This document shows, piece by piece, positions 1 through 64,000 of a stretch of DNA of 64,000 bases; the first letter of the stretch is position 1; each line of letters opens with the position of its first letter. The notes under the pieces are model-generated. The model was given only the letters and a program-made list of their open reading frames with translations, did not search any database and was not told the DNA's origin. The translations under genes were made by a program, and so were the position numbers. Location of the stretch: contig NZ_CP049742.1 of the NCBI RefSeq assembly GCF_015482585.1, positions 1,136,501 through 1,200,500 of the forward strand, written 5' to 3'. Source of the DNA: Mangrovibacillus cuniculi. Its GTDB lineage: Bacteria > Bacillota > Bacilli > Bacillales > R1DC41.

Positions 1-387
1 CCTTACGGAAGATGAATTAGGTAACGGCATTTCATTTTCTGAAGCATTAAATAGATTTTTAGAATTTGCCGAGGGACAGTATTAGTAGCACATCCTGCTG
101 CATTTGATGTACCGTTCATTCAAACGCAGGCAAAGGTATGGAAGCTACCCCCTCTTCCACTTACGTATGTAGATTCTAGGGGATTGGCGTTTGCATTGAA
201 AAAGGAAAGAAAAATAGCGTTAGATGACTTATTAGAAGAGTACCAGTTATTTTCTCACTCAAGACATCATGCGCTAAACGATGCCTTAATGACGGGATAT
301 TTATTTTTAGAGTTGCAAAAACATCCTTCTCTTTCGCAGATACTAGAGGAGGAAGATTTACATTGGTATATTAGAAAAGAGAGCTAG
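1..387 (+). pseudogene. DEDDh 3'-5' exonuclease (DnaQ/PolC-epsilon-like), 5'-truncated by window edge, frameshifted
   Basis: This is the C-terminal part of an exonuclease-fold protein; the start lies outside the window. Reading begins in one frame (ending ...FLEFAEGQY at base 82) and continues in another (LVAHPAAFDVPFI...). The second frame carries a recognisable Exo II motif (VAHPAAFD) and an Exo III motif (HHALNDALMT), the H-x4-D signature of DEDDh nucleases. Adding one T to the TT at 82-83 joins the frames into one continuous domain. The DEDDh family removes 3' nucleotides during proofreading or repair; the specific substrate here is unknown. The break may be a sequencing deletion or a real mutation. 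It ends at TAG 385-387, inside the stem of its own terminator. Confidence 0.72.
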
Positions 388-410
388 CGAAAATGTTGGC
401 TCTCTTTTTT
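378..410 (+). terminator. Rho-independent terminator after the exonuclease
   Basis: An 11-bp stem (AGAGAGCTAGC at 378-388 with GTTGGCTCTCT at 395-405, two G-T pairs) is followed by a T run to 410. The stop codon of the upstream gene lies in the stem. Confidence 0.85.
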
Positions 411-440
411 AGTACTTTTTAAGTTTTTATGTATCGCTAT

Positions 441-845
441 TTAGTTCCGTACTTCCGATAAAATCATTTTTTTCATAATAGCTGCATTTTCTCCGATTAA
501 AATTCCCATTTCTCCAGTTGAGTGATTCAACATTTCGACAGACTCCTCTCCCTTTAACCAGAGTTTATATACTTCTTCCTCCGCAATATCACCTTTTTTA
601 AACGTTAACGCTAACACATAGTCCTCTTTTGAATTCATATTTATACTCTTTGTCTTCCAATCTGCTTGTTTAAAGTAATATTCATATTGTACTAGTTTAT
701 TTTCATCATAAATAGTAATGAAGGTAGACTCTTCATCGCCAACTCCAACTCGAACTAATGTTGTTTCATGAGTACAACCCATAGTTATTATGGAACATAA
801 TAATAGTACAACCCAATATGTATTCGTTTTTATCAGACGATTCAT
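441..845 (-). CDS. Small lipoprotein of unknown function
   Basis: A 134-aa protein with a short basic N terminus, a hydrophobic stretch (about residues 10-22) and a lipobox ending MGC, with the Cys at residue 24. It is therefore predicted to be lipid-anchored on the outer face of the membrane. The remainder is soluble and acidic, with no family I recognise. The start is supported by AGAAGGAGG 6-7 bases upstream. It is convergent with the upstream exonuclease and divergent from the Nudix gene. Confidence 0.8.
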   Translation of the reverse strand: MNRLIKTNTYWVVLLLCSIITMGCTHETTLVRVGVGDEESTFITIYDENKLVQYEYYFKQADWKTKSINMNSKEDYVLALTFKKGDIAEEEVYKLWLKGEESVEMLNHSTGEMGILIGENAAIMKKMILSEVRN

Positions 846-1017
846 GGCATCCTCCTTCTAGTAAATTAGACTTATATAGTAAGAAAAGGTCACAAATTTT
901 TATCGTTATTTTATAATGTATGCTGACATATTTCTTTTAAGAAAGAATATTCCTAAAGGCGAATATTTTTTAAACAGTATTTCCTTTGTTATACTGAGTG
1001 TAGAAAGGGTGTTAAAG

Positions 1018-1656
1018 ATGAGAAAAGAGACTATCCTATCCCTTATGGAACAACATAATCCTATTATACTTGGATCTGAATCATTCTCTAAGTTTTCAGT
1101 TCTACTACCATTAATAGAAATAGAAAATGAACTACATTTAGTGTATGAAGTGAGAGCAGAAAGCTTACGTAGACAACCTGGAGAAATCTGTTTTCCTGGT
1201 GGGAAGATTGATAAGACAGATGAGTCACCACAATTCGCTGCTATTAGGGAAACCACGGAAGAGTTAAAAGTGAATAGCAACCAGATCGAATCCGTCTATC
1301 CATTAAATTATCTTGTATCACCTTATGGAATGATCGTGTATCCTTTTGTTGGTTTTTTAACTGTAAATGAGTTACCAGCTCCAAATGAAGATGAAGTAAG
1401 TGAAGTGTTTACCGTACCGCTTTCTCACTTTTTATCAACAGAGCCGGCAATTCATAAAGTGGAATTTGAGGCACACCCAGAAGAAAATTTCCCATATGAG
1501 TTAGTACCAGGTGGGAAGAATTATACATTTAGAAAGCGAGTTTATGAAGAGTATTTTTATCCTTATAAAAGTTATAGCATTTGGGGCTTGACCGCAAGAA
1601 TTACAGCTGAGTTTGTGAAGCTATTGAAACAACAACAGAGCGAACGTGACGTGTGA
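1018..1656 (+). CDS. Nudix hydrolase, CoA pyrophosphatase-like (YeaB/NudL type)
   Basis: A 212-aa protein. The Nudix box is readable as FPGGKID...RETTEEL near residues 60-85, preceded by RRQPGEICFPGG, the arrangement seen in the CoA pyrophosphatase group that cleaves CoA to 3',5'-ADP and 4'-phosphopantetheine. The frame stays open back to an ATG at 916. I prefer ATG 1018 because GAAAGGG sits 8 bases before it, a -10-like TATACT lies at about 988-993, and 212 aa fits the family. Substrate assignment is by family only; other nucleotide pyrophosphatases share this box. Confidence 0.85.
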   Translation: MRKETILSLMEQHNPIILGSESFSKFSVLLPLIEIENELHLVYEVRAESLRRQPGEICFPGGKIDKTDESPQFAAIRETTEELKVNSNQIESVYPLNYLVSPYGMIVYPFVGFLTVNELPAPNEDEVSEVFTVPLSHFLSTEPAIHKVEFEAHPEENFPYELVPGGKNYTFRKRVYEEYFYPYKSYSIWGLTARITAEFVKLLKQQQSERDV

Positions 1657-1683
1657 GTACATGTCGTTGCGTTCGCTTTTTAT
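1639..1683 (+). terminator. Terminator after the Nudix gene
   Basis: AGCGAACG (1639-1646) pairs with CGTTCGCT (1670-1677), followed by T's to 1683. The Nudix stop codon lies in the loop. The next gene, on the other strand, ends at 1684, so the region separates convergent units. Confidence 0.75.
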
Positions 1684-2073
1684 TTACCATTCGATATATG
1701 TTTTTCTATATCCATTAAAAGGTCGAAAATCTTTTTCTTCGTAATAATCTTTTGAAGTAGAAGAAGCTAACAACTCCATTCTTGTTTCTGGATATTGGTC
1801 GTGTACATATTTTAACAATTTTGTACCAAGTCCCTTTTGACGATGGTCCTTTTTGATTAGAAGTTCTGCTATAAATGTAGAAATCTTTGTATCTGTCACT
1901 CCACGTATGTACCCAATTACTTGTTCCCCGTCCAATAACAAAAAAGCAATCGAGGAAGATTGAAATGCCTCCAAGAGATCATTTCGTTTATGAACTAAGT
2001 TCGTCCATCCTTCTTCTTCACACATGGTGATAATTTGATCAAAATACTTAGAGTGAAATGGTACTATCTGCAT
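1684..2073 (-). CDS. GNAT family N-acetyltransferase
   Basis: A 129-aa single-domain GNAT protein. The acetyl-CoA pyrophosphate-binding loop (motif A) is RQKGLGTKLL near residues 78-87, preceded by the core strand FIAELLI. A late YYEEKDF segment matches the usual motif B region. Such proteins move an acetyl group from acetyl-CoA to an amine; the acceptor cannot be read from the sequence. An AGAGAGG ribosome site precedes the ATG. It is monocistronic, facing the Nudix gene. Confidence 0.85.
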   Translation of the reverse strand: MQIVPFHSKYFDQIITMCEEEGWTNLVHKRNDLLEAFQSSSIAFLLLDGEQVIGYIRGVTDTKISTFIAELLIKKDHRQKGLGTKLLKYVHDQYPETRMELLASSTSKDYYEEKDFRPFNGYRKTYIEW

Positions 2074-2126
2074 AAAATCGCAACCTCTCTTTCTACCAAT
2101 ATCTTTTTTAGTATACTAAATTCAGA

Positions 2127-2159
2127 CAAAAAAGAATGTGCAATTGTTCCTGCACATTC
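2127..2159 (-). terminator. Terminator for the 2160-2708 gene
   Basis: A 9-bp perfect stem (GAATGTGCA 2134-2142, TGCACATTC 2151-2159), followed on the minus strand by a T run (2127-2133). Confidence 0.85.
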
Positions 2160-2708
2160 CTACTTAGAAATGTCTTCAAATTCAAATGGTATGCCTTGTT
2201 CTACTATGTATGTTCGAACTCTAGATCCATCTTTATTCCAATCATTATTTGTTTTAAAAATAATTACATCATCTTTTGTAACAATTTCTAATCGAAGACT
2301 AGTACCATCTTCAACAATTTGAGTAACTGACTCTACATTCTCCCATGGAATTAGTTTTTGGTTTAAGACTATACCATCCCAGTTAAAAACCGTAGAATGT
2401 ATCATAGAAAAGTAGATACAAAGCACACCAATTCCTGCAATAATTAGACCAATTGATTTCATTGCCTTCTTTAAAAACAACACCATAATGGCTATTCCTA
2501 CTACTATAATGACGGTACCTGCTGCAAAATAAAAGTACGCATTTGGATTAGTACTAAATAATAAGTAGTTTTCTGGCTTGATAAACATATCTTGGTACAT
2601 CATGACAGCAATTAATCCAAATGGAAAACTCAAAATTACGGAAATTATCCCAGCAATGAGTATCCCAATTCCGTAATCATGAACATTATCATGTGAAATG
2701 GCTAACAA
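2160..2708 (-). CDS. Membrane protein with C-terminal soluble beta-rich domain, unknown function
   Basis: It has about three membrane segments in the first 115 residues, then a soluble tail of about 70 residues (LIPWENVESVTQI...) resembling the beta-rich PH-like tails common in small Bacillus membrane proteins. I do not recognise the family. The frame is open to an ATG at 2741, but that ATG has no ribosome site and lies about 8 bases after a TATAAT. A TTG at 2708 has GGGGG seven bases upstream, so a 182-aa product starting there is preferred. Confidence 0.65.
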   Translation of the reverse strand: MLAISHDNVHDYGIGILIAGIISVILSFPFGLIAVMMYQDMFIKPENYLLFSTNPNAYFYFAAGTVIIVVGIAIMVLFLKKAMKSIGLIIAGIGVLCIYFSMIHSTVFNWDGIVLNQKLIPWENVESVTQIVEDGTSLRLEIVTKDDVIIFKTNNDWNKDGSRVRTYIVEQGIPFEFEDISK

Positions 2709-2774
2709 ATTCTCTCCCCCTTTTGCTAAACTCTTTTTCATATTTTCTATTATATACCAGTCTTATAGTTATTT

Positions 2775-3401
2775 CTAAAAATTTTTGTTAGAAAAAGGTA
2801 AAAATAATTTAATCCCTCTTCTGTTTGGTGGAATATATTTTGAATCTAATAGTAAATGACTTGCATAGGCAATTACGAGCGTAACCATTAGTTGTTCTAC
2901 TGCTAACCATAACTCTAAATAAACAGATATTATTCCCCAAAATGCTAAACCAAGGATGCTATGTGTGTAGGAGCGATGAGGTAATAGGGATCCAATTAAA
3001 ATAAATACTCCTAAATAGATTATTGCATTTAGCTGAGTGTATATACCTATACCTGCTAACAAACTACCCGCTCCTGACACAAAGTATTTTTTTGGTATTA
3101 CAGGTGGAACGGCAATTAGACCAATAACAATTGGTATGAGCATGTAGGCATTCCACGATAATTCTCCTAAAAACCACATGATACCGAGACAAATAGCAGC
3201 TAAAGTGCATACAGAGCACATCAGCTTTTTCCCTGCTGCTAATTTATTTGCTAAAATCCCTTGTGTATCGATGTCTGGCATTAATGCAGCCACAATACCA
3301 GCACTAGCTAAGAAAAAGGTAGTTTCTGTGGGTACATTTGATGCGATTCCTATTGATACTCCTACCGTTCCCCCTACTACTGCATGTGTTGTTCCATTCA
3401 T
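2775..3401 (-). CDS. YdjM/DUF457-type membrane-bound metal-dependent hydrolase
   Basis: A 208-aa polytopic membrane protein of the YdjM/YvsG family. Conserved metal-ligand motifs are present in order: THAVVGG at the N terminus, LMPDIDT near residue 45, LPHRSYTHS near residue 140, and ASHLLLDS near residue 180. The family is predicted to be a metal-dependent hydrolase in the membrane; its substrate is not known. ATG 3401 is chosen because AGGGAG lies 8 bases upstream, whereas the in-frame GTG at 3410 is immediately next to that site. Confidence 0.82.
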   Translation of the reverse strand: MNGTTHAVVGGTVGVSIGIASNVPTETTFFLASAGIVAALMPDIDTQGILANKLAAGKKLMCSVCTLAAICLGIMWFLGELSWNAYMLIPIVIGLIAVPPVIPKKYFVSGAGSLLAGIGIYTQLNAIIYLGVFILIGSLLPHRSYTHSILGLAFWGIISVYLELWLAVEQLMVTLVIAYASHLLLDSKYIPPNRRGIKLFLPFSNKNF

Positions 3402-3513
3402 GTTGTTCACTCCCTAGTAAAAATAGATGTATCTTCCTATGTTACTAAAAAAAACTTGTCAGAACATACATTCTGAAGTAATTAGGTAAAATAGCTTAGA
3501 AGCATCCATCTGG

Positions 3514-3563
3514 TTACAACAAATCGTTCACAGTTTCTCAACGAATCGTTCATAATGTTGTAA
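3514..3563. promoter_or_regulatory. Candidate operator: nested repeats upstream of copCD
   Basis: TTACAAC (3514-3520) and GTTGTAA (3557-3563) form an outer inverted repeat. Between them are two direct copies of AATCGTTCA (3522-3530 and 3544-3552), 22 bp apart, about two helical turns. It lies about 60-110 bases before the copC start. The protein that would bind is not known; it does not resemble CsoR or CopY sites. Confidence 0.4.
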
Positions 3564-3625
3564 AGGTAATAAGGTGTAGTTCTTATGGTAAGATAGTAAC
3601 TATAAGGAAGAAAGGGATGATCGGA

Positions 3626-4167
3626 TTGAAAAAATAAATGCCATTTTAACAACAGCATTACTCTTCTTCGTACTTACTGTACCTACTTTTGCTCATACAG
3701 CTCTGGACACATCGGATCCAGCAGCAGACAGTATAGTGGAAACGGAAAAAACAACGTATAGAATAACCTTTACAGGTGGAATCGAACGCACTAGTACCTT
3801 TTCTATTGTGGATGAATCTGGTATGGAAATGCCATTAGAAACAACTGTAGAGGAACAGGCAATTCAAGGAGAATTAGAGCAACCATTATCAAACGGTGAA
3901 TATACGTTGAAATGGCAAATAGTTGCCTCAGATGGCCATTTACAAGAAGGAGAAATTCCTTTTACGGTGGCACTACCTGAAACAACGCAAGAATTAGAAG
4001 AAACAGATAAACCAGAAGACACAGATGTGACAGAAACTATTCCAGCTGAAGAACCACAAGTAGAAAACGAAGAAGTAGAGTATTCCTCTACACCTTTATT
4101 AATAGCAATTGGTGTTGCAGTAGTTGTAATCGCTGGGCTATTAATTTTCGCACTCAGAAAGAAATAA
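3626..4167 (+). CDS. CopC-like copper-binding protein, membrane-anchored, apparent frameshift at the start
   Basis: It encodes a signal peptide (…KINAILTTALLFFVLTVPTFA), then a mature N terminus HTALDTSDPA and a DGHLQEGE motif, both typical of CopC copper sites. A Glu-rich linker and a C-terminal membrane segment ending RKK follow. CopC carries copper outside the cytoplasmic membrane and is usually paired with CopD. GAAAGGG (3610-3616) is spaced ideally for TTG 3626, but TTG-AAA-AAA runs into TAA. One more A in the A6 run (3629-3634) gives MKKINAIL and a 180-aa protein. Alternatively, ATT at 3625 could initiate the intact frame (MEKINAIL). copD follows after one base. Confidence 0.75.
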
Positions 4168-4168
4168 T

Positions 4169-5224
4169 ATGATAAGTATTGTTGCAAAACTTTTCACGTA
4201 TGGGTTTTTGTCGTTTCTAGCTGGATATTACGTACTTTCGTTTATCTCGGAAGATAAGAAACCGACCTTAGTTCTTCAAAAGAAGTGGGCTCTCTTAGCG
4301 ATAGCAGGATTAATCCTATCTAGTACTGGTCCATTGTTGGATTTAATTATTGCATTAACACCAAACTTTGGGTTTCAAACAGCTGTAACAGCCGTTTTAT
4401 TTGAAATTCAAGTAGGGCAAACATGGTGGGTTTTAGTTATCTTCGCCTTGTTCTTGCTTAGTTGGACTGCTATCAGTAAGAGTAAAAGTGATTATTTCAT
4501 CGCATTAGTTCTCTTTTTTGGAACTATCTTTTCTCTAACCATTAGCGGCCATCCTAATTCTATGGCTAATATCTATGGGAGTATTTATCACACTCTACAC
4601 TATGTTGGCGTAGTTGGATGGATTGGTGTTTTAGGATTAGTGTCTTGGTTTGCTAAAGACACTAATAATTGGAGCGCTTTTTTAAAATGGTATTCCCCTA
4701 CTGCATCAGGATCTTTTGTTCTAACGGTTGGTACTGGAATTGCCATGATGATTAGTATAGTTCCTTTAAACCAATATGCAGACTCTATCGTTACACCATA
4801 TGGTTCAGCTATGCTTTTAAAACATTTATCCATAATACCTTTATTGTATTACGCATTTATAAATGGGCCTTTAACAAAAAGGTGGTTAAAGAAGAATTCT
4901 GAATTACCAGTACTAAAGTCTATTAAAATTGAATTTGTAGTGGTTACCTTTATTCTGCTAGCTACAAGCGTGATGAGTACTAGTTCTCCTCCTCATGAAG
5001 TGAACGATATTAAGGATAATCTAATCCCGTGGGCTTCCTTTTTCCAAGTTGAAAACATTCAACTTGAGTGGAACATTATTAGTAGTATTTACGGTGTTTT
5101 AGCAGCAATACTGTTTATTGCAAGTGTTATTGCTCTCCTAAAAAGAAACAGAGCAATTGCATCTATTCTCTTAAGTGTAATGGGCGTTATATCTGGTTAC
5201 ATTTCACTTTTATTTGCAATTTGA
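4169..5224 (+). CDS. CopD-family copper resistance membrane protein
   Basis: A 351-aa protein with about eight membrane segments. The central part has the CopD-type HTLHYVGVVGWIGVLGL segment (near residue 130-150), and conserved histidines and methionines sit in the membrane core. It is thought to work with CopC in copper import or handling, as in the B. subtilis YcnJ protein where both domains are fused; here they are separate genes. It starts one base after the copC stop, which implies translational coupling. A strong terminator follows. Confidence 0.85.
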   Translation: MISIVAKLFTYGFLSFLAGYYVLSFISEDKKPTLVLQKKWALLAIAGLILSSTGPLLDLIIALTPNFGFQTAVTAVLFEIQVGQTWWVLVIFALFLLSWTAISKSKSDYFIALVLFFGTIFSLTISGHPNSMANIYGSIYHTLHYVGVVGWIGVLGLVSWFAKDTNNWSAFLKWYSPTASGSFVLTVGTGIAMMISIVPLNQYADSIVTPYGSAMLLKHLSIIPLLYYAFINGPLTKRWLKKNSELPVLKSIKIEFVVVTFILLATSVMSTSSPPHEVNDIKDNLIPWASFFQVENIQLEWNIISSIYGVLAAILFIASVIALLKRNRAIASILLSVMGVISGYISLLFAI

Positions 5225-5233
5225 ATACACGTT

Positions 5234-5267
5234 AAAAAGGTTAGGTCTTTCGTGCCTAACCTTTTTT
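5234..5267 (+). terminator. Terminator of copCD
   Basis: A 12-bp stem AAAAAGGTTAGG / CCTAACCTTTTT with a 9-base loop, ending in T's. Confidence 0.9.
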
Positions 5268-5315
5268 CGTTAAATAAATAGAAAATTAACCATATTAGAA
5301 CATTTCACTTTTGTA

Positions 5316-5344
5316 TTGTCATGACGTCAGACCTCTGCTAGAAT
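5316..5344 (+). promoter_or_regulatory. Sigma-A promoter of the nupG leader
   Basis: TTGTCA (5316-5321), a 17-bp spacer and TAGAAT (5339-5344), positioned to start RNA about 20 bases before the riboswitch. The spacer contains TGACGTCA and the longer arm ACGTCAGACCT (5324-5334), which is repeated inverted before the nupG start (5633-5643). Confidence 0.75.
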
Positions 5345-5369
5345 TCAAAACATTACATTTGAACGAACA

Positions 5370-5504
5370 CCTTATATAAATGTGGAAATATGGTCCACAA
5401 GTCTCTACCTGGCTACCGTAAATGGCTAGACTATAAGGAAAGTTTATTAGGTATTTAGTATACCTTTCTACTCTTTCCTTTTAGTTTAGGAAAGAGTTTT
5501 TTTT
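5370..5504 (+). ncRNA. Guanine-type purine riboswitch with terminator
   Basis: The aptamer lies at 5370-5438. P1 is CCTTATA/TATAAGG, and the junction elements ATATGG, GTCTCTACC and CCGTAAAT are in the right order and spacing for the purine class. The ligand-pairing base in GACTATAAGG is C (5431), which predicts guanine/hypoxanthine rather than adenine. The expression platform has a perfect 8-bp stem CTCTTTCC/GGAAAGAG (5471-5496) with eight T's. A competing GGAAAG at the end of P1 (5437-5442) could pair with CTTTCC to antiterminate. Guanine bound would stop transcription of the permease. B. subtilis nupG is also under a G-box. Confidence 0.93.
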
Positions 5505-5517
5505 GCGTGATGCAACA

Positions 5518-5559
5518 ACTCGGCGTTGACCACGTGATGTGGTCTGTACTTAACCGAGT
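5518..5559 (+). other. Unassigned stem - internal loop - stem between riboswitch terminator and nupG
   Basis: ACTCGG (5518-5523) pairs with CCGAGT (5554-5559), enclosing an uneven internal loop (CGTT against nine bases) and a perfect inner hairpin GACCAC-GTGAT-GTGGTC (5528-5544). It is not part of the G-box and lies downstream of its terminator, so it is present only in read-through RNA. I do not recognise it as a known riboswitch. The rest of the stretch to 5670 shows only the AGGTCTGA repeats (5596-5603, 5633-5640). Confidence 0.5.
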
Positions 5560-5685
5560 ATCCTTACCTAATTGCACTCTAAATCATGTTATTTTAGGTC
5601 TGAGATAAATTGCTTACAAAAACTTTCTCTACAGGTCTGACGTTTAACAACTATAAGGTTCGTCAATTCCTAAGGAGGAATTTAC

Positions 5686-6876
5686 TTGAACATTCTTACA
5701 GGTATTTTGTCACTAGCAGTAATCATTGGTCTTGCATGGCTTTTAAGTAGTAATCGTAAAATGGTGAAATGGCATACTATTCTAGTCGGTTTGGTATTAG
5801 AAGGCGTTTTTGTCTACACCATGCTGAATGTTTCCATTGGACAAATGATCTTAAGTAAAACGGCTTTTGTTATTCAACGTGTGATTGATTATAGTTCAGC
5901 CGGTATTAATTTTGTATTTGGTCCCCTATTTGAAAATACGGAGATTAATTTTTTATTTGCTATCAACGTATTAGGTGCTTTAATCTTTATTTCAGCTTTA
6001 ATCTCTGCTCTTTATCACATCCGTCTATTACCTTTTATCGTAAAGATACTTGGTACGATTGTAGGTAAACTTCTTAAAACATCAAAAGTAGAGTCATTTA
6101 GTGCAGTAGGAAACACCTTTTTAGGAGTTGCAGAAGCACCTTTATTGGTTAAACCTTATTTGGACCGTATGACGAGATCGGAAACATTTGCAATCATGGT
6201 AGGAGGAACAGCTTCTGCTAGTGGTGCAATTTTAGTTGGATACGTTAGTATGGGTATTGACTTAAACTACTTGTTAATTTCTATTTTTAGTGTACCTTTT
6301 GTGTCATTAATTATTACAAAATTACTAGAACCAGAAACAGAGACATCAGTATTAAATGATGATGTTCAAATGGAGAAATCTAGTCATGTTAACGTTTTTG
6401 AAGCAATATCTGACGGCGCAGTAAATGGAGTTAAATTAGCTGCTAATATCGGTGGATTACTAATCGCTTTCATTAGTGTTATTGCCCTTGTAAATGGTGT
6501 ACTTGGATTTATCAACACTGATTTAGCTACTATTTTTGGTTATGTATTTTATCCTTTTGCTATTCTTATTGGAATTCCTTTCTCTGATGCATTTGAAGCA
6601 GCTTCTCTAATTGGAACAAAACTCGCTTCCAATGAATTTTTAGCTTATGCTTCCTTACAAGAAATGATGAAAGACTTGTCACCACAAACTATTGCAATAA
6701 TGTCTGTTGCTCTTTGTAATTTTGCTAACCTATCTTCTATTGGTCAACTAATTGTAGGTCTTGGCTCATTAGCGCCAAATAAACAACCTTTAGTGGCTAA
6801 ATTAGGGTTGAAAGCAATTGTGGGTGGTACGTTAGCAAGTTTTATTACCGCAATTTTTGTTTCTATGTTTATTTAA
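5686..6876 (+). CDS. nupG: NupC/NupG-type purine nucleoside permease
   Basis: A 396-aa concentrative nucleoside transporter in the cytoplasmic membrane, the usual length for bacterial NupC/NupG. Family motifs seen are the N-terminal helix pair, GNTFLGVAEAPLLVKPY near residue 140, GGTASASGAILVGY near residue 165, and IGTKLASNEFLAY near residue 305. The start is TTG 5686, seven bases after AAGGAGGAA. A guanine riboswitch upstream points to purine nucleosides (guanosine/inosine) as substrate, as for B. subtilis NupG (YxjA) and unlike the pyrimidine carrier NupC. It is a single-gene unit ended by a terminator at 6887. Confidence 0.88.
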   Translation: MNILTGILSLAVIIGLAWLLSSNRKMVKWHTILVGLVLEGVFVYTMLNVSIGQMILSKTAFVIQRVIDYSSAGINFVFGPLFENTEINFLFAINVLGALIFISALISALYHIRLLPFIVKILGTIVGKLLKTSKVESFSAVGNTFLGVAEAPLLVKPYLDRMTRSETFAIMVGGTASASGAILVGYVSMGIDLNYLLISIFSVPFVSLIITKLLEPETETSVLNDDVQMEKSSHVNVFEAISDGAVNGVKLAANIGGLLIAFISVIALVNGVLGFINTDLATIFGYVFYPFAILIGIPFSDAFEAASLIGTKLASNEFLAYASLQEMMKDLSPQTIAIMSVALCNFANLSSIGQLIVGLGSLAPNKQPLVAKLGLKAIVGGTLASFITAIFVSMFI

Positions 6877-6886
6877 ATTTTTCGCG

Positions 6887-6925
6887 AGAGCTCGTTACCA
6901 ACGGGCTCTATTTTGTTGTTTTTCG
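6887..6925 (+). terminator. Terminator of nupG
   Basis: AGAGCTCGTT (6887-6896) pairs with AACGGGCTCT (6900-6909), followed by a T-rich stretch. Confidence 0.8.
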
Positions 6926-6948
6926 TCTATTTTTGTAGAGTTTAGTCT

Positions 6949-6985
6949 TATATGTCAACTAAATTATAAAACAAGTTGACATATA
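6949..6985. promoter_or_regulatory. BirA-like operator overlapping the bioY promoter
   Basis: A 12-bp perfect inverted repeat TATATGTCAACT / AGTTGACATATA with a 13-base spacer. The right arm contains TTGACA (6976-6981), a plausible -35 element. Bacillus BirA operators have the form TTGTTAACC-N14/15-GGTTAACAA, and the TGT-AAC / GTT-ACA core is kept here. Its position before a biotin transporter supports biotin-dependent repression. Confidence 0.72.
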
Positions 6986-7038
6986 GTGATCCCTTCTATT
7001 AATCTATAATTAATCTATATTACTAGGGGGATTTTGGG

Positions 7039-7620
7039 ATGAAATTGAAAGCAATTGATCTTACTTTGTGTGCGATGTTTGCAGCACTAATGGCAATTGG
7101 TGCGAATGTTACTTCTTTTTTAGTAGTAGGTGGGGTACCTATTACGTTGACAACGTTCTTTTGTATATTAGCAGGGCTTATTTTAGGAAGTAGACTTGGC
7201 GCTCTTTCTATGTTGGTCTATGCTTTGGTCGGTTTTGTAGGAGCGCCTGTTTTCGCAGGTTTTACTGGCGGACCTTCTATCTTTATCAAACCGACTTTTG
7301 GATTTATCCTATCGTATATTTTGGTAGCTTATGTAGTTGGGAAAATGGTAGAACGCAACAATTCTAAGACAACAATATTTGTCGCCGCTTTTGTTGGATT
7401 TATCATAAATTATGTTTTCGGAACAAATTGGATGTATGCGGCATATGTCCTATGGGCTGCAGCACCAGAAGGGTTCACTTACAAAATGGCATGGGCGTGG
7501 ATGGTGGTGCCACTTCCAAAAGATATTTTGTTAGCTGCTTTTGCAGCGGTACTAGCACCTAGACTTACTAGAACACTTTCTTATACTAGTAGCACTATGA
7601 ATAAAAAGACTGCTGCTTAA
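7039..7620 (+). CDS. bioY: BioY biotin transporter (ECF S component)
   Basis: A 193-aa integral membrane protein with six predicted helices, the length of BioY. Typical motifs are AALMAIGANV at the first helix, GGVPITLTTFF near residue 35, and GGPSIFIKPTFGFI near residue 80. BioY binds biotin and works alone or with the shared EcfAA'T energizing unit, which is not in this window. GGGGG lies upstream of the ATG. It is monocistronic, with a BirA-like operator ahead and a bidirectional terminator behind. Confidence 0.93.
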   Translation: MKLKAIDLTLCAMFAALMAIGANVTSFLVVGGVPITLTTFFCILAGLILGSRLGALSMLVYALVGFVGAPVFAGFTGGPSIFIKPTFGFILSYILVAYVVGKMVERNNSKTTIFVAAFVGFIINYVFGTNWMYAAYVLWAAAPEGFTYKMAWAWMVVPLPKDILLAAFAAVLAPRLTRTLSYTSSTMNKKTAA

Positions 7621-7622
7621 CG

Positions 7623-7669
7623 AAAAAAGCATGGAACGATACTCTGTTGAGTGTGTTCCATGCTTTTTT
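7623..7669. terminator. Bidirectional terminator between bioY and 7668-7916
   Basis: A 15-bp stem AAAAAAGCATGGAAC / GTTCCATGCTTTTTT gives T runs on both strands and serves both convergent genes. Confidence 0.9.
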
Positions 7670-7916
7670 ATTGTTCTAAGTAATGTCGATCTACTACAAC
7701 AATCACTTTGTCATCGATACAAGATGGTTTTAGGGAGAAGGTTAATACCTTTTTCCCTTTCACACGAAATACTTCTCTCCCATTTTTCCTATCTGTGTAC
7801 TTCTTTACGAAAGCATCCATTTCATTTGGATCAATTTTTAGATAGTCTAACATCCGAAAAACTTCATTTCTTTTAACTTCATTTTTTTTATCTGTAATTA
7901 TAGCGGTTGTTGCCAT
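7668..7916 (-). CDS. Small soluble protein, unknown function
   Basis: An 82-aa basic protein (MATTAIITDKK... ending VVVDRHYLEQ) with no membrane segment or known motif that I recognise. The Met at 7916 has GGGAG about 7 bases upstream and is preferred over an upstream in-frame start. It faces bioY across a shared terminator. No function is suggested. Confidence 0.6.
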   Translation of the reverse strand: MATTAIITDKKNEVKRNEVFRMLDYLKIDPNEMDAFVKKYTDRKNGREVFRVKGKKVLTFSLKPSCIDDKVIVVVDRHYLEQ

Positions 7917-8043
7917 TTTCTTCACTCCCGTACCTTTCACTTACTGACATTTTACCATTTACAAGAGTGAAATATTGTTAAAAATGTGACAATTATCGGA
8001 CTTTTTAACCAATTCATTCTAATTAGAATAATGAAACTTCAAT

Positions 8044-8208
8044 TTATGCATAGTATAGATTTACTCCTACAATGCCTATAATCGTAAATAAATACAATGT
8101 TAATGCTAACTTCTTATTTTGTTTATTAGTATCCTTTTTAAATAAGATCCCTACATATTGCAGAGTAACGATGATAAAAACAATAATAGAAAGTGTTAAA
8201 ATACTCAT
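8044..8208 (-). CDS. Small two-helix membrane protein (54 aa)
   Basis: A short frame MSILTLSIIVFIIV... ending GVNLYYA, with two hydrophobic segments (residues 3-24 and 36-52) separated by a Lys/Asn-rich turn. AGGAGG lies 9-10 bases before the ATG, a strong signal that decides the call. It is the last gene downstream of the permease pair on the minus strand, about 65 bases after OppC. Function unknown. A longer frame on the plus strand across the same bases has no ribosome site and is probably not real. Confidence 0.65.
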   Translation of the reverse strand: MSILTLSIIVFIIVTLQYVGILFKKDTNKQNKKLALTLYLFTIIGIVGVNLYYA

Positions 8209-8274
8209 TTCTATCTACCTCCTAGAAAAACGTATGCTAGCTATGCCTTCATCATTATAAGTCATTTGGTATGC

Positions 8275-9177
8275 TTAAGCACGATGTTCTTTAGAATGGA
8301 AATACTGCTTTAATCCTTCTCCTAGAAGATTAAATGAAATAATAGCTATGACCATAAATGTTGTCGACCATAGTGGGATCCACAGCGCATCAAACATACT
8401 TAGGGTAATCTTTTCTAATGCTACAGGCCAGTTTAATGACGTATTGTAAAAATAAAAACTTCCATCCTCCTGTTGCTTTGCTACATGCGTGATAAAAATA
8501 CCAACAAAACCCAATTGTGCTAATAATAACATGGACCTACTTATATCAAAAACAAACTGGACTAACAATGCTGCTCTAGTGGGTTTTAAATAATATCGTA
8601 AAAACAGAAAAAAAGGACTTGTTCCAACGACGATTCCTGCTTGTACATACTCTTTTTCCTTTATCTGTTCAAACGTGTTACAGGAAGTCATCGCAATTTT
8701 CCCAACTTCCACTACCACCATTATGCCAATCATCCACCAAAAACGCTTTGGAGAAAAAACAATGTATGGTAAAAACGCTAGGATCATTACAAGAAAAAAG
8801 GACGGTATGTAGGAAAATAATTGATTCCAAAAACCTAAAAATGATTTAAAGTGCTTTTTCTGACTTGCTAAAAAACCTAATGGAACGCCAAGTAAAAAGC
8901 GAAGAACTGCTACCGTTAAAACAATAAGCAATGTCTCTTTTGTCCCCATTATTAACACACTAAGTAAATCTCTTCCCACTCGGTCCGTCCCAATTGGATA
9001 ATCCTCTGAGGCTGGTAATGGAGGTACTAGCATACTGCCATCTTCTAGCTTAATATATAACTGTTTCTCTAAGTCTGGCTGTACAAATGGTAATAGTGGC
9101 GCGAAAATAGAAATGCATAGCAACAGAGAAACAGAAATAATTCCAATCCAAAGAATAATAGATTGTTTATTCCACAT
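8275..9177 (-). CDS. Opp/Dpp-type ABC transporter permease (OppC-like)
   Basis: A 300-aa polytopic membrane protein. GTDRVGRDLLSVL after the first helix is the OppC/DppC N-terminal motif, and a binding-protein-dependent permease domain follows with a cytoplasmic loop contacting the ATPase. It pairs with the 9167-10138 gene, overlapping it by 11 bp. Such pairs form the pore of peptide or nickel importers. No solute-binding protein or ATPase gene lies next to it, so the substrate and the energizing subunits are unknown. Confidence 0.85.
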   Translation of the reverse strand: MWNKQSIILWIGIISVSLLLCISIFAPLLPFVQPDLEKQLYIKLEDGSMLVPPLPASEDYPIGTDRVGRDLLSVLIMGTKETLLIVLTVAVLRFLLGVPLGFLASQKKHFKSFLGFWNQLFSYIPSFFLVMILAFLPYIVFSPKRFWWMIGIMVVVEVGKIAMTSCNTFEQIKEKEYVQAGIVVGTSPFFLFLRYYLKPTRAALLVQFVFDISRSMLLLAQLGFVGIFITHVAKQQEDGSFYFYNTSLNWPVALEKITLSMFDALWIPLWSTTFMVIAIISFNLLGEGLKQYFHSKEHRA

Positions 9178-10138
9178 GCATCTCTCCTCCTCTTTCTACA
9201 TAATAAGTAGAGCTACGGAAAGATGGTATGATCCATTCCTTCATCAATAAGTAATAGACGGTACTAATAAACCACGTCATCACTACCATGATGCAGAAGA
9301 ATGCAAGTAAATATCCGATTACTAAAAAAGATTCATTTCTCGCGATCGTTTCCATTAAATGATATCCTGCTCCGTTATAATTAGATAACATTTCAATTAT
9401 TGGTAAACTTGATAAAATCATGGAACATACAGCCACGCTATGAACGGTGATGGTCCTTAATGTATTTCGCAACATATGGCGGGAAATTACCCATCTCTCT
9501 TTTGTTCCTTTTGCTCTAGCAGTCCTAGTATAGTCTTGCTTAGACTCTCTCCCTAGCTCTTCCATTACTACTTTAGCTAAATAACTAATAGGAAAAATAC
9601 ATAAAGCAAATACAGGTAAAATAGCGTTATACCAAGATTCGTGCCCATATAGATCTAAAAAACTCCACCCGTTTGTATATAGTTGCAATAGGATGACTTG
9701 AAGCCCAATAAATATAAAAAAGTCAGGTAAAGAATACAAAATTGTCGATAAAATTTTTCGTGTGATGGAAGGTGCTCTTTGCCCTACCCATCTGTATATT
9801 CCTACTCCGAGCAACATTCCTACACATAAGCTTAGTAACAAAGCAGGGATAATAATGCTTAAGCTACGTTTTACATAAAACAAAACAGATTGCACTACTG
9901 TAGTACCCACACTTGTGGTTCCTAGTCCTTCTAAAGAAAACAAGCGAATCCACCAATTCTTCCATTCTTCACTATAAACACTCCATGAAATATCCCACAC
10001 CAACTGGTAGTTTACGACATTTGGAGTAATGGCTAAAGGTAAAAGTGCAATCGTCACAATGGACAGTAATACTACAACATAAATAACTAATTGACGAAAA
10101 ACCGCATGTATCATAAGTGTTCCTACGGCTCCTTTCAT
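9167..10138 (-). CDS. Opp/Dpp-type ABC transporter permease (OppB-like)
   Basis: A 323-aa membrane permease with an N-terminal helix, a long extracytoplasmic segment, then the permease domain. The EAA-type loop is readable as EELGRESKQDYTRTARAKG, followed by RHMLRNTLRTI. It is the first gene of a two-permease unit, with the OppC-like gene overlapping its end. The start is uncertain: ATG 10138 and ATG 10114 each have a partial ribosome site. It is likely co-transcribed with OppC and perhaps the 54-aa membrane protein. Confidence 0.85.
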   Translation of the reverse strand: MKGAVGTLMIHAVFRQLVIYVVVLLSIVTIALLPLAITPNVVNYQLVWDISWSVYSEEWKNWWIRLFSLEGLGTTSVGTTVVQSVLFYVKRSLSIIIPALLLSLCVGMLLGVGIYRWVGQRAPSITRKILSTILYSLPDFFIFIGLQVILLQLYTNGWSFLDLYGHESWYNAILPVFALCIFPISYLAKVVMEELGRESKQDYTRTARAKGTKERWVISRHMLRNTLRTITVHSVAVCSMILSSLPIIEMLSNYNGAGYHLMETIARNESFLVIGYLLAFFCIMVVMTWFISTVYYLLMKEWIIPSFRSSTYYVERGGEMHVE

Positions 10139-10207
10139 TTCCTTAATATTCCTTTATGATACACTATTTTAGTTTGAATGTTTATAATTTTCGTAAAATA
10201 ATTAACC

Positions 10208-10246
10208 TAAAAAAACCACAAATGAACGATATGTCCATTTGTGGTT
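10208..10246 (-). terminator. Terminator of proC-proB-proA
   Basis: A 14-bp stem AACCACAAATGAAC / GTCCATTTGTGGTT (one G-T pair) with a T run on the minus strand. Confidence 0.9.
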
Positions 10247-10263
10247 CACGTGGCAGAAATAGT

Positions 10264-11508
10264 TTAGCGTACTTGCCCATTCCCACGCATTTTAAATTTA
10301 ATCGTTGTCATTTCAGGTAATCCCATAGGTCCTCTCGCATGTAATTTTTGCGTAGAGATACCAATCTCTGCTCCAAAACCAAGGGCACTACCGTCTGTAA
10401 ATCTAGTAGAAGCGTTGTGATACAACGCAGCAGCATCGACAAGTGCCATAAATCGCTCAGCAGAAGACCCATCTTCGGTTACGATTGCCTCTGAATGCTT
10501 GGTACCATATTTCTCAATATGATCAACTGCTTCATCAAGAGAAGAAACTACTTTCACAGCAATAGCTTTTCGTAAATATTCATTAGACCAGTCTTCTTCA
10601 CCAGCTGGTAGGACATCAGTTAGTACTTTCATTGCCTTTTGGTCTCCATAAAGCTCAATATCATTTTGATCCAACATAGTTTGTAAATCTTCTTTATGCT
10701 GTTCTAACCATTTTTCGTGAACAATTAACGTCTCCGCTGCATTACACACTGCAGGTCGATCTGTTTTTGCATTTTTAACAATAGATAGCGCTTTTGTCAC
10801 ATCAGCGAACTCATCTACATAGATATGACAGTTTCCTACCCCAGTCTCTAATACAGGTACTGTCGCATTTTGGACGACCGTTTGAATCAACTTGCCACCA
10901 CCACGCGGGATAAGAACGTCCACATAATCGTTCATCGTAAACAGTTCTTGTGTAGCAGAACGATCCGTTGTATTAATGAACTGAACAGCATCTTTTGGAA
11001 TGTCTGTCTCCTCTAACGCTTCGTGTAGGACAGCTACAATCGCTCTATTTGAATGAATAGCGGATGAACCACCTTTTAACACAATAGCATTACCGGATTT
11101 CAATGCAATACCAGTAGCATCAACAGTTACGTTTGGTCTTGCTTCATAAATCATCCCAATAACACCTAATGGTACGGTAACCTTCTCGACATCTAAACCA
11201 TTATCTAAGGTCCAGTTGGAGACAACATTTCCTACTGGATCTGTTAAATTAGTTAAATCCTCTAATCCTTTTGCCATACCTTCGATGCGTTCTGATGTTA
11301 ATGCTAGACGGTCTAATAACGCTTGATCATATCCTTTTTCTTTTCCAGCTACTAAATCTTTCTCGTTTTCACGTAAAATTTCTACTTCCATATCACGAAT
11401 CTTTTTTGCCATTGCTTTTAAAGCAGTATTTTTTTGTTCTGTAGTAACTAAACTTAATTCCTTTGATGCTTTCTTGGCTTCTTTTGCTAATTCTTTTACA
11501 CTAATCAT
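10264..11508 (-). CDS. proA: Gamma-glutamyl phosphate reductase
   Basis: A 414-aa NADPH-dependent enzyme that converts gamma-glutamyl phosphate to glutamate-5-semialdehyde, the second step of proline synthesis. It has an aldehyde dehydrogenase fold. The catalytic cysteine is in RPAVCNAAET near residue 250, and GVIGMIYEARPNVTVDA near residue 115 is diagnostic of ProA. The length is standard for the family. It is last in the proC-proB-proA unit, 41 bases after proB, and is followed by a strong terminator. Confidence 0.97.
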   Translation of the reverse strand: MISVKELAKEAKKASKELSLVTTEQKNTALKAMAKKIRDMEVEILRENEKDLVAGKEKGYDQALLDRLALTSERIEGMAKGLEDLTNLTDPVGNVVSNWTLDNGLDVEKVTVPLGVIGMIYEARPNVTVDATGIALKSGNAIVLKGGSSAIHSNRAIVAVLHEALEETDIPKDAVQFINTTDRSATQELFTMNDYVDVLIPRGGGKLIQTVVQNATVPVLETGVGNCHIYVDEFADVTKALSIVKNAKTDRPAVCNAAETLIVHEKWLEQHKEDLQTMLDQNDIELYGDQKAMKVLTDVLPAGEEDWSNEYLRKAIAVKVVSSLDEAVDHIEKYGTKHSEAIVTEDGSSAERFMALVDAAALYHNASTRFTDGSALGFGAEIGISTQKLHARGPMGLPEMTTIKFKMRGNGQVR

Positions 11509-11549
11509 TGTCTTACTAATGGTTATCGTCTCCTTTATTAATCGTTATT

Positions 11550-12671
11550 TTATCCTGTAATACTAACGGACATATCCTGGTGACAGACAAGTTCATCACG
11601 CACCATAATCGGCTCCTCTTGTGCAATATCTTTTCCTGCCAAGGATTCCGAATCAATCATAATAACACCTAGACCTATCTCTTCTTGATTAGGAGTAAAG
11701 ATACGTACAACATCACCTTTTTTAAATCGACCTTCAAAATGAATAATTTCTTTTGCGTAAATTGGTGTTTCTTTTTCTTTTAATGTGTGTTCACCAATTT
11801 CATTAACAACCACTGTCCCTTGAGGACCTGAGTTAAATGCAATCCAGCGTTTTTTCTGGTTTAAATTAATTATTTCTTCTTCTGAATCAAAGTAAGTTCC
11901 TTTTGCATCACCATTTACAGCATCGAGTAAGATATTTGGTGTTCCAGCTTTTCCTAAGAAGGAAGGAATGCCAGATGCCATCGCAATCTTGAAAGCATCA
12001 ATTTTGGATTTCATTCCACCAGTTCCAACCGAACTTCCCGCTGTACCAGCACTCGCTTCAATTTCTTCCGTAATTTCCGTCACTTTTTCTACTAACGTAG
12101 CCTCTGGATTAACCATTGGATTATCTGTATATAATCCGTCTATATCTGAAAGGATGATTAACTGATCTGCGTCTACTAGAGCAGCAACCTTTGCAGAAAG
12201 CGTATCATTATCACCAAATCGTAAACGATCGATAGTTACCGTGTCATTTTCATTAACGATAGGAATGATTCCTCGTTCCATTAACACGTGTAACGTATTA
12301 CGCGCATTTCCGTAACGTTTTTCATCTGAAAAATCACTACGTGTAATTAATATTTGTGATGCTACATAGCCGTGAGACATGAATAACTCTGAATACGCCT
12401 CCATTAACAGTCCTTGGCCAATTGACGCAGCGGCTTGTTTCTCTGGTAGTGAATCAGGTCTTGTTAAGCAACCTAGTTTACGATAGCCAGCAGCTACTGC
12501 TCCTGAAGACACTAAGATAACCTCATGTCCTTCGTCTTTTAATTGAGCAATTTCATCTGTTAAGCGCTCTAACTTCCTTCTGCTAACTTCTCCATGTAGG
12601 CTTGTTAATGAACTACTTCCAATTTTAATTACAATGCGCTTATTGGTATTGTCACTCACAGTAATTTCCAT
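11550..12671 (-). CDS. proB: Glutamate 5-kinase with C-terminal PUA domain
   Basis: A 373-aa protein. The amino-acid kinase domain begins RIVIKIGSSSLTS and contains the GTGGMKSKIDA loop near residue 220; a PUA domain occupies about residues 280-365. It phosphorylates glutamate for proline synthesis and is usually feedback-inhibited by proline. The ATG at 12671 directly follows AGGAG, which is too close, so an in-frame GTG at 12659 (12 bases away) may be the true start. It sits between proC and proA. Confidence 0.96.
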   Translation of the reverse strand: MEITVSDNTNKRIVIKIGSSSLTSLHGEVSRRKLERLTDEIAQLKDEGHEVILVSSGAVAAGYRKLGCLTRPDSLPEKQAAASIGQGLLMEAYSELFMSHGYVASQILITRSDFSDEKRYGNARNTLHVLMERGIIPIVNENDTVTIDRLRFGDNDTLSAKVAALVDADQLIILSDIDGLYTDNPMVNPEATLVEKVTEITEEIEASAGTAGSSVGTGGMKSKIDAFKIAMASGIPSFLGKAGTPNILLDAVNGDAKGTYFDSEEEIINLNQKKRWIAFNSGPQGTVVVNEIGEHTLKEKETPIYAKEIIHFEGRFKKGDVVRIFTPNQEEIGLGVIMIDSESLAGKDIAQEEPIMVRDELVCHQDMSVSITG

Positions 12672-12679
12672 CTCCTAAC

Positions 12680-13522
12680 TTACGATGTTTTCTTCAATAG
12701 TTGTGCTAATTGTTGTTGTATTTCTTCCGATCTAGAAGCGGCCCCTAAAATCGCTTCTTGAATTGCCTTTCCTCCGCCGTTTTGGTGTAATGCCTCCAAA
12801 CCTGCTGCAGTTGTTCCATTTGGGGAGGTTACTTTTTTTCGTAATTCGGTTGGGGAATCGGATCCTTGTAACACCATTTGTGCAGCTCCAAGGATTGTTT
12901 GAGCACATAATTCTTGAACAAGTTCGTCATCCCAGCCGGCTTCTTCTCCAACTTTCTGCATATTTTCCATCATATAATAGAAATAAGCAGGTCCACTTCC
13001 AGCAATACCTGTAAATAGGTCCATTTGATCTTCTTTTATGGTAAATACTTTTCCCATCGTTAACAGGACTTCTTCTATTTCTAATTCCTGTTCTGCCGTT
13101 ACACTTGTTCCCACACTCATAGCAGTGGCTGATTCACCGATGCCACTAGATGTATTAGGCATTACTCTAACTACTGGCTGCCCTTTTGGTAATCGTGATT
13201 CCATAAATTCTAATGAAATACCTGCCATGACTGAAGCAACAACCGTACCTTTTGAAAGATGTGGTCGAATGGATAAAAGTACATTTTCTGCATCTTTTGG
13301 TTTCATTGCTAAAAATAATACGGTTAAAGGTTTATAAGGAAATTTTTCTCTTTTGGCAGTTCTAAGTCCGTAACGTTCTTCTAACTCTGATAGTCTTTCA
13401 GCGTTTTGTCTGTTTGTAACGATGATCTGATTGGGACTTATTTGTTTGGAAGTAATCATTCCTTTCATCATCGCTTCTGCCATATTACCTGCACCTAAAA
13501 AACCGATTGTTTGTTTTATAAT
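12680..13522 (-). CDS. proC: Pyrroline-5-carboxylate reductase, apparent ATT start
   Basis: The protein (280 aa from ATT) reduces pyrroline-5-carboxylate to proline. The Rossmann motif GFLGAGNMAEAM lies at the N terminus, and VRVMPNTSSGIGESATAM and GSGPAYFYYMME are family signatures. GGAGGAG lies 6-8 bases before ATT-ATA-AAA-CAA (13522), which matches where the family normally begins (MxKxIGFxGAGNM). No ATG, GTG or TTG is available there. The only in-frame ATG, at 13576, has no ribosome site and would add 18 unusual residues. It heads the proCBA unit. No T-box leader is visible. Confidence 0.93.
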   Translation of the reverse strand: MIKQTIGFLGAGNMAEAMMKGMITSKQISPNQIIVTNRQNAERLSELEERYGLRTAKREKFPYKPLTVLFLAMKPKDAENVLLSIRPHLSKGTVVASVMAGISLEFMESRLPKGQPVVRVMPNTSSGIGESATAMSVGTSVTAEQELEIEEVLLTMGKVFTIKEDQMDLFTGIAGSGPAYFYYMMENMQKVGEEAGWDDELVQELCAQTILGAAQMVLQGSDSPTELRKKVTSPNGTTAAGLEALHQNGGGKAIQEAILGAASRSEEIQQQLAQLLKKTS

Positions 13523-13636
13523 TGTTCTCTCCTCCGTTTTCCCGTTCGTTTTGTTCAACGCTAATAATCGTAACATGTATGGTGAATTTTTTTGGTCACA
13601 ATTCCCAGATAGTTAGAATTTACTCCATATAGTTAG

Positions 13637-13650
13637 TGAAAGCGTTATCA
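13637..13650. promoter_or_regulatory. cre-like site upstream of proC
   Basis: TGAAAGCGTTATCA fits the Bacillus CcpA consensus TGWNANCGNTNWCA at every position. It lies 60-115 bases upstream of the candidate proC starts, close to a weak TATAAA/TATCTA region on the minus strand, so it could act as an operator or roadblock. Binding is inferred, not shown. Confidence 0.55.
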
Positions 13651-13825
13651 TTTATAGATAAACTCCCGAGAGAGCTTCTGAGAGCAAATAATTCGTGATT
13701 ATCGGTGTATATGGAGATTGGGACGAGTTATGTAGGGGTGAATGTGTGCTTGTCCGTGGAGCCGTGGGGAATCTTTCTGGATCTAGGTGGTAAGTCCGAG
13801 GAGTCTCGTGGTTTCTGCCTGGTGT

Positions 13826-14350
13826 CATGCGGCAAGTGGGAGAAGCCGCGCGTTTTCCTCTTGGTTCCATGCGGCAAGTCCGTGAAGCCGTGTGTTTTCC
13901 TCTTGGTTCCATGCGGCAAGTCTGTGAAGTCGCGCGTTTTCCTCTTGGTACTATGCGGCAAGTCCGTGAAGCCGCACGTTTTTCTCCTGTTGTCATGCGG
14001 CAAGTCGCGGAAGCCGCGTGTTTTCCTCTTGGCGTCATGCTGCAAGTCTGTGAAGCCGTGTGTTTTCTTCCTGTCTCCATGCGGCAAGTCCGTGAAGCCG
14101 CACGTTTTCCTCTTGGTTCCATGCGGTAAGTCGCGGAAGCCGCGTGTTTTCCTCTTGGCGTCATGCTGCAAGTCTGTGAAGCCGTGTGTTTTTTTCCTGT
14201 CTCCATGCGGCAAGTCCGTGAAGCCGCACGTTTTCCTCTTGGTTCCATGCGGCAAGTCTGTGAAGCCGCACGTTTTCCTCTTGGTACCATGCGGCAAGTA
14301 CGTGAAGCCGTGTGTATTCCTCTTGGCGTCATGCGGCAAGTCCGCGGAGC
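13826..14350. repeat. Tandem array of 42-bp units (12 full copies plus a partial)
   Basis: Units begin at 13826, 13868, 13910 and so on every 42 bp to 14330, without a single insertion or deletion. A more degenerate unit precedes the array (about 13783-13825). Each unit opens with a variant of CATGCGGCAAGTCCGTGAAG and usually carries TGCGGC-N10-GCCGCA, a potential hairpin. Three units (13994-14119) are repeated as a block at 14120-14245, a 126-bp higher-order duplication. The array is much more GC-rich than its surroundings. Because 42 is divisible by three, long open frames occur on both strands, none with a ribosome site. It fills most of the 1-kb gap between proC and the SGNH gene. Confidence 0.92.
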
Positions 14351-14543
14351 AACATATTCTCTTTCTAAGGATTTATTGTATATTTTATAATCTATGAAGA
14401 ATCTTGACAGTAAGTCGATGACTAGTTTGAAGAGCTAGAGGGGTTTTCCAATAATAATTCCAATTAACTGAATGAAAATGATAAAATATAATCAATCTAC
14501 GTAACTTCTTATGTAAACACATAAATAGAAAGCAGGTGATGAC

Positions 14544-15113
14544 ATGCATAAAAGATTAGTGTGTTTCGGTGATAGTTTAACTGCACGTAAAGAAGGATAT
14601 GAAGAGCCGTTATTAACCTCCATGCTAGCTGACCATTTTGAACAGTGGTACATTATAAATTCTGGCGTCCCTGGTAATACTTCTTCTCAAGCTTTAGCTA
14701 GAATAAAAAAAGATGTGTTGGCACATAAACCAGATATAGTGACTATTTTACTTGGGTCCAATGATGCCGGGTTGCATAAATTAGTACCTCTTTTAACATA
14801 CAGAAGAAATTTAGAGAAAATGATTCGTCAAATTGGACCGGAGCAAGTAGTACTTATTTCTCCTCCACCAGTTGATGAATGCAAACAAAATAAACGTACT
14901 AATCAAGTAATGGTTTTATATGCTCAAACAGCAAAGCTAGTAGCAACTCAATACCAAGTACCATTTATTGATTTCTTTCATTATTTATATTTTCATAAGA
15001 ATTGTTCTTCTCTATTAAAAGGGGTTGCGGATGATGGTTTACACTTTGGAGAAGGTACCTACGAATTATTGTGTGAACTTATTATAGATGCTATTGAAGA
15101 TAAGTTCCTGTAA
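14544..15113 (+). CDS. SGNH/GDSL-family hydrolase
   Basis: A 189-aa single-domain esterase or lipase-like protein. Block I FGDSLT is at residues 8-13 (nucleophile Ser), block II Gly is in NSGVPGNTS, block III is GSNDAG near residue 72, and block V is DGLHF near residue 165 (catalytic Asp and His). There is no signal peptide, so it is probably cytoplasmic. The substrate is unknown; family members deacylate lipids or sugars. CAGGTGATG precedes the ATG. It stands alone after the repeat array. Confidence 0.88.
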   Translation: MHKRLVCFGDSLTARKEGYEEPLLTSMLADHFEQWYIINSGVPGNTSSQALARIKKDVLAHKPDIVTILLGSNDAGLHKLVPLLTYRRNLEKMIRQIGPEQVVLISPPPVDECKQNKRTNQVMVLYAQTAKLVATQYQVPFIDFFHYLYFHKNCSSLLKGVADDGLHFGEGTYELLCELIIDAIEDKFL

Positions 15114-15314
15114 ATGGAATAATTATGATTTTTAGGTACTGAAATAGCGTCATTTGTGCTGTGTGAAGATTGGTGTATTTGTAGGGACCTTATTCATACT
15201 CAGATACCTTACTTACATTTATTTATATCTCCCCTAATTATACTTATGTATAGATAGACCTGTTAAAACTCACTATTCATGTGTGTTGACAAGCGCAATT
15301 TAGGAGAGATAGTA

Positions 15315-15536
15315 ATGAAGAAACTTTCTTCTTATAGCTTTTTCTTGTTAGTTGCTATGTCTTGTTTGTTATTTCTATATATAAAGACGAGCATTGTATT
15401 ATTCTTATGGGCTACTTATGAAGTGCTACTTTCTAATAGTGTGTTTTTTATTCTTACCAAACACCTGGCCCAAGAGATAAAACGGAAAAGTAAGGTTGCT
15501 TCTACCATTCTTCTAGGAATGGTTTTTTTGTTTTAA
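15315..15536 (+). CDS. Small membrane protein, unknown function
   Basis: A 73-aa protein with hydrophobic segments at about residues 6-22 and 27-47 and a basic C-terminal part. AGGAGAG lies 7 bases before the ATG at 15315. Its last codons coincide with a hairpin plus T run and overlap the end of the opposite-strand GNAT gene by 24 bp. No family recognised. Confidence 0.5.
   Translation: MKKLSSYSFFLLVAMSCLLFLYIKTSIVLFLWATYEVLLSNSVFFILTKHLAQEIKRKSKVASTILLGMVFLF
15504..15529 (+). terminator. Terminator overlapping the end of 15315-15536
   Basis: ACCATTC/GAATGGT (7 bp) followed by seven T's, within the last coding codons of the small membrane protein. Confidence 0.65.
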
Positions 15537-15944
15537 ATGTACATAAATCATTTCTGGATCTCCGTCGTCTAAATGATCAATTACTCCACTTATAATGAAC
15601 CCTTCTTTTTGGAAGACAGATTGCATTTTTTTGTTAGATTCATTTGTAGAAGAAAAGACTTTTTCTGCATTTATCATTACTAGTACACTTCTTAGCAATT
15701 TTCCAGCTAATCCTTTTCCTTGATATAATGGATCAACCATAACTAGAGATACAAAGGGATATTCGAAAAAAGAGTTGTCATATAGTATAAATCCAGCAAT
15801 CTGCTTTTCTAAGGTAATATGAATACACCTGTTTTCTAGAATGGCTTGAAGTATATTCTCTGCACGTGATGTAGTGCCAATAATCTTTTCATCTATGGCA
15901 AGAATCTCTTTAAATTCTCGCTTGGTAGATAACATTGTTTCCAT
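15513..15944 (-). CDS. GNAT family N-acetyltransferase
   Basis: A 143-aa GNAT protein. The acetyl-CoA loop is YQGKGLAGKLL near residues 75-85, after the core strand VSLVMVDP. The tail NKKMQSVFQKEGF corresponds to motif B. GGAGG lies 8 bases before the ATG at 15944. The acceptor is unknown. It is downstream of the AAA ATPase gene by 22 bases and probably co-transcribed with it. Confidence 0.85.
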   Translation of the reverse strand: METMLSTKREFKEILAIDEKIIGTTSRAENILQAILENRCIHITLEKQIAGFILYDNSFFEYPFVSLVMVDPLYQGKGLAGKLLRSVLVMINAEKVFSSTNESNKKMQSVFQKEGFIISGVIDHLDDGDPEMIYVHLKQKNHS

Positions 15945-15966
15945 TTAAAGTCCTCCAAAAGTGAAA

Positions 15967-16731
15967 TTAAAGATAGCGCAAGTACCTCTCTGGACTCTGC
16001 AAAAAATCTCTAATAATTGTCACATGTTCTAATTCTTGATAAGATTTTTTAACTAATCGATCTTCTTCTAATAAAAAAATTTCCGCACCTGGTATAGCCA
16101 TTAATATAGGGGAGTGCGTAGCAATTAGAAATTGTCCGTTTTCTTCAACCATATTTTTAATCATAGAGATCAACGTCAACTGTTTTACTGGAGATAAAGG
16201 TCCCTCAGGCTCATCTAAAACATACAATCCGTTTGGTTGAAATCTCGAATGAAACAAATCTAAAAAGCTTTCGCCATGAGAACGATACTCCAACCCTTCT
16301 CCATAAAAATGTTTTAAATCATGTAACTGTCTAGCATGAGGTAAGATTTCTAATTGGCTTCGATCTTGTTCTTTTATTTCTGCTATAGCTTCTTGTGCTT
16401 CTCTTTTCATCTCTTCTAATCTCTTTATGTAATGGGAGAATTCATTTGCTCGAAAATAAAATCCTTTTTTTGTTCTAGCAGACCACGTAAGTGATAAAGC
16501 TTGTCCTAAACTAGTTGAATCCGCCTCTTTCTCTCCGACCGTAATACATTGTGCAGCGTTTGCGATACCAGATAAAAAAGTAGATTTTCCTGTTCCATTA
16601 TCTCCTACAAAGATAGTCACAGGTTTAGTAATAGAAAGCTCAGAGAAGTTTTCTATTAGTGGTAAATTGAAAGGGAAGCAACCATGGTTAGATAGAGATT
16701 TTTTTGATATTTTCTTTAAATGGAGAGACAT
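15967..16731 (-). CDS. AAA-family ATPase, ABC/SMC-like (predicted ATPase)
   Basis: A 254-aa soluble ATPase. The Walker A motif is GDNGTGKST near residue 42-50, followed by a charged helical middle (about residues 105-150). Walker B is LYVLDEPEG near residue 170, and the switch motif ATHSP is near residue 205. The layout is that of small stand-alone ABC-like ATPases related to RecF/OLD, with no membrane partner. Its role is unknown. It shares an operon with a GNAT gene downstream. Confidence 0.82.
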   Translation of the reverse strand: MSLHLKKISKKSLSNHGCFPFNLPLIENFSELSITKPVTIFVGDNGTGKSTFLSGIANAAQCITVGEKEADSTSLGQALSLTWSARTKKGFYFRANEFSHYIKRLEEMKREAQEAIAEIKEQDRSQLEILPHARQLHDLKHFYGEGLEYRSHGESFLDLFHSRFQPNGLYVLDEPEGPLSPVKQLTLISMIKNMVEENGQFLIATHSPILMAIPGAEIFLLEEDRLVKKSYQELEHVTIIRDFLQSPERYLRYL

Positions 16732-16881
16732 ATTTATCTTTCACTCCTTATCCTTCTCACTTCATTCTATGTAAATAAATAGTAGCACAAAGCTTCAAAA
16801 TTGTAAGTGTTTTAGATAATTGCTAGACTATATAAAAAAGTATTTGCACCTTACACATCTCAACTAATAAGGAGACCTATT

Positions 16882-17493
16882 GTGACTTTCATTACTTTTT
16901 CAAACCTAAACTTAACATGGATGAATACCCCTAAAAGTTGGTCGATTGACGAGAACACAAAACAATTGGTGATTAAGCCAGAAGATGAAACAGATTATTG
17001 GCAACGAACTCATTATGACTTTCAACATGATAATGGGCATTTTCTCTTCCAAGAACAACATGGTCCCTTTCAATTAAAGACAAAAGTTCATTTGCATCCA
17101 CTTCATCAGTATGATCAAGCAGGATTGTATATCCGTTTTGATGCAGATAATTGGGTCAAGGCTTCTATTGAATTTATGACAGAAGGAGAAAATAAACTTG
17201 GAGCTGTTGTAACAAAGCAAGGCTTTTCAGATTGGTCCACACAACCAATTGGAGACGATGTTACATCTATTTCTTTTCGATTATCTTATATCGATCCAGT
17301 TTGTTACATTGACTATTCTTTAGATGAAATAAATTGGTATCAAATTCGAATTGGTCATCTGCCAATGGTTCCAAAAACTGTCCCAAAAGTGGGATTATAC
17401 GCTTGCAGTCCTATCAAAGCAGGATTCTCTGCAGCATTTGATTATTTAGAAATTCACTCTATCTCTGACGACAGAACAAAAGTATATGGATAA
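16882..17493 (+). CDS. DUF1349 family protein (concanavalin-like fold)
   Basis: A 203-aa soluble protein matching the DUF1349 pattern: LTWMNTPKSW near the N terminus, FQLKTKVHL, YDQAGLYIRFDADNWVKASIEF near residue 80, and PKVGLYACSPI near residue 170. The family has a beta-sandwich related to carbohydrate-binding lectins, but its biochemical role is not established. The start is GTG 16882, about 8 bases after AAGGAG. It ends at a shared bidirectional terminator. Confidence 0.85.
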   Translation: MTFITFSNLNLTWMNTPKSWSIDENTKQLVIKPEDETDYWQRTHYDFQHDNGHFLFQEQHGPFQLKTKVHLHPLHQYDQAGLYIRFDADNWVKASIEFMTEGENKLGAVVTKQGFSDWSTQPIGDDVTSISFRLSYIDPVCYIDYSLDEINWYQIRIGHLPMVPKTVPKVGLYACSPIKAGFSAAFDYLEIHSISDDRTKVYG

Positions 17494-17494
17494 G

Positions 17495-17523
17495 AAAAAG
17501 CACCCTTAAGGCGGTGCTTTTTT
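17495..17523. terminator. Bidirectional terminator between DUF1349 and thioredoxin-like genes
   Basis: AAAAAGCACC / GGTGCTTTTTT, a 10-bp stem with an 8-base loop and T's on both strands. Confidence 0.9.
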
Positions 17524-17532
17524 CTCTTTTCA

Positions 17533-18087
17533 TCATTTCCACTTAATCCCACAACCAAGGGATGGCTTTTGGTCTTGAGGCACTTCTCGTCCTTCTAAAA
17601 CAGCATCTAAAGCCGCACGTAAGTCTTCACCTGTTACCGGTATATCGTTGCCAGGTCTAGACCCATCAAGTTGCCCTCTGTATACACAGCGTTTCTCTCC
17701 ATTAAATACGTAGAAATCGGGAGTACACGCTGCATCATAAGCTTTAGCAATTTCTTGCGTTTCATCAAACAAATATGGGTAAGTTAACCCCCATTCATTC
17801 ACCATTTTCACCATATTATCCGGAGAATCAGCTGGATAATTTTCTATGTCATTTGAATTTATCGCAATAAATGACACACCTTTTTCTCCATACTCTTTCC
17901 CTATTTTTGATAGCTCTTCTGCTACATGAATAACAAACGGACAATGATTACAAATGAACATAACGACAGTTGCTGTAGAAGATGATAGTTCTTCAAAAGA
18001 ACGCATCTTTCCACTAGCTGGTTCTATCAATGAAAAATCAGGTGCTAGTTTACCTAATGGGAACATTTTTGATTCTGTTCTTGCCAT
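17533..18087 (-). CDS. Thioredoxin-fold (AhpC/TSA-like) protein
   Basis: A 184-aa redox protein. APDFSLIEP at the N terminus and FICNHCPFV near residue 45 give a CxxC active site of the type found in the thioredoxin-family group often annotated as peroxiredoxin-like. TPDFYVF near residue 115 supplies the cis-proline region, and GCGIKWK closes the protein. It probably reduces disulfides or peroxides in the cytoplasm. ATG 18087 follows AAAGGA at good spacing; upstream in-frame codons lack a ribosome site. It is divergent from the YwaF-like gene. Confidence 0.85.
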   Translation of the reverse strand: MARTESKMFPLGKLAPDFSLIEPASGKMRSFEELSSSTATVVMFICNHCPFVIHVAEELSKIGKEYGEKGVSFIAINSNDIENYPADSPDNMVKMVNEWGLTYPYLFDETQEIAKAYDAACTPDFYVFNGEKRCVYRGQLDGSRPGNDIPVTGEDLRAALDAVLEGREVPQDQKPSLGCGIKWK

Positions 18088-18177
18088 TTTTTCAACAATC
18101 CTTTCTAAACTATGATTTCCTTTAGTATAATATAAAGACAGAATTGTCACAAAACATTAGGACTTTGGAGGTACACA

Positions 18178-18903
18178 ATGGAGTGGTTTTGGGCGGATAA
18201 AGGTAATCCTTTTTCATTTGGAAGTTTATCGCATCTCATCATGATTTTTCTACTCTTCACGATAGCAGCTATTATGATATTTTCACGCAATTCATTACGA
18301 AATAATAATAATCGAAAAATAGAAATCTTCCTAGGAATAACACTTCTTACGGTAGAATGGGGTTACTATTGGTGGTTACTACAAACTGGGTATTGGAGCG
18401 TTTCTACTTCTTTACCTTTAGAACTGTGTAGCATTACCTTATACACTTGTATCTTGTTTCTTTTAACTGGCTGGAAACCTGCTGGTACTTTTCTTTATTA
18501 CGCAGGTATTGCAGGTGCTTTACAAGCTGTTCTAACACCGGTCTTATTTATCGGCTTTCCGCACTTTCGTTTTTTCCATTTTTTCTATATTCATATGGCT
18601 ATCATCTTAGTAGCTATTTATGCAGTTGTAGTAAAAGACATCGTTCCAACATTCCGTAACGCTGTTATCTCGTTTTCTACTTTATTAGTTTTGGCTTGTA
18701 TCATTATTTTTATCAATCGATCTACAGGTGGAAATTATATGTTCCTTCAAAGGAAACCGTCTACCGCTTCCCTTTTAGATGTACTAGGACCATACCCTTA
18801 CTATGTTTTTTCATTAAGTGCCCTAGCTTTAGGGATTTTTCTTGGCTTAGCAGGACTATATAAATTGTTACAGAAAGGAAACGTTCATGTCGGTGAAAAC
18901 TAA
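18178..18903 (+). CDS. YwaF-like integral membrane protein (TIGR02206/TMEM164 family)
   Basis: A 241-aa protein with about seven membrane helices. It shows the family pattern of an aromatic membrane core with WWLLQTGYWSVSTSLPLELCS near residue 65-85, NRSTGGNYMFLQRKP near residue 180, and a final LGPYPYYV segment. The family resembles eukaryotic TMEM164, for which acyltransferase-like activity has been reported, but the bacterial role is unknown. The next gene overlaps its end by 17 bp. Confidence 0.8.
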   Translation: MEWFWADKGNPFSFGSLSHLIMIFLLFTIAAIMIFSRNSLRNNNNRKIEIFLGITLLTVEWGYYWWLLQTGYWSVSTSLPLELCSITLYTCILFLLTGWKPAGTFLYYAGIAGALQAVLTPVLFIGFPHFRFFHFFYIHMAIILVAIYAVVVKDIVPTFRNAVISFSTLLVLACIIIFINRSTGGNYMFLQRKPSTASLLDVLGPYPYYVFSLSALALGIFLGLAGLYKLLQKGNVHVGEN

Positions 18904-19933
18904 TGGTAGTTCACCGATTATTTTGTTTCCAGAGACAAGAGAATTAGTAAAGAACATACAAAAGAAAACTGAGACAAATAATCGCAACAATGTTACAAGA
19001 ACTGCTGCTTACTTATCCTTCTTTCATGCGAACCCTGAAGTGCATTGGGCTTTTTTAGCGCATATGGTTTCACGCAATGGCGGCTATCAAATGACGGATT
19101 TGAAGGGAGATATATTACCTTCCGTATTATCTTCCAAAGAAATTGACCTAACTTTCTCTTTATTAGAAACCGCTAATGCTTGGATTTTTAAAGACGCATA
19201 TCCACAATTACTGATGTGGGAATTCTGTAAAAAAAAGAAAGAAGACTTGTTTCCTCTTCTTTCTCTTTTTTCAGTTAGTAAATTTATGATAGAAAAGTGG
19301 CAACAAGCGTTTCAGCAAGAAATCTTTCCATCTATGTTTATGACGTGCTCCTTAATAATAAATGAACAAAAAATGTTGCAAACACGACTGCTTGATCAAT
19401 CCTCTTCTTATGTAGACCTTTTTCATTCTCTTAAATATCGATTTCAAGAAAAAATGGGTTGGACAGACATTGTTTTTCCGAAAAAGACGTTCTGGAAGAA
19501 TTCTTTGTATGGGATAAGTATCGATTCTTTTTTAGATGATAGAAGTAGGATTCAAACAGGTTTTTCCTTGTACAAATTACTATTCCAATCAAATGATAAA
19601 GTTGCTAGCTATCTATCATTTGCAACCAATCAACCTCATACCGCTTCTAGGCAAGACTATTGGCCATTTCATTTTTCTAGTAACAGGCAAAAAAACAACA
19701 GAATCTTTAGTCCGTCGTTAAAACATGCATGGGAAGATCGCTCGATACGTCCTATGCCTACACAAGACTGGTATATTCCAAAAGAAGAATTGCTAATCAA
19801 AGATTTTTACGAAGCTTATACGATTTCAAAAAATGGTTTTAACAGAAGCCGCATGCATAAAAGTGCATGGAAGAAAAAAGATTGGCTTACATCCTATCTA
19901 CAATATAAGAGAAAAAACGCTCCTAATGAATAG
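18887..19933 (+). CDS. DUF2515 family protein (YppC-like)
   Basis: A 348-aa protein. The N-terminal NNVTRTAAYLSFFHANPEVHWAFLAHMVSRNGGYQMTDLKG region is highly characteristic of YppC in B. subtilis and its Bacillaceae relatives. No catalytic motif or signal peptide is seen. The function is unknown. It overlaps the YwaF-like gene by 17 bp and has AAAGGAAA before its ATG, so the two are one operon, ended by the terminator at 19912. Confidence 0.85.
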   Translation: MSVKTNGSSPIILFPETRELVKNIQKKTETNNRNNVTRTAAYLSFFHANPEVHWAFLAHMVSRNGGYQMTDLKGDILPSVLSSKEIDLTFSLLETANAWIFKDAYPQLLMWEFCKKKKEDLFPLLSLFSVSKFMIEKWQQAFQQEIFPSMFMTCSLIINEQKMLQTRLLDQSSSYVDLFHSLKYRFQEKMGWTDIVFPKKTFWKNSLYGISIDSFLDDRSRIQTGFSLYKLLFQSNDKVASYLSFATNQPHTASRQDYWPFHFSSNRQKNNRIFSPSLKHAWEDRSIRPMPTQDWYIPKEELLIKDFYEAYTISKNGFNRSRMHKSAWKKKDWLTSYLQYKRKNAPNE

Positions 19934-19944
19934 GGGCGTTTTTT
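19912..19944. terminator. Bidirectional terminator between yppC-like gene and alkaline phosphatase
   Basis: AAAAAACGCTCCTA / TAGGGGCGTTTTTT, 14 bp with one G-T pair, overlapping the YppC stop codon. Confidence 0.88.
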
Positions 19945-19948
19945 GACC

Positions 19949-21283
19949 TTAATTTTTCAAATCTACCTTCATAACCTTAGCCATAATGTTTGGTAGATCC
20001 GTATTTTCTAGTAGTCCATGAAACTTGTTAGATTTTGGACCAAATGCATATACTGGTAAATCAGTACCTGTATGAGCAGTACTTGTCCATCCGATTAACG
20101 CACGATCAGAAACTACTTCATTAATAGCAATCGCCGTTTTTTCAGCAGATTTAATCTTAGCAACTTCTTCCTCTGTTAAATCAAGAGAAGTATATTCTTT
20201 CACTACTTCCTTTAGGTTACTCCTATCATCATTTAGCTTTGTTACCATATAGTCTCCAGTAGCTTTTACATCATGAAGGATATCAATATTTAGATCATAC
20301 TGTCCGTTCGAACCTACAGACATACCTCCTGTTTCATGGTCACCAGCCACTACTACTAAAGTGTTTCCATCTTTCTTTGCATACTCAATTGCTGCTTCTA
20401 CCGCTTCATCAAAAGCTTTTGTATCGTTCATCGCCCAAGCAGCATCGTGTGCATGTCCAGCCCAATCAATTTGTGAACCTTCTACCATTAAGAAGAAACC
20501 ATCTTTATCTTGTTCTAATGCACCAATAGCTGCAGTTGTCATCTCAGATAAACTAGGTTCTTCCGTTTCACTACGATGCATTTCTGGAGACATTGGTCCC
20601 TCGGCAAATAAACCAAGTAATTTTCCGCCTTGTGCATTCAATAATTCCTCTTTATTTGTAATATATTCATAGCCATCATTTTTTGCTTTAGAAATTAGAT
20701 CTCCTTCTGGTTGTTTCCCGCCGGCTTCTTCACTTGTGAAGTAGTCGCGGCCTCCACCAAGAAGAACATCTACACCATTTTGGAAGTATTGGGGTGCAAT
20801 ACCAGCTTCGTTACTTCTTGCATTTACACTTGCACCGAATACAGCTGGAGTTGCGTGAGTAATTCTAGAAGTTGCTACTAGACCTGTTGCTTTCTTTCCA
20901 CGTTCTGCAGCATCTAAAATAGAATCTACTTCTTCTCCATCAGGTGTTACTCCCACCATACCATTATTCGTTTTAACACCTGTCGCCATAGCTGTACCAG
21001 CAGCAGCTGAATCTGTTACTTCTGTATCTGCTGAATAAGTTTTCATTAATCCTTTTACATGAGGATCAAAAGAGGAATCTTCTCCATTAAACCAGCGATA
21101 GTTGGTCGCATAACTAGCATCAAATCCATCAGGAATCATATAGATAACATTTTTAACTTTTCCATTCTTGAATTGCTCATCTGAATTTTTCTTTGCTCCT
21201 GCGGTAGTCTCATTCATTCCTACATATGCACCTGACACAACGATAGAGCTTACTAATGCAACACTAGCCATTTTCTTTAACAT
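19949..21283 (-). CDS. phoA: Secreted alkaline phosphatase (PhoA family)
   Basis: A 444-aa protein with an N-terminal signal peptide. The nucleophile region is VTDSAAAGTAMATG near residue 90 (attack by Ser after Asp). Metal-binding motifs are MIPDGFD near residue 50, SQIDWAGHAHD near residue 280, GDHETGGM near residue 330 and TAHTGTD near residue 410. It frees phosphate from phosphomonoesters outside the cell. ATG 21283 is chosen because AGGAGG lies 8 bases before it; an upstream in-frame TTG sits within that site. The unusually long upstream region carries repeats compatible with Pho-regulon control. Confidence 0.93.
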   Translation of the reverse strand: MLKKMASVALVSSIVVSGAYVGMNETTAGAKKNSDEQFKNGKVKNVIYMIPDGFDASYATNYRWFNGEDSSFDPHVKGLMKTYSADTEVTDSAAAGTAMATGVKTNNGMVGVTPDGEEVDSILDAAERGKKATGLVATSRITHATPAVFGASVNARSNEAGIAPQYFQNGVDVLLGGGRDYFTSEEAGGKQPEGDLISKAKNDGYEYITNKEELLNAQGGKLLGLFAEGPMSPEMHRSETEEPSLSEMTTAAIGALEQDKDGFFLMVEGSQIDWAGHAHDAAWAMNDTKAFDEAVEAAIEYAKKDGNTLVVVAGDHETGGMSVGSNGQYDLNIDILHDVKATGDYMVTKLNDDRSNLKEVVKEYTSLDLTEEEVAKIKSAEKTAIAINEVVSDRALIGWTSTAHTGTDLPVYAFGPKSNKFHGLLENTDLPNIMAKVMKVDLKN

Positions 21284-21320
21284 TTTTATTCCTCCTATCA
21301 ATTACTTGCTTGAACATACT

Positions 21321-21557
21321 TTAACAAGTTTTTGTTAATAGAAGATAAATAGAAGATTAAAGGTTGATGACGAATGTTCTATCAAAAGTACCATGAAAGA
21401 ATATCCATTCTAGTTAGTTAGTTTCGTTTTTTTATATTCAAGAGGGAATTAGATGTATTTTACCTAACAAGTTCGTTACAGATGTAAATCTGTTTGTGCA
21501 AAATCATATATGTATCAATAGTTTAATTGATTTACATACTTGTAACGAATTTTACAT
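21321..21557. promoter_or_regulatory. Phosphatase upstream region with candidate PhoP boxes
   Basis: The 340-base gap upstream of the alkaline phosphatase holds a perfect palindrome TTAACAA-GTTT-TTGTTAA (21321-21338). It also holds a near-perfect long inverted repeat, TTCGTTACAGATGTAAATC (21472-21490) against GATTTACATACTTGTAACGAA (21529-21549), plus another TTTACA at 21551. TTAACA/TTTACA units are what PhoP binds in Bacillus. The match is suggestive only: spacing is not the classic run of 11-bp direct repeats. Confidence 0.45.
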
Positions 21558-21581
21558 CTATAAACTTCAAAAGTTCCTCAT

Positions 21582-21610
21582 AAAAAAACAAAGGGTTTTA
21601 CTTCCCTTTG
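21582..21610 (-). terminator. Terminator of the DJ-1/PfpI gene
   Basis: CAAAGGG/CCCTTTG with an 8-base loop and seven T's on the minus strand. Confidence 0.85.
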
Positions 21611-21623
21611 CTTGTTCTTACTT

Positions 21624-22145
21624 TTATTTTTCTAACACCTGAATAAATTCTCTCATATAGTCAGGAAGGTCTGGCGGGCGTCGACTAGAGATAATATGAC
21701 CATCTACTACAACTGGTTCATCTACCCACTCCGCACCTGCATTCATCATGTCATGCTTAATACCTGGCGTACTTGTTACTTTCTTGCCTCTTAATACATC
21801 AGCAGATATTAACACCCAACCCGCATGGCAAATTTGGCCGATTGGCTTTTGTTTTTTGTCCATATGTTTAACAAAGTTTAACACTTCATCATATCTTCTT
21901 AACTTATCGGGAGACCATCCACCTGGAACTAAAAGTGCGTCGAACTCTTCAATTGTTACTTTGGAGAAAGAAACATCACTTTGAATTGGCACACCATATT
22001 TACCTATGTATGTCTTTTGCCCTTCTTCTCCAGCTATGATTACGGAAGCACCTTCTTCTCTTAAACGCAGCACAGGATACCACAGTTCCAAATCTTCAAA
22101 ATCATCACTCACTATCTGCAATATCTTTTTACCTTCTAATCGCAT
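21624..22145 (-). CDS. DJ-1/PfpI family protein (YraA/YfkM-like)
   Basis: A 173-aa protein of the DJ-1/PfpI superfamily. The nucleophile elbow is GQICHAGWVL near residue 104 (Cys), with LLVPGGWSPD near residue 71 and the acidic partner near the N terminus. These proteins act as glyoxalase or deglycase-like stress proteins; the B. subtilis relatives YraA and YfkM belong to general or aldehyde stress responses. GGAGG precedes the ATG. It is divergent from the YndJ-like gene. Confidence 0.88.
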   Translation of the reverse strand: MRLEGKKILQIVSDDFEDLELWYPVLRLREEGASVIIAGEEGQKTYIGKYGVPIQSDVSFSKVTIEEFDALLVPGGWSPDKLRRYDEVLNFVKHMDKKQKPIGQICHAGWVLISADVLRGKKVTSTPGIKHDMMNAGAEWVDEPVVVDGHIISSRRPPDLPDYMREFIQVLEK

Positions 22146-22263
22146 TATTTTTCCTCCTTCTTGTCGTAAGCATATACATACATACTATTCCCATAGTTGT
22201 CCTTACCCTAAACATCCTATTTTACGTATGCTAGAATAATAGGGAAGAAATGGGGGAAGAAGT

Positions 22264-23847
22264 ATGTCAGCAGTATATCAAAAAAGAAAATACATCCTTT
22301 TTATCGTGTACATCTGTCTCTTCATGGTTTCTGTCTTTTTTTATCAAGGACCATGGTATGAACTTATTTTAACTTTTGCTCAAGTCGTCTTAGTTCCAAT
22401 TATAACACTTCAAATCATTCGTTCACATAAGTTAACACCATATTGGATCATTGCTTCTATAATAGGAGTGCTATCCGTCACTTGTCTCTCTGTTACCTCC
22501 TCTACATCATTAGATCTAGTCTTTGCTGGCGTATATTTACTATATACAACCGTCACAGCTCTAATTGGATTAGAGAGGCTACTCTCACGTGGCAATCGGT
22601 ACATAGAAGAAGGAATAATCGATTGGGCATTTATCTATTTGCCAATCGGTGGTATGTGGTATTTCGCGCATGTTGGAGAAATTCAAACAGGCTTCTCCCC
22701 TATCATTACTTGGATGACAAGTATTCACTTTCACTATGCCGCATTCTTGCTTCTCATATTTACAGGATTAGTTGGTAGAGTACACAAAACAATGGTTTAC
22801 AAAATTGCTGCAACCTTTATAGGACTAGCTCCAATCTGGGTAGCGATAGGTATTAGTGTTTCCAGGTTATTAGAACTGTTTTCCGTAATGTTTTATCTAA
22901 TAGGAATTGGCTTTTTGTTTACGCATATTTTAAAAACTACCTTCCCTAAGAAGTATCAAAAAATGCTAGTGCTCTTCAGTATTGGTTCTTTGTTTTTCAG
23001 TCTTAGCTGGTCATTACTATACGCTGTAGCGAGAGTTGGATTTGGTACCGAAATTAGTATTGCAACAATGATTCTATTCCATGGAATAACAAATTGTCTT
23101 TGCTTCGGATTAGTAGGAATTTTATCATGGTTAGTATCCTTTCCTAGACAGAGGTTTATGTCCCCTACTTTTCAGAAGAGTCACGTTACTGGTGGCCTTC
23201 CTGTAGTTGTACCTATTGAAGCTGGATTACATCCTAGTGGATTAGTCGATGATTTCTCTACATTTAAGCTATCTAATTGTCCTGATGTAATAAAAGACTT
23301 TTATGAAAACACTTCACAATATTCTTTGTTCTCTTCTGTTAGGTGGAATTATTTGTTTTACCCTCTAGCACTTTGTTGGCATGTGATATCAAAGAAGTTT
23401 CAACAGCTTCATTTGCCAGTAATTTCAACGAGACAAGAAATGACTGGAGAAATCTCATCCGTTTCTAAACAGTTGGATGGAAGAGAAAAACCTAGAGTTT
23501 GGAGTAGAGCAATTAAAGGGGAAAAAATATTCCAAGCTATTTATTCTATTTATGAAGATAATGCTGGAGTTAATTATATGAGCATCTCCTTACCTCTCCC
23601 ATTTTGCACGATGATGGGGATACTTTCCGTTCACTCAGAAGATCTACGTGAATCTATTAAGATAACTAGTTCCTCAGACGATCAAACGGGTGTATATCTT
23701 TTCGTTAAAGGATATAGAGTTACTTTACCTCTTTCTGAGAACTTTCTAATTAGAAAAGTTGATGAACAATCACTTAAAGCAATTCATCACATGAAAATTT
23801 TCGGGCTGCCATTCTTGACCATTCATTATGATATTTATAAAAAGTAA
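22264..23847 (+). CDS. YndJ-like polytopic membrane protein
   Basis: A 527-aa protein. About ten hydrophobic helices fill residues 8-300 (including TSIHFHYAAFLLLIFTGL near residue 155), followed by a soluble C-terminal domain of about 200 residues. This architecture and the FHYA segment resemble YndJ of B. subtilis; function unknown. GGGGAAG lies before the ATG. It is a single-gene unit with a strong bidirectional terminator. Confidence 0.65.
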   Translation: MSAVYQKRKYILFIVYICLFMVSVFFYQGPWYELILTFAQVVLVPIITLQIIRSHKLTPYWIIASIIGVLSVTCLSVTSSTSLDLVFAGVYLLYTTVTALIGLERLLSRGNRYIEEGIIDWAFIYLPIGGMWYFAHVGEIQTGFSPIITWMTSIHFHYAAFLLLIFTGLVGRVHKTMVYKIAATFIGLAPIWVAIGISVSRLLELFSVMFYLIGIGFLFTHILKTTFPKKYQKMLVLFSIGSLFFSLSWSLLYAVARVGFGTEISIATMILFHGITNCLCFGLVGILSWLVSFPRQRFMSPTFQKSHVTGGLPVVVPIEAGLHPSGLVDDFSTFKLSNCPDVIKDFYENTSQYSLFSSVRWNYLFYPLALCWHVISKKFQQLHLPVISTRQEMTGEISSVSKQLDGREKPRVWSRAIKGEKIFQAIYSIYEDNAGVNYMSISLPLPFCTMMGILSVHSEDLRESIKITSSSDDQTGVYLFVKGYRVTLPLSENFLIRKVDEQSLKAIHHMKIFGLPFLTIHYDIYKK

Positions 23848-23881
23848 AAGGAAGCGGCTGATGGTCGCTTCCTTTTACTTT
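23841..23881. terminator. Bidirectional terminator after the YndJ-like gene
   Basis: A 16-bp perfect stem AAAGTAAAAGGAAGCG / CGCTTCCTTTTACTTT with a 9-base loop. Confidence 0.9.
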
Positions 23882-23955
23882 AGAAGTGGAATTGCTCTAT
23901 TCTGTTCTCAGTAGCGGAAACTTTCCTTTAGGAGAGAATAGCACGCCCATAAAAC

Positions 23956-24237
23956 TCAGTCTTCCTGCTTTGTTACTCTAACAGTAGCCATACCCGGATT
24001 AGCATAAGCAGGAAGCGTATTTTCCTCTACCTCTTCTGCATTTGCTCCATAGAAGTAACGTTCAATGGCCATGTTAGCTTCTGTCTGTTCTACATCTATC
24101 GGAGAACTCATACCACCTACTAACTGTGAATGGCGTTGAGAATCAATCTTTGGCTCTACTGCACCGCTATGTAGTTCCTGTTCCAATTTTACATTTGCTT
24201 CTGCCGCTTCTTGCTGTTGCATCTCTTTTTCATTCAT
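23956..24237 (-). CDS. Small acidic protein, unknown function
   Basis: A 93-aa Glu/Gln/Ala-rich soluble protein with MNEKEMQQQEAAEAN at the N terminus and ERYFYGANAEEVEE near residue 60. It has no membrane segment and no family I recognise. AGGAGGG lies 7 bases before the ATG. It is downstream of rpmE2 but separated from it by a terminator. Confidence 0.7.
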   Translation of the reverse strand: MNEKEMQQQEAAEANVKLEQELHSGAVEPKIDSQRHSQLVGGMSSPIDVEQTEANMAIERYFYGANAEEVEENTLPAYANPGMATVRVTKQED

Positions 24238-24307
24238 AGATTTTCCCTCCTAAGCTTGTCTTAGGATTATCTTTTACTTAAACCGCCTGCTTATCCAAAA
24301 AAGGCCA

Positions 24308-24341
24308 TAAAAAAACAAGGAAAGCAAATGCCTTCCTTGTC
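24308..24341 (-). terminator. Terminator of rpmG-rpmE2
   Basis: ACAAGGAA / TTCCTTGT with a 10-base loop and a run of seven T's on the minus strand. Confidence 0.85.
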
Positions 24342-24351
24342 CCATAAAGAA

Positions 24352-24600
24352 TTACTTCTTCATGTTGTATTTCTCTAAGAAGCGGTCTACGCGGCCACCT
24401 TTGTCCGCGAACTTTTGACGTCCAGTGTAGAATGGATGAGTGTCAGAAGTTACCTCTACTTTAATTAGAGGGTAAGTAGTACCATCTTCCCAATCGATTG
24501 TTTCTGCAGTATGCATAGTTGAACCAGTGATGAATTTGAAACCACTGTTTGTATCCATGAATACTACTTTACGGTAGTTAGGATGAATTCCTGCTTTCAT
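24352..24600 (-). CDS. rpmE2: 50S ribosomal protein L31 type B (zinc-free)
   Basis: An 82-aa protein beginning [16 protein letters not shown], with [13 protein letters not shown] near residue 52. There is no CxxC pair, so this is the type B form that does not bind zinc. In B. subtilis the equivalent gene (ytiA/rpmE2) replaces the zinc-containing L31 when zinc is short and is repressed by Zur. It follows an L33 gene by 70 bases and is ended by a terminator. Confidence 0.95.
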
Positions 24601-24670
24601 GTTGTTTTCCTCCTTTCTTCAAGAAAATAATATAAGTAAGCACGAGCTTACCTAGTCGTTTAGAAAAGTA

Positions 24671-24820
24671 TTACTTCGTTTCGCGGTGAAGAGTCACACG
24701 CTTAAGGCGTGGGCTGTACTTTTTAAGCTCTAAACGGTCTGGGTTGTTACGCTTGTTCTTTTTAGTGATATAGTTACGGTCACCCGTTTCAGTGCATTGT
24801 AACGTGATATTAACGCGCAT
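24671..24820 (-). CDS. rpmG: 50S ribosomal protein L33 (zinc-free form)
   Basis: A 49-aa protein [21 protein letters not shown]..., with a single Cys instead of the two CxxC pairs of the zinc-binding form. AGGAGG lies 8 bases before ATG 24820, and the length is standard. It is first in a two-gene unit with rpmE2, driven by a near-consensus promoter at 24867-24895. Pairing of the two zinc-free ribosomal paralogues suggests zinc-responsive control, although no clear Zur box was seen. Confidence 0.95.
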
Positions 24821-24866
24821 AGTTCTGCCTCCTTCTTTGTAAAAACCGAAATCATTCACGAATTGG

Positions 24867-24895
24867 ATTGTATAAAATTTCGGGACTACTGTCAA
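24867..24895 (-). promoter_or_regulatory. Sigma-A promoter of rpmG-rpmE2
   Basis: Minus strand TTGACA (24895-24890), a 17-bp spacer and TACAAT (24872-24867). A 7-bp inverted repeat CCGAAAT (24846-24852) / ATTTCGG (24877-24883) brackets the -10 and may be an operator. Confidence 0.8.
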
Positions 24896-25265
24896 GTATT
24901 TTTTCTGTATAGCGGAATGTAATAGTGGAAAGGGTTCAATTCAATTCGAAGCCCCATCTAAGTGCTTTTTTATCAAAAAACATATTTAGGCCGTCATATG
25001 TATATATAACAGGTAATTTCCTATTTAATGGCACATCAGTAGGACGCCAAATTGTAACGGTTCATTATTCAACTGTCCATGGTAATGAGTACTTCTTCTC
25101 TGTATACACTACTTTCACTCCCTTCATACATTATACCATAAAGTTGGCTAATAAAAATTAGTTATTTGCTATATTAAAGTTACTTTTTGGAGAGATTTTG
25201 AAGTTTTAACAACTCCCGTAATAGTTCTGGATATATGAGACATCATAGTAGGGGAGGTGTTATCT
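24896..25265. other. Gene-poor stretch, nothing convincing seen
   Basis: About 370 bases between the rpmG promoter and the DUF3231 gene. A plus-strand frame (24925-25161, 78 aa) lacks a ribosome site and has no recognisable motif. On the minus strand a TATAAT (25131-25136) and AAGGGAG precede only a 14-codon frame. No stable long hairpin or repeat was noticed. Confidence 0.5.
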
Positions 25266-25802
25266 GTGCAAAATCCTTTAGAGGCCATTTGGAGTACATT
25301 AAAAACCAAATTTGACGGAGAACCAGAGACAGATCTGCATGTCGGAGAAGTAATGGCACTTTGGACTATTTATACCATGATGTGTGAAGCAATTGCTTTT
25401 TACGGTGTGTTTTTAAATACGACGACAGATAAAGATCTAATTAATGCTATTCAATCAGCACATATTGAAACAGAACGTGGTATTAACACACTAAAAGACT
25501 TTTTCAAACGAGAAGGTATTCCTCTTCCTCCTGTGAGTCAAGAAAAGCCTGATAGTGAATCAAAAGATGTACCAATTGGGGTTCGATTCACAGATGAAGA
25601 AATAGCTAATTTCCTTAGCGTTAAAACAGCAACGTATATTTCTTTTGCGGGGACTTCACTTGCACAATGCATCCGCATGGATGTAGGCTATTTCTTCTCA
25701 GATCTATTAAGCAACACGTTAACCTATAACATTAAATTGAAGAAAACCCTGATTCAAAAAGGGTGGCTAAAAGTTCCTCCTGCGTGGGGCCAAAAACTAT
25801 GA
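25266..25802 (+). CDS. DUF3231 family protein (single domain)
   Basis: A 178-aa helical protein with the DUF3231 pattern: NPLEAIWSTLKTKF, HVGEVMALWTIYTMMCEA near residue 22, IETERGINTLKDFFKREGIPLPP near residue 65. The fold is predicted to be ferritin-like, related to spore coat protein CotF, with no demonstrated function. GTG 25266 is chosen because GGGGAGG is 8 bases upstream. A two-domain member of the same family lies at 45370-46389. Confidence 0.82.
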   Translation: MQNPLEAIWSTLKTKFDGEPETDLHVGEVMALWTIYTMMCEAIAFYGVFLNTTTDKDLINAIQSAHIETERGINTLKDFFKREGIPLPPVSQEKPDSESKDVPIGVRFTDEEIANFLSVKTATYISFAGTSLAQCIRMDVGYFFSDLLSNTLTYNIKLKKTLIQKGWLKVPPAWGQKL

Positions 25803-25814
25803 AGGAATTAGCAA

Positions 25815-25850
25815 AAACAAACCCCCATCAACTACATGACGGGGGTTGTT
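25815..25850 (+). terminator. Terminator after DUF3231 gene
   Basis: ACCCCC / GGGGGT with a 14-base loop, followed by TTGTTCTT; the T run is short. Confidence 0.6.
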
Positions 25851-25886
25851 CTTGGTCCTTGTAAAATCGTTAAATGAACAGTGGAA

Positions 25887-26087
25887 CTATGAAATTACTC
25901 GACTTGGGTTATGAACTACTTCTAATAATCTTGATGCCTCACTCATAGACGATTGACATAGTGGGCATAATGGTTCAGCCTCGGATGTAAAATTATCGCG
26001 AATCCAACCATTGCAATCAGGAGAAGCACATTCCCAAATTTTTGTTTCTTCTTTCACGACCTCTTCCTGTGGTTTACGGTTATACAT
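25887..26087 (-). CDS. YdjO-like cold-inducible small zinc-ribbon protein
   Basis: A 66-aa protein with two Cys pairs, WECASPDCNGWIR near residue 19-31 and PLCPLCQSSM near residue 42-51, arranged like a zinc ribbon as in the YdjO family of Bacillus. In B. subtilis ydjO is cold-inducible; its action is unknown. ATG 26087 has AGGAGG 6-8 bases upstream, so the longer in-frame reading is rejected. Confidence 0.82.
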   Translation of the reverse strand: MYNRKPQEEVVKEETKIWECASPDCNGWIRDNFTSEAEPLCPLCQSSMSEASRLLEVVHNPSRVIS

Positions 26088-26258
26088 GTAGGACCTCCTA
26101 AGCTTCCGTGCCGACCACCAGTTCAACTAAATCCAACTAGTTATCATTCAACTGAGGCGCAGGAATTAATTGGGTATTTAATTAATAATACCGAAATTTG
26201 TCGTCAAAGTCAAATTTCACAATCCTTACACCTAGTAGTATATGCACGAAACCCTCTG

Positions 26259-27176
26259 TTATGACAATGTAGAAGCCCTTTTTTCTAAAATAAAATCCGT
26301 ATGCACATATTCCGTTCCAAAGTAGTTTTGTAGATTGTTTACATTCATATCATCAAGTTGAACAATAGTTTGTTCATGTGAATAAAAGGAGATAGTAAAA
26401 TCTCTCTGCAATTTTTCTAAAAACATATCCACATTGACGCCAGATTTTTGAATGTAATAACTATCAAATTCCATAAAACCAATAACATTATCCATCCTAC
26501 GAAGAATCCGTTCCATTCCTTTTATGACATACGCTTCAAAGCCTTCTACATCGATTTTAAACAGAAGCCTGTCGCTTTCCTGAACGGATTGTTCTAATAA
26601 ATCATCAACAGAGATTGTTTGAACGGTTGTCGCCTCAACCATCTTATGTTGAGGTTCATGTGATGCAGATGACGTTCCAGACCAATGTGTATCAACGTAA
26701 AAAATTTGCTCTCCTTTAGAACGGTCTGATGCAAATGCTTGAATAATGTTCATTTGCTCTCGGTTTGGATGTTGTTCTTTCGACTGAATTATATAAGGAA
26801 GTAATTTTTCATTTGCTTCTATTCCATAAATAGACGTACTTTTGTCATAGACTGTAGAAAAAATACATTCCCCGTAATTTACTCCTATGTCTAGCACAAT
26901 TGTAGGCTTAAATTCTTCTACCGTTTTTACCCAAAATGCCGTAAGAGATTCTTGCGTTACACCATCTTTTAATAGAATTGCTTTCCCGCGATTTTCAGCA
27001 GCATTGACAAATATTCCTTGTCCAGTTGGCAAGGTTACTTTAGATGGTAATTTAGTTGAATTGATCGTTTTATATTTCAAAAATACTCCAAAGTCAATAA
27101 TTATTTTCCAGATTCTTGGATGTCTCTCCCACATTCTTGAGAATATGGGTTTTCGTAAAACAGCCTTCATAGGCAT
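26259..27176 (-). CDS. FkbM family SAM-dependent methyltransferase
   Basis: A 305-aa protein. The SAM-binding motif is IVLDIGVNYGE near residue 95, the acidic strand 2 ends IYGIEAN, and LFKIDVEGFEAYVIKGM near residue 210 is the FkbM family hallmark. Members O-methylate sugars or polyketides; the target here is unknown, and no glycan gene cluster surrounds it. ATG 27176 follows AGGAGG at 9 bases; the frame extends further upstream without a better start. It is divergent from msrA. Confidence 0.87.
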   Translation of the reverse strand: MPMKAVLRKPIFSRMWERHPRIWKIIIDFGVFLKYKTINSTKLPSKVTLPTGQGIFVNAAENRGKAILLKDGVTQESLTAFWVKTVEEFKPTIVLDIGVNYGECIFSTVYDKSTSIYGIEANEKLLPYIIQSKEQHPNREQMNIIQAFASDRSKGEQIFYVDTHWSGTSSASHEPQHKMVEATTVQTISVDDLLEQSVQESDRLLFKIDVEGFEAYVIKGMERILRRMDNVIGFMEFDSYYIQKSGVNVDMFLEKLQRDFTISFYSHEQTIVQLDDMNVNNLQNYFGTEYVHTDFILEKRASTLS

Positions 27177-27337
27177 GTGTATAATCCTCCTTGGGTAATG
27201 AACTAATATGATTGTTCGCCAATTATACCAAATCAATGTAAATAGGTTGTTAAGAAATTATGTTATTATTATGCAGAAATAGTGTATTCTGCTTCTCTAT
27301 TTTGTTATAATCAGCTAAATCATTAAAGGAGGAGTTT

Positions 27338-27865
27338 ATGATGAAAAAAGTAGAACAAGCCACGTTTGCAGGTGGATGTTTTTGGTGTATGGTAAAGCCT
27401 TTTGATGAACTTCCTGGTATAGAAGGAATCGTTTCAGGATATATGGGAGGTTCGTCGGAAAACGTTTCGTATAAAGAAGTGAAAACAGGAGAAACAGGTC
27501 ATTTAGAAGTGGTGCAAATTACGTTTGATCCAGCAGTTTTTCCATATCAACAATTATTAGATTTATATTGGCCACAAATTGATCCTACGGACGACGAAGG
27601 ACAATTCCAAGATAGAGGCAGCCAATACAGAACAGCCATCTTCTATCACACAGAAGAACAACGTGAGTTAGCAGAAAAAAGCAAGCAGGCAATCGCAGAC
27701 AGCGGAAGATTTAAAGACCCAATTGTGACAGAAGTTCGCCCTGCGTTGGCATTTATTCCTGCTGAAGACTATCATCAAGATTTTTATAAGAAGAATCCTA
27801 AGGAATATAAAGAAGATCGAGCAAAGTCTGGTCGTGACGAGTTTATTGAAGCAAACTGGAAGTAA
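27338..27865 (+). CDS. msrA: Peptide methionine sulfoxide reductase A
   Basis: A 175-aa enzyme that reduces methionine-S-sulfoxide in proteins. The active-site motif is GGCFWC at residues 12-17 and the signature GYMGG follows near residue 35; YHTEEQ and EDYHQDFYKKNP are conserved substrate-pocket segments. AAGGAGGAG lies just before tandem ATGs at 27338 and 27341; either could be used. No msrB is adjacent. A terminator follows. Confidence 0.95.
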   Translation: MMKKVEQATFAGGCFWCMVKPFDELPGIEGIVSGYMGGSSENVSYKEVKTGETGHLEVVQITFDPAVFPYQQLLDLYWPQIDPTDDEGQFQDRGSQYRTAIFYHTEEQRELAEKSKQAIADSGRFKDPIVTEVRPALAFIPAEDYHQDFYKKNPKEYKEDRAKSGRDEFIEANWK

Positions 27866-27905
27866 GATAAATCACCACAAATGACAAATCATGTTTTTAC
27901 TTCAC

Positions 27906-27935
27906 AAAAAACCCTTGCCACTCGGCAAGGGTTTT
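27906..27935. terminator. Bidirectional terminator between msrA and 27934-28452
   Basis: A 12-bp stem AAAACCCTTGCC / GGCAAGGGTTTT with a 4-base loop. Confidence 0.9.
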
Positions 27936-28452
27936 AAATAGCAGTTGCAGCGGCGCGGTCTACCGTGACAAATCCATTCCATGTCTTTACTAAACGTATC
28001 ATTGCATCGTGGTTTTCTGCTACAAAAGAAGCAATTATTTCACTTTGATGCATCTCTTTATCGGTTGGAAGATTAACAAACACTGAAGCTATTTCTCTCT
28101 CTATCTCTTGTCTACTAGCTTCGATCGTTATGTCGTCGTAAGATATCTTTATCTTTGTTACTTCATCGGAAATGATGGAGAACAAAGCAAGATTCCCTTT
28201 TAAAATGTCCACAGTTGAACTATCAATAACGGGATCAGATTTAGGTAACACTGACGGTTTGTTACTGGTGTAAGCAATTTCAAGCACATCATCTGTCAGA
28301 GAGAGAGTTGAAAATAAATCTCTCATTGGCAATTGCTTCACTAAAAAAGTTGCTTGCTCATTTTGGGTCAGAGGTTTGCTTTTTTCTTCTGCTACAAAGA
28401 ACAGGGAACAAAAGCAGAAACATATGACTGTAAAGATTACTTTATGTTTCAA
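27934..28452 (-). CDS. Secreted or membrane-anchored protein, unknown function, in ABC operon
   Basis: A 172-aa protein from TTG 28452 (AGGAGGAG lies 9 bases upstream). The N terminus MKHKVIFTVICFCFCSLFFVA is a signal peptide or anchor with several Cys; the remainder is soluble, with NLPTDKEMH and a C-terminal VKTWNGFVTVDRA. I do not recognise the family. It is the last gene of the GntR-ATPase-permease unit, 17 bases after the permease, so it may be an accessory of that transporter. Confidence 0.68.
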   Translation of the reverse strand: MKHKVIFTVICFCFCSLFFVAEEKSKPLTQNEQATFLVKQLPMRDLFSTLSLTDDVLEIAYTSNKPSVLPKSDPVIDSSTVDILKGNLALFSIISDEVTKIKISYDDITIEASRQEIEREIASVFVNLPTDKEMHQSEIIASFVAENHDAMIRLVKTWNGFVTVDRAAATAI

Positions 28453-28469
28453 CTCTGCTCTCCTCCTAC

Positions 28470-30206
28470 CTAATTTGTGAAATTCTCGATCCATTTCTTT
28501 GTATCTTTATAGGAATCATATACTTCCAAATAAATAGTATGTTGTGTTTTATATTTCTTTTTAAAAGTTACCTCTAGATAATAGTTACTAGCATACCCAG
28601 GTTCTACAAATCTATTTTCGCCTTTTAAATTATCAGAATCATTTTGAATGGCATTCAGTAATGACGAAATTTCGGCATCATTACTAACAAATTTTGAATT
28701 ACCATTTGGATATCCAATTCGTACATCGCTTAGTTTGTAATCCTTCTCTTCTAAATCAGTAAAGTAATCTACCATGTCTTTCGTTTCAGAGGATTCTAAA
28801 ACAGGGGACAACATCTCACTAACAACCTTTTCGGGTACTGTATACAACCTTGATTGTACATTCCCATTTTCCAATTCATAAATTATAAATAATCTAAAAT
28901 CATCTGGACGATAGTTACGGTCATACTCCCTAGCTAAATTTTCTGAAAGAATCTTTTCATGTAGCTGGACGATAGCCTCCACGTTTTCGGGTTGAGCATA
29001 AAATTGTGAACCTACTTGATTAATATTCATTTGGTAAAATTCACTCTCGTTCTGCTCAAATCTTTTAAACTCTTGATACGCCCACTGATCCTCTGAGAAC
29101 CACACTCTCTTCACTTCAGAAGCTTCAGGGACACGACCTTCAAACCCTGTGATATCCAATTTCAGACCAATAACCATAGCTACTACGACTAGCATATATA
29201 CGCCCAACTTACGGAACGACTTTCCAATTCTCCAACTTTTTTGTAACACCATTTCCGTAATAGTAAATCCTAAAAAAGAACCTGTTACATAACCAAAGTA
29301 TGCCCAGGAATCTTTCCCGTTTGTTTCAAAGAAAAACGCTCCGAACATTAATGTAAAGAAGAACGTAATACCGTATAAAATGACTGGTCGTAAAGCAGAG
29401 AAAGCTATAGACTGGGTTGCCACTTCTAATGGTCTAATTCTATAAGCTAACCAGGTTAAAGCAAATAGTACCGCTGCCATAAAACTAAATGTTAACCACT
29501 CCCCTAATGTAAAGGGAGATGTATACGCCTGCACAAAAGTTGCGATATAAAGAAGGTATTCAAATGATTCTTCAATGTAATACTCCATTGGGAATCCTAA
29601 AATACTATGTCTCATATTACTAATTGCTAACAAAGTAATGAAAAAAGGATAAAAAATGAAAATGAAATATAAAACAATATTGACGAATGTAAGCCCTGTG
29701 ATCATTAAAACAAACGTCGCTATTATATAGAATAATACGTGACCAAGGATATTTGTTGCCATCCAAACGAGAACATCGCTTGTACCCACCGCATCACTGT
29801 ATCCATTCAAAGATACTACTAGCAGAATTGATATACTGGAGATGATAAGTGGTGCAATTAATCCAACAAGTCCACAAATAAAATTAGAAATGAAATGTGT
29901 ATCTCTCTTAAAAGGAAGTGAATGCAAATAATCACTTGCTAATGGTGTGTGTAAATATCGGAACAAAACGATACTAAAAATTAACGGTACAATTAGCAAA
30001 AAGACAGAAGTCCCAAATGATCCAAATTGCATGTAGTTCGCTAAATCTTCTCCTGTATTGGATGAATACTCATTAGAAATGATGGTCAGCATAGCAACAG
30101 GATAAGCAAATAGTAGAATAATAGTATATAAAACACTCAACCAAGTAACAGAACGAATATTCTGCCCTATAATCGCCCTACTGAATAAGGATGTTTTCGA
30201 TTGCAT
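28470..30206 (-). CDS. ABC-2 type transporter permease, large
   Basis: A 578-aa polytopic membrane protein. About six N-terminal helices, a central pair of helix groups (to about residue 355), then an extracytoplasmic domain of about 200 residues at the C terminus containing FQMNINQVGSQ-like and VRIGYPNGN segments. It overlaps the ATPase gene by 29 bp; ATG 30206 is preferred because GGGGGA lies 8 bases upstream. With the ATPase and a YtrA-type regulator it forms an export or sensing system of the kind induced by cell-wall stress in Bacillus; substrate unknown. Confidence 0.78.
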   Translation of the reverse strand: MQSKTSLFSRAIIGQNIRSVTWLSVLYTIILLFAYPVAMLTIISNEYSSNTGEDLANYMQFGSFGTSVFLLIVPLIFSIVLFRYLHTPLASDYLHSLPFKRDTHFISNFICGLVGLIAPLIISSISILLVVSLNGYSDAVGTSDVLVWMATNILGHVLFYIIATFVLMITGLTFVNIVLYFIFIFYPFFITLLAISNMRHSILGFPMEYYIEESFEYLLYIATFVQAYTSPFTLGEWLTFSFMAAVLFALTWLAYRIRPLEVATQSIAFSALRPVILYGITFFFTLMFGAFFFETNGKDSWAYFGYVTGSFLGFTITEMVLQKSWRIGKSFRKLGVYMLVVVAMVIGLKLDITGFEGRVPEASEVKRVWFSEDQWAYQEFKRFEQNESEFYQMNINQVGSQFYAQPENVEAIVQLHEKILSENLAREYDRNYRPDDFRLFIIYELENGNVQSRLYTVPEKVVSEMLSPVLESSETKDMVDYFTDLEEKDYKLSDVRIGYPNGNSKFVSNDAEISSLLNAIQNDSDNLKGENRFVEPGYASNYYLEVTFKKKYKTQHTIYLEVYDSYKDTKKWIENFTN

Positions 30207-31080
30207 AGCCATGATCCCCCATTTCATAAACAAAAATCTCTTCTAGTGTTAAAGGTAGAATGTCAAACACTGGTGAATTCCACGTTTTCACATACTTCTC
30301 AACTTTAGATGGTTCCCCTTTAACAATACTAATTAAGATGGACCCTCTTCTCTCTTTGTGAAGTACTGTTAATTCCGATAGGAAGCCCTCCTCTTTTTCC
30401 TCGCTAATCGCTACTTGAATTTTGTGAACGTCCGATTTCAAATCGTCTAAATCACGCTCTATAAGTAATTGTCCACGATGCATAATTCCCACATGGTCAC
30501 ACAGATCTTCCACTTCTCTCAAGTTATGAGAAGAAATCAATACTGTCATGTTTCTTTCCGCAACTTCCTGGACTAATATATTTTTTATTTTTCCACGCAT
30601 AACAGCATCCAGACCATCAATTGGTTCATCTAAAATTAAAATATCTGGCATGGATGAGAACACTAGCCAAAAGGCAACCTGACGTTGCATCCCTTTAGAC
30701 AACCGGTGAATTTTACGGGAAGTATCAATGTCAAAGACTTGTTTCAATTGTTGATATCTTTTTTCATTCCAACGCGGATAAGTTCTTCTATAAAAAGTAG
30801 CCATTTGCTCAATGGTGGCTTGGTGAAAGAAGTATAACGTATCTGGTAGGAAAATAACTCTTTCTTTTAAAGGAACGTTTTCAAATACTTCCTGGGAGTC
30901 AATTACAACCGATCCACTATCCGGCTTATATAGTCCCGCAAGCATTTTCATTAACGTCGTTTTACCAGCACCATTTGAACCTAATAGTCCGTAAATAGAA
31001 CCCTTTTTCACGTGCATCGATAATTGATTTACTACCGCTTCTTTTTCAAAGCTTTTAGAAACGTTTGTCACCTTGATCAT
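30178..31080 (-). CDS. ABC transporter ATP-binding protein (YtrB-like)
   Basis: A 300-aa ATPase. Walker A is GSNGAGKTT near residue 34-42, the signature is RLSKGMQRQVAFW near residue 135, Walker B is DILILDEPIDGLD near residue 155, and the switch His is in VLISSHN. The C-terminal 80 residues form an accessory domain. AAAGGAGGG before the ATG lies inside the regulator gene, which it overlaps by 26 bp. It energises the permease encoded immediately downstream. Confidence 0.92.
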   Translation of the reverse strand: MIKVTNVSKSFEKEAVVNQLSMHVKKGSIYGLLGSNGAGKTTLMKMLAGLYKPDSGSVVIDSQEVFENVPLKERVIFLPDTLYFFHQATIEQMATFYRRTYPRWNEKRYQQLKQVFDIDTSRKIHRLSKGMQRQVAFWLVFSSMPDILILDEPIDGLDAVMRGKIKNILVQEVAERNMTVLISSHNLREVEDLCDHVGIMHRGQLLIERDLDDLKSDVHKIQVAISEEKEEGFLSELTVLHKERRGSILISIVKGEPSKVEKYVKTWNSPVFDILPLTLEEIFVYEMGDHGYAIENILIQ

Positions 31081-31462
31081 TTACTTGCCCTCCTTTCGAA
31101 TCCGTCTCTACTTCTAGTAACAACTGCATAATGTCCTCTTTTTTAACCCCTAGAAAAAGCGCTTCTGAGAACAGTTGTTTCAATTGTTCTTTCATTTCTT
31201 CCACCTTCTCCTCTTTCTTTTGTTTAGCTTGCGGAGCAATGAAGCTTCCTTTTCCTGGGACTGAATAAATGTACCCTTGATTTTCTAGTTCCCTGTATGC
31301 TTTTTGAATGGTGTTAGGGTTTATTGTTAAGTCTTTTGCTAAAGAACGGACGGATGGAAGTTGTTCATCTGCTTGCAACTCTTCATGAATAATTCGATTC
31401 TTTAATCCTTCAATAAGCTGCTCATAGATTGGTTGTCTACTTCTAATATCAAGCTGTATCAT
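31055..31462 (-). CDS. GntR family regulator, YtrA subfamily
   Basis: A 135-aa protein. The winged HTH lies in residues 1-75 (IYEQLIEGLKNRII, DEQLPSVRSLAKDL, NPNTIQKAYRELE, GYIYSVPGKGSFI), followed by a short effector or dimer tail as in YtrA-type regulators that control the ABC genes encoded with them. It leads the operon and very likely represses it from the 31486-31535 promoter region. An AAAGGAGG ribosome site lies before the ATG. Confidence 0.92.
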   Translation of the reverse strand: MIQLDIRSRQPIYEQLIEGLKNRIIHEELQADEQLPSVRSLAKDLTINPNTIQKAYRELENQGYIYSVPGKGSFIAPQAKQKKEEKVEEMKEQLKQLFSEALFLGVKKEDIMQLLLEVETDSKGGQVNDQGDKRF

Positions 31463-31485
31463 TTTTTCCCTCCTTTACCAATAAG

Positions 31486-31535
31486 TGTATTATCTGTCTT
31501 AACTGTATTATATGTCATAGTACAATTAATGTCTA
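31486..31535 (-). promoter_or_regulatory. Promoter and repeat of the GntR-ABC operon
   Basis: Minus strand TAGACA (31535-31530), a 17-bp spacer and TATAAT (31512-31507). On the plus strand TGTATTAT occurs twice (31486-31493, 31504-31511), 18 bp apart and overlapping the -10, a possible operator for the GntR protein. Confidence 0.65.
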
Positions 31536-31664
31536 CTTAATATTTCCATAAATATGACGTATTTATTTCAAGAACGTTACATTCGCTTTGTTCGACTTTT
31601 AAAAAGACGCAAGGATATAATAGGAACTACATAGTGTTAAGAACTTTTTGTCAGGGGGATAAAA

Positions 31665-32423
31665 ATGAAGTATATGATGATCACAGGTACTTCCAAAGGT
31701 TTAGGTGAAGCAATTGCTTTAGAGGCTCTAAAGGGCGAGTGGAATGTGATTGCTCTTTCTAGAAACGAAAATGAAAAGCTAAAAGATCAAGCTTTATCAT
31801 CTGGAAAAGACTTTCGATTTTACCCAGTGGATTTAATGAATGAACTAGAAGCGGAAGAAACATGGACAAGTGTTTATCAAGATTTACCTGACGTTATTAG
31901 TGAATTAGTAGTAGTCAATAACGCAGGCACCGTACAACCGATTGACACGGTCGAACACTTAATTTCTTCTGAAGTAAATAAAGCCCTTCAGTTAAACATT
32001 CAAGCACCTATGATAGCAAGTAAGCATGCGGTACTGTTTGCAAAATCTACTAAAGTAACCACAACGGTTGTAAATATTTCATCTGGGGCAGCAACGCGTG
32101 GAATACATGGCTGGAGTGTGTACGGCGCAACAAAGGCAGCATTAAATTACTTTACAGAAGTCGTAAATATGGAAGTATTGGAGCAAGGCTTGCCGCTTAA
32201 AGCGATGGCATTTAATCCAGGAATTATGGATACAGACATGCAAGGAGAGATTAGGTCCTCCTCCAAACAAGCTTTTAAAGAAGTAGAAAAGTTCCAACAG
32301 TTCAAAGAAGAAAATGCGCTACGTTCTCCTTATGACGTAGCAAAGGTAGTTCTTACTCTACTGAATCATCGAGAAGAGTATGAGAATGGAAAAATGATAG
32401 ATGTTAAAGATTTTCTTTCATGA
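31665..32423 (+). CDS. Short-chain dehydrogenase, YueD/sepiapterin reductase-like
   Basis: A 252-aa Rossmann-fold reductase. The cofactor motif is ITGTSKGLGEAIA (TGxxxGxG), NNAG is near residue 85, the catalytic Ser is in ISSGAATRG, and YGATK carries the Tyr and Lys. The end of the domain (FNPGIMDTDMQ) matches the sepiapterin reductase / B. subtilis YueD (benzil reductase) group, so it is NADPH-dependent; the natural substrate is unknown. GGGGG lies upstream of the ATG. A shared terminator separates it from crtP. Confidence 0.85.
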   Translation: MKYMMITGTSKGLGEAIALEALKGEWNVIALSRNENEKLKDQALSSGKDFRFYPVDLMNELEAEETWTSVYQDLPDVISELVVVNNAGTVQPIDTVEHLISSEVNKALQLNIQAPMIASKHAVLFAKSTKVTTTVVNISSGAATRGIHGWSVYGATKAALNYFTEVVNMEVLEQGLPLKAMAFNPGIMDTDMQGEIRSSSKQAFKEVEKFQQFKEENALRSPYDVAKVVLTLLNHREEYENGKMIDVKDFLS

Positions 32424-32448
32424 TGATGAGTTGTGTCTATTAATACAA

Positions 32449-32484
32449 TAAAAATACCGCTGCATGCTAGCAACGGTATTTTTT
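32449..32484. terminator. Bidirectional terminator between YueD-like gene and crtP
   Basis: AAAATACCG / CGGTATTTT, 9 bp plus T's on both strands. Confidence 0.85.
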
Positions 32485-32505
32485 GCATTTTAGAGATAAG
32501 ATAGT

Positions 32506-34023
32506 TTAGCCTATTTGACGATCGTCCATTTTCCCACTCTTTCCCTGGTCTTTCAAGATTAAGTCTGCCGTCAATTGACCTGATAAGCACACCATAGGTA
32601 CTCCTCCACCGGGGTGAGTAGACCCTCCTACAAAATAAAGATTTTCTACATGAGCCGAACGGTTAGGAACTTTAAATCCTCCATTTAACTTACGATCCGT
32701 AACAGCTCCATAGATGGAACCACCGTTAGATCCGTAAAGTTGTTGAATATCATTCGGTGTAAATTGATATTCCCATTCAATATGTTGACGTAAGCCTGTA
32801 ACTCCCATTCTTTCTAGCTTGTTTAAAACAAGTTCACGATAGGAATCTTTATACACATTCCAATCTTCTCCATCTTTTAGTGGTGGAACATGTGTTAATA
32901 CAAACAAATTCTCTTTTCCATCCGGCGCTTGCGTCGAATCAGATTTACTAGAAATACCTACGTATACGGTTGGATCATCTGTAATTTTCCCTTGATCAAA
33001 CATTTGCACGAACTCTTTCTTTTGATCTTTCGCAAAGAAGAAGTTATGGTGTTTTAACTCAGGATACTCGCGATTAACACCTAATAATAAAACTAAACCT
33101 GATACGGTAGGCTGGAAATCTTGAAGCTCTGACAACGCCTGTTGTTGTTTTGGATAGTCTGTTAAAAGTGTTTGGTGAGCAGGTATCGCTTCTAAGTTAG
33201 ATACTACTAAATCAGCAGGAACTACTTCTCCTCCGTTAATAGTTACACCCGTAGTTCGATTGCCATTCACATTAATTTGTTCTACCTTTGTATCAAGCAC
33301 CACTTTCACTTGTAACTCTTCTAATAAACTTTTCATCGCTTCGGCTATCTTATACATACCACCTTGTACATAATGCACGCCCACACCGACTTGAACGTGA
33401 GCAAGCTGTGATAAAACTGCTGGCGCATTGTATGGGGAAGATCCAATATACATGATTAAAAAGTTCATCAGTTGCTGTAAGTACTTACTCTTAAAATATT
33501 TTCTAGTAGCTTGATCCATTGATTTTAAAGGATCCATTTGTAATAACTCTCTTAAAGAATGCAATTGACGTAGATCTGGTAGACCAGAAATACTTTGATG
33601 ATAAAAGCTCTTTTTATTTAATTCATACATTTTATTTGCATAAGATAGATAGTCTAAATAAGCATTTTTATCTTTTGGAGCTACTCGCTCTATTTCTTCC
33701 ATCATTTCAACTAAATCTGCGTGTAAATCCAATTTAGTACCGTCCTCAAAGAACGTTCTCCAACCTGGTTCTACTCTAGTAATAGTTACGTAATCATGCA
33801 GATTCTTTCCTGCTGAAGCGAATAATTTTTCCAACGTCCAAGGCATTGTTAAAATAGAAGGCCCTGTATCAAAGGAATACCCCATCCCTCCACGGACGTT
33901 CAACTTTCCACCTAACCTCTCGCCTTTTTCCATGATTGTTACATCATAGCCAGCTACAGCTAGACGAATGCTCGCACTCATCCCAGCAATTCCTCCACCA
34001 ACCACTACTACTTTCTTCTTCAT
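32506..34023 (-). CDS. crtP: CrtP-like 4,4'-diaponeurosporene oxidase (CrtI/CrtN family)
   Basis: A 505-aa FAD-dependent carotenoid desaturase or oxidase. The FAD motif is VVVVGGGIAGMSASIRLA, FDTGPSILTMP is near residue 50, and the C terminus has YFVGGSTHPGGGVPMVCLSG. LKHHNFFFAKD, DDPTVYV, and TPNDIQQLYGSNGGSIYG with GFKVP follow the CrtP (terminal methyl oxidase) branch more closely than CrtN, from memory of the S. aureus proteins. It would oxidise the chain end of a C30 carotenoid. ATG 34023 follows GGAGAG; the frame opens further upstream without a ribosome site. It is divergent from the crtQ-crtO fusion. Confidence 0.8.
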   Translation of the reverse strand: MKKKVVVVGGGIAGMSASIRLAVAGYDVTIMEKGERLGGKLNVRGGMGYSFDTGPSILTMPWTLEKLFASAGKNLHDYVTITRVEPGWRTFFEDGTKLDLHADLVEMMEEIERVAPKDKNAYLDYLSYANKMYELNKKSFYHQSISGLPDLRQLHSLRELLQMDPLKSMDQATRKYFKSKYLQQLMNFLIMYIGSSPYNAPAVLSQLAHVQVGVGVHYVQGGMYKIAEAMKSLLEELQVKVVLDTKVEQINVNGNRTTGVTINGGEVVPADLVVSNLEAIPAHQTLLTDYPKQQQALSELQDFQPTVSGLVLLLGVNREYPELKHHNFFFAKDQKKEFVQMFDQGKITDDPTVYVGISSKSDSTQAPDGKENLFVLTHVPPLKDGEDWNVYKDSYRELVLNKLERMGVTGLRQHIEWEYQFTPNDIQQLYGSNGGSIYGAVTDRKLNGGFKVPNRSAHVENLYFVGGSTHPGGGVPMVCLSGQLTADLILKDQGKSGKMDDRQIG

Positions 34024-34157
34024 GACATTCTCTCCTTCTTCTTTCAACTTCTCTCTACTCTTTTTTGACAAAAAAACTGAATTTCATAACTATCAAATAG
34101 AAAAAGGTTTTTGAACCTACATAGTTGGTAAGAATGATAGAAAAAGGAGGTATAGTA

Positions 34158-35705
34158 ATGATTTGGACTTTTATCGTTTTAATAGGGTTACACGTTTTAC
34201 TATTTTCAAGGGTTAACATGTTAAAGAGTCGTCATTCCAATCAATCGTCCGAAGCTGTGTATACGATATTAATTCCTGCTCGTAATGAACAACATAATCT
34301 GATCACTCTATTACCAACAGTACTAGGTCAAGAGTTAGTAAAGGAAGTAATTGTGATTAATGATCAGTCAACCGATAAAACTCGAGAAGTAGCGGAATCA
34401 TTTGGTGCTACTGTTATTGATACACCTCCTCTACCTCAAAATTGGATGGGTAAATCATGGGCTTTATGGAATGGAGTTAACTATGCAACAGGCAATCACT
34501 TTATCTTTTTAGATGCTGATACATGGCTTAAGCCTGAAGCGATAAAAAAAATCGATACTGCATTCTCTAAACAACGTTACCAAGGTGCCATGAGCATTCA
34601 GCCTTACCATGAGATGAAGAATTGGAAAGAACGCTTTTCCATCTTATTTCATTTCATTACAGCTGCTTCAACAGGCTCCACTCAATTATTTCGTTCAAAA
34701 GATTCAACCGTAGGGGGGTATGGTCAAGCACTTGTTATGAACCGTAATACATACATTGGGATTGGTGGTCATGAAGCGATTCACGAGGAAGTCGTAGAGA
34801 ATCTTGCTTTAATTCAACAAGTAAAATCAAGAAACTTGCCAGTTCAAGCGTATATTGGGAAAGACATTATTCATATGAGAATGTATCCGAATGGTTGGTC
34901 GGAGCTAGTAAATGGTTGGAGTAAGAGTTTTGCAAAAGGAGCCATGATGACAAACTCAGTTATGCTGTTTTTAATTTCCATTTGGCTAACGTTTTACTTC
35001 ACAGCAGCGATGGAGATTTTCCACATTACGGACCAAGTATCATTTTCGATTTGGGCAACTTTCATGCTTAGTTACTCTTTCTTATTTTGGATGCAAGCTA
35101 ATCTGTTCGGAAAAATGAAATGGACGGATATGTTTCTTATCCCTCTCTTTTTCTTTGGTTTCCTTTACATCTTTACTCGTTCTGTATGGAATGGTGTTTT
35201 TAATAAAAAACGGTTTGGAAAGACCGGACGATTAGTGGAGGAAATTAAGAAAATGGGATGGGTAGGCTTAGTATTGTATTGGGGATGTTGTCAACTACTC
35301 ATTGCTTTATGGAGTTCTTCTTGGTCATATTCAGCAATACGGAGATCTTTCTCTACGAATAAGTGGTTATATCCAAATGATAGAGAGAAAAGCCTTTATC
35401 AAAAACTCCGAATCTCTAAGTGGAAGGATATCTTGCCAGATGCAGGTGGTTGGTTCTCTTCATCCCAAAGTAAAAAAACAGTAAAACGCGATGAAATAAA
35501 TAGTTTCTTTTACGAAACGGTCCGTGCAGAGCAATCACACTGGCTACAAATTTTACCTGTATTTCCTTTCTTTTGGATGAATGATACTGTTCTATTATGT
35601 TGGATGGTATTATACGGTGTCCTAGTAAATGTTCCTTTTATCTTTATTCAGCGTTATAACAGAGCTAGAATTTTGCCACTCTTAAAAAGGAGCATCATTC
35701 GTTGA
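34158..35705 (+). CDS. CrtQ-CrtO fusion: carotenoid glycosyltransferase plus acyltransferase
   Basis: A 515-aa membrane protein. Residues about 30-260 are a GT-A (family 2) glycosyltransferase as in CrtQ: ILIPARNEQHN, VINDQSTDKT, LDADTW and PYHEMKNWKERFS. Residues about 265-345 hold membrane helices. Residues about 370-515 match CrtO, the staphyloxanthin acyltransferase: SKWKDILPD near 420, ETVRAEQSHW near 455 and NVPFIFIQRYNRAR near 495. In S. aureus these are two proteins that glucosylate diaponeurosporenoate and then acylate the sugar. ATG 34158 is set by AAAAGGAGG. There is no internal stop or new ribosome site at the junction. Confidence 0.85.
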   Translation: MIWTFIVLIGLHVLLFSRVNMLKSRHSNQSSEAVYTILIPARNEQHNLITLLPTVLGQELVKEVIVINDQSTDKTREVAESFGATVIDTPPLPQNWMGKSWALWNGVNYATGNHFIFLDADTWLKPEAIKKIDTAFSKQRYQGAMSIQPYHEMKNWKERFSILFHFITAASTGSTQLFRSKDSTVGGYGQALVMNRNTYIGIGGHEAIHEEVVENLALIQQVKSRNLPVQAYIGKDIIHMRMYPNGWSELVNGWSKSFAKGAMMTNSVMLFLISIWLTFYFTAAMEIFHITDQVSFSIWATFMLSYSFLFWMQANLFGKMKWTDMFLIPLFFFGFLYIFTRSVWNGVFNKKRFGKTGRLVEEIKKMGWVGLVLYWGCCQLLIALWSSSWSYSAIRRSFSTNKWLYPNDREKSLYQKLRISKWKDILPDAGGWFSSSQSKKTVKRDEINSFFYETVRAEQSHWLQILPVFPFFWMNDTVLLCWMVLYGVLVNVPFIFIQRYNRARILPLLKRSIIR

Positions 35706-35709
35706 AGGT

Positions 35710-35772
35710 GGTTTTTTGTTCGCCCAGCATGGACGAACAAAAAACCGTAAGCGAAAAGAATCACTCACGGTT
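35710..35772. terminator. Overlapping terminators between crtQO and cvfB
   Basis: The plus-strand hairpin GGTTTTTTGTTCG / CGAACAAAAAACC (35710-35746) overlaps a minus-strand stem AACCGTGAG / CTTACGGTT (35772-35743) followed by T's. The two stems are mutually exclusive in one RNA but serve opposite strands. Confidence 0.75.
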
Positions 35773-35778
35773 ACCTTA

Positions 35779-36645
35779 TTAGTTATTCACGTTTTCCTTT
35801 ACACGCGTCCAACCATCTTTTTGTTCGATTTTCCCTTCCTTCATTAGACGACCAAGAGCTCGTTTGAAAGAAGCTTTACTTAACTGGAAGCGATCTTGAA
35901 TATCTTCAGGTGTAGATTTATCCGTATATGGCATTTGTCCTCCACGTTGAAGTAAATAAGAATAGATTTGCTCTGCATCATCATCCATTTTTACTTCTTT
36001 ACGTGGTAAGAAAGATACGTTTAACGTGCCATCATCTTTTACATCAATTACTCGACCTTCCACTTTTTGACCGAGTCTTGGCTCTTCTTGTCGCTCAGAA
36101 TAATGGACAAACGCTTTATAGCCCTCATCTGAAATTAAGTAAGTACCAACTTTTTGACAACGATAAACCGTTCCCACGAATTTTTGATTGTACATCGATT
36201 TAGGTGCTTTTCTAGCAATAGATGCTACAATATTTTCTGTCGCCACTTTCGCAAGCAACCTTCCCATTTGGTCTTCTTTTAGGGAAACAAATAGTCTATC
36301 CCCTGCTTCAGGCCATACAGAATGCCAGGCAGGTAGGTCGTCATTTGAGACTAGCACATCTTTTAACAAACCGATATTAACAAATACACCATGTTCCCCG
36401 TGTTCAGCGACAACATCTACCCAACCATATCTTCCTTTTTGTACTTTGGGAAGTTTCATTGTAGCTGTTAATCTTCCTTCTTTATCAAGATACACAAAGA
36501 CATCTACTTCATCGTCTACAAAGACTTCTTCTGTCATTTCATTATTATGCAAGAGTACAGATTCGCCTCTATCATCTTCTAAAAATACACCAAAGTCTAC
36601 TTCTCGAGCGACAAACAATGTACATACTTTACCAATTTCGATCAT
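35779..36645 (-). CDS. cvfB: S1-like RNA-binding protein CvfB (YitL)
   Basis: A 288-aa protein with three S1-type beta-barrel repeats (about residues 1-60, 70-135 and 150-215) and a C-terminal winged helix (KSTPEDIQDRFQLSKASFKRALGRLMKEG). This is the CvfB/YitL arrangement. CvfB binds RNA and affects virulence gene expression in S. aureus; in Bacillus its role is not well defined. AGGAGGAA precedes the ATG. It is a single gene with its own terminator. Confidence 0.92.
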   Translation of the reverse strand: MIEIGKVCTLFVAREVDFGVFLEDDRGESVLLHNNEMTEEVFVDDEVDVFVYLDKEGRLTATMKLPKVQKGRYGWVDVVAEHGEHGVFVNIGLLKDVLVSNDDLPAWHSVWPEAGDRLFVSLKEDQMGRLLAKVATENIVASIARKAPKSMYNQKFVGTVYRCQKVGTYLISDEGYKAFVHYSERQEEPRLGQKVEGRVIDVKDDGTLNVSFLPRKEVKMDDDAEQIYSYLLQRGGQMPYTDKSTPEDIQDRFQLSKASFKRALGRLMKEGKIEQKDGWTRVKENVNN

Positions 36646-36712
36646 AATTTCCTCCTACCGATCCATATAACTTATTCGACTAACTGTACCATGTCCATCC
36701 TCTATATACAAG

Positions 36713-37287
36713 TTACGAAAGGTGACTTTTCGATGGAGATTTCTTTGTTAAAAGAATAGATCTTAGTGCCAAAGCAGCTACATAGACTAAAAAAACAGGG
36801 ATGAATAGCCATGGCTGCTCACTTGCTATCGGGAAGTACCAAAAACCTAATAGGAAATATCCACATGCCCATAGTGTAACCGGCAAGGTGGAATATAAGT
36901 AAAATGTTTTAACCGAAATCCCCTTCACTCCAGCTAAAAAAGGAACAGCTAAACGAAGACCAGGTAGAGATATAGAGAGTATTAGTGCTTTATCTTCGTA
37001 CTTTTCAAATGTCTTTTCCGCTCTTTTCCACCACTGTTTAGTAGACATTTTGTAGCTGCCTGACTAATGCCTCTACCAACCCCGAAACATGTAGATACTA
37101 CAGCTAATAAGCTCATTATTGTCATGACAAGTGCAGGAATGGGTTGCACTACAGACATTCGAGACATCCAGCCACTTGTCATCACAATTACTTCGTTCGG
37201 CAACGGCAGTCCTATTAGTCCAATAAAACCAAATAGAAAAATGCCTAGGTAACCTGCTTTTTCATATAAAGAGATTATTGTGTCCAT
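36713..37287 (-). pseudogene. DedA family membrane protein, apparent single-base frameshift
   Basis: Two overlapping frames encode the halves of a DedA protein. The first (from ATG 37287, AAAGGAG upstream) gives MDTIISLYEKAGYLGIFLF ... LPNEVIVMTSGW ... FGVGRGISQAATK. The second gives MSTKQWWKRAEKTFEKY ... SLPGLRLAVPFLAG, which is the conserved second half. Adding one base to the T4 run at 37048-37051 (A4 on the coding strand) yields a continuous 191-aa protein of normal DedA length. DedA proteins are flippase-like and support membrane lipid balance. It could be functional if the indel is a sequencing error. Confidence 0.8.
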
Positions 37288-37385
37288 CGTTTTGGACTCC
37301 TTTAATGTATTATTTCTTATCGTAGCGGATTGGTAAAAAAAACTCAATTATCAGGTGTTACTCTGATTATTATTTTTAAAAGGAA

Positions 37386-37427
37386 AAAAAATTCCCTTAC
37401 GCAATTATGAACGCGCAAGGGAATTTT
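37386..37427 (-). terminator. Terminator of the MFS gene
   Basis: A 15-bp stem AAAATTCCCTTACGC / GCGCAAGGGAATTTT (one G-T-type or mismatched pair) with T's on the minus strand. Confidence 0.88.
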
Positions 37428-37428
37428 C

Positions 37429-38601
37429 TTAAGAGGCTTGTTGCTCCACGTATGATTCAACTGGCTTTCTCATTAAATAGATGGTTGTAACTAAACCAAG
37501 TGCTGTAATAATGGCAAACCAAGTATATACGTGGTAAATAGAGAATCTTTCTGCAATTTGTCCGCCAACTAACGTGTGGAACCAGTTTCCAAGACCGTTT
37601 CCTATACTAGAGTATATTGTAATAGCAGATGCTACCATGGTTGGTGGAGTGATTTCCTTCACATATTGAAGAGCTGTAGGAATAAATAACCCAATGGATA
37701 TACCCTGAAGAATAGTTGTTCCGTAAACTACTGCTAAAGAAGGTTCGTTTAGATAAATAATCCACCTAATCAACGCAATGCCACTCGCAAGTGAAATACA
37801 GCCCATCACACCAATTTTATTAGCAACGAGCGAAGCAATTCGAATAAAAGGAATCTCACTAATTACCGCTAATAAAAACACAATTCCAATCCCAGCATAT
37901 GTGGCACCAGAAGCTTCTACAAAAAGAGAAAAGTACACATTGTTTGCTAAGTTGGGACCAAAGAAACAGAAAGTTATTACAAGCAATAATAAAAATGGCT
38001 TGTTATTAGACAATCCTACGACTGCCTTCTTAAGAGATAGATCTGCTTTCTTCTGTACATCACTTTTAGGAATAAACCATAAAAATGCTGCACCGAATAA
38101 AAGAAATATGCTGAACGCATACACAATAACAGGTAAACCAATCGTCGTTTCCGCTAATCTTCCCATGAAAAATACAGCCAAAGCAAATCCTAACGATCCG
38201 TACATACGAATGCTACCATAAGGAGTACCAGATCTTCCCGCATAACTTAGTGCCATAGAATCTGATAATGGTATTAAAGCACTTTGAAATACCGCTACTA
38301 AAATAGCAACAAGGAACAAGATTAAATACGAATCAAACAATAAGTATCCAATCCCCATAATAGCAGTCATCACCATCGTCAACTGAAGAAGCATTTTAGG
38401 TTGACCTGTTTTATCTGCTTGGAATCCCCATATTGGTTGAAAGACAATCATGACAACTGGTCCAAGAGACATTATCATCCCTATTTCTGCTGGTGATAAA
38501 CCAATCACATTTGATAAATATACACTTAATAAAGGGTATAAACTTCCTACGGCCAAGAACATTAAGGTGTAATAGCTTTTGTATACCATGCCTTCATTCA
38601 C
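37429..38601 (-). CDS. MFS transporter (MFS_1-like, YwbF type)
   Basis: A 390-aa major facilitator with twelve predicted helices. Typical MFS features are the loop GFQADKTGQP after helix 2 and RMYGSLGFALAVFFMG near residue 140, the nucleoside-symporter-like MFS_1 pattern. The substrate is unknown. GTG 38601 has GGAGACG 9 bases upstream and is preferred over the in-frame ATG at 38616, which has no ribosome site. Single gene. Confidence 0.85.
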   Translation of the reverse strand: MNEGMVYKSYYTLMFLAVGSLYPLLSVYLSNVIGLSPAEIGMIMSLGPVVMIVFQPIWGFQADKTGQPKMLLQLTMVMTAIMGIGYLLFDSYLILFLVAILVAVFQSALIPLSDSMALSYAGRSGTPYGSIRMYGSLGFALAVFFMGRLAETTIGLPVIVYAFSIFLLFGAAFLWFIPKSDVQKKADLSLKKAVVGLSNNKPFLLLLVITFCFFGPNLANNVYFSLFVEASGATYAGIGIVFLLAVISEIPFIRIASLVANKIGVMGCISLASGIALIRWIIYLNEPSLAVVYGTTILQGISIGLFIPTALQYVKEITPPTMVASAITIYSSIGNGLGNWFHTLVGGQIAERFSIYHVYTWFAIITALGLVTTIYLMRKPVESYVEQQAS

Positions 38602-38704
38602 ATATATCGTCTCCATCCATGCTGTAAGTTATTGACTATTGTATCACAGGAATGGCTAGAAAATTTTCTGAAAATAAACAGAAGTTTATTAAAAAGACAA
38701 TTGT

Positions 38705-40504
38705 TTATTCTGTACTACCTTGTGAGTCTACCTTACTCTTATACTCGCAAATAATAGTTAAAAAGAAATCTCCGTACTGGTCTAACTTTCTCTGACCTAC
38801 TCCTTTTACTTCTAACAATGCGCTCTCGGTAGTAGGCTGGTTGGCACTCATTTCTTTTAACGTAGCATCCGAAAACACAACAAATGGAGGAACACCTGCT
38901 TCCTCAGCAATCTCTCTCCTTTTCTTTCGTAACGATTCAAATAATTCGTCATTTGCTACAATAGTATGTTGTGCCGCTTCTGCCTTTTTAGAGACTTTTC
39001 TCAATCCTTTCAACACTTCTTTTCCTTTTTCTGATACTTGCAGAACCGGGAAACTTCCACCACTCATGAGTAGATATTGTTCAGAAGTTAAGTATTCAAT
39101 AAAATCTTGTGCTTGTTTACCGGACCAAGCAGTTAAAATACCGTATGTTGGTAGTTGTTCGAAACCAAACTCTAAAACTTTTTTATTCTTAGATCCTATT
39201 AAAACATTGGCTATCATGGCTTTTCCAAAACGTTGACCCATTCGAACAACACAACTTAGTACACGCTGTGCATCAACGGTACGATCCTCAGATTCTCTTT
39301 GATCTGTACAATTTGCACATCTACCACACGATTCAGCGGACTCTTCACCGAAATAGTTAACTATAAATTGTTGAAGGCACCCTTCTGTGTGACAATAATC
39401 TTGCATTTTTCGAAGTCTATCCACTTCATGTAAATAACGTTCTTCTGATGTAGTTGATTGTTCTAATAAGAAACGTTGAACTTGAATATCCTGTGGAGAA
39501 TAAAGAAGAATACACACACTAGGTAAGCCATCCCGTCCTGCTCTACCCGCTTCCTGATAATACCCTTCCATGTTTTTAGGCATTTGTGCGTGAATGATGT
39601 ATCGTAAATTACTTTTGTCAATTCCCATCCCAAAAGCATTAGTAGCAATCATAATAGAAACATCATCGCGTAAGAAAGCATCTTGTTGCTCTGCTCTCAC
39701 TTGATCTGCTAAACCACCATGATAGCGACCTACCGCATAGCCTTTTTGTTTTAACAATTCATAGAGCTGATCCACTTTATTTCGAGTGGCAGCATAGATA
39801 ATTCCTGATTCTGATTTATTTCCTTCAATAAATGTTTCAATATACTTCGTTTTATCTGTACCTCTAACCACTTCAAACGTTAAGTTACTTCTCTCAAACC
39901 CCGTGACTACTTCATTTTCCCTCGGAATTCGTAGTGCAGCTAAAATATCTTGTCGAACATTTGGCGTTGCCGTAGCGGTTAATGCAACAACGAGAGGATG
40001 TACTGGAAGTGATTGAATAAATGGTAATATCATTCGATAACTTGGTCTAAAATCATGTCCCCACTGAGAGATACAGTGTGCTTCATCAATCGCTACAAGA
40101 GGAATTGTTAGTCGCAAACAAATATCTCTGAATCTAGGGTGATCTAATCTTTCCGGAGCAACGTAAATCAACTTGATTTCTCCAGTCATAATTTCTTGCA
40201 TAGTTTCTTCTAATTCATTTGAGGATAGACCACTATGTAGTGCTACTGCTTTAACACCATTCTCTTGCAGAGCATCTACTTGATCTTTCATTAAGGAAAT
40301 TAATGGTGAGATAACGATAGAAGTTCCTTCGAAGAGTAATGCGGGGACTTGATAGCACAATGACTTTCCTCCACCTGTTGGCATTACGGTTAACATGGAT
40401 TTTCCAGTCAGTAGGTTTGAAATCGTTTCTTTTTGTCCAGTTCTAAAATCATCAAATCCAAAATAATGCTTTAAAGGTTCTTTTGCTTTTTCTAACAATT
40501 TCAT
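38705..40504 (-). CDS. recQ: ATP-dependent DNA helicase RecQ
   Basis: A 599-aa helicase. It has motif [11 protein letters not shown], motif [12 protein letters not shown], and motif [12 protein letters not shown]. The zinc-binding RQC region contains [10 protein letters not shown] and CGRCANC, then a winged helix, and an HRDC domain ends the protein ([16 protein letters not shown] ... [11 protein letters not shown]). It unwinds DNA 3'-5' in recombination and repair. The full domain set matches the long RecQ of Bacillus (YocI type) rather than the short RecS. GAGGTGATG precedes the ATG. Confidence 0.96.
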
Positions 40505-40625
40505 TCCATCACCTCATTTTTTGATCATACAGAGATAGTCTAACATAAGTTTCAATAGTACTGTTTCGTTTTTACCCTAAAGAGTGGTATAATTTCGAGG
40601 AATATAGTTTGGAGGCGGTACGTAC

Positions 40626-42218
40626 ATGATTACAGTTACAGATGTCAGTTTACGATTTGCCGATCGTAAGCTGTTTGATGATGTCAATATTAAATTTACA
40701 CCAGGCAATTGTTATGGATTAATTGGAGCAAATGGTGCAGGTAAATCCACTTTTATTAAAATTCTTTCTGGTGAGATTGAAGCTCAAACAGGTTCTGTAC
40801 ATTTAGGTCCAGATGAGCGTTTAGCAGTTTTAAAACAGAACCATTATGAATATGAAGAGTATGAAGTAATGGAAACTGTTATTATGGGGCATGCTCGCTT
40901 ATATAAAGTGATGAAAGAAAAAGATGCGATCTATATGAAAGAAGATTTCTCTGACGAAGATGGTATTCGTGCTGCTGAGTTAGAAGGAGAATTCGCTGAA
41001 TTAAATGGATGGGAGTCAGAGTCAGAAGCTGCTATCCTATTAAAAGGTCTTGGAATCGGCGAAGATCTTCATAATAAGAAAATGGCCGACATTTCAGGTT
41101 CTGAAAAAGTTAAAGTCCTTCTTGCTCAAGCGTTGTTCGGTAAACCAGATGTTTTACTACTGGATGAGCCTACCAACCACTTGGACATTGAAGCGATTCA
41201 ATGGTTGGAAGAGTTCTTAATTAACTTTGAAAACACAGTTATTGTCGTATCCCATGACCGTCATTTCTTAAACAAAGTTTGTACGCACATTGCAGACCTT
41301 GATTTCGGAAAGATCCAATTATACGTAGGTAACTATGACTTCTGGTATGAGTCTTCTCAATTAGCGACTCGTATGGCACAAGACCAAAACAAGAAAAAAG
41401 AAGAGAAGATTAAAGAGTTACAAGCGTTTATCGCACGTTTCTCGGCCAATGCTTCGAAATCTAAGCAAGCAACTTCTCGTAAAAAGTTATTAGATAAAAT
41501 TTCACTTGACGACATTAAACCTTCTTCTCGTCGTTATCCTTATGTTCAGTTCGGATTAGGACGTGAAATTGGTAACGATGTGTTACGTGTAGAAGGTATA
41601 TCTAAAACAATTGATGGCGTGAAAGTTTTAAACAATGTAAACTTCACAGTCGGCCGCGATGATAAGATTGCTCTTCTAGGTGACGAGATTGCTAAAACTA
41701 CTTTAATGAAAATTCTTATGGGTGAAATGGAGCCAGACGAAGGAACATTCCGTTGGGGTGTAACTACTTCTCAAGCTTATTTCCCTAAAGATAATTCAGA
41801 GTATTTTAACGGACCAGAACCTACATTAGTAGATTGGTTACGTCAATATTCACCAGATGATGAAAGCGAAACGTTCCTACGAGGATTCCTAGGACGTATG
41901 TTGTTCTCTGGTGAAGAGGTAAAGAAAAAGCCAAGTGTCCTTTCTGGAGGAGAAAAAGTTCGTTGTATGCTATCCAAAATGATGCTTTCTAACTCTAACG
42001 TGTTAATCATGGATGAACCAACAAACCACTTAGACTTAGAATCCATTACTGCATTAAACAACGGATTGATCGCATTCAAAGGCGTGCTTCTGTTCACTTC
42101 ACACGATCACCAGTTCATGCAAACAATCGCAAACCGTATTGTAGAAATTACAGAAGACGGTGCATTAGATAAACAAGTATCATACGACGAGTACCTTGAG
42201 TGGAAAAAAGCTCAATAA
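40626..42218 (+). CDS. ykpA: ABC-F ATPase (YkpA/YbiT-like)
   Basis: A 530-aa soluble protein with two ABC domains and no membrane segment. The first domain has GANGAGKST, the signature DISGSEKVKVLLAQ and LLLDEPTNHLDIEAIQWLEEF; the second has VLSGGEKVRCMLSK and MDEPTNHLDLESI. The two are joined by a linker rich in basic residues (RFSANASKSKQATSRKK). ABC-F proteins act on ribosomes. The second P-loop reads GDEIAKTTL, which lacks the usual Gly and is one residue short. GGAGG lies 10 bases before the ATG. Confidence 0.9.
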   Translation: MITVTDVSLRFADRKLFDDVNIKFTPGNCYGLIGANGAGKSTFIKILSGEIEAQTGSVHLGPDERLAVLKQNHYEYEEYEVMETVIMGHARLYKVMKEKDAIYMKEDFSDEDGIRAAELEGEFAELNGWESESEAAILLKGLGIGEDLHNKKMADISGSEKVKVLLAQALFGKPDVLLLDEPTNHLDIEAIQWLEEFLINFENTVIVVSHDRHFLNKVCTHIADLDFGKIQLYVGNYDFWYESSQLATRMAQDQNKKKEEKIKELQAFIARFSANASKSKQATSRKKLLDKISLDDIKPSSRRYPYVQFGLGREIGNDVLRVEGISKTIDGVKVLNNVNFTVGRDDKIALLGDEIAKTTLMKILMGEMEPDEGTFRWGVTTSQAYFPKDNSEYFNGPEPTLVDWLRQYSPDDESETFLRGFLGRMLFSGEEVKKKPSVLSGGEKVRCMLSKMMLSNSNVLIMDEPTNHLDLESITALNNGLIAFKGVLLFTSHDHQFMQTIANRIVEITEDGALDKQVSYDEYLEWKKAQ

Positions 42219-42240
42219 TCCTTTTTTTGCTGAATGAGTT

Positions 42241-42391
42241 CTTGTGGGACACCTGGACGGAGATTCCCCTCCTCTCGTGCTCCGCAAGACGCTCTTGTGG
42301 GACACCTGAACGGGGATTATTCTCCTCTCGTGCTCCGCAAGACGCTCTTGTGGGACACCTGAACGGGGATTATTCCCTTCTCGTGCTCCGC
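42241..42391. repeat. Tandem 53-bp repeat, about 2.9 copies
   Basis: Units begin at 42241, 42294 and 42347, each opening CTTGTGGGACACCTG and closing CTCCGCAAGACGCT; copies two and three are nearly identical. CAAGA-CGC-TCTTG forms a small hairpin at each unit junction. The unit length is not divisible by three, so the frames running through it are not conserved coding sequence. It lies just after the ABC-F gene and before its terminator. Confidence 0.9.
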
Positions 42392-42431
42392 TACACAAAA
42401 GCAGATAAACTCCGTCGAATGACGCATACTA

Positions 42432-42464
42432 AAAAAGCCTCCCTAATGCAAGGGAGGTCTTTTT
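42432..42464 (+). terminator. Terminator of ABC-F gene, after the 53-bp repeats
   Basis: CCTCCCT (42438-42444) / AGGGAGG (42451-42457) with a T run at 42460-42464. Confidence 0.85.
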
Positions 42465-42493
42465 GCTAGATGACTACAAAGGAGGTCCCTGGT

Positions 42494-43357
42494 TTGACCA
42501 ACTACACGAAAGGCATGCTTCTTCTTTTAGCCTCCGCATTCGGATTTGCTGTAATGTCTGCATTTGTAAAATTGTCTGGAGACTTACCTACCATTCAAAA
42601 GACGTTTTTCCGAAATGGAGTTACAGCCCTAGTGACTTTTTTTCTGGTTATATACTTTAAAGAAAGTTTTTTTGGCAAAAAAGAAAATCAAGCCTTATTA
42701 CTCTTACGCTCTGCTTTAGGAACTCTTGGAATCGTATTCCTATTCTACGCTATTGACCACCTAGTGCTAGCAGATGCTACTATGTTAAATAATTTAAGTC
42801 CATTTTTACTTATCATTTTTTGTGCCATTTTCTTAAAAGAAAATGTATCTAAGTATCAAGCTATTGGGATCTTATTTGCCTTTATTGGTACCTTATTCGT
42901 TATTAAGCCGCAATTTTCGTTTGAATTTTTGCCATTTGGTATTGGACTTCTTTCAGCCGCTTTCGCAGCTGGTGCCTATACTGTATTAAGAGTTTTGGGC
43001 CCAAGAGAAAAATTTTATACTGTTGTCTTTTATTTCTCTTTCTTTTCTTCTGTCGTACTCTTACCATTCGTTTTACTTAACTACGAACCTATGACAATAA
43101 AACAATGGGTTTACCTAATTGGTGCAGGCGTTTTTGCTACAATTGGGCAGTTCGGTATTACCCTGGCATATAAATTTGCTGCTGCAAGAGAGATTTCCAT
43201 TTTTAATTATTCCTCTATTCTCTATTCGGCACTGCTAGGGTTTTGGTTGTTTCAAGAAATACCAGATGTATGGAGTTTTCTAGGATACTTGATCATCGTT
43301 AGTGCAGCAGTTTATATGTATCTAAAAGGACAACATGTACATGCAAAAAGAGGCTAG
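42494..43357 (+). CDS. EamA/DMT family transporter
   Basis: A 287-aa protein with ten membrane helices in two EamA repeats (DMT superfamily): helices 1-5 with FFRNGVTALVTFF and DATMLNNLSPFLLIIFCAIFLKE, helices 6-10 with AYTVLRVLG and FNYSSILYSALLGFWLFQE. These carriers export amino acids or metabolites; the substrate is unknown. TTG 42494 follows AAAGGAGG at 8 bases. It has its own terminator. Confidence 0.88.
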   Translation: MTNYTKGMLLLLASAFGFAVMSAFVKLSGDLPTIQKTFFRNGVTALVTFFLVIYFKESFFGKKENQALLLLRSALGTLGIVFLFYAIDHLVLADATMLNNLSPFLLIIFCAIFLKENVSKYQAIGILFAFIGTLFVIKPQFSFEFLPFGIGLLSAAFAAGAYTVLRVLGPREKFYTVVFYFSFFSSVVLLPFVLLNYEPMTIKQWVYLIGAGVFATIGQFGITLAYKFAAAREISIFNYSSILYSALLGFWLFQEIPDVWSFLGYLIIVSAAVYMYLKGQHVHAKRG

Positions 43358-43378
43358 GGATTACCCTAACCTCTTTTT
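43345..43378. terminator. Bidirectional terminator between EamA gene and nox
   Basis: AAAAAGAGG-C-TAGGG / CCCTA-A-CCTCTTTTT with one internal mismatch. Confidence 0.82.
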
Positions 43379-43385
43379 CATTTCT

Positions 43386-44713
43386 TTATAATGCAGCTAA
43401 AGCAGCTTGATTTAGAATATTCCAAGGCTTGTTAAAGTGTGGTTGGAAGAAGAAATCAACAAATCCTAGTTCTTCTACAGTCATCTTATTTTGGATAGCG
43501 ACAGACATGGTGTTTATAGATTGAGTCATATCTGCTTTTGATAACACTTGGGCTCCTAAAATTACTCTTGTTTTCGGATTAAATGTTAGCTTAAATAACA
43601 CATCTTCTGTAGTAGGCATAAAACCAGGACGATCCGTTTCACGAACAATTACATGATCTACTTCTATTCCTTGTGCAGCTGCACTAGTCGCTGTTAAACC
43701 TGTAGAAGCCATACTTAAATCGTAAAGGTGCAAGCCTGACGTACCTTGCGTACCCATATATCTAATCGATTTAGACACAAGGTTTCTAGCTACCAACGTA
43801 CCCATTCGTACTGCATTCGTTGCAAGAGGTATATATTGTGTTTGACCAGTTGGATTATAATGGATTGCACAACTATCCCCTGCCGCTAAAATATCTTCAT
43901 TAGATGTACGCATGTACTCATCCACTTTTATAGCACCGTTAGGCATCATCTCTACTTGCCCTTCTAATAGAAACGTATTTGGTTTAAAGCCTACACATAG
44001 AACAACTAAATCAACATCATAGGAGCTTTTATCTGTAATTACTTTATTCACTTTTCCATCTTTACCTTCAAATTTCTTAACGGTTTGTTCTAATGCCAAT
44101 TTTACTCCCCGATTTTCAAATTCCGTTTCGACTGGATCTGTAAATTCTTTATCGAGATATTTATTTAAGATACGATCTGATGCATCAATTAGCGTTACGT
44201 CTTTTCCATACTGTTGAAATGCTTCAACTAGTTCAACACCTATATACCCCGCTCCAATAACTGCAATTTTCTTCGCTTCTTTCGCTTTCTCAATAATCAT
44301 TTGTGCATGGCCATAATTTTTACTTAACAAAATGTTTTCTTGGTTTATTCCTTCGATGTTGGGAACTATCGGCCAAGAACCTGTTGTCATGACTAATTTA
44401 TCGTACGTGTCAGTAAACACTTCTCCAGTAGTTAGATTTTTCACATCTAATTCTTTTTTCTCACTTCGAATTTCCATTACTTCATGAAGCATGTTCATGT
44501 TTATGTTTGCTGAAGACATTTCTTCAGGAGATGAGTAAAATAGTCCTTGAGCATCTTTGACCACACCCCAACATACAAAGCAATACCGCATGATAAGAAT
44601 GACACATTATCATTTCTTTCATAAACCGTGATTTCTGCATTTGGATGCAGGGAACGAATATTTTTTGCTGCTGCTGTACCTGCGTGTGTAGATCCTACAA
44701 TAATGACTTTCAT
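43386..44713 (-). pseudogene. nox: NADH oxidase (water-forming Nox / CoA-disulfide reductase family), apparent frameshift
   Basis: A flavoprotein split into two frames. The first gives MKVIIVGSTHAGTAAAKNI ... VSFLSCGIALYVG, including the redox Cys. The second gives VVKDAQGLFYSSPEEM, VIGAGYIGVELVEAFQQYG (NADH site), AGDSCAIHYNP (FAD site) and the C-terminal DFFFQPHFNKPWNILN. One more base in the C4 run at 44576-44579 (G4 on the coding strand) joins them into 442 aa, the family length. The enzyme reoxidises NADH with O2. FNR-like sites lie upstream, consistent with redox control. The indel may be a sequencing error. Confidence 0.85.
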
Positions 44714-44744
44714 ATTTCATCCTCCTAGAATGATAACTGTTATA

Positions 44745-44921
44745 TTGCTCACCTTTTCACATAATTATATATGTGAAGTAATGAACAATATTTCTACAAT
44801 TCATACTATACACCACATTTTATTCTTACGCAATATATTTTGCTCACCTTTTCACAATATAATTATGTTCTTATGTGACATTTATCGACAATACCATCAG
44901 TACAATGTGAAATGAATCACA
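44745..44921. promoter_or_regulatory. Redox-type operators and direct repeats upstream of nox
   Basis: TTGCTCACCTTTTCACA occurs twice (44745-44761, 44840-44856), 95 bp apart. The first copy is part of an inverted repeat TTCACAT-N8-ATGTGAA. TGTGA-AATGAA-TCACA (44906-44921) exactly matches the FNR/CRP-type consensus TGTGA-N6-TCACA, and a Rex site (TTGTGAA-N4-TTCACAA) is only partly matched. The rest of the 330-base gap is A+T-rich and holds no convincing frame. Confidence 0.55.
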
Positions 44922-45024
44922 ATATAACACATGGATGGAGTTTGAACATATGACATAACACGAGGACTCATCTAATGGTAAGTCACGTCATGTAGTAAAC
45001 GATAAGTTGATACTGGTCAGGTAA

Positions 45025-45053
45025 CAAAAAAAGCCTACCTTTATTTAGGTAGG
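45025..45053 (-). terminator. Terminator of the DUF1232 gene
   Basis: CCTACCT (45034-45040) / AGGTAGG (45047-45053) with seven T's on the minus strand; overlaps the stop codon. Confidence 0.82.
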
Positions 45054-45319
45054 TTAGGATACTTTTGTTTAATTGAATTAGGTGCTACATAGATCATCCA
45101 TTGGAATATCAACGTAATAATGATCACATCGTCTACAACTCCAATTAAAAATAGGAAATCTGGAATGAGATCAACTGGTAACCAAGCATACCCTATTATG
45201 GCCAATAAACTAATAATTTTCTTCCATACGTCCACTTCGTTAGATGAAAAGAAAGTCACGAGAAATGGAATAAAACGATGGAATTTTACTATAAAAAGCA
45301 ATCTCTTTAAGAATCTCAA
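45041..45319 (-). CDS. DUF1232 small membrane protein (YkvA-like)
   Basis: A 92-aa protein with two hydrophobic segments. LLAIIGYAWLPVDLIPDFLFLIGVVDDVIIITLI contains the DUF1232 hallmark (PxDLIPDF...GxxDD). Function unknown. It lies downstream of a DUF3231 gene on the same strand with about 50 bases between. Confidence 0.85.
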   Translation of the reverse strand: MRFLKRLLFIVKFHRFIPFLVTFFSSNEVDVWKKIISLLAIIGYAWLPVDLIPDFLFLIGVVDDVIIITLIFQWMIYVAPNSIKQKYPNLPK

Positions 45320-45369
45320 AGAACTCTCCCCTTTCCTCCATCTTACTTATAAAGGGAGGAAAACGTCAA

Positions 45370-46389
45370 CTAGTATTGGTTTTGCGGGTGGGAGGCAAGG
45401 TGATCTCTATTTGCAGCTAAGGGGATTTGCTCTAGGAAACCTAAATTTATTGATAACTGTGCGCCGTCTTGTGCAAATTGTGCGCTTTCAATAGCAAGCC
45501 GAACAAAATCTGCTGCAATATCTTTTCTTGCTGATTTTGAGATAGCCATTCCATAGTTTTCTATACCCGCTCCAGCAGCCAGACCAGTGTGATACATCAT
45601 TAACTTATCTGAGAACGGTGGAATGTTCGATTCAGTTACTTCCGGATCCCATAATTGAGGTGCAGGTAAATCTTCGTCTGTTAGCAAATTAATAAAAATT
45701 TCAATATGTTTATGAGAGATCTTTCTTCCTTTTACCAAATAATTTTTTATCTTCTCATTTCTACATGATTGGCTAAAAGCTATCATTAGGGACTTTCCTA
45801 ACATATTGGTATCTAAGTTGACATAAATTGCTTTTATTTCTTCAGACGAAATTGGTCTTTTTGGACCAATCCAAGAGCCAAGAAAAGATTGGTTATGGAC
45901 AGTGGTTCCTTCTTTTGGAATCGGAATACTAGGTGTACGAATAACTATTCCTTTTGAAAGCATTAAATCCATTACTTTATTAAACACCTCTAGATACTCT
46001 TTAATAGCACTTGAGAAAAATTCTCTTATATCCTCTCTATGGCATCCTACTAAACAGGCAGAATAATTGTGTATAGCTGACCTCGCCGCCTCTTTTAAGT
46101 AAAACATATAAAACTTATCGGAAAACATCCTCGGAGCTTCTAAATTAATATCTTGCTCTCCAAATCCAACCGGCAATTTCATCCTATCATCTTTATAAAT
46201 TTCTCTAATTTGTTTAATAAGTTGGTCTGTAACACGCGAACCCATGTCTAATAATTGTTTGATCTCTGGGTCATCACAATGTTGCATAAAGTGCTGGTAT
46301 ACGATAGAGAACATTGTTTCACCGATATAAGTTGTCCAAAGTGAACCAATTTCACCAGAAGTTAGCGTTGCTCCTCTAAAATCCTGCAT
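45370..46389 (-). CDS. DUF3231 protein, tandem two-domain form
   Basis: A 339-aa helical protein made of two DUF3231 domains in line (about residues 1-165 and 170-335). The repeats match: LTSGEIGSLWTTYIGETMFSIVYQHFMQHC in the first and ISSEEIKAIYVNLDTNMLGKSLMIAFSQSC in the second; DKFYMFYLKEAARSAIHNYS and DKLMMYHTGLAAGAGIENYG likewise. The family is ferritin/CotF-like in fold and common in spore-formers, without a proven role. Confidence 0.85.
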   Translation of the reverse strand: MQDFRGATLTSGEIGSLWTTYIGETMFSIVYQHFMQHCDDPEIKQLLDMGSRVTDQLIKQIREIYKDDRMKLPVGFGEQDINLEAPRMFSDKFYMFYLKEAARSAIHNYSACLVGCHREDIREFFSSAIKEYLEVFNKVMDLMLSKGIVIRTPSIPIPKEGTTVHNQSFLGSWIGPKRPISSEEIKAIYVNLDTNMLGKSLMIAFSQSCRNEKIKNYLVKGRKISHKHIEIFINLLTDEDLPAPQLWDPEVTESNIPPFSDKLMMYHTGLAAGAGIENYGMAISKSARKDIAADFVRLAIESAQFAQDGAQLSINLGFLEQIPLAANRDHLASHPQNQY

Positions 46390-46448
46390 AAATACACCAC
46401 GTCTCTAAAAATTTTTGTTATTTGTAGTGTGTGTTTTACCTTAGAAAA

Positions 46449-46790
46449 CTATTCCTTACAGCAGGTTTCTCTTAACTTACTTGCTTCTTCAGCTGACAAA
46501 GATGGGTTCGGCACATCATCTTTCAGCAACAAAATTCCATGAAAAATTTGAACATCGTCATCACACGCTTCACAGAATACCAAATCACCTTCTGTATAAA
46601 AAACGGTCATTCCTGTTTCCCGATATTCACTAGAAGAAAATTTCTTTGATAGCTCACATGTAAGCTTTGACCAATCTACCAACGCATCTTCGAAAGAGGA
46701 ATAACTCTTTTCCATGACGATTTTATCTTGCCAGTCTTCAAATAACCACCATGGTTCATAATCTGCTGTCATTTTTACTAATTTCCACAA
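46449..46790 (-). CDS. DUF1033 family protein
   Basis: A 113-aa acidic soluble protein with the DUF1033 pattern: WKLVKMTADYEPWWLFEDWQD at the N terminus and FCEACDDDVQIFHGILLLKDD near residue 75. Function unknown. It is divergent from the ger operon, 78 bases away. Confidence 0.82.
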   Translation of the reverse strand: MWKLVKMTADYEPWWLFEDWQDKIVMEKSYSSFEDALVDWSKLTCELSKKFSSSEYRETGMTVFYTEGDLVFCEACDDDVQIFHGILLLKDDVPNPSLSAEEASKLRETCCKE

Positions 46791-46868
46791 AATTTCTCTC
46801 CCCTTTCATAGTTTTGACGTTTTAGGTAAAGCTACCAATAATTAACGAAATTAAGTAGGTGAATAAAC

Positions 46869-48383
46869 ATGTGGCGGAAAAAATTAAAAGGTAAAACACA
46901 AGAAAATACCCCATTTCCACATGATACACACTTATTAGAAATCTGGATTAAACACCAATTTCACCAAAGCAGTGACATAGTAGTAAATTACTTTAGTTTT
47001 GGTGAAATGAATGTATTAGTATCCTATATTGATCAAAGTATCGATACAAAGTTACTATCTGAATTTATATTGCAGCCACTTTTACAACAAAAAGATGAAG
47101 GTATATCTTTTGAAAAAGCTACCGAAAAAGTGGAAATAACAAGTCCTAAATGGACAAATAATGGTTCAGATATAATTAGTGGTCTGTTAAGTGGCGCCGT
47201 ATTACTTTATTGTGAAGGCTCTGAACATGCTGTTTTATATAATATTGTTTTGGTTGAAGGAAGAAATCCTGAAAAAGCAGAAACGGAATCATTAGTTTTT
47301 GGACCAAAAGTTGCTTTCACAGAATCGTTATCCAAGAATCTAAATTTAATAAGGACTCACCTAAATGATCCACAGTTAACTGTGGAAGAAATTATTGTAG
47401 GTGAAAGAGCAAAAAAGCCTGTCTCTATCCTGTATATCAAGGATATAACGAATGAGGAGTTAGTTCAAACATTTCGCCAACGTATTACTGATCTACACTA
47501 CGATCACATAATGGATTCAACCGTATTAGCACAGTTATTAGAAGATAACTCTCAAACTATATTTCCTCAAATTTTAACAACAGAATTGCCAGATCGACTT
47601 AGTCTTTCGTTATTGCATGGAAAAGTAGGTGTGCTAGTAGATGGAAGTCCAACTGCAATAATTGGCCCTTCCACTTTTCTCTCTTTTTTCGAGTCTACAG
47701 AAGATGTGTACATGCGCTGGAATATGGGGACTTTTCTGCGTATGCTGAGGTTTTTGGCCATTTTTTTATCCGTATTACTTACACCTGCTTATGTAGCGGT
47801 ATTGACATATCATTATGAAGTCATACCTTCTGCTTTATTAATTTCACTAGGGCAATCCAGAGCAAATGTCCCCTTTCCTCCTTTTTTTGAAGCATTGCTT
47901 TTAGAATTTATCATTGAATTACTTCGTGAGGCCGGAGCCCGACTACCTACTAAGGTTGGACAAACAATCGGCATTGTAGGAGGAATTGTTATTGGTCAAG
48001 CTTCCGTGCAAGCAGGGATAACTAGTAATATTTTAATTATTATCATTGCATTAAGTGCACTGGGATCCTTTACAACACCAAGTTACCTAATGGGTACTGC
48101 AATCAGAATCACTCGTTTTCCCATTATTATTTTAGCTGCTTTATGGGGAGGAGTGGGAATTATGTTAGCTTTTTGTTTTATTATCATTCACCTTTTACGC
48201 CTTACAACAATTGGTGTACCTTATTTATCTCCTATATACCCATTAAGATTGTCAGATTTGAGATATAGCCTTTTTAGAGTTCCACAGCAATATCTAAAAA
48301 TGAGACCAGCATCCAATAGGCCATTAAATGAAGAAAGATATACTAAAAGAGATCCAAAACAGAAGAGAGATATTGACCAGTAA
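46869..48383 (+). CDS. Spore germinant receptor subunit A (GerA family)
   Basis: A 504-aa protein. The soluble N-terminal domain (about 1-250) has DIISGLLSGAVLLYCEGSE and ILYIKDITNEELVQTFRQR. FPQILTTELPDRLSLSLLHGKVGVLVDGSPTAIIGPSTFLSFF leads into four or more helices (about 290-450). This is the GerAA/GerKA layout. It forms, with B and C subunits, a germinant receptor in the inner spore membrane. The ligand cannot be read from sequence. It is first in a three-gene operon. Confidence 0.95.
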   Translation: MWRKKLKGKTQENTPFPHDTHLLEIWIKHQFHQSSDIVVNYFSFGEMNVLVSYIDQSIDTKLLSEFILQPLLQQKDEGISFEKATEKVEITSPKWTNNGSDIISGLLSGAVLLYCEGSEHAVLYNIVLVEGRNPEKAETESLVFGPKVAFTESLSKNLNLIRTHLNDPQLTVEEIIVGERAKKPVSILYIKDITNEELVQTFRQRITDLHYDHIMDSTVLAQLLEDNSQTIFPQILTTELPDRLSLSLLHGKVGVLVDGSPTAIIGPSTFLSFFESTEDVYMRWNMGTFLRMLRFLAIFLSVLLTPAYVAVLTYHYEVIPSALLISLGQSRANVPFPPFFEALLLEFIIELLREAGARLPTKVGQTIGIVGGIVIGQASVQAGITSNILIIIIALSALGSFTTPSYLMGTAIRITRFPIIILAALWGGVGIMLAFCFIIIHLLRLTTIGVPYLSPIYPLRLSDLRYSLFRVPQQYLKMRPASNRPLNEERYTKRDPKQKRDIDQ

Positions 48384-48394
48384 GGAGGTGCAGT

Positions 48395-49519
48395 ATGAAC
48401 ATCCAACAACCAACCAAAAGGCTATGGATTAATGCCTATATGCTCATGTTTATCGTACATACTGCACAAACTGGCGTTGGAATTGTTGGTATGCCGAGGG
48501 TGGTTTTTTTAGAGTCAGCTCAGGATGCATGGATTTCAGTTATGATTGGTTCCTTGGTTGCAATTCCTTTTGCATACGTGATTTACTACACACTAAAACC
48601 TTTTGGTCGATTAGACTTATATGCTATACACGATATTATTTATGGGAAGTGGATTGGTAAGCTACTAAATTTCTTTTACGCATTTTACTTAAGTTGGGTG
48701 TTTTTTAATATAGTCATGAACTATATTGAGATGATTCAAGCTTGGGTGTTTAATTTGCTACCTACTTGGCTAATGTTTCTACTGTTAGCAGCACTTGCTA
48801 TTTATGCTGTGCAAGGTGGTTTACGAGTTGTAACAGGAGTCACTATTTTGTCATTTTTATTATCTACTTGGCTAGTTTTTATGATAGCTGTACCAATACA
48901 GTACATTGAAACTACACAATATTTCCCGCTTTTCAATCATTCTTTTAAAGAAATGATGATGGCAACGTTAAAGACGAGTTACACTATCTTAGGTTTTGAA
49001 ATACTCTTCTTTGTCTACCCATTTGTGGATGACCAAAAGAAAACAATGAGGTATGTAAATATCGCTTTAATTTACACCACCATCCAAATAACATTGGTTA
49101 CGATTGTATGTATTGGTTTTTTTTCCGATGTGTCATTAGAAAAAACCATTTGGCCAGTATTATCCATGTTTAAAATAGTTCGACTTCCAAATTTGGAACG
49201 CTTTGAATTTATCGCTGTATCCTTCTGGATGTTGGTAATTTTACCAAACTTAGCACTATACTTATGGGCAGCTAGTAGAGGAGTTCGACATGTTTTTAAT
49301 ATTCCTCAAAAATATGCCGTTTGGATCATTGTAACTGTTGGCTTTGTTGCCCAGTACTTTTTAGATAGCCGATTGATAATGAATTTGATTACAGATAAAC
49401 TCGCGACTACAGGTATGTATATGTCTTTTATTTACCCTGTTATTATTTTTCTACTTGTAAGAATTCATTTGTATAGAAAAAAAGGAGCCAAACCAAATGA
49501 GAAAAGCACTAATAATTAG
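48395..49519 (+). CDS. Spore germinant receptor subunit B (GerAB family)
   Basis: A 374-aa membrane protein with ten helices, the GerAB branch of the APC superfamily (amino-acid permease fold). The N terminus has the IVGMPRVVFLESAQDAWIS motif of endospore germination permeases. It is thought to contribute to germinant recognition. GGAGG lies 7 bases before the ATG and 11 bases separate it from subunit A; its end overlaps subunit C by 23 bp. Confidence 0.95.
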   Translation: MNIQQPTKRLWINAYMLMFIVHTAQTGVGIVGMPRVVFLESAQDAWISVMIGSLVAIPFAYVIYYTLKPFGRLDLYAIHDIIYGKWIGKLLNFFYAFYLSWVFFNIVMNYIEMIQAWVFNLLPTWLMFLLLAALAIYAVQGGLRVVTGVTILSFLLSTWLVFMIAVPIQYIETTQYFPLFNHSFKEMMMATLKTSYTILGFEILFFVYPFVDDQKKTMRYVNIALIYTTIQITLVTIVCIGFFSDVSLEKTIWPVLSMFKIVRLPNLERFEFIAVSFWMLVILPNLALYLWAASRGVRHVFNIPQKYAVWIIVTVGFVAQYFLDSRLIMNLITDKLATTGMYMSFIYPVIIFLLVRIHLYRKKGAKPNEKSTNN

Positions 49520-50648
49520 TTTGTGTTGTCTCTTACTTGCAAGTTGTGTAGAGCAAAAACAGTTAGAGAGATTAGGTTTAATTACAGCTATTGGGTATGA
49601 TATCCCAGATAAATCGAACCCCACCATTAGAGGAACGGTAGTCATGTTAAACTTTTCACCAGAACTTAGTAATTTTACGAACGTCATTACCCAAGACGGA
49701 GTTACTTCTAAAGGAATCCGTAGAGCGTTAAATCAAGAATCCAGTCATCAAGTAGTCTCTGGGCAATTACGTGTTGCTGTATATGGAAGGGAAATGGCTG
49801 AAAATGGAATTAGGTCAATTGTAGACTCTTTTACACGAGATGCTTCAATAGGAAACATGTTATATTTAGTTATCGCTGAAGGAAGTGCTGAGGAATTAAT
49901 CAAGTTTAAGAAAGGTACCCTTACGTATAATTTTGGTACACACCTGTATAATTTGATCCAACAAAATGTGAAAGACGAACAGTTTCCTTCTCCTACTCTG
50001 CAAGATTTTATTAATACGTATGATAATCCTGGTAGAGATCCCATTCTTCCTATTATGGGTATTGATGAAGACCGGATTGGCCTAAAAGAAATTGGTTTAT
50101 TAAAAGGAGATCGCTTAGTGGGTACGTTATCAAATAAAGAGTTATTTTATTTATTGATAATGATGAAAGGCTTCGGCTCTGCAAGCTTTGATATTGATGT
50201 ACCTTATGATAAAATCTCTGGTCAACTTTATCATTCAAAAGCCCATAAAACAGCGGAAGAATTTAGACAAGGTTCTGTTTTTGTTACGGTTGATAATGTG
50301 TCGACGAAGCAAAAAATAAAATTAGTAAAGAAAGAACCTCCTACATTTAAAATTGATATAAAAATTAAAACTCGTGTTCTAGAAGTCACAGATAACATAG
50401 ATTTTATGCAAGAAAAAACTTTTGATATCTTGAAAGAAATCAGTAATAAACAGTTAGAAGATGGAATTAGGCGAAACATTGCGTATTTACAAGAAATAGA
50501 AAGTGATCCTATCGGATTTGGATCCATTTATCAAACTAAGGAAAGGAAAAAAGAACTCAGTCAAGATGAGTGGGTAAGTATTTTTAAAAGAGCGACTTTT
50601 GATATCAACGTAGATACAGAATTTGTACGAACTGGCGTTACAGATTAA
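49497..50648 (+). CDS. Spore germinant receptor subunit C, lipoprotein (GerAC family)
   Basis: A 383-aa lipoprotein. Signal peptide and lipobox LLASC, with the Cys near residue 17; then QKQLERLGLITAIGYD and three domains typical of GerAC. DPIGFGSIYQTKERKKELSQDEW at the end is a family motif. It anchors on the outer face of the inner spore membrane and completes the receptor. AAAGGAGCC is inside the end of subunit B. A terminator follows. Confidence 0.95.
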   Translation: MRKALIISLCCLLLASCVEQKQLERLGLITAIGYDIPDKSNPTIRGTVVMLNFSPELSNFTNVITQDGVTSKGIRRALNQESSHQVVSGQLRVAVYGREMAENGIRSIVDSFTRDASIGNMLYLVIAEGSAEELIKFKKGTLTYNFGTHLYNLIQQNVKDEQFPSPTLQDFINTYDNPGRDPILPIMGIDEDRIGLKEIGLLKGDRLVGTLSNKELFYLLIMMKGFGSASFDIDVPYDKISGQLYHSKAHKTAEEFRQGSVFVTVDNVSTKQKIKLVKKEPPTFKIDIKIKTRVLEVTDNIDFMQEKTFDILKEISNKQLEDGIRRNIAYLQEIESDPIGFGSIYQTKERKKELSQDEWVSIFKRATFDINVDTEFVRTGVTD

Positions 50649-50679
50649 AAAAGGACACCACCTTGTGATGTCCTTTTTG
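50647..50679 (+). terminator. Terminator of the ger operon
   Basis: AAAAAAGGACACCAC / GTGATGTCCTTTTT with a 3-base loop (one mismatch). Confidence 0.85.
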
Positions 50680-50962
50680 TTTATACATTGACTATTTCCA
50701 CCTTCCTATCCGTTAGAGTAGTAAAGGAGAAAATGGTATAATGAGAAAAATCGATTTATGAAAAATAAGATATTTAATACTACTTGGACGTATAATGAAA
50801 ATAATGAAGAGATCATCAGAAAAAATTTCACCTTTACTTCTCAGAAAAACCCTTACTTCCTAAAGGTGCCCATTTTCTTATTGTGTTCTAAAAGTACAAA
50901 AAACAGATGAAACTTTTGAGAAGAATAATCGTATAGATTGTATATAAAAAGAGGTGAATACG
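50680..50962 (+). other. Leader region of xpaC, nothing further assigned
   Basis: A TATAAT at about 50731 with a weak -35 18 bases upstream could drive xpaC through a leader of about 220 bases; a second weak promoter lies near 50915-50945. A 50-codon frame starting at 50759 lacks a ribosome site and is not called. Confidence 0.4.
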
Positions 50963-51622
50963 TTGAAACGATCAGAAGAATATGCCTTAACATACGCTTC
51001 TAGTCCTTTTATTTTTACCGGAGTTTTGATGAGCAGCTTTGTGACAACAAGTACAGTTGGACTAAGCGTTCTCATTTCTATTCTTACTACTACTGGTATT
51101 GTAGCTGGATGGCGTATCCTTTCTCATAAAAATTACTTAAAGAAAAAAGGTATTACACACGCCGAATACAAAATGATTAGTAAGTATGTGAAGGATACTG
51201 AAAAGAAATTAATTCAAATTCGCTCTTACACTTGGAAGAGTAGATCTATTCGTTCAATAGTTCAGCTTTATCAATTACAAAAAGCAAGTAAAAAAATGAT
51301 TGAACAAATTAAAACAAAACCTAATGATTATTACGCTGCCTCTGATTTTTTCCATCATCATGTCGATACAGCCCTATCTTTAGTCGAAACGATTTCAAAA
51401 CTAGACAGGTTAAAGGGCAATCAAATGAAAAGACGCTCCACACTTCATGAAGCAAAGCAATCACTTAGTGAATTGACGGACCGTGTGACGATAGATTATG
51501 AGTCCCTATTCAACAATGATGTAGAGGATCTACATTTTACCGTAAAATTAGCTAATCGATTTAGTTCCGCTAGAAAACAGATAAAGGAGCAAAAAAAAGA
51601 TGACCAAAAACACATTCGGTGA
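50963..51622 (+). CDS. xpaC: XpaC family protein
   Basis: A 219-aa protein with two N-terminal membrane segments (about residues 12-50) and a cytoplasmic helical domain. It belongs to the XpaC family, named for hydrolysis of 5-bromo-4-chloroindolyl phosphate, whose real function is unknown. TTG 50963 has AGAGG 8 bases upstream and is preferred over the in-frame GTG at 50954, which overlaps that site. It overlaps yaaN by 23 bp, the same pairing as in B. subtilis. Confidence 0.85.
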   Translation: MKRSEEYALTYASSPFIFTGVLMSSFVTTSTVGLSVLISILTTTGIVAGWRILSHKNYLKKKGITHAEYKMISKYVKDTEKKLIQIRSYTWKSRSIRSIVQLYQLQKASKKMIEQIKTKPNDYYAASDFFHHHVDTALSLVETISKLDRLKGNQMKRRSTLHEAKQSLSELTDRVTIDYESLFNNDVEDLHFTVKLANRFSSARKQIKEQKKDDQKHIR

Positions 51623-52763
51623 TTTATTATCTCAACCTTTTGAAGCTGAAGAGAAAAATGTATTGGTAAATACTCCTCCAACAGAAAATAGTAAAAATGT
51701 ATTCGATAGTCTGCCAGCTGAACATCAATCCAAGGCAAAAGAACTTTCAAAACAATTAAATGAAAGTTCTCCTCAAACATTGTTAACGTATGGTGCTCAA
51801 GCTCAAGAGAAATTATCTACTTTCTCCCATTCGATGTTAAATGAAGTGCAAAAAAAGGATATCGGACCAATTGGTGATTTATTAAAAGACTTAATGAAAC
51901 GATTGCAAGAAGTCGATCCTGAAGCAATGGGAAAGTCTAAAGGAAACTGGTTATCTCGCTTAGTAGGAAAAGTTTCTGTGAGCACGAATGAATTATTCTC
52001 ACAATACCAAAAGGTTGGCGCACAAATCGATCGAATCTCCGTAAAATTAGAACAGTCTAAAGGTGTACTACTTCAAGATGCCAATATGCTGAATGGCCTA
52101 TACGATGAAAATAAAGCTTACTTTGAAGCAATAAACGTCTATATTGCTGCTGCAGAATTAAAGTTAGAGGAACTTGAGCAAGTTACTATTCCTCAACTAA
52201 GAAGAAAAGTAGAACAATCAGATGATCAAATGCTTCAACAGGACTTATATGATATTCAACAATATGCAGACCGACTAGGAAAGAGAATTTTTGATTTAAA
52301 AACAAGTCGTCATATTACTATCCAAACAGCACCACAGATTCGCTTAATTCAGAATATGAACCAATCTTTAGCAGAAAAAATTCAATCTTCCATTTTAACC
52401 ACGATTCCATTATGGAAAAATCAGATGACGATTGCTCTATCATTAATGCGACAACAAAAAGCATTACACGCCCAAAAACATGTAGCTGATACAACTAACC
52501 AGTTGTTATTAAAAAATGCTGAAATGTTAAAAGTAAATTCTATTGAAACTGCGAAGGAAAACGAACGTGGAATTATTGATATGGAAACATTAAAAAAGAC
52601 ACAAGAAGATTTGGTACTTACTATTAAAGAAACATTAGCAATTCAACAATCTGGTCGTGCAAAGCGACTGCAAGCTGAGTCAGAATTACAGCATTTAGAG
52701 AACCAATTGAAGCAATCCTTGATGCTTACCCAAGGCCAAGAGAGTAAGAATGAAAATCATTAA
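51600..52763 (+). CDS. yaaN: YaaN, TelA/KlaA toxic anion resistance family
   Basis: A 387-aa soluble, largely alpha-helical protein of the TelA family (tellurite resistance). YGAQAQEKLSTFSHSML, VSVSTNELFSQYQKVGAQIDRI and the central coiled coil (about residues 110-230) are recognisable. The role is unclear; relatives give tellurite or envelope stress tolerance. AAAGGAGC lies inside xpaC, and translation is likely coupled. A terminator follows. Confidence 0.9.
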   Translation: MTKNTFGDLLSQPFEAEEKNVLVNTPPTENSKNVFDSLPAEHQSKAKELSKQLNESSPQTLLTYGAQAQEKLSTFSHSMLNEVQKKDIGPIGDLLKDLMKRLQEVDPEAMGKSKGNWLSRLVGKVSVSTNELFSQYQKVGAQIDRISVKLEQSKGVLLQDANMLNGLYDENKAYFEAINVYIAAAELKLEELEQVTIPQLRRKVEQSDDQMLQQDLYDIQQYADRLGKRIFDLKTSRHITIQTAPQIRLIQNMNQSLAEKIQSSILTTIPLWKNQMTIALSLMRQQKALHAQKHVADTTNQLLLKNAEMLKVNSIETAKENERGIIDMETLKKTQEDLVLTIKETLAIQQSGRAKRLQAESELQHLENQLKQSLMLTQGQESKNENH

Positions 52764-52765
52764 AA

Positions 52766-52792
52766 AAACAAGCCCAATTATTGGGCTTGTTT
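52766..52792. terminator. Bidirectional terminator between yaaN and the chemoreceptor
   Basis: A 13-bp perfect stem AAACAAGCCCAAT / ATTGGGCTTGTTT with a single-base spacer at its centre. Confidence 0.88.
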
Positions 52793-52801
52793 CTTTATTC
52801 C

Positions 52802-54480
52802 TCAAAGTTTAAATTTAGACACAGATTCTTTTAAAGAGACAGCATCATCTCTTAAAGTTGCCGTTTCTTGATGAATATTATGAACATATTGCGCTGATTG
52901 TTCTGTGGAAGCTGAAATTTGTTCCATTCCTGCTGCTGTCTCCTCTGCAATAGCTGCCAAATTTTCAATAGCTGCATTTACTTCCTTCGTTTCGTCTAAA
53001 ATTGCATATAGCTTACTAGACATGATATCTATTGCGTTTGTCACCACGTTTACTTCTTCTGACATCCCAGCAAACTGTTGATCCATTAAACTCATTTTGT
53101 GTGTTCCTTCTTTAACTACTACATACCCTTTTTTCAAAGTGGTGGAAACTCCGTGAGAGCTCTGCTGAATCGCCATGACAATAGAAGAAATATCAACCAC
53201 AGAAGCAGAAACTTGCTCCGCTAATTTTCTTACCTCATTGGCTACAACTGCAAAACCTTTACCATGCTCTCCTGCTCTTGCTGCTTCAATGGAAGCATTC
53301 AACGCAAGTAGGTTTGTTTGCTCAGCAATATCTTGAATGACATGCGTCAACCTAGTAATATCCTTCGTTTTTCGTTCTAACCCCTCTACTTCCCTTTGTG
53401 CATCAGACATTTGAGTTGCAACTTCGCTAACAACACTAATCGTAGAGTTTAGCGTTTCTTTTGCTAAATTAGTTGCTTGCACCATTTGTTGAGCTGAATT
53501 TTTTATCCCTACTCCATCTGTTGCAGTAGTCATGATTTGGGTCGCAAAATCATTCACCTGTTCCGTTAACTTTTGTTGGTCGTTCGACTGTTGTTCTACT
53601 CCATTGGTCATTTCTTCCATGGTGCTTGCTACTTGATCTGCATTAGCTCTGATGGCGGAAGATTGTTCGAACACTAATTGAACTCTTTGTAATACATTGC
53701 TCGATGAAAGTGTAGTCTGTGAAACAATAGTACGCAAACTATCCGTCATACTGTTAAGCTGTTCAACCATTTGACCTACTTCATCCCTAGATTGAATTTT
53801 TAACGGTTCACTCGGTAGTTCTCCATTTGCAATTACATTCAATCTACTTTTAATAATCTTAATGGGACTAACGATACGGTTAGACAGCACAAGTGCACCT
53901 ATGAATGTAAAAGTAAGAGCGATTAACGTGATAATGATACTTGTTTGAATTCCTGCCTGAGCACTTTTCGTTGTTTGCTCTGACAGTGTTGTCATTTCAC
54001 TTTTCCTGCTGGTTGCTCGCTCCTTAAATCCTTCTTCAATTTGCACTGCAAGCGGTTGCACTTCTGTTAATAAATTTGTTTGAGCTTGTTCAATGTTACC
54101 GAAATCATAAGGAGAAAAGACTTTTTTTGGACAGCATCTCGAAATGCCGTTGTAAGAGCTATTAATCTAGTTAACTCTTCACTAGGATTTTTTTCTGTCA
54201 AAGTCGTTTGTAGTTTATTAGCTTGTTCTGTTAATTGCTGAAACCTTTCTTTATACACTGGATCACCATATAATATGTACGCGCGTGTGACAGAAATGCG
54301 TTCTGCAACGTTTTCTCGTAACGCTTCATCCTGTAATAATAGAGGCATATCAGACGTTAGTATTTCTTGTTGCTGTTTGCTAATGGACGAAAAAGTCCAA
54401 AGCTGATAGCCCATGACACTTAGTAAAATAATAAATACCCCGATAAAGCTAGCTACCAATTTCCCCCTCAAGCTTCTCAT
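52802..54480 (-). pseudogene. Methyl-accepting chemotaxis protein, apparent single-base frameshift
   Basis: The N-terminal frame (from ATG 54480, AAGGAGATG upstream) has a membrane helix at residues 8-28 and a helical sensor domain. The second frame continues the sensor, then a second membrane helix, a HAMP domain ([16 protein letters not shown]) and the signalling domain with hairpin tip [19 protein letters not shown]. Adding one base in the T7 run at 54122-54128 (A7 on the coding strand) joins them into 559 aa, normal for a receptor. The sensed signal is unknown. It may be intact if the indel is a sequencing error. Confidence 0.85.
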
Positions 54481-54683
54481 GCCTTCATCTCCTTGTGATT
54501 GAATCTTTCAATCTAATCTCTATATCTTTCTTCCTAGTTAGATATTAGCATAATTTGTAGAAAAATTGGATAAAATTTTTAACCGCTTACATTATAATTA
54601 AGGCTAAAATAAAAACTCGGAGGAATGAATATTTTATTTGCAAATGGTTATTTTTAAGAAATTAATTACTTATAATCTTTAAA

Positions 54684-54722
54684 CAAAAAACAGGAGTAGT
54701 TAAACTACGTCACCTGTTTTTT
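54684..54722. terminator. Terminator at end of the yojNO transcript
   Basis: AAACAGG / CCTGTTT with inner pairing, T's on both strands. It lies in the 480-base gap between the chemoreceptor and yojO and most likely ends transcription of yojN-yojO (minus strand). Confidence 0.7.
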
Positions 54723-54799
54723 GGTAGTTCTGTGTAGATAGTTCTACAAGTTCACTTTACATATTACTGCAGAAATAATTCTTTAACCTACTTTTGTTT

Positions 54800-54934
54800 A
54801 GGGATTGAAGCGGAAGGGGGGCGACTCCAGCGGGATCAAAGCGGTAAGGCGAGACCCCACAGGAGCGTTTTTTCAGCGACGAGGAGGCTCGACACCGCCC
54901 CGCGGAACGCGTCCCCCCTGAAGCGGAAATCCCT
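54800..54934. repeat. Bacillaceae-type structured intergenic repeat element (about 135 bp)
   Basis: GC-rich, self-complementary element. AGGGATT pairs with AATCCCT at the ends; GAAGCGGAA occurs on both sides as a symmetrical internal loop; GGGGGG pairs with CCCCCC; CCAGCGGG faces CCCGCGG. The middle carries GCGACGAGGAGGCTCG. From memory, elements of this type recur between genes in many Bacillaceae genomes, so this is probably a dispersed repeat rather than a gene. A T6 interrupts the usual GGAGCG...CAGCGACGAGG part, suggesting a local insertion. Confidence 0.75.
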
Positions 54935-54957
54935 CTGCAGTCACTAAGGAATTTTTT

Positions 54958-56877
54958 TTAAATGCTCTTCAACAATAGCTTTCTGAGTAGCGGGAATAAG
55001 ACATCTGGCAGTTCGTTTACATCTTGGACGAAAAGACTAAAGCGACCGTACATGTTTTGGATTACTTGCTTTTGGGAGTCTGCAATTGGCTCCGTAGATA
55101 AGAAGACATTCATGACTTCTATTCCATTTTTCCTTGCATGCAAAATGGCTTCATGAGTATCTACTATACCGTTTTGATGGTAATCTGTTGCGGCAGGCTC
55201 TCCATCTGAAAATACAAGTAGAAACTTTTGCGATTCCGATCTTTTCTTTAAGCTTTCCGTTAGATAACGAATAGCAAACCCGTCCCGGTTATCTTCTTCT
55301 GGCTCTAACTGCATGATTTCTGGACCTGTTGATTTTTTCATGGAAGTTTGGAAGGATACTACTTGTTTAAAATAATTTGGTTGATACTCTTTCGTAGCAT
55401 CATTCGTATCTTCCCAAAATCCGTGAATGTCATGAGGAACTCTTACCGACTTAAGTGCTTCGTGGAAAAGAGTAATCCCTTTTTTCGTTTCGTACATTTT
55501 ATCAAACATAGAAGCTGAGCAATCTACTAATAAGGAGAACACTGCATCGATTTCATGAGAAGGTTCATGTTTTTTATAAAATGGTCTAGGAACATCATCC
55601 ATCATGATATTCAAAAGTTTTTTCCCCAGTCTACCAGCTAACAAATCAGTCCGAGGTTGAATTTTCTTATGCTCTAATGTTTTTTCAATCATTTGCTGGA
55701 GCTTCTTTTGATATGTCGTAATATCGGACTTTAATTGTTGGTATTTTTTTGTTTGCTCGTAATTCGCAGGAGTAGGAAAGGTAACTTTTGGAACGGCAAA
55801 ACGATTGTCTTTTCCATACGGTTCTGTCTTACCACCTGATTTATCTTCATTCTCTCTCTCTAGAGATTGCAACTTATTATAGTCATTTTGTTTTGATTTA
55901 GATGACTTCCCTTGCACCATCCCCAAAGCTTGGTCCCCATCATCACCTTCTCTGGCTGCATTACCAAGCATTTTAGAAGAAACACCTTGATCCATGTTAA
56001 ACTGAAGAAACGCTTCTTGCTTTTGATCTTTTGTCTCTCTATGCCACATTTTCATTTCTTCTTCAAATGTATCCGCTTCTTCATTCGCTTCATCTGTTTG
56101 ATCATTGTTTGCTAATTTATCTTGTCTTTTTAAGTCTTCAAAACTAATCCCTAATTCATCTACTGTATAAACTTTTTCTGGTAAATGAAAATACTCATTT
56201 AGCATATCTTTCTCTATTATTTCATCTAATGTTTCAATCATCTCTAAGACTATATTACTTACTTGCTTTGTGTTCCTCGCCTCTACCATCGAGAACATGG
56301 ATCGTTGCAAAAAAGGTATCAGCATTTTTATTTGTTCTGGGAAAGCCGGAATAGGAGTATTCGGACGATCCGCTTGTACAAGCAAATATAAGGTATTAAA
56401 CAATGCATCCGTGTGAACACTTTTTACAACATTTGTTTTTTGCTGCGTTGCGAAATAATCCCATAAAATATTGTTTCTTGCTTCAAAAGAACGTTTTGTC
56501 CCTTTTCTTTCTTTTTTCACTATCTCCTGAATCCGTAAGTCTTCTCCTAAAACAAATAACTGTTTTCCTAAACTCACTAGTCGATTCTTCTTTAACTTTT
56601 TAATAAAAGAAACTACTTCCGATTGGTCACTATATCTTGCGTTACCATATGCTCGTAGAAAAACATCACTTTTTAAACCTAGTTTAATTAATTCTTCCGA
56701 TCGGTGGTCCCAAAAGTGACTTACAAAAACTATCTTTTGCTTTCGATCTAGATACGAAGAAACTGCAAATTCAATATCGTATTCTGCGTCTTTCATAAAT
56801 GTTTTTACCAAATCCGCTAGCTCCATCCATAACCTAGAGTCTACCTTTTGATCATTAAATTCTATAAATCTTTCCAA
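54958..56877 (-). CDS. yojO: VWA-domain protein YojO (NorD/CobT-like)
   Basis: A 639-aa cytoplasmic protein. The acidic middle (about 260-340) precedes a C-terminal von Willebrand A domain with the MIDAS motif LVDCSASMFDK near residue 450, and LLVFSDGEPAATDY near residue 560. It pairs with the MoxR-type ATPase encoded 12 bases upstream, like NorQ-NorD or CobS-CobT, which insert metals or activate enzymes. TTG 56877 follows GAGG at 9 bases. Its enzyme target is unknown. Confidence 0.88.
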   Translation of the reverse strand: MERFIEFNDQKVDSRLWMELADLVKTFMKDAEYDIEFAVSSYLDRKQKIVFVSHFWDHRSEELIKLGLKSDVFLRAYGNARYSDQSEVVSFIKKLKKNRLVSLGKQLFVLGEDLRIQEIVKKERKGTKRSFEARNNILWDYFATQQKTNVVKSVHTDALFNTLYLLVQADRPNTPIPAFPEQIKMLIPFLQRSMFSMVEARNTKQVSNIVLEMIETLDEIIEKDMLNEYFHLPEKVYTVDELGISFEDLKRQDKLANNDQTDEANEEADTFEEEMKMWHRETKDQKQEAFLQFNMDQGVSSKMLGNAAREGDDGDQALGMVQGKSSKSKQNDYNKLQSLERENEDKSGGKTEPYGKDNRFAVPKVTFPTPANYEQTKKYQQLKSDITTYQKKLQQMIEKTLEHKKIQPRTDLLAGRLGKKLLNIMMDDVPRPFYKKHEPSHEIDAVFSLLVDCSASMFDKMYETKKGITLFHEALKSVRVPHDIHGFWEDTNDATKEYQPNYFKQVVSFQTSMKKSTGPEIMQLEPEEDNRDGFAIRYLTESLKKRSESQKFLLVFSDGEPAATDYHQNGIVDTHEAILHARKNGIEVMNVFLSTEPIADSQKQVIQNMYGRFSLFVQDVNELPDVLFPLLRKLLLKSI

Positions 56878-56889
56878 TTTATGTCACCT

Positions 56890-57759
56890 CTATCCGAAAA
56901 TAGTTTCTGCAATGTTTCGAATAGCTGCTTTCTCTCGTTCATCTTCTACTTTATCAATAATTCCACGCTGAATGGCTCTCATTGGAGGCATAAATACTGC
57001 TAAGTCACATGTATCAATTAGCGCTCGAACAGAAGCAGCTTCTTCAGGAATCTGACCATTTCTCACTTGCGTTACTAGATCTTCTGACAATTGAACAAAT
57101 GATTTAATTAAGTCTCCATCACTTAAAGAACTTTGTGACTTTAGGACACCTTCTAAAATACTACCTTGAATGTACGGAACATCTATTACAATAAATCGAT
57201 TTTTTAATGCCTCATTAAGTGGAACAGTACCCACGTATCCTTCATTAATTGCAGCAATAACTGTAAAGCCTTCTGCTGCTTTTATCACTTCACCAGTAAA
57301 TGGATTAGTGATTGTACGTCTGTAATCCAGTACCCCATTCAAAATGGGTAGAGTTTCCGGTTTTGCCATATTAATCTCATCGATATATAGTAAGTGTCCA
57401 TTTTTCATCGCTTGAATAACTGGTCCCTCAACAAATTGAATAGTGGTATTACCCTCTTTTTCTACTAACGTTTTAAATCCTAGAAGTGCTTCTGCATCTA
57501 AATCAACGGAACAATTAATAGAGTGCATTGGCTGTCCAACTTCCGCTGACAACGATTCCGCGAGCTTTGTTTTACCAGCTCCAGTAGGTCCCTTCAGTAA
57601 TACATTTTTATGTAGGACAAGAGAAGTTAAAGCATCTGGTAAAATATGTTCATCTGGTGAAGAATAACCAGGTTTCCCTATTAATTGTAGATTTTTATCG
57701 TTTACAAATTTTTCTTTTCTTTTTAAGATTAGTTCCTTAACATTGTTAGGTATATTCAT
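56890..57759 (-). CDS. yojN: MoxR-type AAA ATPase YojN (NorQ/CobS-like)
   Basis: A 289-aa AAA+ ATPase. Walker A is [16 protein letters not shown] near residue 50, Walker B is [16 protein letters not shown] near residue 115, and the sensor region ends [14 protein letters not shown] near residue 170. It would act as a remodelling motor for the VWA protein YojO. ATG 57759 is the likely start (weak AAAGTGAG); the frame stays open a little further. It is first in a two-gene operon. Confidence 0.9.
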
Positions 57760-57869
57760 TGTTGTACACTCACTTTCTAATTTAAAATTCGCTTTACCAT
57801 TGTACCGAATAAACAAGAAGAATAAAAGGAAACGAATTTTCTAATGCATTTTATATTCTTTTGAATACT

Positions 57870-57903
57870 AAAAAGGCGCATCTTTTTAAGTATGCACCTT
57901 TTT
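57870..57903 (-). terminator. Terminator of rok
   Basis: AAAAAGGCGCAT / ATGCACCTTTTT, 12 bp with one mismatch, T's on the minus strand. Confidence 0.8.
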
Positions 57904-57917
57904 ACAATATTTTCGTT

Positions 57918-58487
57918 TTAATCTTCTTCCACGACAGGAACAGCCGCTCCTTCAACTGTTACCCAACCGTACATACCACGATCTAATTTTTGGATTTGAG
58001 GGTATTTTGACATTAATAAGTTCATGAACGCTGTCATATTGGCAATTTCCCATCCTGTTCGCTCTTCAGCTGCACGTCTTAGAGCTGCACCACGAATAGA
58101 TTCTTTTTCTTCTTGTAAGATATCAACCACTGCTTGGCGTAATTCTTTCGTTTTCGTACGTTGACGCACAGGTTCATCTTTTTTCTTTTTGGCTGCTTTT
58201 TTTGTCGTTGTTTTAGAAGCTTTTTTTGGCTCTTCGCTCTTTTTTTCTATAGGCTCAGATAAAACTGTAAGAGATTCTTCCACAGGGAAAGGTGTTACCT
58301 CAACCTTAGATGGTCTCTCCACAGCTTTTTCATCTACTGTCGGTTGATTCACTAAATCTCTAGCATCTAATTCACGTAAACGTTCAAAGATTGCTTCACG
58401 TTCTTGTCTGAATTCACGGATAATGCGTTCTTCGGAGTCAGCTAATTGTTCTAATCGTACTTTTAATGCTGTTCTTTCTGTAAACAT
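57918..58487 (-). CDS. rok: Rok, nucleoid-associated repressor of comK
   Basis: A 189-aa protein. The N-terminal oligomerisation coiled coil is MFTERTALKVRLEQLADSEE...RELDARD; a Lys-rich, disordered linker (KKASKTTTKKAAKKKKDE) occupies about residues 85-105; the C-terminal winged helix contains RGAALRRAAEE and NMTAFMNLLMSKYPQI. This matches B. subtilis Rok, which binds A+T-rich DNA, silences foreign genes and represses comK. AGGAGGTAAGG lies before the ATG. Confidence 0.92.
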   Translation of the reverse strand: MFTERTALKVRLEQLADSEERIIREFRQEREAIFERLRELDARDLVNQPTVDEKAVERPSKVEVTPFPVEESLTVLSEPIEKKSEEPKKASKTTTKKAAKKKKDEPVRQRTKTKELRQAVVDILQEEKESIRGAALRRAAEERTGWEIANMTAFMNLLMSKYPQIQKLDRGMYGWVTVEGAAVPVVEED

Positions 58488-58508
58488 TTCCTTACCTCCT
58501 GTACCCTA

Positions 58509-58712
58509 TTAATCTTCCTTGAAATACTCTTTATAGTAGCCGCCAACTTTACCGAAATTGTCTACAATAAAGTAAAATTCTTCTGTCTCGTTTTTGACTT
58601 CGTAGACTTTACCTTCCGTTAATACGTTATTAACGACAAACTTTGAAGCATTCGTATGTACACATGTAATGGTTTTAATTGTCGGGCTATCAAGCCAATC
58701 TAAATGTAACAT
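58509..58712 (-). CDS. Small protein, DUF6501-like
   Basis: A 67-aa soluble protein MLHLDWLDSPTIKTITCVHT..., with TEGKVYEVKNETEEFYFIVDNFGKVGGYYKEYF resembling small Bacillus proteins grouped as DUF6501. It has no catalytic motif. AAAGGAGGA precedes the ATG. It ends 21 bases upstream of rok on the same strand and may be co-transcribed with it. Confidence 0.72.
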   Translation of the reverse strand: MLHLDWLDSPTIKTITCVHTNASKFVVNNVLTEGKVYEVKNETEEFYFIVDNFGKVGGYYKEYFKED

Positions 58713-58825
58713 AAGGTCCTCCTTTTATATCATAAAGTTAGTATAATTCATAACAACTTTCCTAACAATCATTAAATTAATATACATCACTATTATATTT
58801 TTTATTATCAGTAATAAATTACAAA

Positions 58826-59872
58826 TTATTCAAACGGAAATTCTAATAATGTATCTATATTCCCTATAAACGCTTTAAATGGAACATTATTTCCGGAGAT
58901 CCAATCTTTTAAAGATACATAAAAGGGTAAAGGTTGATTCCCTACTCCACCTAAGACAGTTAGGTTTAACGGGTTATATACCACTGAATGTATGGTTCCT
59001 GACCAATTCTTATAATCCGTTTTAAAAATACCAGTACTTTTACTTTGAAGAAAATTATATAAATCTTTTTCCGTTACAGAACTGTTTAACCATTGATGCA
59101 TTTTTTTTAGTCTTTCTTCTGATTCTACCGTGTGATACCTATTTTCTTTTAGCATCTCTGTTTTTCTAAAATGATTGGAACAAGCTAATTCGTTCCCAAA
59201 ATGGGTAGATGTACCCCTTGGAGAGGCTTCCACGATAGCCCCGTTACCACCTTTGTCTAGAAGAGAGTAATTGAAACTATGTCGATGAGGTATTTCTTCT
59301 AACAGAGCAACAGCTTCTTCTGTGGTGTGACATCTTTCCAGTACCATCCTAGCAATAGTAGAACAAATAAACCCAGTACCAGCTTTCTTACGGTGAATAA
59401 AGTGAAATCCTATTGTCAGACCTTTTTCATTCATTCCATCAATTCTTCCTATTCCTCTCCCCGAGAAACCAATAGTAGCTAGTCCCCCTATGGGCTGCGT
59501 AAGAAGAAACCTGCCTTCATATGTCTTGGGGTGATAATCATAGTTTCTAGCATACAATCCATTTATCATTAGTGCTGAACAGCCAGAGCGTAGCCAATCT
59601 TGTTGAAATCCCGAATACTCATGAACACAATCTTCTAATTTCCATTGTAACCCATCAGCAAACCCTTCTAATTCTTCCCACAAACCGGGTGATAGCCTCT
59701 GGTAATGCTCATAAACTTCTTTCATTGAGATTCGGTAATGGCGTAAACTGGTTTTTCTACGTTTCAGATGATTATGGTATAACTTTGATTCTCTAAGCTT
59801 CTCACCTGCTTCTTGCCCAATTGTGTAATAAGTTCCTCTAGACTGTATGATTTCTACTCTAATTGATTTCAT
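58826..59872 (-). CDS. C45 family peptidase / acyl-CoA:6-APA acyltransferase-like Ntn hydrolase
   Basis: A 348-aa protein of the C45 (isopenicillin N acyltransferase-like) family. The nucleophile is in RSGCSALMINGLYARNYDYHP near residue 96 (Cys, with the Ntn-type strand after it), followed by GMNEKGLTIGFHF and NYSLLDKGGNGAIVEASP. Family members are made as proenzymes that cut before this Cys, then cleave or transfer amide bonds. The substrate is unknown. It is last in a three-gene operon. Confidence 0.87.
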   Translation of the reverse strand: MKSIRVEIIQSRGTYYTIGQEAGEKLRESKLYHNHLKRRKTSLRHYRISMKEVYEHYQRLSPGLWEELEGFADGLQWKLEDCVHEYSGFQQDWLRSGCSALMINGLYARNYDYHPKTYEGRFLLTQPIGGLATIGFSGRGIGRIDGMNEKGLTIGFHFIHRKKAGTGFICSTIARMVLERCHTTEEAVALLEEIPHRHSFNYSLLDKGGNGAIVEASPRGTSTHFGNELACSNHFRKTEMLKENRYHTVESEERLKKMHQWLNSSVTEKDLYNFLQSKSTGIFKTDYKNWSGTIHSVVYNPLNLTVLGGVGNQPLPFYVSLKDWISGNNVPFKAFIGNIDTLLEFPFE

Positions 59873-59904
59873 TTATATCTCCTAGAAGATTATTTAACTT
59901 TTTT

Positions 59905-60684
59905 CTAATCTTTTATGTTCTGTAAGTCCTGAAGTTTTTTTTCTAATCTACGTATATAACTATCTGATAATTGATAATTTATAGCACCTCTTACAATTTC
60001 ACTTGAGTAATGATTAGGTGGTAAGGATTCCTCTACCTTTGAAATAACAAGGAATGTCAAAGCCCATAGTAACCGTTCATTTACTTTTACTTGGATGATA
60101 GCAGGACGATACCAACCACCATTTACCCCTTCTCTAACATATAAATAGTCTATCGCTTCTTTCGGTACGTTATAGCAAACTCCTTCTACCTCAGACCCTT
60201 TAGACTCTACTATGTCTGCACGGCTTCCATCATGAACCATAAATGTATATCTCATATCGTATTCAGATAAGCTAGCTTTTTCTCCATTTTGAAAGTGATG
60301 AACAACATTTGCAAGTTTAAAGCGTTCGTGATCCATGCAAGATCCATAAGCAAAGTAATAATACTCATGGTTTTCTTTTAAATAATCATCAACTGCTGCA
60401 TTCCCTAGACTTACCTTTATTCCCGTTGCAACTTCTAAAATATCTTCCTGTGCAATCCAAGCTAAGTAGTCCCCATTATCGGTCTTTACGTTCACTTCCA
60501 CGGAGTGTTCTGGTCTCTCTTCCGCAATGTGTAATTCACCATATACTTTTTCTACTCCATTTAAAACAATTTTGTATTGTCCATTATGATAATAACCTTC
60601 CCCAAGAATATTTGCTTGTTCGCAAAAAACGTTACTTTTTGTATCTGTAAAATAGGATTGATCTTTACCAAAAACAAATCTCAT
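59905..60684 (-). CDS. Gamma-glutamylcyclotransferase-like protein (YkqA-like)
   Basis: A 259-aa protein. Residues about 1-105 form an N-terminal domain of unknown type; the C-terminal GGCT/AIG2 domain begins YYFAYGSCMDHERF near residue 113 and has VEGVCYNVPKEAIDYLYVREGV near residue 165. This two-part layout resembles YkqA of B. subtilis. The GGCT fold releases 5-oxoproline from gamma-glutamyl amines; activity here is inferred. It abuts the AAC(3)-like gene, with GAGGTG before its ATG. Confidence 0.8.
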   Translation of the reverse strand: MRFVFGKDQSYFTDTKSNVFCEQANILGEGYYHNGQYKIVLNGVEKVYGELHIAEERPEHSVEVNVKTDNGDYLAWIAQEDILEVATGIKVSLGNAAVDDYLKENHEYYYFAYGSCMDHERFKLANVVHHFQNGEKASLSEYDMRYTFMVHDGSRADIVESKGSEVEGVCYNVPKEAIDYLYVREGVNGGWYRPAIIQVKVNERLLWALTFLVISKVEESLPPNHYSSEIVRGAINYQLSDSYIRRLEKKLQDLQNIKD

Positions 60685-61479
60685 TTATTTCACCTCTTCT
60701 TTAAACCACTTAGCTGTATATTCTACCAATGGTTTTAATTTAATTAATGTTATGTTCGCTTCTCCAATTTTCCCCTTTATTACATCTCCTGAATATGTCT
60801 TTTCAAATTCATTTCCTATAAGAGGGAAGTCTTCACTTCTTTCTTCACGAGACAGGTAGTTAACCCATTCTCTTTTACCTTTCTCATTCAATATGGCAGA
60901 ACCTTGAGTAAACAAAGGTAACTTACCAGATAATGCTTCCCCTAAATGCATTGCTGTACAAGCGTCATATCCAACCCCTACTAATGCACACCATGTGTCT
61001 TTCTCTATTATTCTTCCAAGAGGAGAGTCCAGATTAAAGCAATCATCTAAAGGATGAGTACCCATAAAGTAAGTTGCTAAAGGGCCAAGTGCAGCGAATG
61101 AACATGTTGGGTGACTACTTCTTTCTACTCCTGGGTACTGTCGAAATGTTTCAGGCACCTTTCCTATATAGGCAGTCGGTGTTATATCTTTCCTATATGC
61201 AGGCATTTCATCTCTAATGGTTTGCCACCATTCTTTTGGAACAGGAGGGTTTTTCCAAAAAGATGGATCCGAATTATTCGCGTTTTGAGCAGGCATGATA
61301 ATTGTTCCTTCGTTTGACATAACCTCTATCCATGCATCTATGTAGCTTTGTGTTCCACCAGGTATATATCCAATTGAAGAGAGCGAAGTATGAATGATAA
61401 CAGATGAACAATTATCTGGAAGCAGTTGTTTCAACACTCTTACAAGCTCGGTTTTTGTCACCATATTTTTTTGTACCAT
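60685..61479 (-). CDS. AAC(3)-family aminoglycoside N-acetyltransferase-like protein (YokD-like)
   Basis: A 264-aa protein. IIHTSLSSIGYIPGG, IIMPAQNANNSDPSFW, RSSHPTCSFAALGP and PLGRIIEKDTWCALVGVGYDACTAMHLGE are in AAC(3) order, and the His in SSHP is the usual active-site region. Chromosomal relatives such as YokD are often not resistance determinants. ATG 61479 follows GAGG at 8 bases; the longer in-frame reading lacks a site. It is first in the operon with the GGCT-like and C45 genes. Confidence 0.88.
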   Translation of the reverse strand: MVQKNMVTKTELVRVLKQLLPDNCSSVIIHTSLSSIGYIPGGTQSYIDAWIEVMSNEGTIIMPAQNANNSDPSFWKNPPVPKEWWQTIRDEMPAYRKDITPTAYIGKVPETFRQYPGVERSSHPTCSFAALGPLATYFMGTHPLDDCFNLDSPLGRIIEKDTWCALVGVGYDACTAMHLGEALSGKLPLFTQGSAILNEKGKREWVNYLSREERSEDFPLIGNEFEKTYSGDVIKGKIGEANITLIKLKPLVEYTAKWFKEEVK

Positions 61480-61711
61480 GTTCATCACCTCATGTATGTA
61501 GTTAGCTAAATAATATTTTTCCAAATAGAACATCCTTCTTAAATACTTTTGTCCATTCTACAAAAACTTGTCCATTATGACAAAGTTCTTTCTATACCGT
61601 TACATTATTCTAACAATTCAAATTATTCTGTTTTATATATATACATCTCACTCCTCACCTGTTACAATTTTACTCAAGCAAGAACAACTCACTTCAAGGA
61701 GGAACCCATCA

Positions 61712-61834
61712 ATGAAAATCATGAGTAATGAGCAACTTTTATCAGCGTATCGTGAAGCAAAAAAGAACGGTGACTTACCAGAGTGGAGAGAAGTTCTGAA
61801 GAAAGAATTAAGAATGCGTGGAATTAAACATTAA
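61712..61834 (+). CDS. Small peptide resembling sporulation checkpoint protein Sda
   Basis: A 40-aa helical-hairpin-like peptide MKIMSNEQLLSAYREAKKNG... ending RMRGIKH. The pattern SNExLLxAYxxA...L...W...L..EL..RGI resembles Sda, which binds KinA and holds back sporulation when replication is disturbed. It differs from B. subtilis Sda at many positions, and no DnaA box (TTATNCACA) is seen upstream, so the assignment is tentative. AAGGAGG lies 9 bases before the ATG. A terminator follows. Confidence 0.5.
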   Translation: MKIMSNEQLLSAYREAKKNGDLPEWREVLKKELRMRGIKH

Positions 61835-61861
61835 GAAACTTTAAATGAACCTTATATGTAT

Positions 61862-61893
61862 ATGCTATCTAGTGAATGCTAGATAGCATTTTT
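61862..61893 (+). terminator. Terminator after the Sda-like gene
   Basis: ATGCTATCTA (61862-61871) / TAGATAGCAT (61880-61889) with a T run. Confidence 0.85.
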
Positions 61894-61965
61894 ACGGTCA
61901 ATAGTATGAAAAAGCTCTCTAATAACACTGTCAATCAACACTAAATTTGTAGAAATAGTTAGCAT
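61879..61965 (-). CDS. Possible 28-aa peptide, weak
   Basis: A frame MLTISTNLVLIDSVIRELF... begins 8 bases after the end of the 41-aa frame, with GGGGG 4 bases before the ATG. Its last codons fall in the terminator stem of the Sda-like gene. No family seen; may be chance. Confidence 0.25.
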   Translation of the reverse strand: MLTISTNLVLIDSVIRELFHTIDRKNAI

Positions 61966-61973
61966 AAGTCCCC

Positions 61974-62099
61974 CTATTTGCTTGTACTTTGGTTTACTAG
62001 TGTACTCTGGATTGATTTAACATCATCTTGTGATAGTACACCAAGTTTATTTAAAAGTGTTGCGCAGCCAAGCACTTTTTTTTGAGTTCTGCTATTCAT
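61974..62099 (-). CDS. Possible 41-aa soluble peptide
   Basis: A frame MNSRTQKKVLGCATLLNKLG... ending STLVNQSTSK, with AAAGGAGTG 7-8 bases before the ATG, a strong ribosome site. It is amphipathic and basic at the start, with no signal peptide. No family recognised. It lies in an otherwise gene-poor 440-base gap between the Sda-like gene and odhB. Confidence 0.5.
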   Translation of the reverse strand: MNSRTQKKVLGCATLLNKLGVLSQDDVKSIQSTLVNQSTSK

Positions 62100-62234
62100 A
62101 TAGATCACTCCTTTTTATATAAATATGCATATAACTTAAAATGTTTCTTTAGGGAAACAAAATAGTTGTTTGTCTATATGGCAACTCATCAATCAATAGT
62201 ATCAATGTATCTTTATCTTCATTCAAAGGGCAGG

Positions 62235-62269
62235 AAAAAGCCGTTAGATCTGACATCTAACGGCTTTTT
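62235..62269. terminator. Terminator of odhAB
   Basis: A 15-bp perfect stem AAAAAGCCGTTAGAT / ATCTAACGGCTTTTT with a 5-base loop. Confidence 0.92.
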
Positions 62270-62274
62270 ACACA

Positions 62275-63513
62275 TTATCCTTCAAGAAGAAGATCTTCAG
62301 GATTTTCTAACAGGTCTTTCACCATCTTTAAGAAACCAACGGCTTCTTTCCCGTCAATAATACGGTGATCGTAAGATAAAGCAACATACATCATTGGACG
62401 ATTTTCCATTCGCTCTTTATCAATCGCTACAGGTCTTAATTGAATGGAGTGCATTCCAAGGATACCTACTTGAGGACCGTTTAAGATTGGAGTAGAAAGT
62501 AAAGACCCAAACACACCACCGTTTGTAATGGTAAACGATCCACCTTGTAAGTCACTTAGAGCTAGTTTATTATCTCTTGCTTTAAGCGCTAACTCTAAAA
62601 TTTCTCTTTCAATATCTGCGAAAGATTTACGGTCACAGTCTCTTACTACTGGTACGACTAATCCATCATCTGTAGAGACAGCCATACCCACATCGTAAAA
62701 CTTTTTCAGTACGATTTCGTTTCCATCAATCTCTGCATTTACATATGGATATTTCTTCAATCCAGCTACAACTGCTTTTGCAAAGAATGACATAAATCCT
62801 AAACGGACATCGTGTTGCTCTTGGAAGCGATCTTTCTTACGTTTACGAAGATCCATTACTGCTGTCATATCAATCTCATTAAATGTTGTTAACATTGCAG
62901 CAGTCGATTGTACTTCTACCAAACGTTTTGCAATTGTTTGGCGACGGCGAGACATCTTAATTCTCTCCACTGGCTTTTCAAACTGTACTTTAGCTTTTGG
63001 TGCTTCGGCAGGTTGTTTTGCTTGAGGTGAAGGAGAAGCCGGTTGAGCAGGCTGTTGTTGATAATTCTCCACATCTTGCTTACGAACTCGCCCTAAATGA
63101 TCTTGTGTTGGTACTGTTGAAAGATCGATACCATTCTCTCTTGCATATTTACGAGCAGAAGGAGAAGCGATTGTTCTGTCCTTCTTTTCTGGAGCAGGTG
63201 GCTGAGTTTCTTCAGGTACTTTTGTTGCTTCAGGTGTTGTAGTTGTTTCTGACGAAGGTGCAGAAGTAGACGCCCCACCTTCTCCAACAACAGCAATTAC
63301 TTGCCCAACTTCCACCGTATCTCCTTCTGATGCTTTTAGTTCTTGGATGACACCAGACTCGTCAGAGATTACTTCTACGTTTACTTTATCTGTTTCTAAC
63401 TCGACAATGTATTCCCCTTTTTCTACATAATCGCCTGGTTGTTTTAACCATTGTGCAATAGTTCCCTCTGTGATTGATTCCGCTAGTTCTGGTACTTTGA
63501 TTTCTACTACCAT
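62275..63513 (-). CDS. odhB: 2-oxoglutarate dehydrogenase E2, dihydrolipoamide succinyltransferase
   Basis: A 412-aa protein of the TCA-cycle OGDH complex. The lipoyl domain (residues 1-80) has the modified Lys in [10 protein letters not shown]. An Ala/Pro-rich linker and the peripheral subunit-binding domain [16 protein letters not shown] follow near residue 115. A second Pro-rich linker leads to the catalytic domain (from about 180), ending with [13 protein letters not shown], which has the active-site His. It transfers the succinyl group to CoA. GAGGGGGA precedes the ATG. It lies 20 bases after odhA. Confidence 0.96.
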
Positions 63514-63533
63514 GTTCGGTTCCCCCTCAAGTA

Positions 63534-64000
63534 TTAACCCTCTAGTTTAGTTAGCGCTTCTTCGATGATACGATTTTGTTCTACGCGATGGACAACTGGG
63601 TCCCCTTCAGCTGGACTGGAACGTCTTCTTCTTCCAACATATCGAATGTCCAGTCTTCCTGCTGAGATGTCCACTAAATGAGGGAAAGCAAACGTCCATG
63701 CTCCCATATTCTTTGGTTCTTCTTGAACCCAAACAAGTTCTTTTACATTTGGATACTCATTGAGCAAGCGCTCAATCGACTGACGTGGGAATGGATAAAC
63801 TTCTTCCACGCGAGCGATATGAAGCCACTCTAATCCTTCACGATCTTTGATTGCATCTGCTAAATCAATCGCTACCTTACCAGAACAAAGAACTAGTCTT
63901 TCTACTGCTTCTTTGTTTTCCCCTAAACCAGGTTGTGCTAACAACGGTTTAAATTGTTCATTTGTAATCGCATCCGCCGTTACGGAGCTTTGAGGATGTC
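63534..64000 (-). CDS. odhA: 2-oxoglutarate dehydrogenase E1, C-terminal part (cut by window edge)
   Basis: The last about 155 codons of OdhA. The frame runs continuously from the window edge ([20 protein letters not shown]...) to the stop at 63534, with [32 protein letters not shown] and [15 protein letters not shown], all typical of the E1 C-terminal domain, and a final [13 protein letters not shown]. It is the thiamine-dependent decarboxylating subunit and pairs with odhB immediately downstream. The catalytic part lies outside the window. Confidence 0.95.

Follow-up and report, generated by a model that had tools for sequence, protein, structure and literature searches.

Two adjacent genes probably underlie an apparent CrtQ-CrtO fusion in Mangrovibacillus cuniculi

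The glycosyltransferase CrtQ and the acyltransferase CrtO of Staphylococcus act in this order in the staphyloxanthin pathway, as summarised in PMC8502411. A plasmid operon of S. equorum carries genes for CrtO, an oxidoreductase, a glycosyltransferase, a synthase and a desaturase. In the window analysed here, a stretch of 64,000 nucleotides of the Mangrovibacillus cuniculi contig NZ_CP049742.1, translation of the letters as given showed a single open frame of 515 codons without an internal stop at 34158-35705 on the forward strand, which an earlier note read as one CrtQ-CrtO fusion protein of 515 aa. Apparent fusions of this kind serve as evidence for functional links and for substrate channelling. 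The open frame exists as described. However, the C-terminus and the stop codon of the glycosyltransferase lie out of frame and the acyltransferase has its own ATG, which argues against a single gene. The locus is best explained by two adjacent genes joined into one frame by an assembly error at a run of six A residues (A6), a reading to which we assign a probability of about 0.9 from the sequence comparisons below.

Both domains named in the earlier note are present in the translated frame. The Pfam profile search placed a GT2 glycosyltransferase domain (PF00535, 1.4e-23) at residues 36-181, and FLDADTW at residues 117-123 is a DxD-type motif; a GT2 domain with such a motif marks a CrtQ-type glycosyltransferase. 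The CrtO domain (PF18927, 3.3e-27) lies at residues 400-511 and covers positions 7-123 of the 123 in the profile, and its score of 95.7 bits against a curated Pfam cut-off of 27.3 places this part in the CrtO family. The motifs SKWKDILPD, ETVRAEQSHW and QRYNRAR, quoted earlier as signs of the acyltransferase, were all found in the translation of 34158-35705, with similar motifs in CrtO relatives. The in-frame part of the glycosyltransferase extends over 34158..35210 (+) (residues 1-351, ending in SVWNGVFNKK) and is 30-43% identical to the CrtO-adjacent glycosyltransferases of relatives. The boundary between the two parts of the fused frame lies at residues ~351/366 rather than after residue ~370 as previously placed. 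The CrtO-family acyltransferase, 150 aa from its own ATG (MGWVGL...LKRSIIR), occupies 35253..35705 (+) and is colinear with the stand-alone CrtO proteins of relatives from the first Met onward.

Comparison of the C-terminal tails of homologous glycosyltransferases showed that W[KR][GDE]R is present in all 53 distinct tails, with a Ser exactly 12 residues upstream of it in 51. The in-frame reading in the window is SVWNGVFNKKRFGKTGRLVEEIKKM, in which the Ser is present and W[KR][GDE]R is absent. An alternative frame, which opens within the A6 run (35205..35210, +), reads KTVWKDRTISGGN followed by a stop and carries WKDR. If the in-frame SVWNGVFNKK is continued in register with KTVWKDRTISGGN, the Trp falls exactly 12 residues after the Ser (S-x11-WKDR), and this register is kept only across a frame change at the A6 run. 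The out-of-frame tail with its stop (35207..35248, +) scores 19.7 bits on the 53-tail profile, compared with a maximum of 12.1 bits when the same 150 bases were shuffled 2000 times, and W[KR][GDE]R occurs in none of the 106 alternative frames of the homologs. The conserved tail motif of the CrtO-adjacent glycosyltransferases is thus found solely in the out-of-frame reading after 35210. The stop codon TAA (35246-35248) is followed by 4 bases and then by the acyltransferase ATG at 35253. A GGAGG resembling a ribosome-binding site (35237..35241, +) lies 11 nt upstream of this ATG. The TAA, the GGAGG and the ATG are arranged as at a normal gene junction, and the out-of-frame tail, the stop and the start are undamaged.

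The same gene order was found in relatives. In the fetched loci, 39 distinct glycosyltransferase genes have a separate CrtO acyltransferase gene immediately downstream, and none of these 39 pairs is fused. The distance from the glycosyltransferase stop to the CrtO start is mostly -4 to +15 nt, and 13 of the 39 pairs share one frame with a stop in between. A gene for a CrtI/CrtN-family desaturase or oxidase (TIGR02734, 4.7e-120) lies divergently at 32506..34071 (-) in the window, with a start perhaps at an ATG near 34023, and synteny places a divergent crtI-family neighbour also in Metabacillus lacus and Cytobacillus spongiae. In both species, which share the divergent layout, acyltransferase sequence begins directly after the glycosyltransferase and is read in a different frame; the open frame of the acyltransferase itself appears interrupted in C. 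spongiae. A stop and a new start between the halves, named in the earlier note as evidence that would speak against a fusion, are therefore present in the relatives and, one frame off at the A6 run, in the sequence itself.

Under the two-gene reading, the glycosyltransferase gene would run from 34158 to the stop at 35246-35248 and the acyltransferase gene from the ATG at 35253 to 35705, and the two would be translated separately. The 515-aa frame would arise from the apparent length of the A6 run close to the 3' end of the glycosyltransferase gene, with one base most probably lost from the run in sequencing or assembly. The errors that remain in long-read assemblies are typically one-base losses from homopolymers. 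The preference for an error over a mutation is drawn from the pattern of other breaks in the genome, in which a one-base homopolymer loss relative to the frame required by homology also splits five other genes. Three of these are in the window: a DedA gene (A run near 37030, within 36985-37063, -), an NADH oxidase/CoA-disulfide reductase gene (G run near 44570, within 44480-44720, -) and a gene for a methyl-accepting chemotaxis protein (MCP; A run near 54128, within 54070-54166, -). The DedA and MCP breaks were placed by family and frame continuity and not by a full-length relative, and all three are apparent one-base losses. The annotation of the genome is to be read with these three homopolymer-split genes in mind. 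Apparent one-base losses at G runs also split the GT2 gene of a third carotenoid-type group (L073 ~10000, -) and a GntR-family regulator gene (L087 ~5832).

Including the A6 run, all six breaks are losses and none is a gain. Gene-breaking errors in long-read assemblies show a similar bias, as the indels are mostly false deletions and are tied to homopolymers of 2-8 nt (PMC12007338). Homologous sequence of this genome contained 3 frame breaks in 194 kb, and that of four other genomes contained 1 in 506 kb once multi-copy short ORFs with breaks, which are probably insertion sequences, were excluded; the genome-wide excess is only suggestive. An unsupervised frame-switch scan based on hexamer composition, an insensitive method, showed no excess over a control genome, and a first homology scan against one reference genome found no breaks with too few orthologs.

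A true and very recent frameshift is improbable. The A run would really be six bases long, the glycosyltransferase tail would have been lost, and translation would read on into the acyltransferase, which may additionally start at its own ATG. The given letters do read through, and homopolymers are hot spots at which true frameshift mutations also preferentially occur. A break also affects the genome's second carotenoid glycosyltransferase and might reflect relaxed selection on glycosylation. However, the out-of-frame tail, stop and start next to the A6 run are intact, and the DedA, MCP, NADH oxidase and GntR genes, which are unrelated, are broken alike. It is likewise doubtful, to much the same degree, that the A6 run is real and that a bifunctional glycosyltransferase-acyltransferase is made, perhaps along with a separate acyltransferase from the internal start. 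If so, a gene fusion would have been caught at birth through a single-base change.

It is very unlikely that the locus encodes a stable and functional CrtQ-CrtO fusion enzyme in which the glycosylated carotenoid is channelled. The two domains lie in one open frame, the adjacency and order of the genes make such a joining easy to evolve, and in 13 of the 39 relatives the two genes share a frame, with a stop between them. However, the fusion lacks the tail that all 53 homologs conserve, which is intact out of frame, and none of the relatives carries a fusion. PF18927 was searched in partly overlapping samples of the order (399 genomes), the class (400), a sister order (261) and the phylum (399). 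Inspection of the longest frames among ~190 CrtO-family matches in ~1,200 genomes revealed no second glycosyltransferase-CrtO fusion, and a scan of named genomes and plasmids returned unfused relatives only. A Rosetta-stone argument calls for complete domains in frame and a fusion conserved in at least one relative; here the tail is lost and no second fusion was found. As the fusion is in all likelihood an artefact, the confirmation of the pathway in the Rosetta-stone sense and the channelling of the glycosyl carotenoid between sites, both proposed in the earlier note, fall with it and gain no support from the locus. Programmed slippage at the A run, yielding separate and fused products, is hardly credible. 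The switch point does coincide with an A run, and homologs often have 5-6 identical bases immediately ahead of the motif, but such runs are frequent in A+T-rich DNA in any case. In the relatives the two genes occupy different frames or have a stop between them, so that slippage at this point would yield no conserved fusion.

Several long frames from the searches were rejected as glycosyltransferase-CrtO fusions. The genome G274 has an apparent fusion of CrtO with a type-2 IPP isomerase (IDI-2; L040 1393-2940, +), joined by one base. In two sister genomes the G run is one base longer and the genes are separate, and on this comparison the joining in G274 looks like a one-base artefact. In G344 the long frame is an open extension and overlaps, in another frame, the glycosyltransferase gene upstream. 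A different and recurrent fusion, in which the CrtO domain is joined to a CDGSH iron-sulfur/Fer4_19 protein, is present in G997 and G1143 and, judging from frame length, in G1238 (L215 3481-4653, -; L216 4754-5938, +; a frame of similar length in G1238, L217). The carriers are small Bacillota genomes of several species in one genus, and a fourth genome (L218) has separate neighbours. Judged by its recurrence, the CrtO-CDGSH fusion looks real. Just upstream of the glycosyltransferase-CrtO pair, a nitroreductase-MsrA two-domain protein is encoded in L218 (1568-2917, +) and L216 (2198-3553, +), and the nitroreductase and MsrA are separate genes in L215.

Elsewhere in the M. cuniculi genome, a phytoene/dehydrosqualene-synthase-like gene (SQS_PSY, 8.0e-73) lies beside two adjacent crtI-family genes (C1:629716-633461). 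CrtM-like and CrtN-like genes are thus present, as expected for a C30 carotenoid pathway; the NCBIfam profiles gave no equivalog-level call for the synthase that would set C30 apart from C40. The third carotenoid-type group (C1 ~1238070-1242130; L073 8071-12131, -) encodes a CruF-like protein, a PlsC-like acyltransferase, a GT2 glycosyltransferase whose frame breaks at a G run, and a CrtI-family enzyme, and resembles the C30 clusters of Planococcus and Paenibacillus. By analogy with Staphylococcus, the glycosyltransferase and the acyltransferase of the window most likely act in sequence on a C30 carotenoid. The glycosyltransferase would add a sugar to the C30 carotenoid carboxylate, and the acyltransferase would then esterify the sugar with a fatty acyl group; this order and these substrates are taken from Staphylococcus, from the families of the two proteins and from the gene content of the genome. 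A functional link between the glycosyltransferase and CrtO is supported by the neighbouring position of their genes in 39 relatives and requires no fusion.

A carotenoid pathway is not proven by the pair, since Bacillota genomes in which no SQS_PSY match was found also carry it. In 11 CrtO-carrying Bacillota genomes outside the class, taken from the phylum sample, neither an SQS_PSY match nor a CrtI-family match above the curated cut-off was found. A GT2 relative adjoins the CrtO gene in seven of the eight loci examined in those genomes, and CrtQ-type glycosyltransferase and CrtO pairs of this kind occur in L211, L212, L214 and L215-L218. The pair probably also acts on a lipid other than a carotenoid, judging from these gene contents.

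A one-base homopolymer error between tightly packed genes can yield a convincing false fusion in which both domains score above their curated cut-offs, and such a fusion is exposed by a conserved C-terminal motif one frame away. The second case, the CrtO-IDI-2 joining in G274, suggests that false fusions of this type are not rare in genome collections. The long-read homopolymer deletion errors described in PMC12007338 are likewise one-base losses in short homopolymers with a uniform direction; however, they usually split genes, whereas the case in the window joins two. The likeness to the CrtQ and CrtO proteins of the staphyloxanthin pathway lies in the families and the presumed order of reactions. 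The glycosyltransferase of the S. equorum operon is ~30% identical to that of the window, but in the operon another gene lies between the two and their order is opposite, whereas in the window the acyltransferase gene directly follows the glycosyltransferase gene. The Bacillales pairs, including those of M. lacus (L010) and C. spongiae (L076), share with the window the gene order, the WKxR tail and the glycosyltransferase's own stop, and differ in that the frames in the window are joined by the A6 reading only.
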